From a virus: 37,219 nt of DNA. The stretch is taken from positions 1 to 37,219 of the IMG/VR virus record IMGVR_UViG_3300046001_009048; one strand, given 5' to 3'. Below the pieces are notes generated by a model. That model did no database searches. It had not been told where the DNA came from and saw only the letters and a program-made list of their open reading frames with translations. The position numbers were made by a program, and so were the translations under genes. Shown here in pieces: positions 1 through 37,219 of this stretch. Position 1 is the stretch's first letter. Each line of letters opens with the position of its first letter.

Positions 1-45
1 TTCAATTATAGATGATACCAAAGTAAAAATTAAAAGTCAAGTGTT

Positions 46-327
46 TTAATTTTCTTCTTCTGGAGAATCTAAATCATCGTCATCTAAATTTTTTCTTGCT
101 ATTAAATCTGTTGTTGCTTCTAGGTTTAATTGATCAATACTTTGACTCCAAGTATTAACATAATATAAAAGTGCCATAGCATTTATTTGATTATCAAACT
201 TTGTGAAAACCTGTGGTTCACCTTTATTTGAAAAATTAAACATTATGTACCCGCCAAAACTGCATTCATCAATTTGCTTTAAAAGAGAATCTGGTACTTT
301 AAATTTTTTCTTATTAGTCACTACCAT
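46..327 (-). CDS. Hypothetical acidic-tailed protein, 93 aa
   Basis: I do not recognise this protein. It opens with a basic stretch (MVVTNKKKFKVP), has a mixed middle, and ends in a very acidic tail (DDDDLDSPEEEN). Acidic tails occur in phage DNA mimics and single-strand-binding proteins, but no such fold can be shown here. The ATG start lies 3 bases after a GTGTAA motif, as at several late genes. It sits 9 bases downstream of the nuclease gene and follows the recombinase, so a role near DNA metabolism is possible by context only. Confidence 0.7.
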   Translation of the reverse strand: MVVTNKKKFKVPDSLLKQIDECSFGGYIMFNFSNKGEPQVFTKFDNQINAMALLYYVNTWSQSIDQLNLEATTDLIARKNLDDDDLDSPEEEN

Positions 328-330
328 TTT

Positions 331-336
331 TTACAC
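331..336 (-). promoter_or_regulatory. GTGTAA motif upstream of the 93-aa gene
   Basis: The minus strand reads TTATTATTTAAGTGTAAAAA directly before the ATG at 327. The 3-base gap is too short for a normal ribosome-binding site, which fits a transcription start better than a Shine-Dalgarno sequence. Confidence 0.4.
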
Positions 337-756
337 TTAAATAATAAGAATTCCGCATTTTTCTTCTATATATTGTGGTGATAAATTTTTTAAATCATTT
401 TCATACAATTCCAAGAATTTAAATCCATTTAATTCAAGCCATTTTTCTTTTTTTACATCTCTTTTTATGCTATTTAAATATTTTAATCTAGAGTTGTTAT
501 GGAAAAATTTATTAAATGATTCATGTTGATCTCCTTGGATCTCAACGGCAATCTTTTTTGTTGCATTTAATATATCAACCTTAAGCATAGTTCCATAAAC
601 TGGAAATTCTTCATAAACAATATGATTTTTCCAATAAGGATAAAAGAATTGCTTAAATTTAAACTGCAATTTACTTCTGCATTTTCCATCCCAATCTACA
701 AGATAATCTCTTACGTTCTTATTAACGAGTTTGCCGTTAATATTTAATAATCTCAT
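337..756 (-). CDS. PD-(D/E)XK endonuclease-like protein (Vsr/DUF559-like)
   Basis: This 139-residue protein carries a probable PD-(D/E)XK nuclease core: Glu50 in VYEEFP, Asp61 in LKVDILN, and Glu72-Ile-Gln74 in VEIQGDQHE. A basic helix follows (RDVKKEKWLELNGFKFLEL), as in Vsr, DUF559 and DUF2726 proteins. It probably cleaves or nicks DNA and may act in recombination, repair or homing. The ATG overlaps the recombinase TGA as ATGA (753-756), so the two are probably translated together. The assignment rests on motif spacing. The exact family and substrate are not known. Confidence 0.65.
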   Translation of the reverse strand: MRLLNINGKLVNKNVRDYLVDWDGKCRSKLQFKFKQFFYPYWKNHIVYEEFPVYGTMLKVDILNATKKIAVEIQGDQHESFNKFFHNNSRLKYLNSIKRDVKKEKWLELNGFKFLELYENDLKNLSPQYIEEKCGILII

Positions 757-1895
757 GACGCAAGAGTTTTAATAAATTTATTATAAAAATAATCTACGAT
801 TGGTTTATTTTCTTCTAGATAAGATCTTAGATTATCAATGCCTTGGTGTTGCTTCTTTAATTCTAAATTAGCGTTCTTAAGTTCTTCGATAATCTCATCT
901 GAGAAAGTAACCCATGCGCCTTTTGCAGTTGCGAATTCCCAAGAAAGGATTTGGTCAATGACTTCGTATTCTCTCCAAACAGAAGATCCATCTTTACGGC
1001 CATATTTAATTGGATATTGAACTTTAGAGTTTGTTGATTCATTAGTGGATTTTTTAATTACGATCTTAACATTATGACCAATAATTTTATTTTTAATTGG
1101 ATCATATTTATCATTTGGTTTTTCTAAAATTAAATCTTTATTAAACTTTGGTTCAAATTCGAGAATCCAATTAGCAAAATGCAATAATGCATTTCCGCCA
1201 GTAGCAGTAGTTTGACGAATATCTTTATTTGCGGCATAAGGATCAAGTTTAATATCAGATCGTACTTGACTTATAAAAATAGCCATATGTCCACGCTTAG
1301 AAAGTGCAAGAGAAATCTTTTTCATTAACATTGACGAGATAACTGCTCCTCCAGCAACTTTTGTTGCTTCTGTCATGCTTTTTTGAGCATCACCTTTAGT
1401 CATCAACCCATCAACTGAATCGAGAATAAACATATACCTTTTATCTTCATCATTAGATTGAATAAGATCTTTCATTAATTCTGAAACTGTTTCAAAGATA
1501 TTACATTCAAATACAAAACAAGTTCCATCAACCCATTCTTTAGGATCTGTTACAAACTTAATCCCAGATCGCTCTTTAATTTCTTTACTTAATCTTCCTT
1601 CGGCTTTAAAAAGTAAAGCTCTGGAATTTTCTACTGTTTTGAGAAAGTTCTTTGTTACTTCTAGTGCTTCTGATGTTTTACCACCTTCATTCATTCCAAT
1701 GAATCTATGAAGTCCTGGGCAAAGTCCACCTCCAGTAGCAATATCTAAATTTAGACTACCAGTAGAAACTTTATAATAAACTTCATCTTCAAAATTATAA
1801 TGATCTTCTTTATTATCTTTTAGAAATGATAATAGTCTATCTGATGCACTTGGACCAGATGATTCAACGATTTCTTCTTTAGGTTTTCTTCCCAT
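753..1895 (-). CDS. uvsX: UvsX/RecA-type recombinase
   Basis: A 380-residue strand-exchange ATPase of the phage RecA/UvsX family. Visible motifs are Walker A GMNEGGKT (67-74), a glutamate in the FKAEGRL segment (99) where RecA has its catalytic Glu, Walker B MFILDSVDGL with Asp159, and the sensor-like FISQVRSD and ATGGNALLHFANWI segments. Such proteins coat single-stranded DNA and drive recombination-dependent replication and repair. Length matches UvsX (about 390). It overlaps the upstream 114-residue gene by 17 bases and the nuclease by 4, forming a small operon. The Walker A sequence differs from the bacterial GPESSGKT, which points to a phage lineage rather than a recent host gene. Confidence 0.93.
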   Translation of the reverse strand: MGRKPKEEIVESSGPSASDRLLSFLKDNKEDHYNFEDEVYYKVSTGSLNLDIATGGGLCPGLHRFIGMNEGGKTSEALEVTKNFLKTVENSRALLFKAEGRLSKEIKERSGIKFVTDPKEWVDGTCFVFECNIFETVSELMKDLIQSNDEDKRYMFILDSVDGLMTKGDAQKSMTEATKVAGGAVISSMLMKKISLALSKRGHMAIFISQVRSDIKLDPYAANKDIRQTTATGGNALLHFANWILEFEPKFNKDLILEKPNDKYDPIKNKIIGHNVKIVIKKSTNESTNSKVQYPIKYGRKDGSSVWREYEVIDQILSWEFATAKGAWVTFSDEIIEELKNANLELKKQHQGIDNLRSYLEENKPIVDYFYNKFIKTLAS

Positions 1896-2223
1896 ATCTT
1901 ATAAATTCTAGCAAGGTTTTAGGTTTTTTGCAAATGTTTTTATCATCTTGAGCTTTATTTTCTTGTAATTTAATAATATTTTTATTTAAATTTAAATTAA
2001 ATGCTTCGTATTCCTTTAAGAGGAAAGCTTTACCTTCTGATTTTAGAAACCAAGCAAGTGAAGGTGGTGGTGCTTTTAGATCTTGAAGATTGTCCCAAAA
2101 ATTAAATGAATTAAATTTCTTTATTAATTTTTGAGCTATTTTGATTTCTCTTGGCCAATTAATATTTCCTTTAACAAATTTTTTTACTATAAATTGGCAA
2201 AGTTTATGGTTTGTCTTATTCAA
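1879..2223 (-). CDS. Hypothetical helical protein upstream of the recombinase
   Basis: I do not recognise a family for this 114-residue protein. It is lysine- and asparagine-rich and predicted mostly helical, with a Pro-Pro-Pro segment (KAPPPSLAWFLKSEGKAFLL) and a basic end. The start is TTG (2221-2223). It is the first gene after a TTGACA promoter and overlaps uvsX, so it may be a recombination or replication accessory protein. That role is inferred from position only. Confidence 0.7.
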   Translation of the reverse strand: MNKTNHKLCQFIVKKFVKGNINWPREIKIAQKLIKKFNSFNFWDNLQDLKAPPPSLAWFLKSEGKAFLLKEYEAFNLNLNKNIIKLQENKAQDDKNICKKPKTLLEFIRYGKKT

Positions 2224-2234
2224 TATATATATAA

Positions 2235-2261
2235 ATTATATTATTTTTAATAATTTGTCAA
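2235..2261 (-). promoter_or_regulatory. Sigma70-like promoter for the uvsX operon
   Basis: On the minus strand TTGACA (2261-2256) is followed after 15 bases by TATAAT (2240-2235). Spacing is shorter than the usual 17; TAATTT gives a weaker match at 17. The predicted start near 2228 lies only a few bases before the TTG codon. It occupies the gap after the glycan operon. Confidence 0.5.
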
Positions 2262-2266
2262 GTAAA

Positions 2267-2998
2267 TCATCTAGAATGATATACTTCGACTGAAGAATTT
2301 AAGACAATATTTGAATAACCATATTTTCTAAAGTTTTCACAAACTACTGCCGTATCACAATCAAATGTATTAAATCTCTCATTGAAATATCCAAACGTCA
2401 AAAATCTTTTAAAAGGTTCCGATTTATAGAAGCAGAAGCAGTTAAATGTTGTCCAAACATTTATTAAACCTAAATTTCTCAGAATAATAGGATTAAAAAT
2501 ATGCCAAGATCTAGAATCTGGATTCTGTCTTGTCCCCCAATCGTCATAAAGATAATGATGTTTGTCATCATTAATCTCTACGCTTCTAGGGGAAATTATA
2601 TCGTAGTCTCCATTATTTATAATATTATCTATTAATGTTTTAGGTTCATATTTTACGTCTGGTTCTACAACTAATATATGAGAACATTTCTCTAGTAATT
2701 TATTATTATAAATTGTTTGATTTCTTGCTTCCGATAAAAGTTTTACTCTTTCTTCATTAACTACGCTACCAAAAGAAGGAGTATTTAATATTTCTAATTT
2801 TATATTAAAATCTGAAAAGAAAGAAAAATCTAAGTTTTTTAATATATCTTGTGTTCCGTCTGTTGAATCATTTTCGTATACAGAAAGATAATAATTGTTT
2901 TGCTTATCAAGCGCTACAATACTTTTTATCTGTTCGTACCAATTATGTAAAAAATTTTTTCTATTTCTAATAATTGTAGAAATTAATATATTTTTCAC
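2267..2998 (-). CDS. Glycosyltransferase (GT2- or GT69-like)
   Basis: A 243-residue soluble glycosyltransferase-like protein. Residues 1-60 contain ISTIIRNRKNF and YENDSTDGTQDIL, a GT-A nucleotide-sugar start that recalls both GT2 and the CAP59 mannosyltransferases (GT69). LSEARNQ (about 89-93) and the acidic EPD (112-114, in HILVVEPDVKYEP) look like the metal-binding region. It probably transfers a sugar from a nucleotide donor to an unknown acceptor. It is the last gene of the 20-kb glycan run and overlaps gmd by 4 bases. Confidence 0.75.
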   Translation of the reverse strand: MKNILISTIIRNRKNFLHNWYEQIKSIVALDKQNNYYLSVYENDSTDGTQDILKNLDFSFFSDFNIKLEILNTPSFGSVVNEERVKLLSEARNQTIYNNKLLEKCSHILVVEPDVKYEPKTLIDNIINNGDYDIISPRSVEINDDKHHYLYDDWGTRQNPDSRSWHIFNPIILRNLGLINVWTTFNCFCFYKSEPFKRFLTFGYFNERFNTFDCDTAVVCENFRKYGYSNIVLNSSVEVYHSR

Positions 2999-4047
2999 TT
3001 ATAGTTCTGTATATCTGATTTGACCATTCTTTCAACTAGTTCATTAAAAGATACTTTTGGTTTCCAATTTAGTTCATTTCTTGCCTCTGATGAATTACCC
3101 AATAAGAGATCTACTTCAGCAGGACGAAAGAATTTAGGGTTAATTTTTACTAACTGTTTGTAATTTCCTTGATTATCTTTAAAATAAAATGCTTCATCTT
3201 CATCTCTTCCATCTCCATTATAGATCCATGATCCTTTTATATCAATAGCTAAAAAAGCTTTTTCAACAAATTCTCTAATACTATGCGTTTCATCTGAGGA
3301 AAGGATATATTCTTTTGGTTTATCTTGATTCAACATTAACCATATACCATTAATAAAATCTTCAGCATGACTCCAATCTCTTTTTGCATCTAAGTTACCT
3401 AGTTCAATTGGAGCAAAATCTATATTATTTTTTAATGCATTATATATTCTAGCAACACCTTTTGTAATTTTTCTGGTGACAAATTCTTCCCCTCGTCTTT
3501 CGCTTTCGTGATTATAAAGAATAGAATGTATTGCAAAAAGATTATAAGAATCTCTGTAAACCTTTGTAATATGTCTTGCGGCTGCTTTAGCTGCACCATA
3601 TGGGCTACGAGGACGAATTGGATGTTTTAAGTCTTGAGGGCTATATAAAACATCGCCCATTTCTTCACTAGAACCCGCTGAATAAAATCTACAATTAGGA
3701 GCATATTTTCTTATAGCTTCTAAACATCTAAGCACACCAAGTGCGGTTGCATCAAAAGTCTGTAAGGGAATTTGCCAGCTACTACCAACGAAAGATTGTG
3801 CCGCAAAATTAATAAAATAATCTGGCTTTATGTCTTTTACAATTTCATCTATAGAATTACTATCAGATAAATCTCCTATTATAAATTTAAATCTTTCATT
3901 ATTTAAGTTATGTTGTATATTCTCTAGATTGGGATTAGAACTTCTTCTTCTAACACCATAAACAAAATAATTTGTGTTATTTAATATATAATCTACCATA
4001 TAAGATCCATCTTGACCTGTAACGCCGGTAATAATAACTTTTTTCAT
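2995..4047 (-). CDS. gmd: GDP-mannose 4,6-dehydratase
   Basis: A 350-residue extended SDR enzyme that converts GDP-D-mannose to GDP-4-keto-6-deoxymannose, the precursor of fucose, rhamnose, perosamine and colitose. It has the NAD(P)-binding GVTGQDGSY (8-16), SAGSSEEMG with the active-site Ser/Glu (about 126-129), YGAAK with Tyr150 and Lys154, the family block HESERRGEEFVTRKIT, LGNLDAKRDWSHAEDF, and FRPAEVDLLLGNSSEA near the end. Length is normal for Gmd. Phage gmd genes are known from other aquatic phages. Its product is the natural substrate of a ColD-type dehydratase such as the one at 11427-12590. Confidence 0.95.
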   Translation of the reverse strand: MKKVIITGVTGQDGSYMVDYILNNTNYFVYGVRRRSSNPNLENIQHNLNNERFKFIIGDLSDSNSIDEIVKDIKPDYFINFAAQSFVGSSWQIPLQTFDATALGVLRCLEAIRKYAPNCRFYSAGSSEEMGDVLYSPQDLKHPIRPRSPYGAAKAAARHITKVYRDSYNLFAIHSILYNHESERRGEEFVTRKITKGVARIYNALKNNIDFAPIELGNLDAKRDWSHAEDFINGIWLMLNQDKPKEYILSSDETHSIREFVEKAFLAIDIKGSWIYNGDGRDEDEAFYFKDNQGNYKQLVKINPKFFRPAEVDLLLGNSSEARNELNWKPKVSFNELVERMVKSDIQNYK

Positions 4048-4056
4048 TATATAATA

Positions 4057-5028
4057 CTAATATTTATTTTTATAAAATTCTATAGTTTTTTCTAAACCAT
4101 GTAAAAAATCAGTTCTAGGATACCAATTCAATTCTTTATTAATCTTCGTATTATCTATAGCGTATCTAAAATCATGACCTTTCCTATCTTCTACAAATTT
4201 AATGTAGTCTTCTGGATTAACTTGTAATATTTTACAGATGTTAGATATAATTTCTAAATTAGTTTTTTCGCAATCTCCACCAATATTATATGTCTCGCCA
4301 ATCTTTCCATTTTTAACAATCTCAAATACAGCTTCGCAATGATCTATTACATAAATCCAGTCTCTAATATTTTTTCCTGTACCATAAACAGGTATTTTTT
4401 GATTATTTAATATTGAATTTATAACTACAGGTATAAATTTTTCATTATGTTGATATGGGCCATAATTATTAGAACAATTAGATATTGTTATAGGAACTTT
4501 AAATGTATGATAATAAGCTCTAGCGAGCATATCGGCTGAAGCTTTAGAAGCGGAATAAGGAGAATTTGGTGCATAGCAAGAAGTTTCTGAAAATTTTCCT
4601 TCGTGTCCTAAACTGCCGTATACTTCATCTGTAGAAATTAAATGAATTCTTAAGTTTTCTTGTTTACATAATTCTAAAAGATTAAATGTTCCAATTATAT
4701 TAGATCTCAAAAAGTCTCTAGGATTTGATATAGAATTGTCAACATGAGTCTCTGCGGCGAAATGTATTATATGTGATATCTTATGATCTTTTAACACTTG
4801 AATAAATTTCTTAAAGGTCTGAGGATCTTCTAGATGATCTAACCAAAAATCATAAAAATGATATTTTGGATTGTCTTTAAAATCTTTTGCATTATTTATA
4901 TTTGCAGCTGCGCTTAATTTACTTGGACAATCTATATTTACTATAGAAGATATGGAATCCTTATTAATTATAGTTCTAATAAAATTAGATCCTATAAATC
5001 CTAAACCTCCTGTAACTAAAATATTCAT
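4057..5028 (-). CDS. rmlB: dTDP-glucose 4,6-dehydratase-like SDR
   Basis: Extended SDR of the RmlB family, 323 residues from the chosen ATG. It shows VTGGLGFIGSN (5-15), FAAETHVDNS, ISTDEVYGSL with the Thr-Asp-Glu catalytic set (133-135), YSASK (Tyr158, Lys162), NNYGPYQ, VYGTGKNIRDWIYV and RKGHDFRYAID. These are typical of enzymes that make dTDP-4-keto-6-deoxyglucose. An in-frame ATG 36 bases further upstream is possible, but 5028 starts just before the conserved nucleotide-binding strand and overlaps the previous stop as ATGA. A CDP- or UDP-sugar substrate cannot be excluded. Confidence 0.88.
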   Translation of the reverse strand: MNILVTGGLGFIGSNFIRTIINKDSISSIVNIDCPSKLSAAANINNAKDFKDNPKYHFYDFWLDHLEDPQTFKKFIQVLKDHKISHIIHFAAETHVDNSISNPRDFLRSNIIGTFNLLELCKQENLRIHLISTDEVYGSLGHEGKFSETSCYAPNSPYSASKASADMLARAYYHTFKVPITISNCSNNYGPYQHNEKFIPVVINSILNNQKIPVYGTGKNIRDWIYVIDHCEAVFEIVKNGKIGETYNIGGDCEKTNLEIISNICKILQVNPEDYIKFVEDRKGHDFRYAIDNTKINKELNWYPRTDFLHGLEKTIEFYKNKY

Positions 5029-5771
5029 GGTAATAAAATTGTTTGTTTGTTTACTTCTTCCCAATCTGCAAATGGTGATAGAAAATGCGTGTGCATATGA
5101 GTAGAAAATCCAGGCATAAAACTTAAAACTATTCGATTATAAGGTTCTTGGGTTAAAATATGAAATCTTGTGTTATCCGCTTTACCAGAAATATGAATTT
5201 CATAATCTTTGTCGAAGAGTTGTTTGCTTAATATAAAGGAACCGCAAGTGTTAGGTACAGTTCTAAGATATCTATAAGGAGTAAAATAGATTTGTGATTT
5301 TAAATCATGGTACATGCCCCATTCTGTATTCTTCATATCTGGATTATTTCTTGTATATTTATCGCCGTGATCATATAAGGATATATAAGAATTATTTATA
5401 TTATAATTTGGATTTGTTTGATATAAGAATTCAACTGCGTCAACCCAAGGCAAATGAAGGTAATCTTGTTCCAAGACATAAATTATATCATTATCTGCTA
5501 ATTTTTGTTCTTTAATATATTGAAAAGTCATAGTATTTGACTTAAAATCTGTTCCAGCATTAATTAAATGAATATCAAATTTATATTTGTCTTTATATTT
5601 TAAAATAAAACTATTTTTAATAGGCCCATCAAAAACTACTGTTAATTTCGCTTTATTAAAATTTAGCGTATCTAAAAAATTCTTAAAACATTTCTCTAAT
5701 GAAAAATAATTTGGTCTACATTTATTTCCTACCTCTGGATAACTTGTAGCTCGATAGAATATATGTATCAT
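5025..5771 (-). CDS. Putative GT-A glycosyltransferase
   Basis: A 248-residue protein with a GT-A-like layout: TVVFDGPIKNSF near residue 45 and an acidic site E101-Q-D103 in IIYVLEQDYLHLP that could hold the metal and nucleotide sugar. No signal peptide or membrane segment is seen. The His-rich end (STHMHTHFLSP) may complete the active site. Its stop overlaps rmlB as ATGA and its start overlaps the acyltransferase by 4 bases, so it is part of the glycan operon. Donor and acceptor are unknown, and I do not recognise a numbered family. Confidence 0.6.
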   Translation of the reverse strand: MIHIFYRATSYPEVGNKCRPNYFSLEKCFKNFLDTLNFNKAKLTVVFDGPIKNSFILKYKDKYKFDIHLINAGTDFKSNTMTFQYIKEQKLADNDIIYVLEQDYLHLPWVDAVEFLYQTNPNYNINNSYISLYDHGDKYTRNNPDMKNTEWGMYHDLKSQIYFTPYRYLRTVPNTCGSFILSKQLFDKDYEIHISGKADNTRFHILTQEPYNRIVLSFMPGFSTHMHTHFLSPFADWEEVNKQTILLP

Positions 5772-6373
5772 AGATTATTATATTTAAACCTAGCTGGATT
5801 TCCAAACCAAACTTGATTATCGGGTATATCTTCTGTAACAACACTACCAGCGCCAATTAAACAATTATTACCAATTTTTATTTTTGGTAAAATCGTAGTA
5901 TTTGCTCCTACAAAAGTATTATTACCAATATTTACATTGCCTAATAAACAACACATAGGACTAATCTCACAATATTCTCCAATTTTTACATCGTGATGAA
6001 GTTGTACTCCTACATTAATTAGTGAACCAGATCCAATCTTGACCATTGGTTCAATGAAAACATTTTTTAATATAATAATATTATTTCCGAGATCAACATC
6101 TTTTGATAAGAATGAATCAATATATTGATAATCTCCCAAACCCTTTTCGTATAACTTTTTACTTATATCTTTTCTATTTTTTGGTCCAGATACGGCTAAG
6201 ATAAAATGAGTAAATTTTTCAGAAATTTCATCAGCTATTTTAAAATTTTTAAAAAATTCTTCATATATATTATTATCATTATACAAATAAAAATCTTCTT
6301 TTATAATAATAGGATTATTTAATATTTGCTTGCACAATCCTCCTGTGCCAAAAATTAAAATTGTATTTTGCAT
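5768..6373 (-). CDS. Sugar O/N-acyltransferase (NeuD/PglD type)
   Basis: A 201-residue two-domain acyltransferase. Residues 1-60 form a small Rossmann-like domain (LIFGTGGLCKQI). From about 90 on there are hexapeptide repeats of the left-handed beta-helix (IGSGSLIN, IGEYCEIS, IGNNTFVG, IGNNCLIG). HHDVKIGEYCEI (His126-His127) matches the catalytic histidine region of PglD, which N-acetylates a UDP-4-amino sugar using acetyl-CoA. It lies beside an aminotransferase-like gene and rmlB, so acylation of a 4- or 3-amino-6-deoxy sugar is a reasonable inference. The acyl group is unknown. Confidence 0.88.
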   Translation of the reverse strand: MQNTILIFGTGGLCKQILNNPIIIKEDFYLYNDNNIYEEFFKNFKIADEISEKFTHFILAVSGPKNRKDISKKLYEKGLGDYQYIDSFLSKDVDLGNNIIILKNVFIEPMVKIGSGSLINVGVQLHHDVKIGEYCEISPMCCLLGNVNIGNNTFVGANTTILPKIKIGNNCLIGAGSVVTEDIPDNQVWFGNPARFKYNNL

Positions 6374-6379
6374 TTTAAA

Positions 6380-7009
6380 TTATTTTTTATATATCTCAAA
6401 TTTTGATAGATCTGGATAAGGTAATTCTAAATCTTCATTATGTTTAGGCGTTCCATCTGTATTATAAAATTGATTCATTAGAAGTAATCCTCTAGCCGCT
6501 AGTTCTGGCATCATATAAAAATTCCAACCAAGCATATCAAAATTATCGTCATGATACGAACATTCTCTTCTACCACTATATCTAGCTCTTTTAAACCAAA
6601 GATAAGCTTTATAATCATCAGTTAAAATTGCTCCTCCTTTACTAAGTTTAAAGTGTTTATATGGACCGGTAAAAGAGATGCACATATGGCTATTAGGTAG
6701 ATACATATTTGAAGTAAATCTTAAAGCACTATCCCAAATTTTTGTAGGTTTTAATTGGTATGCACCTTTTATTTTATTACTATTTACTGGTATAAAATTA
6801 ACTTTTCCTCCAGCATGTATAATTTCACAAGGAACAGATGGATAAGTTCTAGCTGGGATATCTATTACTTGTCCTTTTACATTTTCATAGACTAAAGATA
6901 AAAATAAAGCATTACTAGCATTATCTACAGTTACGACATAAGGTGCGCCTGTATATTTTGATAAAGCTTGTTCAAATTCTTCTGTTATCTTATAAATTCC
7001 ATTAGCCAT
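6380..7009 (-). CDS. Short DegT/DnrJ/EryC1-type aminotransferase
   Basis: At 209 residues this is only about half the usual 370-400 of the sugar aminotransferases. It keeps the PLP core: VTVDNASNALFLSL, PARTYPSVP, Asp93 in WDSALR (pairs with the PLP ring nitrogen), and Lys118 in SFTGPYKHFKLSKGG, placed 8 residues before the final Gly as in active aminotransferases. The C-terminal small domain is missing or very reduced, while the gene ends cleanly next to the acyltransferase. It may be an active compact form, need a partner, or be decaying. With rmlB and the acyltransferase it suggests an amino-sugar branch. Confidence 0.8.
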   Translation of the reverse strand: MANGIYKITEEFEQALSKYTGAPYVVTVDNASNALFLSLVYENVKGQVIDIPARTYPSVPCEIIHAGGKVNFIPVNSNKIKGAYQLKPTKIWDSALRFTSNMYLPNSHMCISFTGPYKHFKLSKGGAILTDDYKAYLWFKRARYSGRRECSYHDDNFDMLGWNFYMMPELAARGLLLMNQFYNTDGTPKHNEDLELPYPDLSKFEIYKK

Positions 7010-7010
7010 T

Positions 7011-7826
7011 TTATTTGCACAATATTTTTAATGTGTCCTCTAGAGAATATTTAGGTTTAAATCCTAAACTATATAATTTATTTATATTCATGTGGAAATC
7101 TTTCGCTTGAACTTGTTGGTGAAAAAGCGGAGGATCTATGAAGTTGATTTTACTTTCAGAATTTAATATTTTTTTACAATAATAAATAATGTCTATTAGT
7201 TTTACGCTTTCTGTATTACCAATATTATAAATTTGATCTTTTTCGCCTTTATCTAAAACTAATTTTATAGCTCGACAAACATCTTCTACAAAAAGAAAGT
7301 TTCTATAATTATCTCCTTTATATACGTTGACCTCTTCATTCCTTTTCAATCTTTCAATTAGATATTCTGTCGCATTCTTTTGTGAATTAGCGCCAGCATC
7401 TTTTCCGATAATATTACATAATCTTAATATCCTATAATTTATACCAAAAGTTTTACAGTAAGATTCTAAAAATTGTTCTTGGGCATATTTTGCAATAGAA
7501 TAAAAACCCTTTGGATTACAATAATCATTCTCTGAATTTGTAATAAGATTGTTTTTGCCATATACAAACCAGGAAGATATAAGATTGAAAGTATTATCTT
7601 TATTTAAATTAGAAAACATTTCTGTTAATAATAATAAATTTGTTTTTATTTCTAATGTTGGATCTTTGAAAACGGAATAATTTGAATTTGTTCCTCTGAA
7701 ATATAGAATGTCTTTATTTTTTGATATAATTGAAGATCTGTCCTCGGCAAAAGATTCTATTGGATATAACTCCATCCATTTTTTACCAATAAAACCTGTA
7801 GAGCCAAAAACGCTAATTTTGTTCAT
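7011..7826 (-). CDS. NAD(P)-dependent sugar epimerase/reductase (extended SDR)
   Basis: A 271-residue SDR with GSTGFIGKK (8-16), SSWFVYG (84-90) and the catalytic YSIAK (Tyr109, Lys113), followed by NYRNFLFVEDVCRAI and IYNIGNTESVKL typical of sugar epimerases and 4-ketoreductases. It overlaps the RfbH-type gene by 14 bases, so it may act on the 3-deoxy keto sugar made by that enzyme, as reductases of abequose and paratose pathways do. It is shorter than RfbJ (299). The exact product cannot be named from sequence. Confidence 0.8.
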   Translation of the reverse strand: MNKISVFGSTGFIGKKWMELYPIESFAEDRSSIISKNKDILYFRGTNSNYSVFKDPTLEIKTNLLLLTEMFSNLNKDNTFNLISSWFVYGKNNLITNSENDYCNPKGFYSIAKYAQEQFLESYCKTFGINYRILRLCNIIGKDAGANSQKNATEYLIERLKRNEEVNVYKGDNYRNFLFVEDVCRAIKLVLDKGEKDQIYNIGNTESVKLIDIIYYCKKILNSESKINFIDPPLFHQQVQAKDFHMNINKLYSLGFKPKYSLEDTLKILCK

Positions 7827-9129
7827 ATTCTTTTATCTTTTGTTCTATGTAAGATATATTTTCTTCGTCAATAGTTGGAGAACAGCCAATAAAGAATACT
7901 AGATCTAGAACTTTATTTGATTCTGGATAATTTTTATAATTATCTAAATATTTATAACCTTTATGCATTAAAAGATTACCTGCAAAATAATTTCTGGTTT
8001 GGATTCCATTATTTTCTAAATAATTTACAAGTTTCATCTTTTCTTCTTTTGATTTACATATAAGAGGAACGCCAAATGGAACCCAATGAGTTTTATCAAA
8101 TACATTGACACTTCTTAATGAATTTAGATTTTTCTGAAATATAGAGAGTATTTTATCAAGATTCGATTTTCTTTTTTGGCAGATAAAATCAAGCTTTTTA
8201 AGTTGCTCAATTCCTATTGCAGCTTGTAAATCTAAAGGTTTTAAGTTATATCCAATTCTATTGAATACATACTTATGATCTATAATTGTCTCTGGAAAAT
8301 CTTGGAGCCAGTTAGAGAATCTTTTATTACAAGATCCTTGGCATAATAGATTTGCAGTACCAATGCACCAGCAATCTCTTCCCCAAGTTGCATAACTTCG
8401 AGCTAGTTTTATTATTTCTTCAATATTAGAGGATACCATTCCACCTTCTAGAGTTGTGATTTCATGAGCGGGATAAAAGGAACAAGACGATACGACTGCG
8501 TATTCATTTAAATACTTATCATTCCATTTTGAACCCAAAGAATCACAATTATCTAAAAGAAGTTTAATCTTTGGATATTTATTTAATAGATTGATTAATT
8601 TATCCATGTCTGGTGGATTACCTAATACTGGAGATAAAAAGATTGCTACAGTTTTATCTGTTATTTTTTCTTCTATTTTAGATAGATCAAAATTTAATGT
8701 GTCCCATTCAATATCAATAAATACTGGCTTTAAATTATTGTGAATAAGTGGAGATGTAGTTGTAGGAAAACCTACCGCAGACACAATCACTTCATCATTA
8801 TCTTGCCAATTAAAATATTCCTTACAAGCTGCTACTAATAGTAAATTAGCAGAAGAGCCAGAATTTGTGAAGAAAGAGTATTTTTGATTTATTTTTTTGC
8901 TAAATTCTTTCTCGAATTTCGCACAAACTTCTCCGCTAGAACTCCATTTGCCAAATAAAAGAGTCTCTATTGCTGCAGAGATTTCATTTTCATCAAAATA
9001 TGCGCCAGAATAATAAACTTTATTTTTTAAATCTGGATTTAAATTGTGAGCAAACTTTGGTAAGAATCCATACTTCTTTGTGAGTTGTTGGATAAATAAT
9101 TTTATATCTTCTTTATAAGAATTTTCCAT
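7813..9129 (-). CDS. rfbH: CDP-4-keto-6-deoxyglucose 3-dehydrase type (RfbH/DdhC/AscC)
   Basis: A 438-residue PLP enzyme of the RfbH/E1 class. The usual catalytic lysine is His222 in SFYPAHEITTLEGG, the change that turns the fold from an aminotransferase into a dehydrase. It also has the full [2Fe-2S] ligand pattern C-X57-C-X-C-X7-C (Cys195, 253, 255, 263). This agrees closely with the known E1 pattern and length (437). Such enzymes remove the 3-hydroxyl in the 3,6-dideoxyhexose pathway (ascarylose, abequose, paratose, tyvelose, yersiniose) and need a reductase partner (E3), which I do not see in this window. CDP-glucose synthesis genes are also absent here. Confidence 0.93.
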   Translation of the reverse strand: MENSYKEDIKLFIQQLTKKYGFLPKFAHNLNPDLKNKVYYSGAYFDENEISAAIETLLFGKWSSSGEVCAKFEKEFSKKINQKYSFFTNSGSSANLLLVAACKEYFNWQDNDEVIVSAVGFPTTTSPLIHNNLKPVFIDIEWDTLNFDLSKIEEKITDKTVAIFLSPVLGNPPDMDKLINLLNKYPKIKLLLDNCDSLGSKWNDKYLNEYAVVSSCSFYPAHEITTLEGGMVSSNIEEIIKLARSYATWGRDCWCIGTANLLCQGSCNKRFSNWLQDFPETIIDHKYVFNRIGYNLKPLDLQAAIGIEQLKKLDFICQKRKSNLDKILSIFQKNLNSLRSVNVFDKTHWVPFGVPLICKSKEEKMKLVNYLENNGIQTRNYFAGNLLMHKGYKYLDNYKNYPESNKVLDLVFFIGCSPTIDEENISYIEQKIKEYEQN

Positions 9130-9802
9130 TTAGAACCTCTTTACATTTTTCAATAAATAAATCTTTACTTTTTGGATTATCTTGTTGACTTGCGTGATAC
9201 ATTAGATTTGGGCCATATGTATTGCTTAATCCATATTTAAATCCATTATCAAGATCTACATTTCTTAAAACTGAATGAGAAGGATAGCATCCTGCTACAA
9301 AATAGCCTTTTTCTTTTGCTAGATAAGTTATTTCTTCAGCAGTATCAGATCTTTCTGTTTTGTCATCGCAAGTAGGTCTTCCTAGATTATTATAAAGATC
9401 TCTAGATAACCACATAAAAGCTTGACTTATATAAGGATGAGGAATCATACCATTTGGCCCCTTTTTATGATTGCTTTGCCAAATCTGACCTGCTAAAGTC
9501 ATTTTATTTTTTACCATATCATACATTATATCTACGCATTCTTTCTTTAGAATTATAGCGTCATTATCACAAAACCAATAATAATCAGGTTTTAAAGAAT
9601 CTATAGTTAAATTTATTACTTCATCCATGCATAATCCGTGCGAAACATATGGAAATGGACAAGAGACATAATTAAATGGTATATTAAAATACTCCACCAT
9701 AACTTGTCTATGGTAATTTGTTATTTCTGAATCCCGATTATTTCCAAATAAAACTATGGGTAAAATAGTTTCATTATTTATATTATGTAGTTTAAAATTC
9801 AT
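9113..9802 (-). CDS. Putative GT-A glycosyltransferase
   Basis: A 229-residue protein with a clear DxD-type site, D79-N-D81 in YYWFCDNDAIILKK, preceded by a strand and followed by a helix as in GT-A enzymes. PIVLFGNNRDSEITNYHR near the start probably forms the first Rossmann-like strand. No membrane segment is present. It overlaps rfbH by 17 bases and the DUF5672-like gene by 11. A sugar-transfer role is likely; the donor and acceptor are unknown. Confidence 0.65.
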   Translation of the reverse strand: MNFKLHNINNETILPIVLFGNNRDSEITNYHRQVMVEYFNIPFNYVSCPFPYVSHGLCMDEVINLTIDSLKPDYYWFCDNDAIILKKECVDIMYDMVKNKMTLAGQIWQSNHKKGPNGMIPHPYISQAFMWLSRDLYNNLGRPTCDDKTERSDTAEEITYLAKEKGYFVAGCYPSHSVLRNVDLDNGFKYGLSNTYGPNLMYHASQQDNPKSKDLFIEKCKEVLNGKFL

Positions 9803-10631
9803 TTAGAAAATAATCTCTGTGTCTTTGATATTCGTTAATTTTTTTAGGATAATGGAAACCATAACTTAATTTATTATTATACTCATTTAATGTTATTGGG
9901 TCAAGTGAAAATTTCATACATTGAGATAAAGTACCAACTCCTCCTTCGGTCCCATTAATAAGATGACTATAGAATAAATCTTCTGGAACTCTTGTGCCAT
10001 CTGTGCCAGATTCTCTTAAAATACATTTGCTATAAATTGAACTAATATTTTCACAAGCTTTTCTTGATCGGAAGCTAAAACCTCCATTTCCACATTGTAT
10101 TCTAGGAAAACCTAAATTATACCATTGATTATTTTCATATATATCAATACTTGGAGCGTGACACCAAGCAGAGCCTATATATTTTAATTTATTGTTTATT
10201 ACAAACTGTTCCCATCCTTCTTTTATTAAAAAACCATCTGGATGAAAAAATAGTAGATTTTCAAATTGTTTTGGTAAATACTTCCAGATATCATTAAGCA
10301 TAAATGATGAATACTTATCATGAGAATCTTGTATTGGTATTTTTATATGTTCGATCCTTGCATTTTTATATCTTATATCATTATTTAAAATATTATTTGA
10401 ATTAGGACTAAAAATAAATATAGGATAGTTATATTCAGAAAATATTTTAAAACTATGAATTACCGCAAAATCCTCTAAATAATTTAATTCTCTATCTCTA
10501 CCTTCGAAATATATACCGCAAAATTCATCGGATTGTTGTCTTATATCTATATTTTGAATTAAAGTATCATAGCATATTTTACCAAGTAACTCAAAATCTT
10601 CTTGAGTTCTGTTTTTTGATATAAAATTCAT
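9792..10631 (-). CDS. DUF5672-like glycosyltransferase
   Basis: A 279-residue protein matching the DUF5672 pattern: LLFFHPDGFLIKEGWEQF (127-143), YIGSAWCHAP (151-160), CGNGGFSFRSRKA (180-192) and an EDLFYSHLI segment about 35 residues later. This family is seen in glycan clusters and is thought to be GT-A glycosyltransferases, with the HPDG replacing a DxD-like motif. The N-terminal part (YFEGRDRELNYLEDF) is also family-like. It lies between the FkbM methyltransferase and another transferase, overlapping both by a few bases. Confidence 0.75.
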   Translation of the reverse strand: MNFISKNRTQEDFELLGKICYDTLIQNIDIRQQSDEFCGIYFEGRDRELNYLEDFAVIHSFKIFSEYNYPIFIFSPNSNNILNNDIRYKNARIEHIKIPIQDSHDKYSSFMLNDIWKYLPKQFENLLFFHPDGFLIKEGWEQFVINNKLKYIGSAWCHAPSIDIYENNQWYNLGFPRIQCGNGGFSFRSRKACENISSIYSKCILRESGTDGTRVPEDLFYSHLINGTEGGVGTLSQCMKFSLDPITLNEYNNKLSYGFHYPKKINEYQRHRDYFLNEF

Positions 10632-11434
10632 CTAACTAAAGTTTTAAAATTATTTACTTTTTCTTTTGGTATTAGAATTAAATCTTGCGCCCAATAATTC
10701 GGAAGTATGTCAAATAGCTTTAATGTATAGAAGTCCACGCTATTATAGTTCTTATTTATCAAGAAATTATATAGTTCATTTTCAGTAGATGGAAACCATT
10801 CTATATGAACAAGCGGACGAAATTTATCTATATACTTATCCATAAAATTTAATATTTGGACATCAAATCCTTCTGTATCCAATTTAATTAAACTTAGATT
10901 AGATATATTTAAATTATTTAAAAAATTATCTATATCTATTGTTCTGACAAATCTCTTTAAAGGATATTCTCCAATATAAGAAGTTTTATGCTGGCTACCA
11001 CCTACATCGTTATTATAATTAAATTTATCAACTCCGTAAACATTAGAAGCGGCATAGTTATAATTCTCTAAATTAAGTTCTTTATTTAAAGCGGAATTAA
11101 TCTGAAGTCTTTGCCATGCTGGTCCACATTCAAAATTTATACATCTTCCATTCTTTCCAGCCATTAAAGCTAAAGATAAGGATGTATCGCCATCGTAAGC
11201 TCCAACATCAATAACTTCTGAATTATTTGGAATAAAATCTTTCATTTTATCAACAAATTCTCCAAATGACTTTGCGTATGGATCATTTTCTATATCTTCG
11301 GTTGATCTATGAGGAACGTTATGTAAATATTTAATTTTATAATTTTCAGAGTTGAATAAGAAATCAAATTCCTCTAGATGGGTTACCTCTTGTACATTTT
11401 CAATTTTTGTAATTTTTGTATTATATTTATTCAT
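10628..11434 (-). CDS. FkbM-family SAM-dependent methyltransferase
   Basis: A 268-residue methyltransferase of the FkbM (Methyltransf_21) type. The SAM-binding motif is VIDVGAYDGDTSL (about 74-86), followed by CINFECGPAWQRLQ, where the acidic residue holds the ribose, and LIKLDTEGFDVQIL, the family signature near residue 180. These enzymes O-methylate sugars or similar hydroxyls. The gene overlaps the ColD-type gene by 8 bases, so methylation of a deoxy sugar or of the growing glycan is a fair inference. Confidence 0.9.
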   Translation of the reverse strand: MNKYNTKITKIENVQEVTHLEEFDFLFNSENYKIKYLHNVPHRSTEDIENDPYAKSFGEFVDKMKDFIPNNSEVIDVGAYDGDTSLSLALMAGKNGRCINFECGPAWQRLQINSALNKELNLENYNYAASNVYGVDKFNYNNDVGGSQHKTSYIGEYPLKRFVRTIDIDNFLNNLNISNLSLIKLDTEGFDVQILNFMDKYIDKFRPLVHIEWFPSTENELYNFLINKNYNSVDFYTLKLFDILPNYWAQDLILIPKEKVNNFKTLVR

Positions 11435-12590
11435 ATTTTTTTAATATTTCTATTTGTTTATCTGTTATAGTTGGATATATTCCAAAATAAAAACCATTTG
11501 TATGCAAAAATTCGCTATTTTTAAAATCTTTAAAATTTGCATATTGTTTATAACAAGTCTGTCTAAGAAGATTGCCAGATATTATTGGTCTAATTTCTAT
11601 TTTATTATCTTTACAGAATTGTTTAAACATATCTACTACAGATCTATCTTTAGAAATAATCGGGAAACAAAAAGGTGCGGACATTCTATCTGAATATTCT
11701 TGAGGAAGAATAATATCTTTTAATGATAAAGTATTTTTAATTTTATTGAATATTTCAACTCTTTTGTTTAGATAATTTTCAATCCTATTAAAATCTAATA
11801 GACCAATAAAAGCATTAATATCTGTGTTTCTAAAATTATTACCTAAAGTGCAAAAATCAAATGATTCATCAACATCTTGATTTGAATATTTCTTATCGTC
11901 TAAACCATATAATTTCAATCCTCTAGTCATACCATGATTTCTATTCATTATAAAATATTCATATTCTTCTTGAGAATTAGTAAAAATAAACCCACCCTCT
12001 ACACTTTGTACTTGATGTCCGAAGTATGTACTTGTACTGCTTGTAAAATATGAGGATATATTTTTATCTTTATATTTACCAAGTGTATTTTCGCAGTTAT
12101 CTAAAAATATTTTAACCTTATATTTTGCTTCTAACTCTTTTAATTTTTTAATATCTGGAACCTGACCAATTAAAGACACACAAACAATTGCTGCGACCTT
12201 TTTGTAATTTTTCTTAAGATATTTTTCTGTTAGATTCAAATCTAAACAAAAATCTTCTAAAGAAATGTCTATAAATTTTGGCGTAAAACCCTCTCTTATA
12301 AAAGGAGATATTGAAGTCGTCCAAGTTGTTGAGGGAAATATTACAATATTCTTATTTTTAGTATAAACCTTATCTTTTAAGAACATAGCCATTAAGGTAT
12401 TTGCAGTAGATCCACTAGATACAAATACAGAATACTTTGAGCCTACAAAGCGCTTGAATTTATCTTCGAATTGTTTTACATATTTCCCTTGAGTCCAAAA
12501 ATTAGCCTTATTTAATATAAATCTTGATATTTTAATTCTATCTAATAGATTAAAACTAGAATTATTTAGGGGCCATTTAAAATTATTCAT
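11427..12590 (-). CDS. colD: ColD-like GDP-4-keto-6-deoxymannose 3-dehydratase
   Basis: A 387-residue PLP enzyme very close in length to E. coli ColD (388). The catalytic lysine is replaced by His192 in TYFGHQVQSVEGG, equivalent to His188 of ColD. It also shares GKYVKQFEDKFKRFVGSKY, VSSGSTANTLM, DNCENTLG and NRNHGMTR-like segments with ColD. The RfbH cysteine set is absent, as expected. ColD removes the 3-hydroxyl of GDP-4-keto-6-deoxymannose on the way to colitose. The gmd gene of the same operon makes exactly that substrate. A ColC-like final enzyme is not clear; one of the SDR genes might serve. Confidence 0.88.
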   Translation of the reverse strand: MNNFKWPLNNSSFNLLDRIKISRFILNKANFWTQGKYVKQFEDKFKRFVGSKYSVFVSSGSTANTLMAMFLKDKVYTKNKNIVIFPSTTWTTSISPFIREGFTPKFIDISLEDFCLDLNLTEKYLKKNYKKVAAIVCVSLIGQVPDIKKLKELEAKYKVKIFLDNCENTLGKYKDKNISSYFTSSTSTYFGHQVQSVEGGFIFTNSQEEYEYFIMNRNHGMTRGLKLYGLDDKKYSNQDVDESFDFCTLGNNFRNTDINAFIGLLDFNRIENYLNKRVEIFNKIKNTLSLKDIILPQEYSDRMSAPFCFPIISKDRSVVDMFKQFCKDNKIEIRPIISGNLLRQTCYKQYANFKDFKNSEFLHTNGFYFGIYPTITDKQIEILKKYE

Positions 12591-13350
12591 AATATATCGT
12601 AGGTAATTGTTGATTGGTTTTCAAATAAAATTGTTTATTAAATTCTAATTGATTCAACTCATAGTTCCATATATATCCACAATATCCAAAATGTTTCATT
12701 TGATATTCATATTTATCTTTACCATTCAGATGAAGCCAAGTAAGATGCTTTATATGGGCTATATCTTTTGGAACCTCTAGTTTAGGTAGGTCTTTATAAT
12801 TATAAATCTTATTATCTTTCTCATAACCTATATCGTTATCCCAATAGAAAGACTGTATTTTAAAATCATTAAAGTTTTTTCTAAAAATTCTAGATGGACA
12901 AAAACCATCAATCCACTGCTTGCCATCGAATATATAATTTTTAAAATTTATAGTATACCAACAATATTCTTGATTTGATTCTACGAATGAAATTATGTTC
13001 TTAATATCTTCTAGTGAATAGAATTCATCTCCATCAACTAACCAAAATAGATCACATTCTTTGAATTTTAAATATTGCAGACAAAGATCTCTTGCTAAAT
13101 GTTCTTTTATATATTTAGGGTTAGTAAAGGCGTAATCTATGCTTCCTTCTTTATATAAATTTACAATCTCTTCCGTGGTTCCGTCGTCAGTATTGTTTAT
13201 ATCATAATATTCAAGAAATGGTAACGAAACCGCGCAGATCTCATGTATTAATCCATCCTTTTTGGCCTTAAAAAAATTATCTAAACTTTCTTTTAAATAA
13301 GTTTTGCAATTATAAGCGCAATATAAAATGCCTATTTTGGGTTTAATCAT
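12583..13350 (-). CDS. GT2-like glycosyltransferase
   Basis: A 255-residue transferase with a GT2-like opening (GILYCAYNCKTYLKESLDNF) and the metal site D106-G-D108 in LFWLVDGDEFYS. NNTDDGTTEEI (53-62) matches the usual S/NxDxT loop of GT2. HIKHLTWLHLNG near residue 205 could be the late catalytic His region. It is soluble, overlaps the neighbours by 8 bases on both sides, and is a normal member of the operon. Donor and acceptor are unknown. Confidence 0.75.
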   Translation of the reverse strand: MIKPKIGILYCAYNCKTYLKESLDNFFKAKKDGLIHEICAVSLPFLEYYDINNTDDGTTEEIVNLYKEGSIDYAFTNPKYIKEHLARDLCLQYLKFKECDLFWLVDGDEFYSLEDIKNIISFVESNQEYCWYTINFKNYIFDGKQWIDGFCPSRIFRKNFNDFKIQSFYWDNDIGYEKDNKIYNYKDLPKLEVPKDIAHIKHLTWLHLNGKDKYEYQMKHFGYCGYIWNYELNQLEFNKQFYLKTNQQLPTIYYE

Positions 13351-14278
13351 CTTGTATATTGAATTGTCTATTATATTTTAATATAGTCCCAAGGTATTCT
13401 TCTGGATATCCAGATCCACCATTTAAATAATCTTTAAAAGAAAACTTATATCTCCTTGGAACAACATCATTTATAAAATCTTGGTTTAAAACTTCTATCT
13501 GAAATAACTCACTTAGTCTAAACTCTAATTCAACCATCTCAATAAAATAATTCTCTGGAGAGATTTCTTTATTTTTAATTTTTTTCATATAATTAATCAT
13601 GTCATCTAATGTATTAATATTTAATTTAAGTTTTTCCATACAATACATTTGGAATTGTCTTCTTAGATTTTCATGATGATTTACTATATTTTGTCCATAT
13701 TTTCCATATACTAGTTGAGTATCATTACCAAGAAAGTAACATACATAATATTTTGTTCCATTAATTGATCCAAAAAATTTTGGTGTATCTTTTCTTCTAT
13801 TTATAATATATTTTTCTTTTTCTGGTAAAGTTATAATTTTACCATATATATTACTTAAACCCCAATGAACTGCCCCAAAGAATTCCATATATGGATTATA
13901 TTTAAATATATATGGTCTTTGATCCCAAAATAATGCGCCAACATTATTTTTTTCAAAATCTTCTAAAAGACTTGGTAATTGTTCTACAAAATAATCTGTT
14001 AATGATTCTGGAGAATCTAAATATAAACAATATTCTCCATTTTTTATATTTCCATAATATAAAAGATGATTCATTAAAAATGCATGGTTCTGAGTCCAAT
14101 TTTGAGTAATAACTCTACCCTCGCCTTTGTTTTGTTCTAGTAGTTCGATTGTCCCATCATTTGATGGTAAATTAACTAAAGATATGACTCCTTTAAATGT
14201 AGGATATATATTTCTCAACATTAAAGATATATGCTCTCGACGCTCTTGCGTCATTGTAAGAAGCCAGGGCTTAACCAT
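13343..14278 (-). CDS. Putative glycosyltransferase, GT2-related
   Basis: About 311 residues from the chosen ATG; a TTG two codons earlier (14284) is also possible. PWLLTMTQERREHISLMLRN and VNLPSNDGTIELLEQ look like the first half of a GT2 domain. The metal site is weak: LYLDSPESL has a single Asp. The C-terminal third is helical, with SELFQIEVL. It follows a 32-base gap, the largest in the glycan run, so an internal promoter may exist there, though I see no good match. Function is inferred from fold and context. Confidence 0.55.
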   Translation of the reverse strand: MVKPWLLTMTQERREHISLMLRNIYPTFKGVISLVNLPSNDGTIELLEQNKGEGRVITQNWTQNHAFLMNHLLYYGNIKNGEYCLYLDSPESLTDYFVEQLPSLLEDFEKNNVGALFWDQRPYIFKYNPYMEFFGAVHWGLSNIYGKIITLPEKEKYIINRRKDTPKFFGSINGTKYYVCYFLGNDTQLVYGKYGQNIVNHHENLRRQFQMYCMEKLKLNINTLDDMINYMKKIKNKEISPENYFIEMVELEFRLSELFQIEVLNQDFINDVVPRRYKFSFKDYLNGGSGYPEEYLGTILKYNRQFNIQDD

Positions 14279-14316
14279 AGTCAATTTTACTATATATTTA
14301 AAATCAAATCAAGAGA

Positions 14317-15189
14317 TTATTTAATACTGTTGAAAGCATTAATAATGTTTTGAGCTATAGTATTTTTATTAAAAAAGTTCTTATATTTTGGTGAATATAA
14401 ATTAATTAAATTTAAATATAATTTATAATTATTCTCTATATCAATAAGCTTACCTGCGATAGAATAAGGATTTGGATCACAGATTAATTTTTGGTCTAAG
14501 AATTCATAACTTGTTTCATTATCGCTACAAAGTATTGGTATTGAATTACATATAATACCTTCTATAGGTGGTAATCCAATTCCTTCTATATAACTAGGAA
14601 ATATAATATATTTAGATCTATTATAATATGAATTTAGATCTATATCATTAACTACCCCTTTATAATTGCCAAAATTAGGATTATCTGGACCAATAATAGT
14701 TATTTTCTCTTCAGATAAATTTAATAGCTTAAATGTCTGTCGAATTAAATTAAATCTTTTATTTGGATCATTTGCTCTACCTATATAAAGAAATGGAATA
14801 TCTTTATCTAAATTAATATTTTCAACGTCTTTAATTGCATCATAAACAACAAAGCTATCTAGCCCTAAATATTTCTTAATATTATTTTTAACTGTTTGGC
14901 TATTACTTAATATAATATCTGCTCTAAGTAATTTTTCTTTAGTTTTATTAAGATCAAAAAATTGAGTGTTAAATAAATGTATCGGTAGATCTAATACTTT
15001 TTGTAAATATTTTGCATTTGGATATTTTAATTTATATTCATAAGCTTTATCTATCTCAGTAAAATCGTGGGAATATATTATCTCTGGATCATTTTCTACA
15101 ATTTCTTGCCCTAAGAATCTTAGACCTTCTTCAATTCTTGAGATTTGATCTAAGTTTATATTTCTCCAACCAAAAATTTTAACTTTCAT
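14317..15189 (-). CDS. GT4-family glycosyltransferase
   Basis: A 290-residue GT-B enzyme resembling GT4. The C-terminal nucleotide-sugar domain is clear: FLYIGRANDPNKRFNLIR (133-150), ITIIGPDNPNFGNY, and the retaining-enzyme E-x7-E motif from Glu202 to Glu210 in IEGIGLPPIEG. ILSNSQTVKNNI (93-104) is the usual linker region. It is shorter than most GT4 enzymes (350-400) because the N-terminal domain is reduced. It overlaps the small 118-residue gene by 11 bases. Confidence 0.88.
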   Translation of the reverse strand: MKVKIFGWRNINLDQISRIEEGLRFLGQEIVENDPEIIYSHDFTEIDKAYEYKLKYPNAKYLQKVLDLPIHLFNTQFFDLNKTKEKLLRADIILSNSQTVKNNIKKYLGLDSFVVYDAIKDVENINLDKDIPFLYIGRANDPNKRFNLIRQTFKLLNLSEEKITIIGPDNPNFGNYKGVVNDIDLNSYYNRSKYIIFPSYIEGIGLPPIEGIICNSIPILCSDNETSYEFLDQKLICDPNPYSIAGKLIDIENNYKLYLNLINLYSPKYKNFFNKNTIAQNIINAFNSIK

Positions 15190-15535
15190 TATTATATCCT
15201 AGTTTAATTTCTGTGATATTTTCGTTAAAGAATTTTTTTTGTAAATTAGTTTTAACTATGTATCTCTCATAATTTGCAGAGTCTACTTGTTTAGCTAATC
15301 CATTATCTTTTTGAGCTTGATCAACTAAATCAAATACCTTTTGATTTGTGTCTATTAATTTTATATATTCGTTACTATTTATAACTTCATCCATCTTTTC
15401 TCGTCCAATTTGCTCTTCGATATCTTTATAAAGTCTATAATAATTTTCGCCTTTTTTACCAACAATTTTATTTTTTACTTCTACAATAGCTAGAACATCA
15501 AATGCATATCCATAATCTACAGAAATTTTAATCAT
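15179..15535 (-). CDS. Small conserved-looking protein in glycan operon (DUF6165-like?)
   Basis: A 118-residue protein. The start (MIKISVDYGYAFDVLAIVEVKNKI) faintly resembles DUF6165, small proteins found among glycosyltransferase genes, but I cannot confirm this. The rest is helical with many charged residues, and the end (NYERYIVKTNLQKKFF) is basic. It lies between two transferases with tight spacing, so it may be an accessory or regulator of one of them. Confidence 0.55.
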   Translation of the reverse strand: MIKISVDYGYAFDVLAIVEVKNKIVGKKGENYYRLYKDIEEQIGREKMDEVINSNEYIKLIDTNQKVFDLVDQAQKDNGLAKQVDSANYERYIVKTNLQKKFFNENITEIKLGYNNES

Positions 15536-15536
15536 A

Positions 15537-16397
15537 TTAATTAACTCCAGTAATTTTTCTTAAATAAGGTAAGAAATCTTCATTAAAAAAATCCCAAGAA
15601 AGCTTATATTTTAAATCTCCACCACAATGATGAAGACATTTAACTACTCTATCTCCACAACCTATTCCTAAATCTGGCATTATACATTTTTGTTCATCAA
15701 AATAAATATATTTCCAACTCGTCCAATTATTTGGATGCCATTGTAAACACGCTGGTCTTTTATCTTCTCCACCGGTCCAATTACCAGAAGCATTATATAT
15801 AACTCCAGAAGTATCTTTATCTAAAATTAAACTATTATAACCTCGATTTCTAAAGATGACATTTAATGACATTTGGCAATCTCCATTGTAAGTTTTACCA
15901 AAAGAATTGATCGCCATTTTTCTTCCAAAAGCATAGTCTAAAGTTAAATTAACATATTCATCTAAAAAATTTTTATTCCTTATAGCTATAAGATCTGCGT
16001 TTACCCATTCGTTATTTGGTATTTCTTTTATTTCATCTGGTCTATTAATTCTTTCGTCTTTATTATTTATTAAATTTGTATCATTTCTTCCAGCGGCAAC
16101 ATCATATTTATTATTTAATATCTCATCAAATCTACCTAAAGTCAAAGTATCATTACCTATTTTAATTAATAGATCTGGATTTTCCTTTTCCCATACTTCT
16201 TTTAATATTAATGGGCCAACAAATCTAAGATTTATTTCAACTTTTTCTAAGTTATATTTCTCAATTATATTTTTTATTTCTTCATTTGAATAATGAATTA
16301 AATTAATATCTGGATGGAAAAATTTAAAAGAATTTATAGCCTTCATTCTCCAAGCTGATGTATTATCGTCTGCAATTATAACGGCAATAGTTTTCAT
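15537..16397 (-). CDS. Putative nucleotide-sugar transferase
   Basis: A 286-residue soluble protein with an early Rossmann-like strand (IAVIIADDNTSAWRMKAINSF), an acidic region LLIKIGNDTLTLGRFDEIL (about 95-113) in the place of a DxD motif, and NADLIAIRNKNFLDEY, as in GT8- and GT32-like enzymes. NGDCQMSLNVIF may supply acceptor-side residues. The C-terminal part is rich in Cys, His and Trp (CGDRVVKCLHHCGG), which could bind a metal. I do not recognise a numbered family; context supports sugar transfer. Confidence 0.6.
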   Translation of the reverse strand: MKTIAVIIADDNTSAWRMKAINSFKFFHPDINLIHYSNEEIKNIIEKYNLEKVEINLRFVGPLILKEVWEKENPDLLIKIGNDTLTLGRFDEILNNKYDVAAGRNDTNLINNKDERINRPDEIKEIPNNEWVNADLIAIRNKNFLDEYVNLTLDYAFGRKMAINSFGKTYNGDCQMSLNVIFRNRGYNSLILDKDTSGVIYNASGNWTGGEDKRPACLQWHPNNWTSWKYIYFDEQKCIMPDLGIGCGDRVVKCLHHCGGDLKYKLSWDFFNEDFLPYLRKITGVN

Positions 16398-16400
16398 TTT

Positions 16401-17093
16401 TTATTCTCTAAAGAAAGGGTCTTTTTCATCTCGTCCATAATGATGCCTTCCATCTGATGTACCAAGATGTAATAATTCTATATTTGTTTTTACCAATCTA
16501 GGATGATTCTCTGGATCAATTCTTGGACACCATAATTTAAGGAAATTAATATCTACTTCTATTGAAGAATAGCTGTCTTTATATAAATTAGCTAGTCCAT
16601 AATATCTAGCTACATCACTATTTAAGTTTATGCATTGAAAGAATCCACAACCACTTCCTTCTATAGCTTCAAAATCATCTTTTGTCTTTAATCCATTTCT
16701 ATATAATAGATAATCTTTGTATGTTGGAATAAATCTTCTGTATGAGCCATAAAATTTATTAATATCTATGTTATCAATATCTATAATTCTTCTGAAATTT
16801 TGATCTTCGATAATTATGTCTGAATCAAGAAAGATGACCCAATCACAATATTTTAAATTCTGTATTCCAAAATTTCTTGCTCCACCGAAATTAAACTTTG
16901 CATTCATCTTATTGAATCCATCGTAAATGACAAAATTAACATTTTCTTTTTTACATAACTCTTGAGTTTCAATATCTTCCTGATCAGTAATAACGATGAC
17001 ATTATCAAAATATTTTTTATTGATCGGTAAAGTAATCTTCAGAAAATCAGAATATTTTTTACATACTGTAATTAGTTCTATCTTTCTATTCAT
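16401..17093 (-). CDS. GT2-like glycosyltransferase
   Basis: A 230-residue GT-A enzyme. IELITVCKKYSDFLKITLP opens the fold, GARNFGIQNL (71-80) resembles the xxRNxG loop of GT2 enzymes, and the metal site is D90-S-D92 in WVIFLDSDIIIED. The ELLHLGTSDGRHHYGRD tail contains late histidines typical of the family. It overlaps the upstream GT9-like gene by 4 bases. A capsule or O-antigen type sugar transfer is likely; specificity is unknown. Confidence 0.8.
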   Translation of the reverse strand: MNRKIELITVCKKYSDFLKITLPINKKYFDNVIVITDQEDIETQELCKKENVNFVIYDGFNKMNAKFNFGGARNFGIQNLKYCDWVIFLDSDIIIEDQNFRRIIDIDNIDINKFYGSYRRFIPTYKDYLLYRNGLKTKDDFEAIEGSGCGFFQCINLNSDVARYYGLANLYKDSYSSIEVDINFLKLWCPRIDPENHPRLVKTNIELLHLGTSDGRHHYGRDEKDPFFRE

Positions 17094-17959
17094 TTTAATA
17101 AATTGATAGCATTTATTACTTGATCGTCTTTTATATTATCACATCCACCCTTCTCAAATATAGATATATTATTTTTATTCATTGGTGCTAGTGCTTCAAA
17201 ATTTGAGATGTGATTAGTCATCCAATCTGTCAACAACGTAATCTGTGGGAATTCATACGCGCCCATTACTAAACTACTTCCAGCATCTGTTCCAATCATA
17301 AAAGAACATCCCAAAGTTGTTCTAATTTGATCAAGAAAATCTAAATGTTTAGCAATAAAGAATCTTCCTTTTGCCTCTTCGGTTGTATTTAAAATATTAA
17401 AATCGTTTGGGTGACCAAATTGTATTATTTTAAAATCAGTTTCTTGAAGTATTCTTAATACAAGTTTTTTATACCATTCTTTTGTTGGACTTCTTTTTAT
17501 ATCTAATCCATTACCAGCCATCGGCCAAACAGCTATTGTCTTAGGATTATATTCTATATCAAACCATTTGATTAATTTTGGTGTTCTTAATTCTGGATCT
17601 AAATCATTCCAATTTAATCCCATCATTATAAAATTTTCTTCTACCATATGATATTTATTATACCAAAATGGATCTGGATGTTGAAGATCTGGAGGAATAA
17701 TAATGTCATGTGATTTAAAAAAAGCTATATCTGCTTCATTCGGATTTTCTAAGATCTCATTAATATGAATCCTGTCAATTAATGGTTGATTGTATAACAA
17801 TTGAGCAAATACAGCGTTTTTCTTTGCTACCGATACAGTTTTATATGAATTTGGATATTTCTTTTCTAAAAGATTCAAAATAGGTAGAGATGTAATTAAG
17901 TCGCCGCCTTTGCTAGGTCTTAAACCTATTATTTTTAAATTTTTTCCTTCTTTTAGCAT
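17090..17959 (-). CDS. GT9-like (heptosyltransferase-type) transferase
   Basis: A 289-residue GT-B protein with the heptosyltransferase-like opening IIGLRPSKGGDLITSLPILNLL (the G-DxxxSLP loop) and a second domain with TIAVWPMAGNGLDIKRSPTKEWY and GCSFMIGTDAGSSLVMGAYEFPQI. The last segment corresponds to the GT9 nucleotide-sugar site (x-D-S/G-x-H/L-A-x-P). It is related to WaaF/WaaC-type enzymes but acts on an unknown sugar. Another GT9-like gene starts the operon. Confidence 0.8.
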   Translation of the reverse strand: MLKEGKNLKIIGLRPSKGGDLITSLPILNLLEKKYPNSYKTVSVAKKNAVFAQLLYNQPLIDRIHINEILENPNEADIAFFKSHDIIIPPDLQHPDPFWYNKYHMVEENFIMMGLNWNDLDPELRTPKLIKWFDIEYNPKTIAVWPMAGNGLDIKRSPTKEWYKKLVLRILQETDFKIIQFGHPNDFNILNTTEEAKGRFFIAKHLDFLDQIRTTLGCSFMIGTDAGSSLVMGAYEFPQITLLTDWMTNHISNFEALAPMNKNNISIFEKGGCDNIKDDQVINAINLLK

Positions 17960-17965
17960 ATTAAA

Positions 17966-18748
17966 TTATAACGTAGATAATAATAGTTGTCTATAAGTAT
18001 TTTGTATGCCTTTTTCCAAACCTATTGTAGTTATTGGCAGATTGCTTTGTCCACAATAGAATTGCAAATCTTTATTATTTTGTAGATTGACTTTTACTTT
18101 ATGTTCTCCTAGATTATTAATGAATTCGCTTATGTCTTCTAATGTATGTTTTTGTTTATAAGAACAATTAATTTCTTTATCTAGTTTATCATTTAAAATA
18201 TAATAATCAACAAGATTAATCAAATCTTGCATATAGAAAAAATCCATAACTTTATTAGTAAATATATCAATCGGCTCTTTGTTTATGTATTTAAATAAAT
18301 TACATTTAATAAATCTTGTGTTTAATTCATTCTTGTCAAAAACTGCAAAAATTCTTATATTATAAAAATTATCAATTTCTTTGATTGATTCTGCTATTAT
18401 TTTTTTACTTAAACCGTATGGTGTTTCTGGTTGGAATATCTCTGCGCCTGAACCGAAGGATATGAGTTTATTAAAATGATCTTTATTTTCAAGTAAATTG
18501 TAATACATTTTAAGGTTTACATCCATGACATTTGCAGTATCTTTAACTAGTCTCATACCGCCTTTAATTGCTGTATGAATAACTATATCATAGTATTCAT
18601 TTTCTTCAAACCATCTTTTTGTTTGATGTGGATTTGAAAGATCGAAATCTAAAATCGAAATAGATTTACAATTATATTTTCTATTAAATACAGAATATAA
18701 AGATCTTCCTATATATCCATTTCCTCCTGTGATTAATATCTTTAACAT
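17966..18748 (-). CDS. NAD-dependent sugar reductase/epimerase (SDR)
   Basis: A 260-residue SDR with ITGGNGYIGRSL (6-17), ISFGSGAEIF with Ser100, and catalytic YGLSK (Tyr111, Lys115). This motif set resembles GDP-fucose synthase and RmlD-like reductases, though it is short. It is directly downstream of the PanB-like gene (2-base gap) and the TPP enzyme, so it may reduce the branched keto sugar formed there, as YerF-type reductases do in yersiniose synthesis. That link is inferred from gene order. Confidence 0.75.
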   Translation of the reverse strand: MLKILITGGNGYIGRSLYSVFNRKYNCKSISILDFDLSNPHQTKRWFEENEYYDIVIHTAIKGGMRLVKDTANVMDVNLKMYYNLLENKDHFNKLISFGSGAEIFQPETPYGLSKKIIAESIKEIDNFYNIRIFAVFDKNELNTRFIKCNLFKYINKEPIDIFTNKVMDFFYMQDLINLVDYYILNDKLDKEINCSYKQKHTLEDISEFINNLGEHKVKVNLQNNKDLQFYCGQSNLPITTIGLEKGIQNTYRQLLLSTL

Positions 18749-18749
18749 T

Positions 18750-19679
18750 TTAAGATTTCCAACTTTTAGAATTCATCACATTCTGTAGCTCTTCTTCTTT
18801 AATTGGGTAGATATAATCTTTGCATGGATATTTATTTTGTTTTACTTCTTCTATATATTTTCTAATTGCTAGTGTTGTTATATTTAATATTCCATCTTGT
18901 CTTGTATCAATTCCGTATTTTTTAATATTCTCTTGAGATTTAATAGTATCTGAATAATTATCTACAATTTCTGAAATATAACATTTTGCAAACCAAGGTC
19001 TAAAATTTGGATGTAAGCCCAAAAGATCATGGGCAATTATCAATTGTCCATCTACTAAATCTCCTGCTCCAATTCCCATAATTGGAATTTTTAATTGTAT
19101 AGATATCTGTTCCGCAACTTTCGCGGGTACTGCTTCTAATAGGATCATAGAACATCCCGCGTATTCTATTGCTTTTGCATCGTCAAGCATTTCTTCAAAA
19201 CTTTCCTGAGTTTTCCCTTGCACTCTATATCCTCCAAAACTAACAGCACTTTGAGGAGTTAATCCGAGATGTCCAACGACTAAAATACCAGCATTAACAA
19301 TTGCTTTGATTTTATCTTCGACTCTTTTACCGCCTTCCAACTTAATAGCATCACATCCTGCTTCTTTAACAAATCTAAGAGCATTTTTTACAGCTTCTTC
19401 CTCGGATACTTCATATGATCCTTGAGGCATATCACCAACTATAAATGTATTTGGTGCTCCTCTTCTTGCGGCTTTAGCAAAACTTATCATTTCATCCATC
19501 GTCACGGGATTTGTAGTTTCATATCCTAATTCAACCATTCCTCCAGAGTCTCCAACTAAAATCATATCAATTCCAGCTTTTTCTGCTGCAAATGCGATTG
19601 GATAATTATAAGCAGTTATCCAAGTGATTTTTTCATTTAGATCTTTCATTTTATTGAAAGTAACAATATTTTTTTTCAT
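18750..19679 (-). CDS. panB: PanB-like ketopantoate hydroxymethyltransferase homologue
   Basis: A 309-residue PanB homologue (usual length about 264) with the Mg2+ and catalytic residues in place: VGDSGGM (Asp44), GDMPQGSYE (Asp83), AIKLEGG (Lys113, Glu115), GHLGLTPQS (136-144), LLEAVPA (Glu182) and GIGAGDLVDGQ. PanB joins a C1 unit from methylene-tetrahydrofolate to 2-ketoisovalerate in pantothenate synthesis. Here no panC or panD is near; the start overlaps the TPP-enzyme stop as ATGA, in a sugar operon. A use in sugar or side-chain building is therefore more likely than coenzyme A supply. The Phe of DMPFGSY is Gln and the C-terminus is extended. Confidence 0.88.
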   Translation of the reverse strand: MKKNIVTFNKMKDLNEKITWITAYNYPIAFAAEKAGIDMILVGDSGGMVELGYETTNPVTMDEMISFAKAARRGAPNTFIVGDMPQGSYEVSEEEAVKNALRFVKEAGCDAIKLEGGKRVEDKIKAIVNAGILVVGHLGLTPQSAVSFGGYRVQGKTQESFEEMLDDAKAIEYAGCSMILLEAVPAKVAEQISIQLKIPIMGIGAGDLVDGQLIIAHDLLGLHPNFRPWFAKCYISEIVDNYSDTIKSQENIKKYGIDTRQDGILNITTLAIRKYIEEVKQNKYPCKDYIYPIKEEELQNVMNSKSWKS

Positions 19680-20428
19680 TTTATCATCTCCCTTTCTCTT
19701 TCTTGGTCGTCTAAGAATGGATACATATCATCTAGTCCACATTGAATATTTTTACCTGTACTTTGATCTTTTTTAAAAGAAACAGTTGGAATAACCTCTT
19801 GATCTTCTTTACAAGAGACTTCGCATAAAATTGGTTTCTTTTGATTGATAATTTCTTTAATATTATCTTCTAATCCTTGGTTACTAGATATTTTAATATA
19901 ATCTAATTCATATGTTTCTGCTACTTTTTTTAGGTCTGGAAACCACAATCCTTTTCCTGCGCTAGTTCCGTAGACTCTTTTTTCATAGAATTTATTTTGT
20001 GTATTTTTAATACTTAAATAGCCTTTATTGTTCCATATAAAAATCTTGATTGGTATATTAAAATTTTTTATTGTTGCTAATTCTTGTAGATTAGAATTAA
20101 AGCTTCCATCCCCTGTAATTACCAAGATATTCTTGGTTGAATCTCCAAAATAGGCTCCTATACCAGCTGGTAAAGCAAAGCCCATATCTGCTTGCGCGCC
20201 AGACAAAACAAATATTTGGTTTAATTTTAATTTAAGGTTTTGACATGGAACATAGATTGCCGAACCTGCATCGCAAACTATGATCTCTTTTTCTGTCATA
20301 TTTTTATTAAGAATCTCTATAAAAGAATATAGATTAACGCCATTCTCATCATTTTTAAACTCATCTATAAATATTGGCCATTTATTTTTCCAATATTTAC
20401 ATTTTTCTATCCATTCTTCTTTATTCAT
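19676..20428 (-). CDS. TPP-dependent enzyme, C-terminal (PP) part
   Basis: A 250-residue TPP-binding half of an acetolactate-synthase-like enzyme. ITGDGSFNSNLQEL (105-118) to IWNNKGY (131-137) form the Mg-TPP motif GDG-x25-NN, and SGAQADMGFALPAGIG (76-91) is the family block before it. The opening MNKEEWIEKCKYWKNKWP is normally internal in full-length enzymes of glycan clusters. It starts 8 bases before the end of the gene holding the PYR and middle domains. Together the two halves reach 585 residues, the usual full length. It may be a true two-subunit enzyme or a frameshifted one. Confidence 0.88.
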   Translation of the reverse strand: MNKEEWIEKCKYWKNKWPIFIDEFKNDENGVNLYSFIEILNKNMTEKEIIVCDAGSAIYVPCQNLKLKLNQIFVLSGAQADMGFALPAGIGAYFGDSTKNILVITGDGSFNSNLQELATIKNFNIPIKIFIWNNKGYLSIKNTQNKFYEKRVYGTSAGKGLWFPDLKKVAETYELDYIKISSNQGLEDNIKEIINQKKPILCEVSCKEDQEVIPTVSFKKDQSTGKNIQCGLDDMYPFLDDQEREREMIK

Positions 20429-21428
20429 TAAAAAAATCCTTCAAGTCCATTTGAATAAATTTATCTATTTTATTATCGTTAAATTTATTATATTCATTCT
20501 TATCTATATCTACCATAATTTTATAAGATTTAGGTGAAAATAAGTTTTCATCATATCCTGTATGAGAACAATTTAAAGAACAGCCTAATATCAGTAATAG
20601 ATCACAATTTTGAATAGCAAAATTTCCAGATCTACTTCCCTTGATGCCAATTGTTCCTATGTTAAGAGGATGCTCGTATCCTAAGATTTCTATGCCTAAA
20701 TATGTTGTGACAAATGGCAAATTATTTTGTTCTATAAAATTTTTAAAATCTTTATTTGTTTTACTTAAAACTACTCCATAACCACCTAAAACTAAAGGAC
20801 GATTGTACTGTTTGATTATATTTAAAACATTCGAGAGTTCATTATTTTTTATATTAATATTTTTAGATTCAAATTCTTTATAATTCTCTGGCATTTGAGC
20901 ATGTTGAATATCACTTGGTATATCAAGCCAAACTGGTCCCATTCTGCCAGATAAAGCTTCATTAATAGCACAATCTAATTCATAAGCAACTTCATCTACT
21001 GACTCTATAATTTTTGCATATTTTGTCATAGATTTAACTGTAGAGATTATGTCATGTTCTTGAACACCATATTTTCTTATAGATATATTTTTATTCTTAT
21101 TGATAAAAAAACTAGTTTGATTTAATTTAACATTTCCAGATATAAATAATATAGGAATACTATCTTGCCATGCATCTAGAAGAGAGGTCAAACAATTTGT
21201 TCCTCCGCATCCAGTAGTTGGGTTAACTACAGATAATTTTTTTGTTACTTTACTTTCTCCTATGGCTGCATGACCCGCGCCTTGCTCATGATGAAAACAA
21301 ATATATTGTATATCATTATTTTTTATAAAACCATCATTAAGACCACCTGCTCCACCGCCCATTATTCCATAAACATACTTTACTCCTAATTCAACTAATC
21401 TTTTGGCAATATAATCTGAAACTCTCAT
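20421..21428 (-). CDS. TPP-dependent enzyme, N-terminal (PYR and middle) part
   Basis: A 335-residue protein with the PYR domain, including catalytic Glu48 in FHHEQGAGHAAIGES and NPTTGCGGTNCLTSLLDAW, followed by the middle domain (RPLVLGGYGVVLS, GTIGIKGSRSGNFAI, DLLLILGCSLN). This is the acetolactate synthase/pyruvate decarboxylase architecture without the PP domain, which is encoded in the next, overlapping frame. In a sugar operon with an RfbH enzyme the closest precedent is YerE, which adds a two-carbon unit from pyruvate to a 4-keto-3,6-dideoxy sugar. That role is inferred. Confidence 0.88.
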   Translation of the reverse strand: MRVSDYIAKRLVELGVKYVYGIMGGGAGGLNDGFIKNNDIQYICFHHEQGAGHAAIGESKVTKKLSVVNPTTGCGGTNCLTSLLDAWQDSIPILFISGNVKLNQTSFFINKNKNISIRKYGVQEHDIISTVKSMTKYAKIIESVDEVAYELDCAINEALSGRMGPVWLDIPSDIQHAQMPENYKEFESKNINIKNNELSNVLNIIKQYNRPLVLGGYGVVLSKTNKDFKNFIEQNNLPFVTTYLGIEILGYEHPLNIGTIGIKGSRSGNFAIQNCDLLLILGCSLNCSHTGYDENLFSPKSYKIMVDIDKNEYNKFNDNKIDKFIQMDLKDFFNE

Positions 21429-21429
21429 T

Positions 21430-22338
21430 TTAATATTTAAAGAAAAATATATCTTTCCAAGTAGTTTGATTATTTTGAATTAGATTAAGTAAATATTTTC
21501 TATCTATCAAAGTCGTTTGTGGGTATTTTATATTTGCATCTACTAATTTGACTACATCACTATAGTTTGTATTAATTGGAACGCACTCTTCGTAGTCTTC
21601 TTTCCATCTACTCATCCAAGGTATTCTATTAAATTGAGGATCAAGAATTAATCTTGGAATTCCTAATTGATAAGCAATATGGCTTGGACCATTACATGTG
21701 AATATACCATATTCACTTTTAACTAACCAATCTAATGATTCTTCAAAAGTTGGATCATCGTGAATAAAAACATTTTTAGGAAAAGATATATTAAAATTAT
21801 CATAATTAATTTCTTTGTCCCATCTTTTAACTTTTGGAAAGTATATAGTATAATCGGGCAAATGTTCGGCTAAAGATCTGAGAAGAATTGGGATATTCTC
21901 ATAAGTATATCCTTTTGTCGTGGTTGTTAATCCGCAATATATAATCTTTTCTTTTTTAGCAAAATGTCCATTAAGTATTCTTGTTTTTTTAATTAATTGA
22001 GGATTTAAACCATATTGTTTATAGTCCAGAGCCAAGGGGCTTCTAAAAAGAAGATCTGGTACATTATATGTAATATTTAAAGCGTTATATTTAGACTTTA
22101 ATTCGCTTTGAAGACTTTTATCTGTAATAATTCTGTTTTCGTGGGCAATATTTTCGTTAATCTGTTCAACATCTAAAACATTTCCAAATATATACCATAA
22201 AGGTTTATAGACTTCATTTCTTGTTGAAATTAAAGTCTTATGTTTAATGTGTTGCTGATTTAAAAGATAAGATATTTGTAAAGATAAAATACAGTCACCT
22301 AAACCATGTCCACCAATATTTAAAAGATTATAATCCAC
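21430..22338 (-). CDS. GT9-like transferase, first gene of glycan operon
   Basis: A 302-residue GT-B-like protein. The opening NIGGHGLGDCILSLQISYLLNQ parallels the GxGDxxxSLP loop of GT9 enzymes; IIYCGLTTTTKGYTYENI and YGIFTCNGPSHIAYQLGIPRLIL form the second domain, the latter matching the GT9 donor site (T-x-GPSH-x-A-x-x-x-GIP). The start is GTG (22338); an in-frame stop lies just upstream, so no longer form exists. It follows a TTGACA promoter and has no visible Shine-Dalgarno sequence. Confidence 0.75.
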   Translation of the reverse strand: MDYNLLNIGGHGLGDCILSLQISYLLNQQHIKHKTLISTRNEVYKPLWYIFGNVLDVEQINENIAHENRIITDKSLQSELKSKYNALNITYNVPDLLFRSPLALDYKQYGLNPQLIKKTRILNGHFAKKEKIIYCGLTTTTKGYTYENIPILLRSLAEHLPDYTIYFPKVKRWDKEINYDNFNISFPKNVFIHDDPTFEESLDWLVKSEYGIFTCNGPSHIAYQLGIPRLILDPQFNRIPWMSRWKEDYEECVPINTNYSDVVKLVDANIKYPQTTLIDRKYLLNLIQNNQTTWKDIFFFKY

Positions 22339-22344
22339 ATGTAT

Positions 22345-22373
22345 ATGTTAATGGATTATTATAATAATGTCAA
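22345..22373 (-). promoter_or_regulatory. Sigma70-like promoter for the glycan operon
   Basis: On the minus strand TTGACA (22373-22368), 17 bases, then TAACAT (22350-22345). The -35 box is perfect and the -10 matches 4 of 6. The predicted start coincides with the GTG start codon at 22338, so the message may be leaderless. It falls in the gap before the late genes, at the head of the 24-gene run. Confidence 0.5.
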
Positions 22374-22667
22374 TTAAGAAAGATTATATTTTTCTACTGT
22401 GCTTTTTGGAATCCCAGCTTGCAAACCTTTAGATTTAGCTTTATTCCAAAGTTTTTTAATAAATGTTTCATAACTCATGGCTTTTTTCATACGGCCAAAG
22501 TTATTGATTGCGTCTCTTACGTCTTGAGTCGTGGTTATAGGAAAAGATCTATCTTCTGGAAAAAGGAAATCGCTATCTTTTAATTCGCTTCTTTTTTTGC
22601 CCTTATATATTTTTTGATAAGCGTCTGTTTCTGTAATATCTAATTCCAGAACTAATTTTTTTCTCAT
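22374..22667 (-). CDS. DUF6582-like small phage protein
   Basis: A 97-residue protein. The middle, LKDSDFLFPEDRSFPITTTQDVRDAINNF, resembles the DUF6582-type motif (DSxFxxPxxRxxPIxxxxxVRxAI) found at the ends of phage prohead proteases and capsid-linked proteins. The basic C-terminal half (IKKLWNKAKSKGL) may bind nucleic acid or protein. It lies 4 bases downstream of the Dps-like gene, in the same late unit. A virion or prohead role is inferred from the motif. Confidence 0.6.
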   Translation of the reverse strand: MRKKLVLELDITETDAYQKIYKGKKRSELKDSDFLFPEDRSFPITTTQDVRDAINNFGRMKKAMSYETFIKKLWNKAKSKGLQAGIPKSTVEKYNLS

Positions 22668-22671
22668 AATT

Positions 22672-23376
22672 TTAAACCAATGTTAAAAGATATTTTAATT
22701 TATTTAAACTACCAAGGATTTCATCTCTAATATTTAAAAGATCCGAATCCTTGGAACTGTCTAATTGACTGCTTAAACCAATAAGAAATTCAATATAACT
22801 ATCTGTTACTTTTACAAAATCTGTGCTTGCATAATTTGAAAGTGAAAGATTAAATGTATTTGCGGAAATTACTCTGCCATACTTACCCATATAGGTTTCA
22901 ATAAATTCATCAATTTTATCTGATAAAGAATCATAAACTCCACCAAATGAATTATGTTGTGAATATGACATTGTTTGCCAATGGAAAATTTTATATTGGT
23001 TTTGCATTTGAAGCATTGTTGTTTGAATCATTTCACCCTTACCATTTACTTCTGCATTAGTTTCTGTTTTTACGATTTCTTCTGCTTTGACTTCTGTTGC
23101 TGGGGCGGTTACTGCTGTATTTCTTGGTTCCTCAACTTTAGCTTCAATTTTTGGAGCTTCTTCTGTTTTAATTTCTTCTTTTTTATTCATATTTTTAATA
23201 TCTTGTGAAAAATCTATCTCTATTTCTGCTTTAGCTTTTTTTTGAGGCCCATTATAAGTATTTAAACAAATTGCAACCTTTTGTTTTTGTGGGTATTTTT
23301 CATCTTTCATAAACTCCATACAACGACCCATGTAATCGTTTTGTTTCTCATCCTTCTTAGGGTTTGGGATAGGCAT
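22672..23376 (-). CDS. Virion-associated protein with DUF5856 Dps-like domain
   Basis: A 234-residue protein from the chosen ATG at MPIPNPKK; an ATG 54 bases upstream is possible but adds an odd hydrophobic stretch, and the chosen start follows a TATAAATA promoter. The N-terminal motif MPIPNPKKDEKQNDYMGRC with a later AICLNTYNG is widespread on phage prohead proteins. A Glu/Lys/Ala-rich linker follows, then a ferritin-like helical domain (QNQYKIFHWQTMSYSQHNSF and YDSLSDKIDEFIETYMGKYG), the DUF5856 pattern. It may protect or bind DNA in the capsid, but catalytic iron binding is not shown. Confidence 0.7.
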   Translation of the reverse strand: MPIPNPKKDEKQNDYMGRCMEFMKDEKYPQKQKVAICLNTYNGPQKKAKAEIEIDFSQDIKNMNKKEEIKTEEAPKIEAKVEEPRNTAVTAPATEVKAEEIVKTETNAEVNGKGEMIQTTMLQMQNQYKIFHWQTMSYSQHNSFGGVYDSLSDKIDEFIETYMGKYGRVISANTFNLSLSNYASTDFVKVTDSYIEFLIGLSSQLDSSKDSDLLNIRDEILGSLNKLKYLLTLV

Positions 23377-23398
23377 ATATAATAATATACACATAAAA

Positions 23399-23406
23399 TA
23401 TTTATA
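23399..23406 (-). promoter_or_regulatory. T4-type late promoter (TATAAATA), minus strand
   Basis: An exact TATAAATA octamer 22 bases before the ATG at 23376. In T4 this box alone defines late promoters, read by gp55 with the sliding clamp. It would drive the Dps-like and DUF6582-like genes. A second copy faces the opposite way 103 bases to the right. Confidence 0.6.
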
Positions 23407-23509
23407 AGTAGAAGTGAGCCATCTTGTCAATGCTATAAATGATAATATTATGTCATTTTGTCTCTATTTAATATTTTTATCTCTGTAGAAAGTTGGCATA
23501 GATCTTGCA

Positions 23510-23517
23510 TATAAATA
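23510..23517 (+). promoter_or_regulatory. T4-type late promoter (TATAAATA) for hsp20
   Basis: An exact TATAAATA on the plus strand 21 bases before the hsp20 ATG, with a strong Shine-Dalgarno sequence between. Divergent to the copy at 23399-23406. Confidence 0.65.
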
Positions 23518-23521
23518 GTAC

Positions 23522-23529
23522 AAAGGAGG
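23522..23529 (+). promoter_or_regulatory. Strong Shine-Dalgarno site of hsp20
   Basis: AAAGGAGG, 9 bases before the ATG at 23539. It fixes the start and is far stronger than any other ribosome-binding site I saw in the window. Confidence 0.8.
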
Positions 23530-23538
23530 CATAAAACT

Positions 23539-23895
23539 ATGCTATTAACACTAAGAAATGGACATAGACCATTAGATATATTTGAAAATATATTCAATGA
23601 TTCTATATTTAATTATGATAAAGAATATTCTGACTTTGCTTTAGAAAATGATCAGTATTCTCTTGAAGTTCCTCTTGCAGGATTTAAGAAAGAAAATATT
23701 GATGTTACTACAAATCAAGAATATCTAACAGTTAGGGCTACAAGAAAAGAGGGCAAAGTAAAATATGAAAAGTCTTTTTACTTGCCAAGAAAAGTAGATC
23801 TTTCCGAAGTAAAGGCAAAACATGAAGATGGTTTGCTCTCAATTACCTTTGGCAAAGAAAATAAAAAACTACAAAATAAAATCAAAATAGACTAA
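23539..23895 (+). CDS. hsp20: Small heat-shock protein Hsp20
   Basis: A 118-residue alpha-crystallin chaperone. The core beta-sandwich runs from about residue 30 to 108: YSLEVPLAGFKKENIDVTT, YLTVRATRKEG, YEKSFYLPRKVDLSEVKAKHEDGLLSITF, with the A-x-x-x-x-G-L-L-like signature (AKHEDGLLSITF). It holds unfolding proteins and, in T4-like cyanophages and related phages, may help virion assembly or host stress control. It is one of three plus-strand genes in the window, with its own late promoter and ribosome site. The N-terminal arm is short. Confidence 0.95.
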   Translation: MLLTLRNGHRPLDIFENIFNDSIFNYDKEYSDFALENDQYSLEVPLAGFKKENIDVTTNQEYLTVRATRKEGKVKYEKSFYLPRKVDLSEVKAKHEDGLLSITFGKENKKLQNKIKID

Positions 23896-23902
23896 TAATA
23901 AT

Positions 23903-23933
23903 CTTAGCGTCAAGTTCAATCCTTGGCGCTAAG
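23903..23933 (+). terminator. Strong hairpin after hsp20
   Basis: CTTAGCGTCAAG (23903-23914) pairs with CTTGGCGCTAAG (23922-23933) over 12 pairs, one of them G-U on the plus strand, around a 7-base loop. It starts 8 bases after the hsp20 stop. There is no immediate T-run, so it may be a weak terminator or an RNA-stabilising end. Its last AAG overlaps the AAGTGTAA motif. Confidence 0.55.
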
Positions 23934-23938
23934 TGTAA
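23933..23938 (+). promoter_or_regulatory. GTGTAA motif before the 24-aa membrane peptide
   Basis: Plus-strand AAGTGTAA, 9 bases before the ATG at 23948. One of only two plus-strand cases, and it marks an otherwise easily missed small gene. Confidence 0.4.
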
Positions 23939-23947
23939 TACTTTTAT

Positions 23948-24022
23948 ATGAGTATTGCTTCTTGGTTAATCTGTGGTGCGGTTTTAATTTATATTCTTTA
24001 TTTAAAAGAGAGAATTAAATAG
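23948..24022 (+). CDS. Tiny membrane peptide, 24 aa
   Basis: Reading MSIASWLICGAVLIYILYLK then a short basic end (ERIK), this is one transmembrane helix with a positive tail, consistent with a small holin- or antiholin-like or membrane-targeting peptide. It fills the space between hsp20 and the converging gene at 24026 and has the GTGTAA motif at normal spacing. Very short reading frames arise by chance, so it needs proof. Confidence 0.5.
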   Translation: MSIASWLICGAVLIYILYLKERIK

Positions 24023-24025
24023 AAA

Positions 24026-24487
24026 TTATTTTAAGGTAATATTTTTTCTATCGCCAAGTTTTAATTGTTTTCTTAGATTAATAATCCTGCGTTGCTGTGG
24101 AGATATACTAGGAGTTGGTGATCCTCCAGATGATACAGTTGGCGCAGGTAAATAAGTAGAACCACCCCAAGGGCCATTTACCGTAGAGAAAATTAATCCA
24201 ATAGGGCAATCTGGTAGTGAACTTGTAGCTGTAATATCTGTTTGATATATTTGTTGTATACCAAAAAAAGGTATGTTATCTACTATTACCCAAGCCGCAG
24301 CAATACCCGGAGGATTATAGTTGTTTGCCACGCCTATATAGGGCTGGGAATTCATATTTCCATCTTTGGTAAATCTTGTAAATAGCACGCCATTTACTGT
24401 TTCAGTACCAGCAGACACATATGTACCATTCGCACTGGCGAGTCCTGCTCCAGCTACTATAACAGTAGTTTGATTACATGTTGCCAT
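24026..24487 (-). CDS. Putative virion protein with NGTY-type domain
   Basis: A 153-residue protein. The start, VIVAGAGLASANGTYVSAGTETVNGVLFTRF, matches the GAGxxxxNGTYxxxGxxNGxxxY pattern seen in some phage virion proteins, probably a beta-rich binding domain. A Pro/Ser/Gly linker (APTVSSGGSPTPSISPQ) separates a basic C-terminal tail. It is the first gene after the membrane cluster, with a GTGTAA motif 9 bases before the ATG. A structural or receptor-binding role is inferred. Confidence 0.6.
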   Translation of the reverse strand: MATCNQTTVIVAGAGLASANGTYVSAGTETVNGVLFTRFTKDGNMNSQPYIGVANNYNPPGIAAAWVIVDNIPFFGIQQIYQTDITATSSLPDCPIGLIFSTVNGPWGGSTYLPAPTVSSGGSPTPSISPQQRRIINLRKQLKLGDRKNITLK

Positions 24488-24496
24488 ATAGAATAT

Positions 24497-24502
24497 TTAC
24501 AC
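24497..24502 (-). promoter_or_regulatory. GTGTAA motif before the NGTY-domain gene
   Basis: The minus strand reads GATAAATAAGGTGTAA, then 9 bases to the ATG at 24487. GATAAATA is one change from the T4 late octamer. Confidence 0.45.
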
Positions 24503-24503
24503 C

Positions 24504-24779
24504 TTATTTATCAAGATAATCTTTAATGTCTTTTATTAATTGTCTTCTTTTTCTGCGCTCTAAAGCGGTAACATAAAGAGCTAAAGAGATCGGAAAAAAG
24601 ATCCTAAGAAAAAATCCCAAATGGTGCTCTTTAGTAAGAAGATCAAAATGATTAAGGTAAAGATCGCTGAGTCCGTAAATTGTAAACAAAATAGCTGGAA
24701 TAAAAACAATAAAAAAGAACTTCTCGTAATGCTCAAGATCTTTCCACCAATCCTTTAATTTTTTGATAGTATCCAACAT
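24504..24779 (-). CDS. Two-helix membrane protein (holin candidate)
   Basis: A 91-residue membrane protein with two hydrophobic segments (about 22-42, FFFIVFIPAILFTIYGLSDLY, and 55-70, FFLRIFFPISLALYV) and a charged tail (ERRKRRQLIKDIKDYLDK). Size and two-helix plan fit class II holins, but no family is recognised. It overlaps the 61-residue membrane gene by 25 bases. Together with the next two genes it could form a lysis cluster. Confidence 0.6.
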   Translation of the reverse strand: MLDTIKKLKDWWKDLEHYEKFFFIVFIPAILFTIYGLSDLYLNHFDLLTKEHHLGFFLRIFFPISLALYVTALERRKRRQLIKDIKDYLDK

Positions 24780-24940
24780 ACAAAGAAGATTACAGCAAGA
24801 ACCGAAAACCAGAAGATATTTCTTTTCTTATTTTGTCTTTTATGGTACTTCCAAAATTCAGCTATAAATTGTTCAGTATTATTACAAGATGGCGCTATTA
24901 ATTTGACATCTCTTATTAATTTATTTACTCTCTTATCCAT
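24755..24940 (-). CDS. Small single-span membrane protein
   Basis: A 61-residue protein with a polar N-terminus, including a Cys (LIAPSCNNTEQF), a basic stretch (KYHKRQNKKRN) and one C-terminal transmembrane helix (IFWFSVLAVIFFVCWIL). The topology, cytosolic basic head and C-terminal anchor, is unlike spanin Rz1 and closer to an antiholin or tail-anchored accessory. It overlaps the genes on both sides. Confidence 0.6.
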   Translation of the reverse strand: MDKRVNKLIRDVKLIAPSCNNTEQFIAEFWKYHKRQNKKRNIFWFSVLAVIFFVCWILSKN

Positions 24941-25455
24941 GCTTTAGTTCTTTCTGCATCATCATCTATTAATATGCTATTGAAAACTATAGCTTTATAT
25001 TTTTCTTCTATCCATTTGGTGATTCTTATTTGATACTCTGCTCTATTACCAGCAAGACCAACTGGCATTGTGCCATAATTACTATCATAAACCCAAAGCA
25101 TACCTTTATGTTCAAAAACGCAAATTGCATGTCCTCTATGCTGAGGTATAGATACTTTATACTCTATTAAAGTCTTATCAAAAATAACTGAAACATTATT
25201 TAATTCATCTGTATAATGAAATTGAAAAGCAAAAATCTGCGCCCATGTATTTTCTTGAGATAATAGATAGTTAGCGTTAGAAGCAAAGACCACAGAATCA
25301 ACAAAACAAGAATTAGGCAATTTTGATATGCTATGATTTTTTGCTAAGTTAAATCCTATATTAAGAGAGTAATAAGCTATCGCCCCATTTATTAAAAGTA
25401 CTAATGTTAGTTTACTTTTCCATCCAAACCAAGCGAAGAATCTTTTAATATTCAC
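24925..25455 (-). CDS. Membrane-anchored cysteine-peptidase-like protein
   Basis: A 176-residue protein starting at GTG. Residues 15-36 form a signal anchor (SKLTLVLLINGAIAYYSLNIGF). The outer part has a papain/transglutaminase-like triad candidate: Cys50 in NSCFVDSVVFAS, His109 in HRGHAICVF, Asp124 in MLWVYDSNYG, in the order and spacing of that fold. It may cut peptides in the periplasm, as a SAR-type endolysin or a host-protein modifier. The two downstream membrane genes overlap it. The enzymatic role is inferred from three residues and their context. Confidence 0.55.
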   Translation of the reverse strand: MNIKRFFAWFGWKSKLTLVLLINGAIAYYSLNIGFNLAKNHSISKLPNSCFVDSVVFASNANYLLSQENTWAQIFAFQFHYTDELNNVSVIFDKTLIEYKVSIPQHRGHAICVFEHKGMLWVYDSNYGTMPVGLAGNRAEYQIRITKWIEEKYKAIVFNSILIDDDAERTKAWIRE

Positions 25456-25458
25456 CTT

Positions 25459-25481
25459 CTCCTATAGATTACACCTAGGAG
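25459..25481 (-). repeat. Inverted repeat over the start region of the Cys-peptidase gene
   Basis: CTCCTA (25459-25464) and TAGGAG (25476-25481) pair across 11 bases that include the GTGTAA motif. In RNA starting upstream, the stem covers the GGAG ribosome site; RNA starting at the GTGTAA would lack the 5' arm and leave it free. Confidence 0.4.
25469..25474 (-). promoter_or_regulatory. GTGTAA motif before the Cys-peptidase-like gene
   Basis: The motif sits 13 bases before the GTG start, the longest gap among the coding genes, inside the loop of an inverted repeat. Confidence 0.4.
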
Positions 25482-25493
25482 ATATTGTTCAAT

Positions 25494-26873
25494 TTATTTT
25501 TTATTTCTATAATCCTGAAGGCAAGATTTAAACTTACTTTTATCGTCACCTTGCTTTGTTGGAATACATTGCTTTAGAAACTCATTAAATTTTTGACCTT
25601 CTGTTACCATCATATTTTTATATTCTTCATCTTCTTCCATGTCATATTCTTCTTTATCCTCTTCTTCGTCTTCCATTTCATCTTCAGATGCTTTACTTTT
25701 ACAATGTTGTTTTTGACTGAAACCTTTTGGATTATTACAATCTATGCTTCTTTTATACTTCATACTCCATTTTGCTTCAATCTTCTCTAATTGAATTTCT
25801 GTTTTACCTATCATGTCGCCTTTTTTCCAAGTAGCGCCATCATTTGTGGCTTCATAAATAACTGCATACCCCATATCTTCTGGAAGTTCGCGAATTTCTT
25901 TTACGATTCCTTCGCTACCATAATGCTTGCATTGTGCGTTAATATTTTTAACTTTGTCACCTACTTTAAAAATTGTATTCGCATTTTCATATTCATTAAT
26001 TGGTCCAGAGAATCCAGAATCTTTTGAGACATAATCACCAATTGGCCCGTGCATTTGAGCCTCTGTTTCCATCTCGTTCTCTTTATTAAACATTACAAAA
26101 TTATGAATTGTAACCATATAATCTTCTGCGAGAATTGCCATTTGTTGTAAGAATGGTTCGGTAAGATTCTCTTTAACCATTGGGTCATTTAGTTTTTCTA
26201 TTACATTTTTTGAATGTTGGTATATAGAATTAATTGAACCAACTATCATTCCATAAAAATCTTCTTTATAATCTTCGAATTCATCTTCAACATCTTCTAC
26301 TTCCTCGACTTGGGCCAATGTTTTATCTTCTAGAAATATAATTTGATCAAATTCTGTTTCGCCATCCCATTCGTATTCTTCGTTTAAATAATCACTAGCT
26401 TGAGCTTTTTTAAGAGCTTCTTGAGTTGGACGATCTTTAGAGCCTTCTGGTGCTGGACGATAGTTTTTGCCCATTCTTTTTTTCTTTTGTTGAATATTAT
26501 ACCAAAGTCCCTTTCCTTTCGCTTGGATCTCTGCTTCTAAAGTAATCTCTTCTTCACTTCCAGTAATGTTACTAACTGGTTTTGCACTCCACATTTTACA
26601 TGACCAAAAATTTGCTTTCCATTTTGGACCCTTGCGGGAAGTATCACATCCATGTCTTGACCTATAAGCTTTACGTCTTGCAGGATCATCGCGTCGAATC
26701 TCCATATTTGGATCACCAAATTTGACCATTACTATATTACCCTTATCATTTTTTACATAAACGCCAAACTTCTTTTTGCTTCCTTTGGGAAGGCGGAATG
26801 GTTTGTTAAGTGGGGCTTTGCCTTTTTTGGCTGCTTTTAATTGCTCTGTAAAGTCTATTTCCATATTTGCCAT
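25494..26873 (-). CDS. Modular phage structural or prohead protein
   Basis: A 459-residue protein with several phage-type modules. Residues 18-95 (LNKPFRLPKGSKKKFGVYVK, VKFGDPNMEIRRDDPARRKA, RHGCDTS, ANFWSCKMW) resemble DUF5872-like domains of prohead proteins. A helical acidic middle follows. Residues about 300-370 (FKVGDKVKNINAQCKHYGSE, GIVKEI, WKKGDMIGKTEIQLEKI) form an SH3/KOW-like unit. Then comes the IDCNNPKGFSQKQHCKSK motif, also common in such proteins, an acidic run, and a Cys pair near the end. It may shape the prohead or bind DNA in the head. Domain names are by resemblance. Confidence 0.7.
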   Translation of the reverse strand: MANMEIDFTEQLKAAKKGKAPLNKPFRLPKGSKKKFGVYVKNDKGNIVMVKFGDPNMEIRRDDPARRKAYRSRHGCDTSRKGPKWKANFWSCKMWSAKPVSNITGSEEEITLEAEIQAKGKGLWYNIQQKKKRMGKNYRPAPEGSKDRPTQEALKKAQASDYLNEEYEWDGETEFDQIIFLEDKTLAQVEEVEDVEDEFEDYKEDFYGMIVGSINSIYQHSKNVIEKLNDPMVKENLTEPFLQQMAILAEDYMVTIHNFVMFNKENEMETEAQMHGPIGDYVSKDSGFSGPINEYENANTIFKVGDKVKNINAQCKHYGSEGIVKEIRELPEDMGYAVIYEATNDGATWKKGDMIGKTEIQLEKIEAKWSMKYKRSIDCNNPKGFSQKQHCKSKASEDEMEDEEEDKEEYDMEEDEEYKNMMVTEGQKFNEFLKQCIPTKQGDDKSKFKSCLQDYRNKK

Positions 26874-26876
26874 ATA

Positions 26877-26882
26877 TTACAC
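26877..26882 (-). promoter_or_regulatory. GTGTAA motif before the modular protein gene
   Basis: The minus strand reads TTTTAAGGTGTAATATATGG; only 3 bases separate it from the ATG at 26873. The AAGGTG part might double as a weak ribosome site here. Confidence 0.4.
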
Positions 26883-26945
26883 CTTAAAATCTATTATTTG
26901 ACTTTTGTTATTCATATGCATTCATATTTTAAATTAATTTAAATA

Positions 26946-27737
26946 TTAAAAACCTAAATTGTATTGATATTTCAAATACTTTATTTTATTGTGAATCTCT
27001 TCTCTTTGTTTGTTTTTCGCTCCCCAGAGATGGCAAAAGCCAAGGCGTTCAGCTTTGTCTCCAAAATCTTCCCAGCCATTAAACATATATTTTACCTCTA
27101 CATCATGTATATTTGCTAATAAACTCATGTAATATTGTTCTACTATACAAGCAGGTATGAAATTTTTATTAAAGAAAGAGTTCTTAAGAAATTCTTGATT
27201 ATCTTTATCTACAGCTAATTTTAAAGCTTCCTCCGCGTAAAATTTAATAAATTCTATATTATATCCACCAAAAATAGACATATTTGCTCCGTAATGAATC
27301 TTATGTTTTTCTAGATAAAATGGATTAGGTATTCTTTTTGTAAAATCTTCAACTTCATAAAAATCATAAGCATCTTCTTCTGAATGCTGAACGATTAAAT
27401 CATTTAATATAATATCGTCTGGTAGTTCTTTAAATAAAAAAACATCATTATCTATATGAATAAAAGGCTCGTCTTTTTCTGCTATTAATTTATATGAGTA
27501 AATTTTTCCTAAAGACCATACTATTCTTAAATCTTTTGGTAATATTTCTAGTGAAGTATCAATTGATGAAAATGATTTTATCTTGCTTAATTTTTCTTTT
27601 CCTTTTAAATCTGTTATTAAATGTACTTCGCCATAAATATTCTTAAGTAAAAACGCTGAAAGATGATACATATCAAAAACTAAAGGGTCATTATCTTCGT
27701 AGTAGCCATAGTTCCAAAAAGATAAATAAGGTTTCAT
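26946..27737 (-). CDS. DUF6734-like sugar transferase, paralogue 1
   Basis: A 263-residue GT-A-like protein that shares its start, middle and DxD area with the gene at 29137-29916. It shows MKPYLSFWNYGYY, LKNIYGEVHLITDLKG, IHIDNDVFLFKEL with D96-N-D98, NMSIFGGYNIEFI and CIVEQYYMSLLA. This is the DUF6734 pattern. It is placed between a virion gene and a fibre-like gene, so it may glycosylate virion proteins. It overlaps the GT92-like gene by 4 bases. Confidence 0.72.
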   Translation of the reverse strand: MKPYLSFWNYGYYEDNDPLVFDMYHLSAFLLKNIYGEVHLITDLKGKEKLSKIKSFSSIDTSLEILPKDLRIVWSLGKIYSYKLIAEKDEPFIHIDNDVFLFKELPDDIILNDLIVQHSEEDAYDFYEVEDFTKRIPNPFYLEKHKIHYGANMSIFGGYNIEFIKFYAEEALKLAVDKDNQEFLKNSFFNKNFIPACIVEQYYMSLLANIHDVEVKYMFNGWEDFGDKAERLGFCHLWGAKNKQREEIHNKIKYLKYQYNLGF

Positions 27738-28579
27738 AAATTATATTTTATATTTTGATTTACTAATCCTAAATCTTCTATTAAATTTTGCTCGCTATCT
27801 GCATCGTAAAAAATATTCATACTTCGGTAATTTCTATCGTGAATGCTTTGATATTTTTTTATTTTAAGATTTGGAGAAAAATTCATAGGATATTTTGGTT
27901 TATAATTATTTACATCTCTTTTTTCCAGATTTTTTTTCCATTTCTCCTCGGATTGAAGACGATAATGGTTAAGTCTAAACAGGCATTCATTTGGATCTAC
28001 AAAAAAGGGATTAAATTGTTTATAATCTGATTCATGAGAATGAACGTAAAATTTTTTAATTTTTTCTATCTTTGAAAGAATTTTATTTTGAGCATATTTA
28101 TTTTTAAACTTAATGTATTTATCATCTATTAGTTGTCTTTTAGTAAAAGATTTTACTATACCTTCTGGTTGTTTTCTGTGTCCGTTGCTACCAAAAAGGA
28201 TCATTGGAATTGAATAATAAAATACATTTTCTTCTTCCATTAGATTTAATAAATTTTTAAAATTTATATCTTTTGGTGACCAAACATATTCGTCAATGTC
28301 ACAGATCAGCAACCAATCTGTTTCTTTTTTTAAGCCAAGAAAGAAATGATTATAAATTTTTTCTTGTCTTCCGTATTCATACTTAAATTCGTTAGAAATA
28401 TTAAATAATGTTATATACTTTTTTTGTATATATGGCTCTATTATTTCTTCAAAGTTATCATTACTATTATCATTTATAAGATAAAAATGATCTACATTAC
28501 GATTAATATAATGATCTAACCATTCTTTCAAATATGGCGCTTCATTATAAAAAATTGCTCCTACTGATAATTTTTGCAT
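27734..28579 (-). CDS. GT92/GT2-like glycosyltransferase
   Basis: A 281-residue enzyme with a GT92-like plan: GAIFYNEAPYLKEWLDHYI (8-26), FYLINDNSND, the DxD site D94-I-D96-E in LLICDIDEYVW, then KFYVHSHES and NHYRLQSEEKWKKNLEKRD, where the His and the SxEEKW block are typical. It is soluble and sits between a sulfotransferase and a DUF6734-like gene with one-base or overlapping joins, so the four genes look like one unit. The target sugar is unknown. Confidence 0.8.
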   Translation of the reverse strand: MQKLSVGAIFYNEAPYLKEWLDHYINRNVDHFYLINDNSNDNFEEIIEPYIQKKYITLFNISNEFKYEYGRQEKIYNHFFLGLKKETDWLLICDIDEYVWSPKDINFKNLLNLMEEENVFYYSIPMILFGSNGHRKQPEGIVKSFTKRQLIDDKYIKFKNKYAQNKILSKIEKIKKFYVHSHESDYKQFNPFFVDPNECLFRLNHYRLQSEEKWKKNLEKRDVNNYKPKYPMNFSPNLKIKKYQSIHDRNYRSMNIFYDADSEQNLIEDLGLVNQNIKYNL

Positions 28580-29140
28580 TTATATAAGATCTCCTGCAAT
28601 TTCTCCATGCCAATTTATTTTTTTATTTATTTTTATAAAATTTTCTTGCGCTAGTTCTAATTTAAATTTATCTTTTATTATTTTTAGAACGCCAATCTGA
28701 TCATTGAATAAGTCCTCATATCGGACAATATAAGATTTCTCTGGATTTATATCTGTAAAGCTTTTATAAGAATTTACTCTATCATTATAAAATTCATCTA
28801 TATTTTTATAAATTTCTGGCCCATGCGGAGTATTAAATATAAAACAATCTTTTTGATCTGACCATTCCCAAGGCATCTCAAAAGATCCTTTATGTTTATT
28901 TAAATATGCTTTTTTCCAATTTTCTTTTTCTCTTACGCAAAATAAAAATAAAAATTCTTCTTTTGTTATTTCAGATATTTTATTATAATTTTCTATTGAA
29001 TGAGGCTTTCCATGCTTCCATCCAAGGTAGTCATTGAAATCTTTCTTTAAGCATGTAGAGATTTTAAAATTTAAAGGCACTAGTATTTGAGTAAGACTTG
29101 TTCCAGATCTTGGAAGGCCAAATATTTTTATTTTTTTCAT
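28580..29140 (-). CDS. PAPS-dependent sulfotransferase-like protein
   Basis: A 186-residue P-loop sulfotransferase-type protein. The 5'-phosphosulfate loop FGLPRSGTSLTQ (7-18) opens it, and IVRYEDLF (about 138-145) follows late, as in the family. FLFCVREKENWKKAYL supplies the middle strand with an Arg-Glu pair near the 3'-phosphate site. Such enzymes move sulfate from PAPS to hydroxyl groups of sugars or tyrosines. Shorter than most (about 250-300). Next to glycosyltransferases it suggests a sulfated glycan; phage sulfotransferases are uncommon. Confidence 0.75.
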   Translation of the reverse strand: MKKIKIFGLPRSGTSLTQILVPLNFKISTCLKKDFNDYLGWKHGKPHSIENYNKISEITKEEFLFLFCVREKENWKKAYLNKHKGSFEMPWEWSDQKDCFIFNTPHGPEIYKNIDEFYNDRVNSYKSFTDINPEKSYIVRYEDLFNDQIGVLKIIKDKFKLELAQENFIKINKKINWHGEIAGDLI

Positions 29141-29916
29141 AAATTTAATTTTTTTACTAGTTTTTCCACGCGTATGCGATTTTCTTCTTTATTTTTACCA
29201 GTCATTAAATGAGTATATTTTTTTTCTCTGGCTATGTCTTCGGAAGGAAAACCATCAAAAATAAATTCTATTTTTAAATTATTATTAAAAGCAAACGCAG
29301 ACAGATACAATTGTTCAGCTATGCAAGCTCTATGCGAATTAAACTCTTCGAAGATAAAATTATTCCAAAAAAAACTATATTTTTTATTAAAAACAAAATC
29401 TAAAGCGCCATTTGCATAATCATTAATTGCTTTTAAATTATTTCCGCCAAAAACTCCTACATTAATTGCGTCTAAATTTTTTGGGATTTTAGAGAAAAAA
29501 TCGTCTTCTTTTAAAAAAGATTTAATCTCATTTGTTCTGTACCATATATGAGAATCTTTTTCTGAATTTTGAGCAAATATAGGAGATTTTTTTAATCGTT
29601 CTTCTATCCCTTCCCATAAAATGCAATCATAATCTACGTGTATAAATGGATCTTTTTTTTCCGAAATAACTTTATATGCTAATAATTTACTAACAGACCA
29701 AATTGAAGAATAATTTGTATCTAAATTTTGTAAATCTAAAGAAACAGAGTCCCATGGAATATCTTTTAATGAAACTGCGCCATTTTTATCTGTTATTAAA
29801 TGTACTTCACCAAAATTTTTTTTAAGATAATATGCAGATAGTTTATGAAGATTTATTGTAAATTGATCTGGGATTTTTCTATATCCACCAGACCAATAAC
29901 TCATGTAGGGTTTCAT
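29137..29916 (-). CDS. DUF6734-like sugar transferase, paralogue 2
   Basis: A 259-residue paralogue of the gene at 26946-27737 with the same order of blocks: MKPYMSYWSGGYRK, LKKNFGEVHLITDKNG, FIHVDYDCILWEG with D95-Y-D97, NVGVFGGNNLKAI and CIAEQLYLSAFA. The two have diverged enough to differ in donor or acceptor. It starts 9 bases after the fibre-like gene ends and overlaps the sulfotransferase by 4 bases. Its place immediately after a Ser/Gly-rich fibre makes that protein a possible acceptor. Confidence 0.72.
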   Translation of the reverse strand: MKPYMSYWSGGYRKIPDQFTINLHKLSAYYLKKNFGEVHLITDKNGAVSLKDIPWDSVSLDLQNLDTNYSSIWSVSKLLAYKVISEKKDPFIHVDYDCILWEGIEERLKKSPIFAQNSEKDSHIWYRTNEIKSFLKEDDFFSKIPKNLDAINVGVFGGNNLKAINDYANGALDFVFNKKYSFFWNNFIFEEFNSHRACIAEQLYLSAFAFNNNLKIEFIFDGFPSEDIAREKKYTHLMTGKNKEENRIRVEKLVKKLNL

Positions 29917-29924
29917 TTTAATTG

Positions 29925-32363
29925 TTATACAATTAATCCATTACTATAATTATTTCCATTCCAACTTCCATTACCATTTTGATCTAATGTTGTTTTAATA
30001 TTAGTTATCCAATAAGCATTATTATACCAACCATTAGCTGTGCCAAACATAACTATCCATTCTTCTACTGGAGTTGCTGTTAGTAAAAATTCTACAGGAT
30101 TATTTTGAGCATCAAGCCATCCAGTTATTGGTAAATTATAACTATTATAATCGATTTGTTTGGTATAAACATTTTCTCCCGCAGATTGAATGCTATTAAA
30201 TTGTGGATCAATTATATATTTTTCTAAGGTTTTATTAATTAGTAAGATTGGTGCTCCATGTCCTTGGTTAACGTATAGTATTATATTTTCATTCACTGTT
30301 TGAACACTTTTGATTGAATTTGTAATATCTAGAGGTCCAAATAATGGTCCTAATAAAAATTCATCTAATAAACTTTCTCCAATAGAGATTCCATATGATC
30401 CAGAGCCTGATCCAGAGCCTGATCCAGAGCTGTCTTCGCTTGGTATGTATTTAATACCTATACTATTTGCAATCAATTTCACATTTGATGCAACTGGTTG
30501 TTGGCCAATATTTACTCGAACAGCGAAAACTTGATAATTTTTTGTAACTGCGTAAATATTATTTGCAGAAAAATTATATGTTATATCATTTGCAGCAGTT
30601 ACACTATAACTAGTAAAAGCTATTGTTTGTTGCTCGCCATTAGAATTTAAATCTAACCTTCCATAAAATAGATTTGGTTGTCCTTCTTCTTGTGCAATAG
30701 ATACGGCTATATCATATATCCCGCCATCTAAATTTTTAATAATAATTTTTTTAATATTATTTATTGTTATATATATAAGAAGGTCTGCTGGCATTGTAAT
30801 TTTCTTTAAAGATAGTCTAGAAGGATCTATAACATTTATAACTGGTAAATCGTTTACATTTTCTACATAACAAGCTATTGGACCTTCTGCGAAAAATAAA
30901 CCATTATGAACATTTTCAGCATACAAAACCCTTCTTGTCTCATGTGTGATATCAATATCAGAATTTCCATAGTGCCATCCATAATCATCTGAATTAGTTA
31001 TCTTTGATCTAAAAACCTTACCATTACTAAATACTTCAAAAAAAGCATTAGTTTGTGTAGATGTATTATCATTTAAGATTTTTAATGAATTTCTACCTAT
31101 TGAAGGCCCACGAGAAGTCAAAACCTGTTGCGAATTTTTAACAAGATAAATATCATAACCTGCTCCTGCACCATAATTATTTGTAATGCTTGCAACTGAT
31201 ATATTAGCAAAAAGAGAAGCTTGCTCAAGAGAATAAGATATCGCCGCGGCAGGAACTAGTCCGTCGTTATTTTTATAAAAAGATATAGCGCCAGCATAAC
31301 CGATTCCGCCGCCTAATGATCTTGGTTTGCTGTTAATTGCTACTACATCATTATTTCTGGTAACAAATAAATGACCAATATCTATTGCTCGTTTACTTGC
31401 GTTTCTTGTATAATCGCCATAAATCATTTCTAATAATGATCCTAAGCCAGCATCATTATTATAAGAAACAGCAACTCTTCTTGTTGCATCAATAGCATTA
31501 TTTAGTGATCCCATTCCTACTGCTAAAGTACCACTTCCAGAACCGCTACCAGAACCACTTCCAGAACCACTTCTAGAACTGCTATTAGATACGCTTCCAG
31601 AACCTCCACTATCGCCAGAACCGCCAGAACCGCCACTGTTTTCAATTGTTTTTACTTTTAATTCTATTGATGTCTTATATAAAATATCTGGACGATACCA
31701 TTTTTTTGTTGGGAAATTATTACCAGTATAATTATTGTAATAGACTATATCATTAAGATTATCATATAAAATCCAAATATCATTTCTTTTATATTTAATA
31801 TAATTTTTTCTATATTCTCCACCAATTGTAATTCCATTAGAAGTATAGGTTTTATAATATCCTCTTGAATCTGTGGTATTTTCTAATTGACTTGAGATTC
31901 TTAAATAATCTATAGCATTTTGTCCTTTGAAAATTATAAATCTATTATTAAAATAACTATTAACAACATTAGGACCAAAAAAGTAAGACATACTATCTAT
32001 ATTCTCATCAAAATTATAATATATTGAATTATTAAAAGAAATTTGTTTATTGTCTAATGAACTTACTGGTTCATAATCTTCATCTGAAGGCGCAATTAAA
32101 GAAGCTGTAATTTTTTCTTCAATTTTTTTTACAACAATAACATTTACTTTTTCTTCTGATCTTTTAACTTTATTTTCTATTTTTTTTGTTTTTAATTCTA
32201 TTCTCTGCGTTTTTTCTGTTATGACTTGAGCGTTAGTTACTGGGTCTGATTGTAAATTAGTTTTTTCTGCTGTTAAAGCAGCAACTTCCGCAAGAATATT
32301 TTTAATTTCAGTTACTTTTGAAACTATTCTACTAACAAACGATCTTTTACTAGCGCGAGCCAT
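29925..32363 (-). CDS. Large fibre- or adhesin-like virion protein with Gly-Ser linkers
   Basis: An 812-residue protein. Residues 1-95 look like a coiled coil rich in Glu/Lys/Ala (KTQRIELKTKKIENKVK). About 115-240 is a Tyr/Asn-rich domain. Residues about 242-278 form a Gly-Ser-rich linker (GGSGGSGDSGG then SRSGSGSGSG). A beta-rich part follows, a second short GSGS linker is at about 644-656, then a C-terminal Trp/Asn/Gly-rich domain (GNGSWNGNNYSNG). This resembles a tail fibre or host-binding protein; no enzymatic motif is seen. A GGAG site precedes the ATG by 8 bases. The homopolymer-like repeats are in-frame, so probably real. Confidence 0.7.
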   Translation of the reverse strand: MARASKRSFVSRIVSKVTEIKNILAEVAALTAEKTNLQSDPVTNAQVITEKTQRIELKTKKIENKVKRSEEKVNVIVVKKIEEKITASLIAPSDEDYEPVSSLDNKQISFNNSIYYNFDENIDSMSYFFGPNVVNSYFNNRFIIFKGQNAIDYLRISSQLENTTDSRGYYKTYTSNGITIGGEYRKNYIKYKRNDIWILYDNLNDIVYYNNYTGNNFPTKKWYRPDILYKTSIELKVKTIENSGGSGGSGDSGGSGSVSNSSSRSGSGSGSGSGSGSGTLAVGMGSLNNAIDATRRVAVSYNNDAGLGSLLEMIYGDYTRNASKRAIDIGHLFVTRNNDVVAINSKPRSLGGGIGYAGAISFYKNNDGLVPAAAISYSLEQASLFANISVASITNNYGAGAGYDIYLVKNSQQVLTSRGPSIGRNSLKILNDNTSTQTNAFFEVFSNGKVFRSKITNSDDYGWHYGNSDIDITHETRRVLYAENVHNGLFFAEGPIACYVENVNDLPVINVIDPSRLSLKKITMPADLLIYITINNIKKIIIKNLDGGIYDIAVSIAQEEGQPNLFYGRLDLNSNGEQQTIAFTSYSVTAANDITYNFSANNIYAVTKNYQVFAVRVNIGQQPVASNVKLIANSIGIKYIPSEDSSGSGSGSGSGSYGISIGESLLDEFLLGPLFGPLDITNSIKSVQTVNENIILYVNQGHGAPILLINKTLEKYIIDPQFNSIQSAGENVYTKQIDYNSYNLPITGWLDAQNNPVEFLLTATPVEEWIVMFGTANGWYNNAYWITNIKTTLDQNGNGSWNGNNYSNGLIV
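30397..30431. repeat. Three tandem 12-bp units in the fibre gene
   Basis: Plus-strand GATCCAGAGCCT occurs at 30397-30408 and 30409-30420, with a third copy at 30421-30431 lacking its last base. Each unit encodes Gly-Ser-Gly-Ser, so length changes by slippage would lengthen the linker without breaking the frame. Confidence 0.85.
31531..31638. repeat. Gly-Ser coding repeats in the fibre gene
   Basis: Repeated 6- and 9-base units built on CCAGAACC(A/G)C encode alternating Gly and Ser. The units are less regular than those at 30397 and probably older. Confidence 0.7.
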
Positions 32364-32375
32364 GTTCTGGCTCCA

Positions 32376-32873
32376 TTAACTTCTTTCCCAGCTAATATAG
32401 TTTGGGGTTGCGCCAGAAACACTAACTACGCCAGTATAAGCTTGGTCAGAAAGACTTCCGCCATCACCAGCATTAGCAAAACTATTACCAGCTAAAACAA
32501 AATTAAATGAATTAGAAGCAGCAGAAGTTCCGTATTTTACATATAATTGACCAGTTGCAAGATTTTGAACAAACAATTCTAAGCGATTTTCATTAGCGGC
32601 TAAAATTGTACCATTTGATCCACTTGCGGTAGCGTTAGATACTGAAGAACTTTGAATAGGAGAAGTTGAAACATTATCAAGATTTTTATCTAAATTAGCT
32701 TGATAAACTGTTATTCCAGAAGGAATATTTGCTCCTGTTACAAAAATATTAGATAGTAAACCTTCGATTCCATCAATTTTACTGAAATCAATTGGTTGGT
32801 ATCCTGTGATATCACTATTATATACTAAAGAAATGCGTTTTTCGGATGGATCTTTTGTTGTAAAATTTGCCAT
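32376..32873 (-). CDS. Virion protein sharing an N-terminal module with its neighbour
   Basis: A 165-residue protein. Residues about 9-42 (SEKRISLVYNSDITGYQPID, FSKIDGIEGLL) nearly repeat residues 11-42 of the 453-residue protein just upstream. The C-terminal beta domain (RLELFVQNLATGQLYVKYGT, FNFVLAGNSFANAGDGGSL, YTGVVSVSG) is a pattern known from aquatic phage virion proteins. Both proteins also end alike (WERS and WRETR). It is probably a head or tail decoration with a common anchor. Confidence 0.7.
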   Translation of the reverse strand: MANFTTKDPSEKRISLVYNSDITGYQPIDFSKIDGIEGLLSNIFVTGANIPSGITVYQANLDKNLDNVSTSPIQSSSVSNATASGSNGTILAANENRLELFVQNLATGQLYVKYGTSAASNSFNFVLAGNSFANAGDGGSLSDQAYTGVVSVSGATPNYISWERS

Positions 32874-32884
32874 AGTATTTTATA

Positions 32885-32890
32885 TTACAC
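32885..32890 (-). promoter_or_regulatory. GTGTAA motif before the 165-aa virion gene
   Basis: Minus-strand TTTAATGTGTAATATAAAAT; 11 bases to the ATG at 32873. Confidence 0.4.
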
Positions 32891-32917
32891 ATTAAATATA
32901 AAAATTGATATTATAAA

Positions 32918-34279
32918 TTATCTAGTTTCTCGCCATTGTAAGCTTGCAAAAGTATTGCTTGATGCAGCGCCAATTCCAGATCCAACTATAACAAAAACAT
33001 TACTATTTGTGCTATCAATATTTTGACTAATATAACCTCTTTTTGCGCTTGATAAAGTTTGTATTTGAGATTGAGAACTAAATTTTCCTGCTCCCTGACC
33101 TCCAGCAATACAATATCCAGCATCTATTAACATACCACTGGCAAAATTAACACTTGTTGCACTAGTATTATATTGAACAACGCTTTCATCGTTTACGCTT
33201 ACCCAAGTTCCGCCAACTATTTGACCAGTACTTGGAATTCTCCAAAGTTCATAAGTTACTGCATCTACAGCTGTATAAATATTAGCCATGTTTGGTCTAA
33301 CAACGCTTCGGTTTGGTTTACCATAATATCCAGTCTTTAGTGCTATTGCGATTAGTGGAAGTTGGCTAGTTGTGGCTACTGATCTTGCTGTAAGATTTCT
33401 TGCTGCAAAATCTACTCCTGCTTCACTGTATCCACCTTCACTCATTACTGTAGCGCAAATTTGATCCATAGTATCTGTTCCAACTGCTACAGCGTAATTT
33501 CTAATTTCACATCTAACTGGAAGATTTGGGTTACTCCAATAAACGGTTAGTTTGTTATTGCTATTATAAAATTCATGAGCAATTATTGATTGACCATCAT
33601 GTACAAATCCAGCTCGTAGTCTTCCTACTCCTAACCATTGAAAATCTGCAGTGAATAATTGTGTTTTTGTTATATCTATATTAAATTGAGAAATTCCACT
33701 TCCATTACATTTATCTATATTCCAATTGTTTTGGGTTATTCTTTCTTCTGATACAAATCCTGAAACATCGTTTCTTAAAACAAGAGCTAGTGTTCCATCT
33801 CCACTTTGTTCAAAAAATATACCATTATAATCATCAAAAAGACCAATTCTTTTATTTGTGCCAGCTCTATATCCTGTAAAATTAAAACTTTGAAAAGTCA
33901 ATTGACTTTTTCCTGGCATGTAGTGATGATACATTCTGCTTTGGTGAATTGTAAAATCATTAGCTCCAGTTCCAACTTGGAGCACTGCTTTTGCTTGATT
34001 AATATTAAATGTTGTATTAGAATTTGTACCACTAGTTTTAGTTAATAATTCTGTTTCTTCTCCGTAAACGTGAGAATAATCTGCAAGAGTAAATGGATTT
34101 GATATTCTTTGGCGACCAAATGCATCAATATTAGTTGGACTTGAAGAATTCCTTAAAAGAGATTCAATATCATCTATTTTACTAAAATCTATTGGTTGAT
34201 AATAACCACTATCGCTATTGTAAACTAACCCGATTCTTTTTTCGGAATGATCTGGAGATGTAAAAAAATTATCGGCCAT
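32918..34279 (-). CDS. Large beta-rich virion protein
   Basis: A 453-residue protein. The N-terminal module (SEKRIGLVYNSDSGYYQPID then FSKIDDIESLL) matches the next gene. The rest is beta-strand rich with no catalytic motif: INQAKAVLQVGTGANDFTIH, GKSQLTFQSFNFTGYRAGTN, KRIGLFDDYNGIFFEQSGDG, and ITKTQLFTADFQWLGVGRLR, a lectin- or fibre-like layout. It is probably a virion decoration or fibre protein. The gene starts at an ATG 10 bases after a GTGTAA motif. Confidence 0.75.
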   Translation of the reverse strand: MADNFFTSPDHSEKRIGLVYNSDSGYYQPIDFSKIDDIESLLRNSSSPTNIDAFGRQRISNPFTLADYSHVYGEETELLTKTSGTNSNTTFNINQAKAVLQVGTGANDFTIHQSRMYHHYMPGKSQLTFQSFNFTGYRAGTNKRIGLFDDYNGIFFEQSGDGTLALVLRNDVSGFVSEERITQNNWNIDKCNGSGISQFNIDITKTQLFTADFQWLGVGRLRAGFVHDGQSIIAHEFYNSNNKLTVYWSNPNLPVRCEIRNYAVAVGTDTMDQICATVMSEGGYSEAGVDFAARNLTARSVATTSQLPLIAIALKTGYYGKPNRSVVRPNMANIYTAVDAVTYELWRIPSTGQIVGGTWVSVNDESVVQYNTSATSVNFASGMLIDAGYCIAGGQGAGKFSSQSQIQTLSSAKRGYISQNIDSTNSNVFVIVGSGIGAASSNTFASLQWRETR

Positions 34280-34289
34280 TGCGGATTAA

Positions 34290-34295
34290 TTACAC
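34290..34295 (-). promoter_or_regulatory. GTGTAA motif before the 453-aa virion gene
   Basis: Minus-strand GTATATTATTTAGTGTAATT, 10 bases to the ATG. The upstream block is almost identical to that at 331-336. Confidence 0.45.
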
Positions 34296-34357
34296 TAAAT
34301 AATATACAAAATTATTATATTAGACCTAATATTATTTATTAAATGGTCTATTTTTGA

Positions 34358-34363
34358 GTGTAA
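34358..34363 (+). promoter_or_regulatory. GTGTAA motif before the plus-strand HNH gene
   Basis: Plus-strand TTTGAGTGTAATATTTTAT, then ATG at 34372. Orientation follows the gene although neighbouring late genes are on the minus strand, which argues that the motif is functional. It also decides the start: the TTG at 34354 would put the motif inside the gene. Confidence 0.5.
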
Positions 34364-34371
34364 TATTTTAT

Positions 34372-34773
34372 ATGAATATTAGAAAGCCAAGAAGAAAATG
34401 CAAAAATTGTAACAAAGAATGTGATAAACCTATAAAATATTATTGTAATAATACATGCCAGTTTAAATATCAAAACAATGTTAAAATACAAAACTGGTTA
34501 AATGGAAACAATAGAGGGTATACAACAAATGGGCAAATTAGACCTTTTATTAGAAATTATTTAATAAACAAAAAGAACTACTCATGCGAAATCTGCGGTT
34601 GGAATAAAAGAAATTCAACAACAGGCAAAAGCACATTAGAAATTCATCATAAAGATGGAGATTTTAAAAATAATAATATAAACAATTTAGAAGTTTTATG
34701 TCCAAATTGCCACTCACTAACTGATTCTCATAGAAATTTAAATAAAGGTAAGGGAAGAAAAGAAGTAAGATAA
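34372..34773 (+). CDS. HNH endonuclease
   Basis: A 133-residue homing-type nuclease. Residues 10-31 contain a zinc-finger-like CKNCNKECDKPIKYYCNNTC. The HNH core follows: CEICGW, LEIHHKDGDFKNNNINNLEV, then LCPNCHSLTDSHR, with His-His, Asn and CxxC-His in the usual order. Such genes cut DNA at specific sites and spread between phage genomes. The gene stands alone on the plus strand between two minus-strand groups, as mobile endonucleases often do. The in-frame TTG at 34354 is rejected in favour of ATG. Confidence 0.88.
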   Translation: MNIRKPRRKCKNCNKECDKPIKYYCNNTCQFKYQNNVKIQNWLNGNNRGYTTNGQIRPFIRNYLINKKNYSCEICGWNKRNSTTGKSTLEIHHKDGDFKNNNINNLEVLCPNCHSLTDSHRNLNKGKGRKEVR

Positions 34774-34776
34774 TTA

Positions 34777-34974
34777 TTATTTTACTCTCTCAAGTATATC
34801 TTGTTCTTTGACCCATTGAACATAAACTAAATTAACAAATACTTCATATCTAATACTATAATCCCAATTTAAATTTGCTTGTCTTATGCTAAGTATTTCG
34901 CCAACTACTATTTCATTGTTATAAACACATTTATATTTTACTTTGTCGCCAACCTTGTATCTAGGATTGCTCAT
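34777..34974 (-). CDS. Small SH3/KOW-like protein
   Basis: A 65-residue protein with the short-barrel pattern YKVGDKVKYKCVYNNEIVVGEI (5-26) followed by YEVFVNLVYVQWVKEQDILER. VGDKVxY and VxWVxExDLxR patterns are typical of small phage SH3- or KOW-like proteins, function unknown. The ATG overlaps the stop of the 27-residue membrane peptide as ATGA, so the two may be produced together. Confidence 0.6.
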   Translation of the reverse strand: MSNPRYKVGDKVKYKCVYNNEIVVGEILSIRQANLNWDYSIRYEVFVNLVYVQWVKEQDILERVK

Positions 34975-35054
34975 AGGCTTAATAAGAATTTGGCTAAACC
35001 AAATATAATAAGCCCAATAATTAAAGTATAAATATATTCTGCGCCATCTTTCAT
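34971..35054 (-). CDS. Tiny membrane peptide, 27 aa
   Basis: MKDGAEYIYTLIIGLIIFGL followed by AKFLLSL forms one transmembrane helix with a short charged head. It has a GTGTAA motif 9 bases before the ATG and overlaps the next gene as ATGA. These two independent signs make it more likely to be real than its size alone suggests. No family is recognised. Confidence 0.6.
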   Translation of the reverse strand: MKDGAEYIYTLIIGLIIFGLAKFLLSL

Positions 35055-35059
35055 TTATT

Positions 35060-35611
35060 TTATTTACACTTTATTTGATTTATAAATTTTATCATCTCTT
35101 CTTTTGTAAAATCATTTTTCATAACATTAATACAATAACACACAAATTCTACATTTCCTTTAAAATAACCAGTATGAGAATGAATTCTATCTAAGCTTAA
35201 TTTTGTTGGGCTTTTTTTAATATCTTCATCTTGAGAAGATCTAGGAATTTCCATCTTTATATTAGTATATGCACATAAACCTTTTTGTTTATCATAAATT
35301 TCTTTTAAATATTCTAAAGTTAAATCTGTCTCCTCTCCTCTTTCTTTACTTCTGGATTTAGCTTTATTTAATGAATATTTGAATGGACTATATTCATCTA
35401 ATCTATTTGCCTCATATCCTTTTAATAAAGATATGTTGCCTTTATTTTTTTCAAGTTTTTGAGGATTATTTTTATAATCAGCTTTTCCAGAACATTTTAA
35501 ACTACAGTAAAATTTATCCTGTCCATTTTTAATTTTTCTCTTATAATCACTTAGTCTTATTTCATGCTCTTTATTGCAAGTGGCACAAATTATCTTTGTT
35601 TTTTTAATCAT
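35060..35611 (-). CDS. HNH-type endonuclease with zinc ribbon
   Basis: A 183-residue nuclease-like protein. A zinc-ribbon-like pair (ICATCNKEHE and FYCSLKCSG, about 9-43) leads a basic helical part (SLNKAKSRSKERGEE). The C-terminal core LSLDRIHSHTGYFKGNVEFV then CYCINVMKNDFTKEEM is the LSLDRI...GY..GNV..VC..IN.MK form of phage HNH proteins. It probably acts as a homing endonuclease or nickase. It lies 46 bases from the tmRNA 3' end. Confidence 0.8.
   Translation of the reverse strand: MIKKTKIICATCNKEHEIRLSDYKRKIKNGQDKFYCSLKCSGKADYKNNPQKLEKNKGNISLLKGYEANRLDEYSPFKYSLNKAKSRSKERGEETDLTLEYLKEIYDKQKGLCAYTNIKMEIPRSSQDEDIKKSPTKLSLDRIHSHTGYFKGNVEFVCYCINVMKNDFTKEEMIKFINQIKCK
35064..35069 (-). promoter_or_regulatory. 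GTGTAA motif before the 27-aa peptide
   Basis: Minus-strand TATAAATCAAATAAAGTGTAA, where TATAAATC is one change from the T4 late octamer and ends 7 bases before the motif. The ATG is 9 bases on. Confidence 0.45.
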
Positions 35612-35620
35612 TAATATTTA

Positions 35621-35648
35621 AGTATAATATAATTATAAATATTCTCAA
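35621..35648 (-). promoter_or_regulatory. Sigma70-like promoter for the HNH gene at 35611
   Basis: Minus-strand TTGAGA (35648-35643), 16 bases, TATACT (35626-35621); each box has 5 of 6 matches. The predicted start is within a few bases of the ATG. Confidence 0.4.
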
Positions 35649-35657
35649 TAATAAACT

Positions 35658-36044
35658 TGGACCAGTGCGGAGTCGAACCGCTTCTTTTAGTGAATTTAAA
35701 TTAAAATACTACAAGTTTAGTTCTTTTTGTTTTTAGCTTTGTATAGAGAAAAAACAAACATACTCAGCGATTTTATTTTGAATACTAAACCTATAAAGAA
35801 TAAAAAAACTTTATAAATAAAGACATCTAAATACGCAATTATCCATTAGATGTGTCATGGTAATCACGCTGTAGAACTTAAGCTACAGAAGCGGTCTCCT
35901 CGACTAGAGAAACTCTAGCAGAGATATGACCTTTGTATTTAGCTGTTTTGGCAGTTAATACTTTTAAGGCTTTTTAAAGAGACCCACCTAAACCTCTACT
36001 TGCATTCTAATTCCGATTCCTAAAATCGAAACCAAATCTGGCCC
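35658..36044 (-). ncRNA. ssrA: tmRNA (transfer-messenger RNA)
   Basis: A 387-base tmRNA. The 5' end GGGCCAG pairs with the 3' CTGGTCC with a G3-U pair and discriminator A, the alanyl-tRNA synthetase identity signal. The 5' part has TTTGGTTTCGAT and AATGCAAGTAGAGG, matching conserved tmRNA blocks. A T-arm (AGCGGTTCGACTCCGCA) is near the 3' end. CCA is not encoded. The tag frame opens at GCC (35952-35950), preceded by TTAACT with U at -5 and A at -4 as required, and runs 24 codons to TAA (35880-35878). The stop lies in the loop of the hairpin CTGTAG/CTACAG (35869-35888), as in E. coli. tmRNA with SmpB frees stalled ribosomes. Confidence 0.95.
35878..35952 (-). other. tmRNA tag reading frame, 24 residues
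   Basis: The tag begins AKTAKYKGHI and ends VEETASVA before TAA. It is longer than usual (8-15 in most bacteria), basic in the first half and acidic near the end, and does not finish in the LAA type that ClpXP and ClpAP read. Mycobacteriophage Bxz1 is a known case of a long, unusual phage tag. Confidence 0.8.
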
Positions 36045-36067
36045 AATGAGAAAGAACTTATATTATT

Positions 36068-36073
36068 TTACAC
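36068..36073 (-). promoter_or_regulatory. GTGTAA motif upstream of the tmRNA
   Basis: Minus-strand CTTTATAATGTGTAAAAT ends 23 bases before the mature 5' end of the tmRNA. No protein start follows, so here the motif cannot be a ribosome site and is more likely tied to transcription start or processing. Confidence 0.5.
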
Positions 36074-36074
36074 A

Positions 36075-36284
36075 TTATAAAGCTTTTAAAAGTTTTTGGC
36101 AATCTTTTTTATAAACAAAATTAAATTTAACTCTTGCGCCATTTATGTCCGAAATTAATTGTGGTATTGCAATACAAGGATATTCGCTAGGTTCATCATA
36201 AATATTATCATTATCTATATTATAATGCTTAATGCATTTTTGAGAGTAAACTGACCATTTAGCCTTATTTTTGATTATTTCCAT
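36075..36284 (-). CDS. Hypothetical protein, 69 aa
   Basis: I do not recognise this small protein. It starts with a basic segment (MEIIKNKAKWSVYSQKC), has an Asp/Tyr/Asn-rich loop (YNIDNDNIYDEPSEYP) and an end with several aromatic and basic residues (VKFNFVYKKDCQKLLKAL). It stands just upstream of the tmRNA and behind an own promoter-like sequence; the two may share a transcript. Confidence 0.6.
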   Translation of the reverse strand: MEIIKNKAKWSVYSQKCIKHYNIDNDNIYDEPSEYPCIAIPQLISDINGARVKFNFVYKKDCQKLLKAL

Positions 36285-36292
36285 TTTTATAT

Positions 36293-36321
36293 ATTATAAA
36301 AAAACTTTGACAAAAAGACAA
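36293..36321 (-). promoter_or_regulatory. Sigma70-like promoter for the 69-aa gene
   Basis: Minus-strand TTGTCT (36321-36316), 17 bases, perfect TATAAT (36298-36293). The start would fall 1-3 bases before the ATG at 36284. It overlaps a plus-strand promoter-like sequence facing the other way. Confidence 0.45.
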
Positions 36322-36338
36322 ATCTATTCTAATATAAT
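36307..36338 (+). promoter_or_regulatory. Plus-strand promoter for the intergenic RNA candidate
   Basis: Perfect TTGACA (36307-36312) is followed by TAATAT at 17 bases (36330-36335) or by perfect TATAAT at 20 bases (36333-36338). The predicted start, about 36342-36346, is where the first paired element of the RNA candidate begins. No plus-strand protein follows. Confidence 0.45.
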
Positions 36339-36341
36339 TTA

Positions 36342-36660
36342 ACATAGCTTCCAATTAGAGCAGTTTGTTGATGTCAAAAAATCAACTATCAATCCTTGAG
36401 ATAGCAATGTCTAAAGGGCTGACAACTATTAAAACCTTCTTTTGTACATAATATGGCTTTTGAAGGGAATGTAGCTATAGGCATCGCAGAATGTAGTGGT
36501 CGAAGCTACCTCTGACCCATAAGTGCGATGGCCCGTTTATCGCTGAGATCGTGATAAATTTGGAGTCAAAAGAAAAGTTGGATTGATAATACTTAACTTC
36601 AGATATATAAAATTTGGAGGTAAAGCCCTTTTGGATATCAAAGAAAAGTTAAATAATTAA
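36342..36660 (+). ncRNA. Candidate structured RNA, unassigned
   Basis: This 386-base gap (36285-36670) has no gene. On the plus strand it can form a long-range P1 (36368-36375 with 36634-36641, 8 pairs), a 9-pair helix (TATCAATCC 36387-36395 with GGATTGATA 36580-36588), a hairpin with a GCAA tetraloop (36399-36412), an 8-pair helix (36413-36420 with 36624-36631) that is knotted with the 9-pair helix, a 7-pair helix (CATCGCA 36482-36488 with TGCGATG 36524-36530), and a stem-loop (36536-36558). Wobble pairs in three helices are allowed only on the plus strand. I find no match to RNase P, group I or known riboswitch signatures. Confidence 0.5.
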
Positions 36661-36670
36661 GGATATCGTA

Positions 36671-37186
36671 TTAATACCAAACTTCATTATGTATGATTCT
36701 TAGTACTTTAATCCAATCTTTAAGATGATAAGATATTTCTTGTTTTTCTGAATTTTCAAAACCATTTTTTGCTATATTATAATAAACATTTTCTGATGGA
36801 TAACATCTTCTAGTTTTCTGTAAACTTTTATAAAAGAATCCTAGAAATACTAATACAGATTTAGCAGTATCTTCATTTTGCTCTAATGTAAAAAAGTATT
36901 TATTTTGTAGCGGATATTCTATTAGATCATAAAATTTTGTTCCAACTGTTTCTGACACATACTCTTTTTCTTCAAAAGAATAGTTTAAATCTTTACTATA
37001 TTTTATAATCGTTAGCTCTGCAAAAACAGGAAAACTAATATCTACAATTCCATCTATATTATCTTCTGCTACTTTATTTAGAATTTCTGGCAAACAATCT
37101 GGATCTTGCAAGAGTAGAAAAGTCTTTTCTGGCGATAAACTTAATTTCTTTGCAAAAAAATCAATATCTCTTTCCGAAAGAGTCAC
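36671..37186 (-). CDS. Hypothetical protein, 171 aa
   Basis: A 171-residue protein of unknown function, starting at GTG (37186). It begins with a helix rich in Ser/Glu/Lys (LSERDIDFFAKKLSLSPEKT) and continues with alternating helices (FPVFAELTIIKYSKDLNYSF, FFTLEQNEDTAKSVLVFLGF, LKDWIKVLRIIHNEVWY). No motif, signal or membrane segment is clear. A CTGTAA sequence, one change from the GTGTAA motif, lies 8 bases before the start. Confidence 0.7.
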   Translation of the reverse strand: MTLSERDIDFFAKKLSLSPEKTFLLLQDPDCLPEILNKVAEDNIDGIVDISFPVFAELTIIKYSKDLNYSFEEKEYVSETVGTKFYDLIEYPLQNKYFFTLEQNEDTAKSVLVFLGFFYKSLQKTRRCYPSENVYYNIAKNGFENSEKQEISYHLKDWIKVLRIIHNEVWY

Positions 37187-37194
37187 ATTAACTA

Positions 37195-37200
37195 TTACAG
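37195..37200 (-). promoter_or_regulatory. CTGTAA variant of the GTGTAA motif
   Basis: Minus-strand AACTGTAATAGTTAAT, then the GTG start. The first base differs from the other cases, so this is the weakest example. Confidence 0.25.
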
Positions 37201-37219
37201 TTAATTTTTATTTTTTCCT

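Follow-up and report, generated by a model that had tools for sequence, protein, structure and literature searches.

What would a virus gain from a homologue of PanB, the ketopantoate hydroxymethyltransferase of vitamin B5 biosynthesis, placed directly beside a carboligase gene? We addressed this question in the window, the whole 37,219-nucleotide stretch analysed here (positions 1 to 37,219 of IMG/VR virus record IMGVR_UViG_3300046001_009048), where the genes concerned lie on the minus strand. The first cistron (20421-21428) encodes the N-terminal and middle domains of a YerE-like, ThDP-dependent carboligase (Pfam PF02776 and PF00205, TPP_enzyme_N and M, E = 5e-30 and 5e-27) with an HHEQ motif containing the catalytic Glu, and the second (19676-20428) encodes its C-terminal ThDP-binding domain (PF02775, TPP_enzyme_C, E = 1.4e-30) with a GDG motif. 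They are followed by a PanB paralogue (18750-19679; PF02548, Pantoate_transf, E = 2.6e-95), assigned to a DMPQ subtype from its residues and trees, and by an extended SDR (17966-18748; PF01370, Epimerase, E = 3.5e-13). The two carboligase cistrons overlap by 8 nt (ATGAATAA), the C-terminal cistron and the PanB gene overlap in an ATGA at 19676-19679, and a gap of 1 nt separates the PanB and SDR genes. These domains and junctions bear out an earlier note on this DNA, which had described a split TPP enzyme, PanB and an SDR as joined genes, and the overlapping starts and stops suggest that the genes are translationally coupled.

The same note had compared the split enzyme with YerE of yersiniose synthesis, and the PDB scores, the ThDP tree and the 4,6-dehydratase and RfbH-type genes of the window agree with a YerE-like carboligase in a deoxysugar cluster. 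The best PDB matches of the N-terminal half are 5ahk (164 bits) and JanthE of Janthinobacterium (8rph, 157 bits), with acetolactate synthases (AHAS) at 130 bits or less, and the C-terminal half scores 125.6 bits against JanthE 8rph and 80 against AHAS. JanthE is the closest solved structure to the ThDP enzyme of the module, reaching 398.7 bits with the full-length enzyme of locus L004 compared with at most 260 for AHAS, although it has a CDG motif where the window enzyme has GDG. In the tree, which was built without YerE or ErwE sequences, classical AHAS form a separate clade (100/100) with the window enzyme outside it, and the forks uniting JanthE and 5ahk with the clade of the window have weak support. 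Judged by its sequence, the window enzyme belongs to the ThDP decarboxylase superfamily and sides with the YerE-like enzymes rather than with classical acetolactate synthase. The division into two cistrons is not a sequencing error or a one-off frameshift, because L002/L003 (mutually identical), L012, L014 and L015 are split between N and C parts as well, with the relative frame unchanged. A shared slippage signal at the junction was also considered and is unsupported, the T-run being missing in L012.

Recurrence of the trio elsewhere had been set beforehand as a test of the proposed module, and it was found. Among the 80 best viral YerE-like ThDP loci, 53 carry a PanB gene, on the same strand in every case and no more than 60 bp away in 52, and the SDR gene is next in 50 of these 53. 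All 15 viral contigs with close relatives of the window PanB (14 of them distinct) have a same-strand ThDP gene nearby, and homologous ThDP-PanB pairs are also present in bacterial genomes, whereas none of the 56 comparison PanB loci outside module-type clusters shows ThDP linkage. The co-occurrence of ThDP and PanB genes is far above chance, and several dozen further viruses, as well as some bacteria, share the gene set. The phage and plasmid reference collections yielded no annotated phage with the trio, their matches resembling host IlvB or canonical PanB, and the literature searched held nothing specific on PanB in an O-antigen or phage auxiliary metabolic gene context.

The acceptor of the carboligase is predicted to be a deoxy keto sugar, and an RfbH/DegT-type 3-dehydratase gene lies nearby in 73 of the 80 loci. 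In the window, all on the minus strand, an RmlB-type NDP-glucose 4,6-dehydratase (4057-5064; TIGR01181, 402 bits, exceeding the cut-off of 365) is predicted to make a 4-keto-6-deoxy sugar nucleotide, from which an RfbH/E1-type 3-dehydratase (7813-9129; NF011936, 342 bits, under the cut-off of 423), with His replacing the PLP Lys and a cysteine set at 253, 255, 263 and 267, would remove the C3 hydroxyl. The acceptor sugar is uncertain because some 9 kb separate the RfbH gene from the trio and another route is also encoded: a ColD-like protein of the DegT family (11427-12590; PF01041, E = 8.5e-51; His replacing Lys) is a second 3-dehydratase candidate toward a 3,6-dideoxy-4-keto acceptor, and a GDP-mannose 4,6-dehydratase-like (Gmd-like) SDR (2995-4047; TIGR01472, 360 bits, under the cut-off of 415) is a candidate alternative source of the 4-keto-6-deoxy sugar nucleotide. 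The SDR of the trio has GxxGxxG and YxxxK motifs in the alignment (catalytic motif YGLSK), its orthologues lie beside PanB, and its structure model (pLDDT 94) is nearest in fold to GDP-fucose synthase and NDP-ketosugar reductases, consistent with its being the probable reductase of a branch ketone. The fold also bears on the idea that the product of the trio, whether a free short-chain acid or an acyl group, ends up in a sugar ester or amide, with no C-branch. A hexapeptide acyltransferase (5768-6373) and the ThDP-PanB pairs of L031/L032, which have no RfbH nearby, would fit such a role, but a sugar-nucleotide reductase fold, a ThDP enzyme nearest to ketone-accepting carboligases and, in parallel with the acceptor pathway of YerE, the prevalence of the RfbH/DegT-type gene point away from it, and we consider it rather improbable.

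Does PanB serve pantothenate synthesis? The window protein exceeds the curated NCBIfam panB equivalog cut-off, and some PanC-bearing genomes depend on a member of its clade, as would suit an auxiliary metabolic gene that raises host pantothenate and CoA and lies in a glycan region by chance. However, dozens of viral contigs have PanB next to a YerE-like gene, a Pfam scan of 30 window proteins detected no panC domain, and, in contrast to the E. coli system, bacterial carriers usually keep a separate canonical PanB (14 of 20 carrier genomes), while PanC is absent from four of the six that have the module-type PanB alone. Module-type PanBs form one clade (100/93 and 100/98 in the trees) with housekeeping PanBs outside, and the window PanB, with fixed changes at 212 and 214, is not orthologous to the latter. 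Given the ThDP linkage and the canonical copies in carriers, we judge a host-copy auxiliary gene for pantothenate very unlikely, in line with the earlier suggestion that this PanB probably does not serve pantothenate. A PEP-mutase-like identity, with the ThDP enzyme as a phosphonopyruvate decarboxylase, was dropped because PanB is the sole Pfam and NCBIfam match of the gene.

Compared with E. coli PanB (1m3u), the window protein belongs to the same family and keeps all catalytic residues (D44, S45, D83, K113, E115, H137 and E182, among which E. coli D45, S46, D84, K112, E114 and E181 are all retained), but it differs in the substrate pocket at Q86, M201, L213 and I215 (F87Q, I200M, I212L and V214I in E. 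coli numbering). Between 97 module-clade and 67 canonical PanBs, the most discriminating positions are E. coli I212 (Leu in 97/97) and V214 (Ile in 97/97), followed by I200, and the variants I212A and V214G change the substrate scope of KPHMT (PMC7610986). The L212/I214 swap is not diagnostic, because PanC-bearing genomes with this PanB type alone exist: it is the sole detected PanB in three Chloroflexi MAGs with PanC, and L042 and L038 have PanB of the DMPQ type only, yet PanC is present, in MAGs that may be incomplete. Some module-clade PanBs may still make ketopantoate. Roughly half of the 20 nearest PanBs from bacteria lack a ThDP gene in their vicinity, and the clade therefore has further roles. 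Methionine, homoserine and threonine genes adjoin non-ThDP members (L035, L043/L044 and L046), which is suggestive of 4-hydroxy-2-oxobutanoate or homoserine; we give this little weight because a homoserine dehydrogenase is also present at L043, where methionine gamma-lyase is the top-scoring identity of the PLP neighbour.

These residues bear on the probable substrate. From 2-oxoisovalerate or 2-oxobutyrate, PanB could make a branched hydroxymethyl 2-oxo acid such as ketopantoate, with the ThDP enzyme moving this bulkier acyl group to the sugar; the intact catalytic residues, the PanC-bearing genomes with a clade member alone and the donor range of JanthE, up to 4-methyl-2-oxopentanoate (PMC12247030), are compatible with this. 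Yet the bulkier residues at 200, 212 and 214 argue for a smaller nucleophile, the precedent of ErwE concerns 4-hydroxy acids unbranched at C3, and steric hindrance would be expected when a 3,3-disubstituted donor adds to a ketone, so that we hold this version to be unlikely.

ErwE, the YerE-like enzyme of the erwiniose pathway in Pectobacterium atrosepticum, reportedly rejects pyruvate and requires a 4-hydroxy-2-oxo acid as donor, with a preference for 4-hydroxy-2-oxobutanoate and longer acids (PMC12247030). Because PanB acting on pyruvate would yield 4-hydroxy-2-oxobutanoate, PanB most likely provides the donor of the carboligase; that source does not mention donor synthesis by PanB. In PanB-less viral loci, including L176/L178, the sister group of the ThDP clade of the window, the slot beside the ThDP gene is often occupied by an HMGL-type aldolase, a class I aminotransferase or an HpcH-type aldolase (the HpcH match being weak), enzymes that by family can form free 2-oxo acids. 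The PanB and ThDP trees conflict, as expected if partners were swapped.

The earlier note had the opposite order, in which the ThDP enzyme starts like YerE, placing a two-carbon unit derived from pyruvate on the sugar, and the methyl ketone so formed is the substrate that PanB hydroxymethylates. The same genes fit, YerE proper takes pyruvate (PMC12247030) and C4 and C5 aldoses are tolerated electrophiles for E. coli KPHMT (PMC7610986), but the window PanB retains every residue for a Mg-bound free 2-oxo acid, whose carboxylate a sugar methyl ketone lacks, its pocket residues are larger rather than smaller, and its slot is often taken by the enzymes described above. We find this order quite improbable: of the proposed sugar-branching module, the branching of a deoxysugar by a YerE-like enzyme is supported, and PanB working on the sugar itself is probably wrong.

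Our preferred reading, donor synthesis by PanB, gives the following pathway. The 4,6-dehydratase and the RfbH-type 3-dehydratase would, from their families, produce an NDP-4-keto-3,6-dideoxyhexose. PanB would hydroxymethylate a small 2-oxo acid, likeliest pyruvate, to 4-hydroxy-2-oxobutanoate, with methylene-THF or formaldehyde as the putative one-carbon source. The split ThDP enzyme, judging from its kinship with JanthE and YerE and from the donors that ErwE is reported to prefer, would decarboxylate this acid and transfer the 3-hydroxypropanoyl unit to the C4 ketone of the sugar, leaving a tertiary alcohol. The SDR would reduce the branch ketone to give a 4-C-(1,3-dihydroxypropyl)-3,6-dideoxyhexose, and adjacent glycosyltransferases would place it onto a glycan. 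The gene content, its linkage, the clades and the residue changes are observed, whereas the substrates and the product are predicted; we think it reasonably likely that this phage-borne module makes a C-branched deoxysugar through a PanB-made donor, ThDP transfer and SDR reduction.

The module resembles the yersiniose A pathway (RfbG/RfbH, YerE) in its RfbH-type 3-deoxygenation, for which the window encodes both the RmlB-type enzyme above its cut-off and the RfbH-like enzyme, with its His and Cys set, below it, in its YerE-group carboligase and in branch-ketone reduction. It differs in being phage-borne, in its divided ThDP enzyme, in a donor that is probably not pyruvate and in having PanB as an integral neighbour, the branch-forming set of yersiniose lacking a hydroxymethyltransferase. 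In engineered pathways, aldolases make 4-hydroxy-2-oxobutanoate from pyruvate and formaldehyde; the proposed product is the same, but those are other or engineered enzymes, whereas here a natural enzyme of the PanB clade is proposed. More tentatively, and with slightly less than even confidence, we suggest that repurposing has turned a clade of PanB into a dedicated pyruvate hydroxymethyltransferase (4-hydroxy-2-oxobutanoate synthase) feeding YerE-like carboligases, and that phages diversify branches combinatorially, joining a fixed carboligase core to interchangeable donor makers (PanB, HMGL aldolase, HpcH aldolase or aminotransferase) to give undescribed branches such as 4-C-(1,3-dihydroxypropyl)-3,6-dideoxyhexose. 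The literature searched held no description of where the 4-hydroxy-2-oxo acid donors of YerE-like enzymes come from, and an adjacent, swappable donor-making gene is a testable answer. Viral 'panB' calls are not automatically pantothenate auxiliary genes, and environmental phages invest heavily in rare sugars. If the proposal is true, a vitamin biosynthesis family would gain a function, and the side chains of C-branched sugars would become more predictable from gene order.

We examined the four ORFs that the earlier note had named on the minus strand of the window and found them to be real genes, correctly placed. The ThDP enzyme is split into two cistrons that overlap by 8 nt, one carrying TPP_enzyme_N/M (20421-21428) and one TPP_enzyme_C (19676-20428); PanB (18750-19679) follows the latter with an ATGA overlap, and the SDR (17966-18748) lies downstream of PanB after a gap of 1 nt. 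The split is conserved: the related loci L002/L003 (identical), L012, L014, and L015 likewise divide the enzyme between two cistrons, which overlap by 11-14 nt and keep the same relative frame, while in other relatives the enzyme is one gene of ~590-610 codons. Just ahead of the junction, a run of 6-7 Ts occurs in the window (20421-20440, minus strand), L002, L014, and L015; L012 has no such run, which speaks against a shared slippage signal.

The N half matched 5ahk, which we take to be a Pseudomonas YerE-like enzyme, with a score of 164 and JanthE (8rph) with 157, versus 130 for the best AHAS, and the C half scored 125.6 with JanthE versus 80 with AHAS. This order of matches is similar to that of the full-length enzyme of the related locus L004 (398.7 bits with JanthE, 267 with 5ahk, and 260 with plant AHAS), JanthE being a YerE-like carboligase (PMC12188165, PMC12247030). 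In a ThDP tree whose deeper forks are weak and which took in no YerE or ErwE sequence, classical AHAS formed a single clade (100/100) separate from all module enzymes.

The linkage between the two enzymes is strong. In all 15 viral PanB loci (14 from one PanB scan and one from a second), a ThDP gene lies no more than 2 kb away on the same strand; 13 of these loci also have an RfbH-like gene in the examined flanks. When viruses were scanned with the ThDP alignment and the 80 best loci retained, 53 had a PanB-family neighbor, always on the same strand and within 60 bp in 52; the SDR directly follows PanB in 50 of the 80, and an RfbH- or ColD-like gene is present in 73. ThDP-PanB pairs also occur in the bacterial loci L031-L034, L040, L045, L049, L050, L059, L061, L062, and L077, on opposite strands in L049 and L050; the flanks of the remaining PanB loci among L051-L110 contain no ThDP gene (0/56). 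We found no prior report of a PanB and YerE-like enzyme pairing in the searchable literature, which misses most subscription papers.

The window PanB exceeds the panB equivalog cut-off, retains every catalytic residue, and belongs to a clade (support 100/93 in one tree, 100/98 in another) that includes every ThDP-adjacent PanB found. A second PanB is present in 14 of the 20 nearest bacterial genomes, and those second copies that were included in the tree group with housekeeping PanBs (the rows L206, L208, and L209, labeled second copies, are actually module copies). Six genomes have only a module-type PanB, and four of these lack PanC. Comparing all aligned E. coli positions between 97 module-clade and 67 canonical sequences, we found that I212 (Leu in 97/97 module sequences) and V214 (Ile in 97/97) separate the groups best, followed by I200 (mostly Tyr in the module clade). 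The E. coli KPHMT variants I212A and V214G have altered substrate scope (PMC7610986; PMC7611260), and the larger pocket residues suggest that the module PanBs may use a smaller nucleophile. The swap is not diagnostic, however, because PanC is present in three Chloroflexi MAGs having only this (L212/I214) pocket type and in the L042 and L038 genomes.

Some DMPQ-type PanBs of Spirochaetes and Elusimicrobia adjoin ~360-420 aa proteins that resemble one another (L036 2767-4029, L037 9096-10184, L039 3729-4994, L046 6595-7851), with no Pfam or NCBIfam match in the two scanned (L037, L046). DMPQ-type PanBs without a ThDP neighbor adjoin methionine, homoserine, or threonine genes (L035 1067-3396, L043 4420-10473, L046 4319-5698), hinting at a 4-hydroxy-2-oxobutanoate/homoserine route.

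We do not favor direct hydroxymethylation of the sugar by PanB; more likely, PanB provides the ThDP enzyme with its donor. According to a review, the YerE-like ErwE rejects pyruvate and favors 4-hydroxy-2-oxobutanoate and longer homologues (PMC12247030); 4-hydroxy-2-oxobutanoate is the acid that PanB would yield from pyruvate, which argues for donor supply. So does the slot beside the ThDP gene in PanB-less viral loci, which often holds a gene able to produce a 2-oxo acid: an HMGL-like gene nearest to 4-hydroxy-2-oxovalerate aldolase (L185, L187, L188), a class I aminotransferase (L175, L176, L178), or a weak HpcH/HpaI match (L124, L126, L128, L131), those of L187, L124, L126, L175, and L178 being assigned through sequence resemblance alone. 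L176/L178 form the sister group of the window ThDP clade. The L004 PanB groups with that of the window and its ThDP enzyme with L112/L117, whose PanB is of another subtype, as expected for swapped partners. Among PanB-less loci, L132, L180, and L183 have neither partner type, and L120 and L121 have a DJ-1 family gene. In several viruses with an HpcH-type gene beside the YerE-like ThDP gene, the gene after it encodes an LdpA-like Fe-S protein (L124 9589-10728, L131 6450-7607).

The window is an AT-rich virus record of 37,219 bases with tailed-phage genes for a UvsX-like recombinase (753-1895) and a virion structural protein (32918-34279). Between 2267 and 22338, the minus strand carries the main ORFs, which are chiefly of sugar-nucleotide and glycosyltransferase type. 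Also on the minus strand are a complete tmRNA gene (35657-36044; Rfam RF00023, 90.5 bits; ARAGORN tag AKTAKYKGHISARVSLVEETASVA), a shortened DegT-family protein of 209 aa with an SKGG motif (6380-7009), possibly a remnant or a minimal enzyme, and, amid glycosyltransferase-like genes, a weak sulfotransferase-like match just under the cut-off of Pfam PF13469 (28580-29140).

The analysis thus shows that the genes are real, that the split is conserved, that linkage is strong, and that the PanB clade is separate and has pocket changes, whereas we infer which substrates are used, in what order the steps occur, and what product results. The earlier note's idea of a sugar-branching module is well supported. 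Both the GxxGxxG and the YxxxK motif are present in the SDR, and its confident predicted model (pLDDT 94) resembles GDP-fucose synthase and NDP-ketosugar reductases in fold; it would naturally reduce the branch ketone. RmlB (4057-5064), which exceeds its cut-off, and the RfbH-like enzyme (7813-9129), which has the E1 His and Cys set, could together provide a 4-keto-3,6-dideoxyhexose. Since Gmd-like (2995-4047) and ColD-like (11427-12590) enzymes are encoded alongside them, more than one nucleotide carrier is possible.
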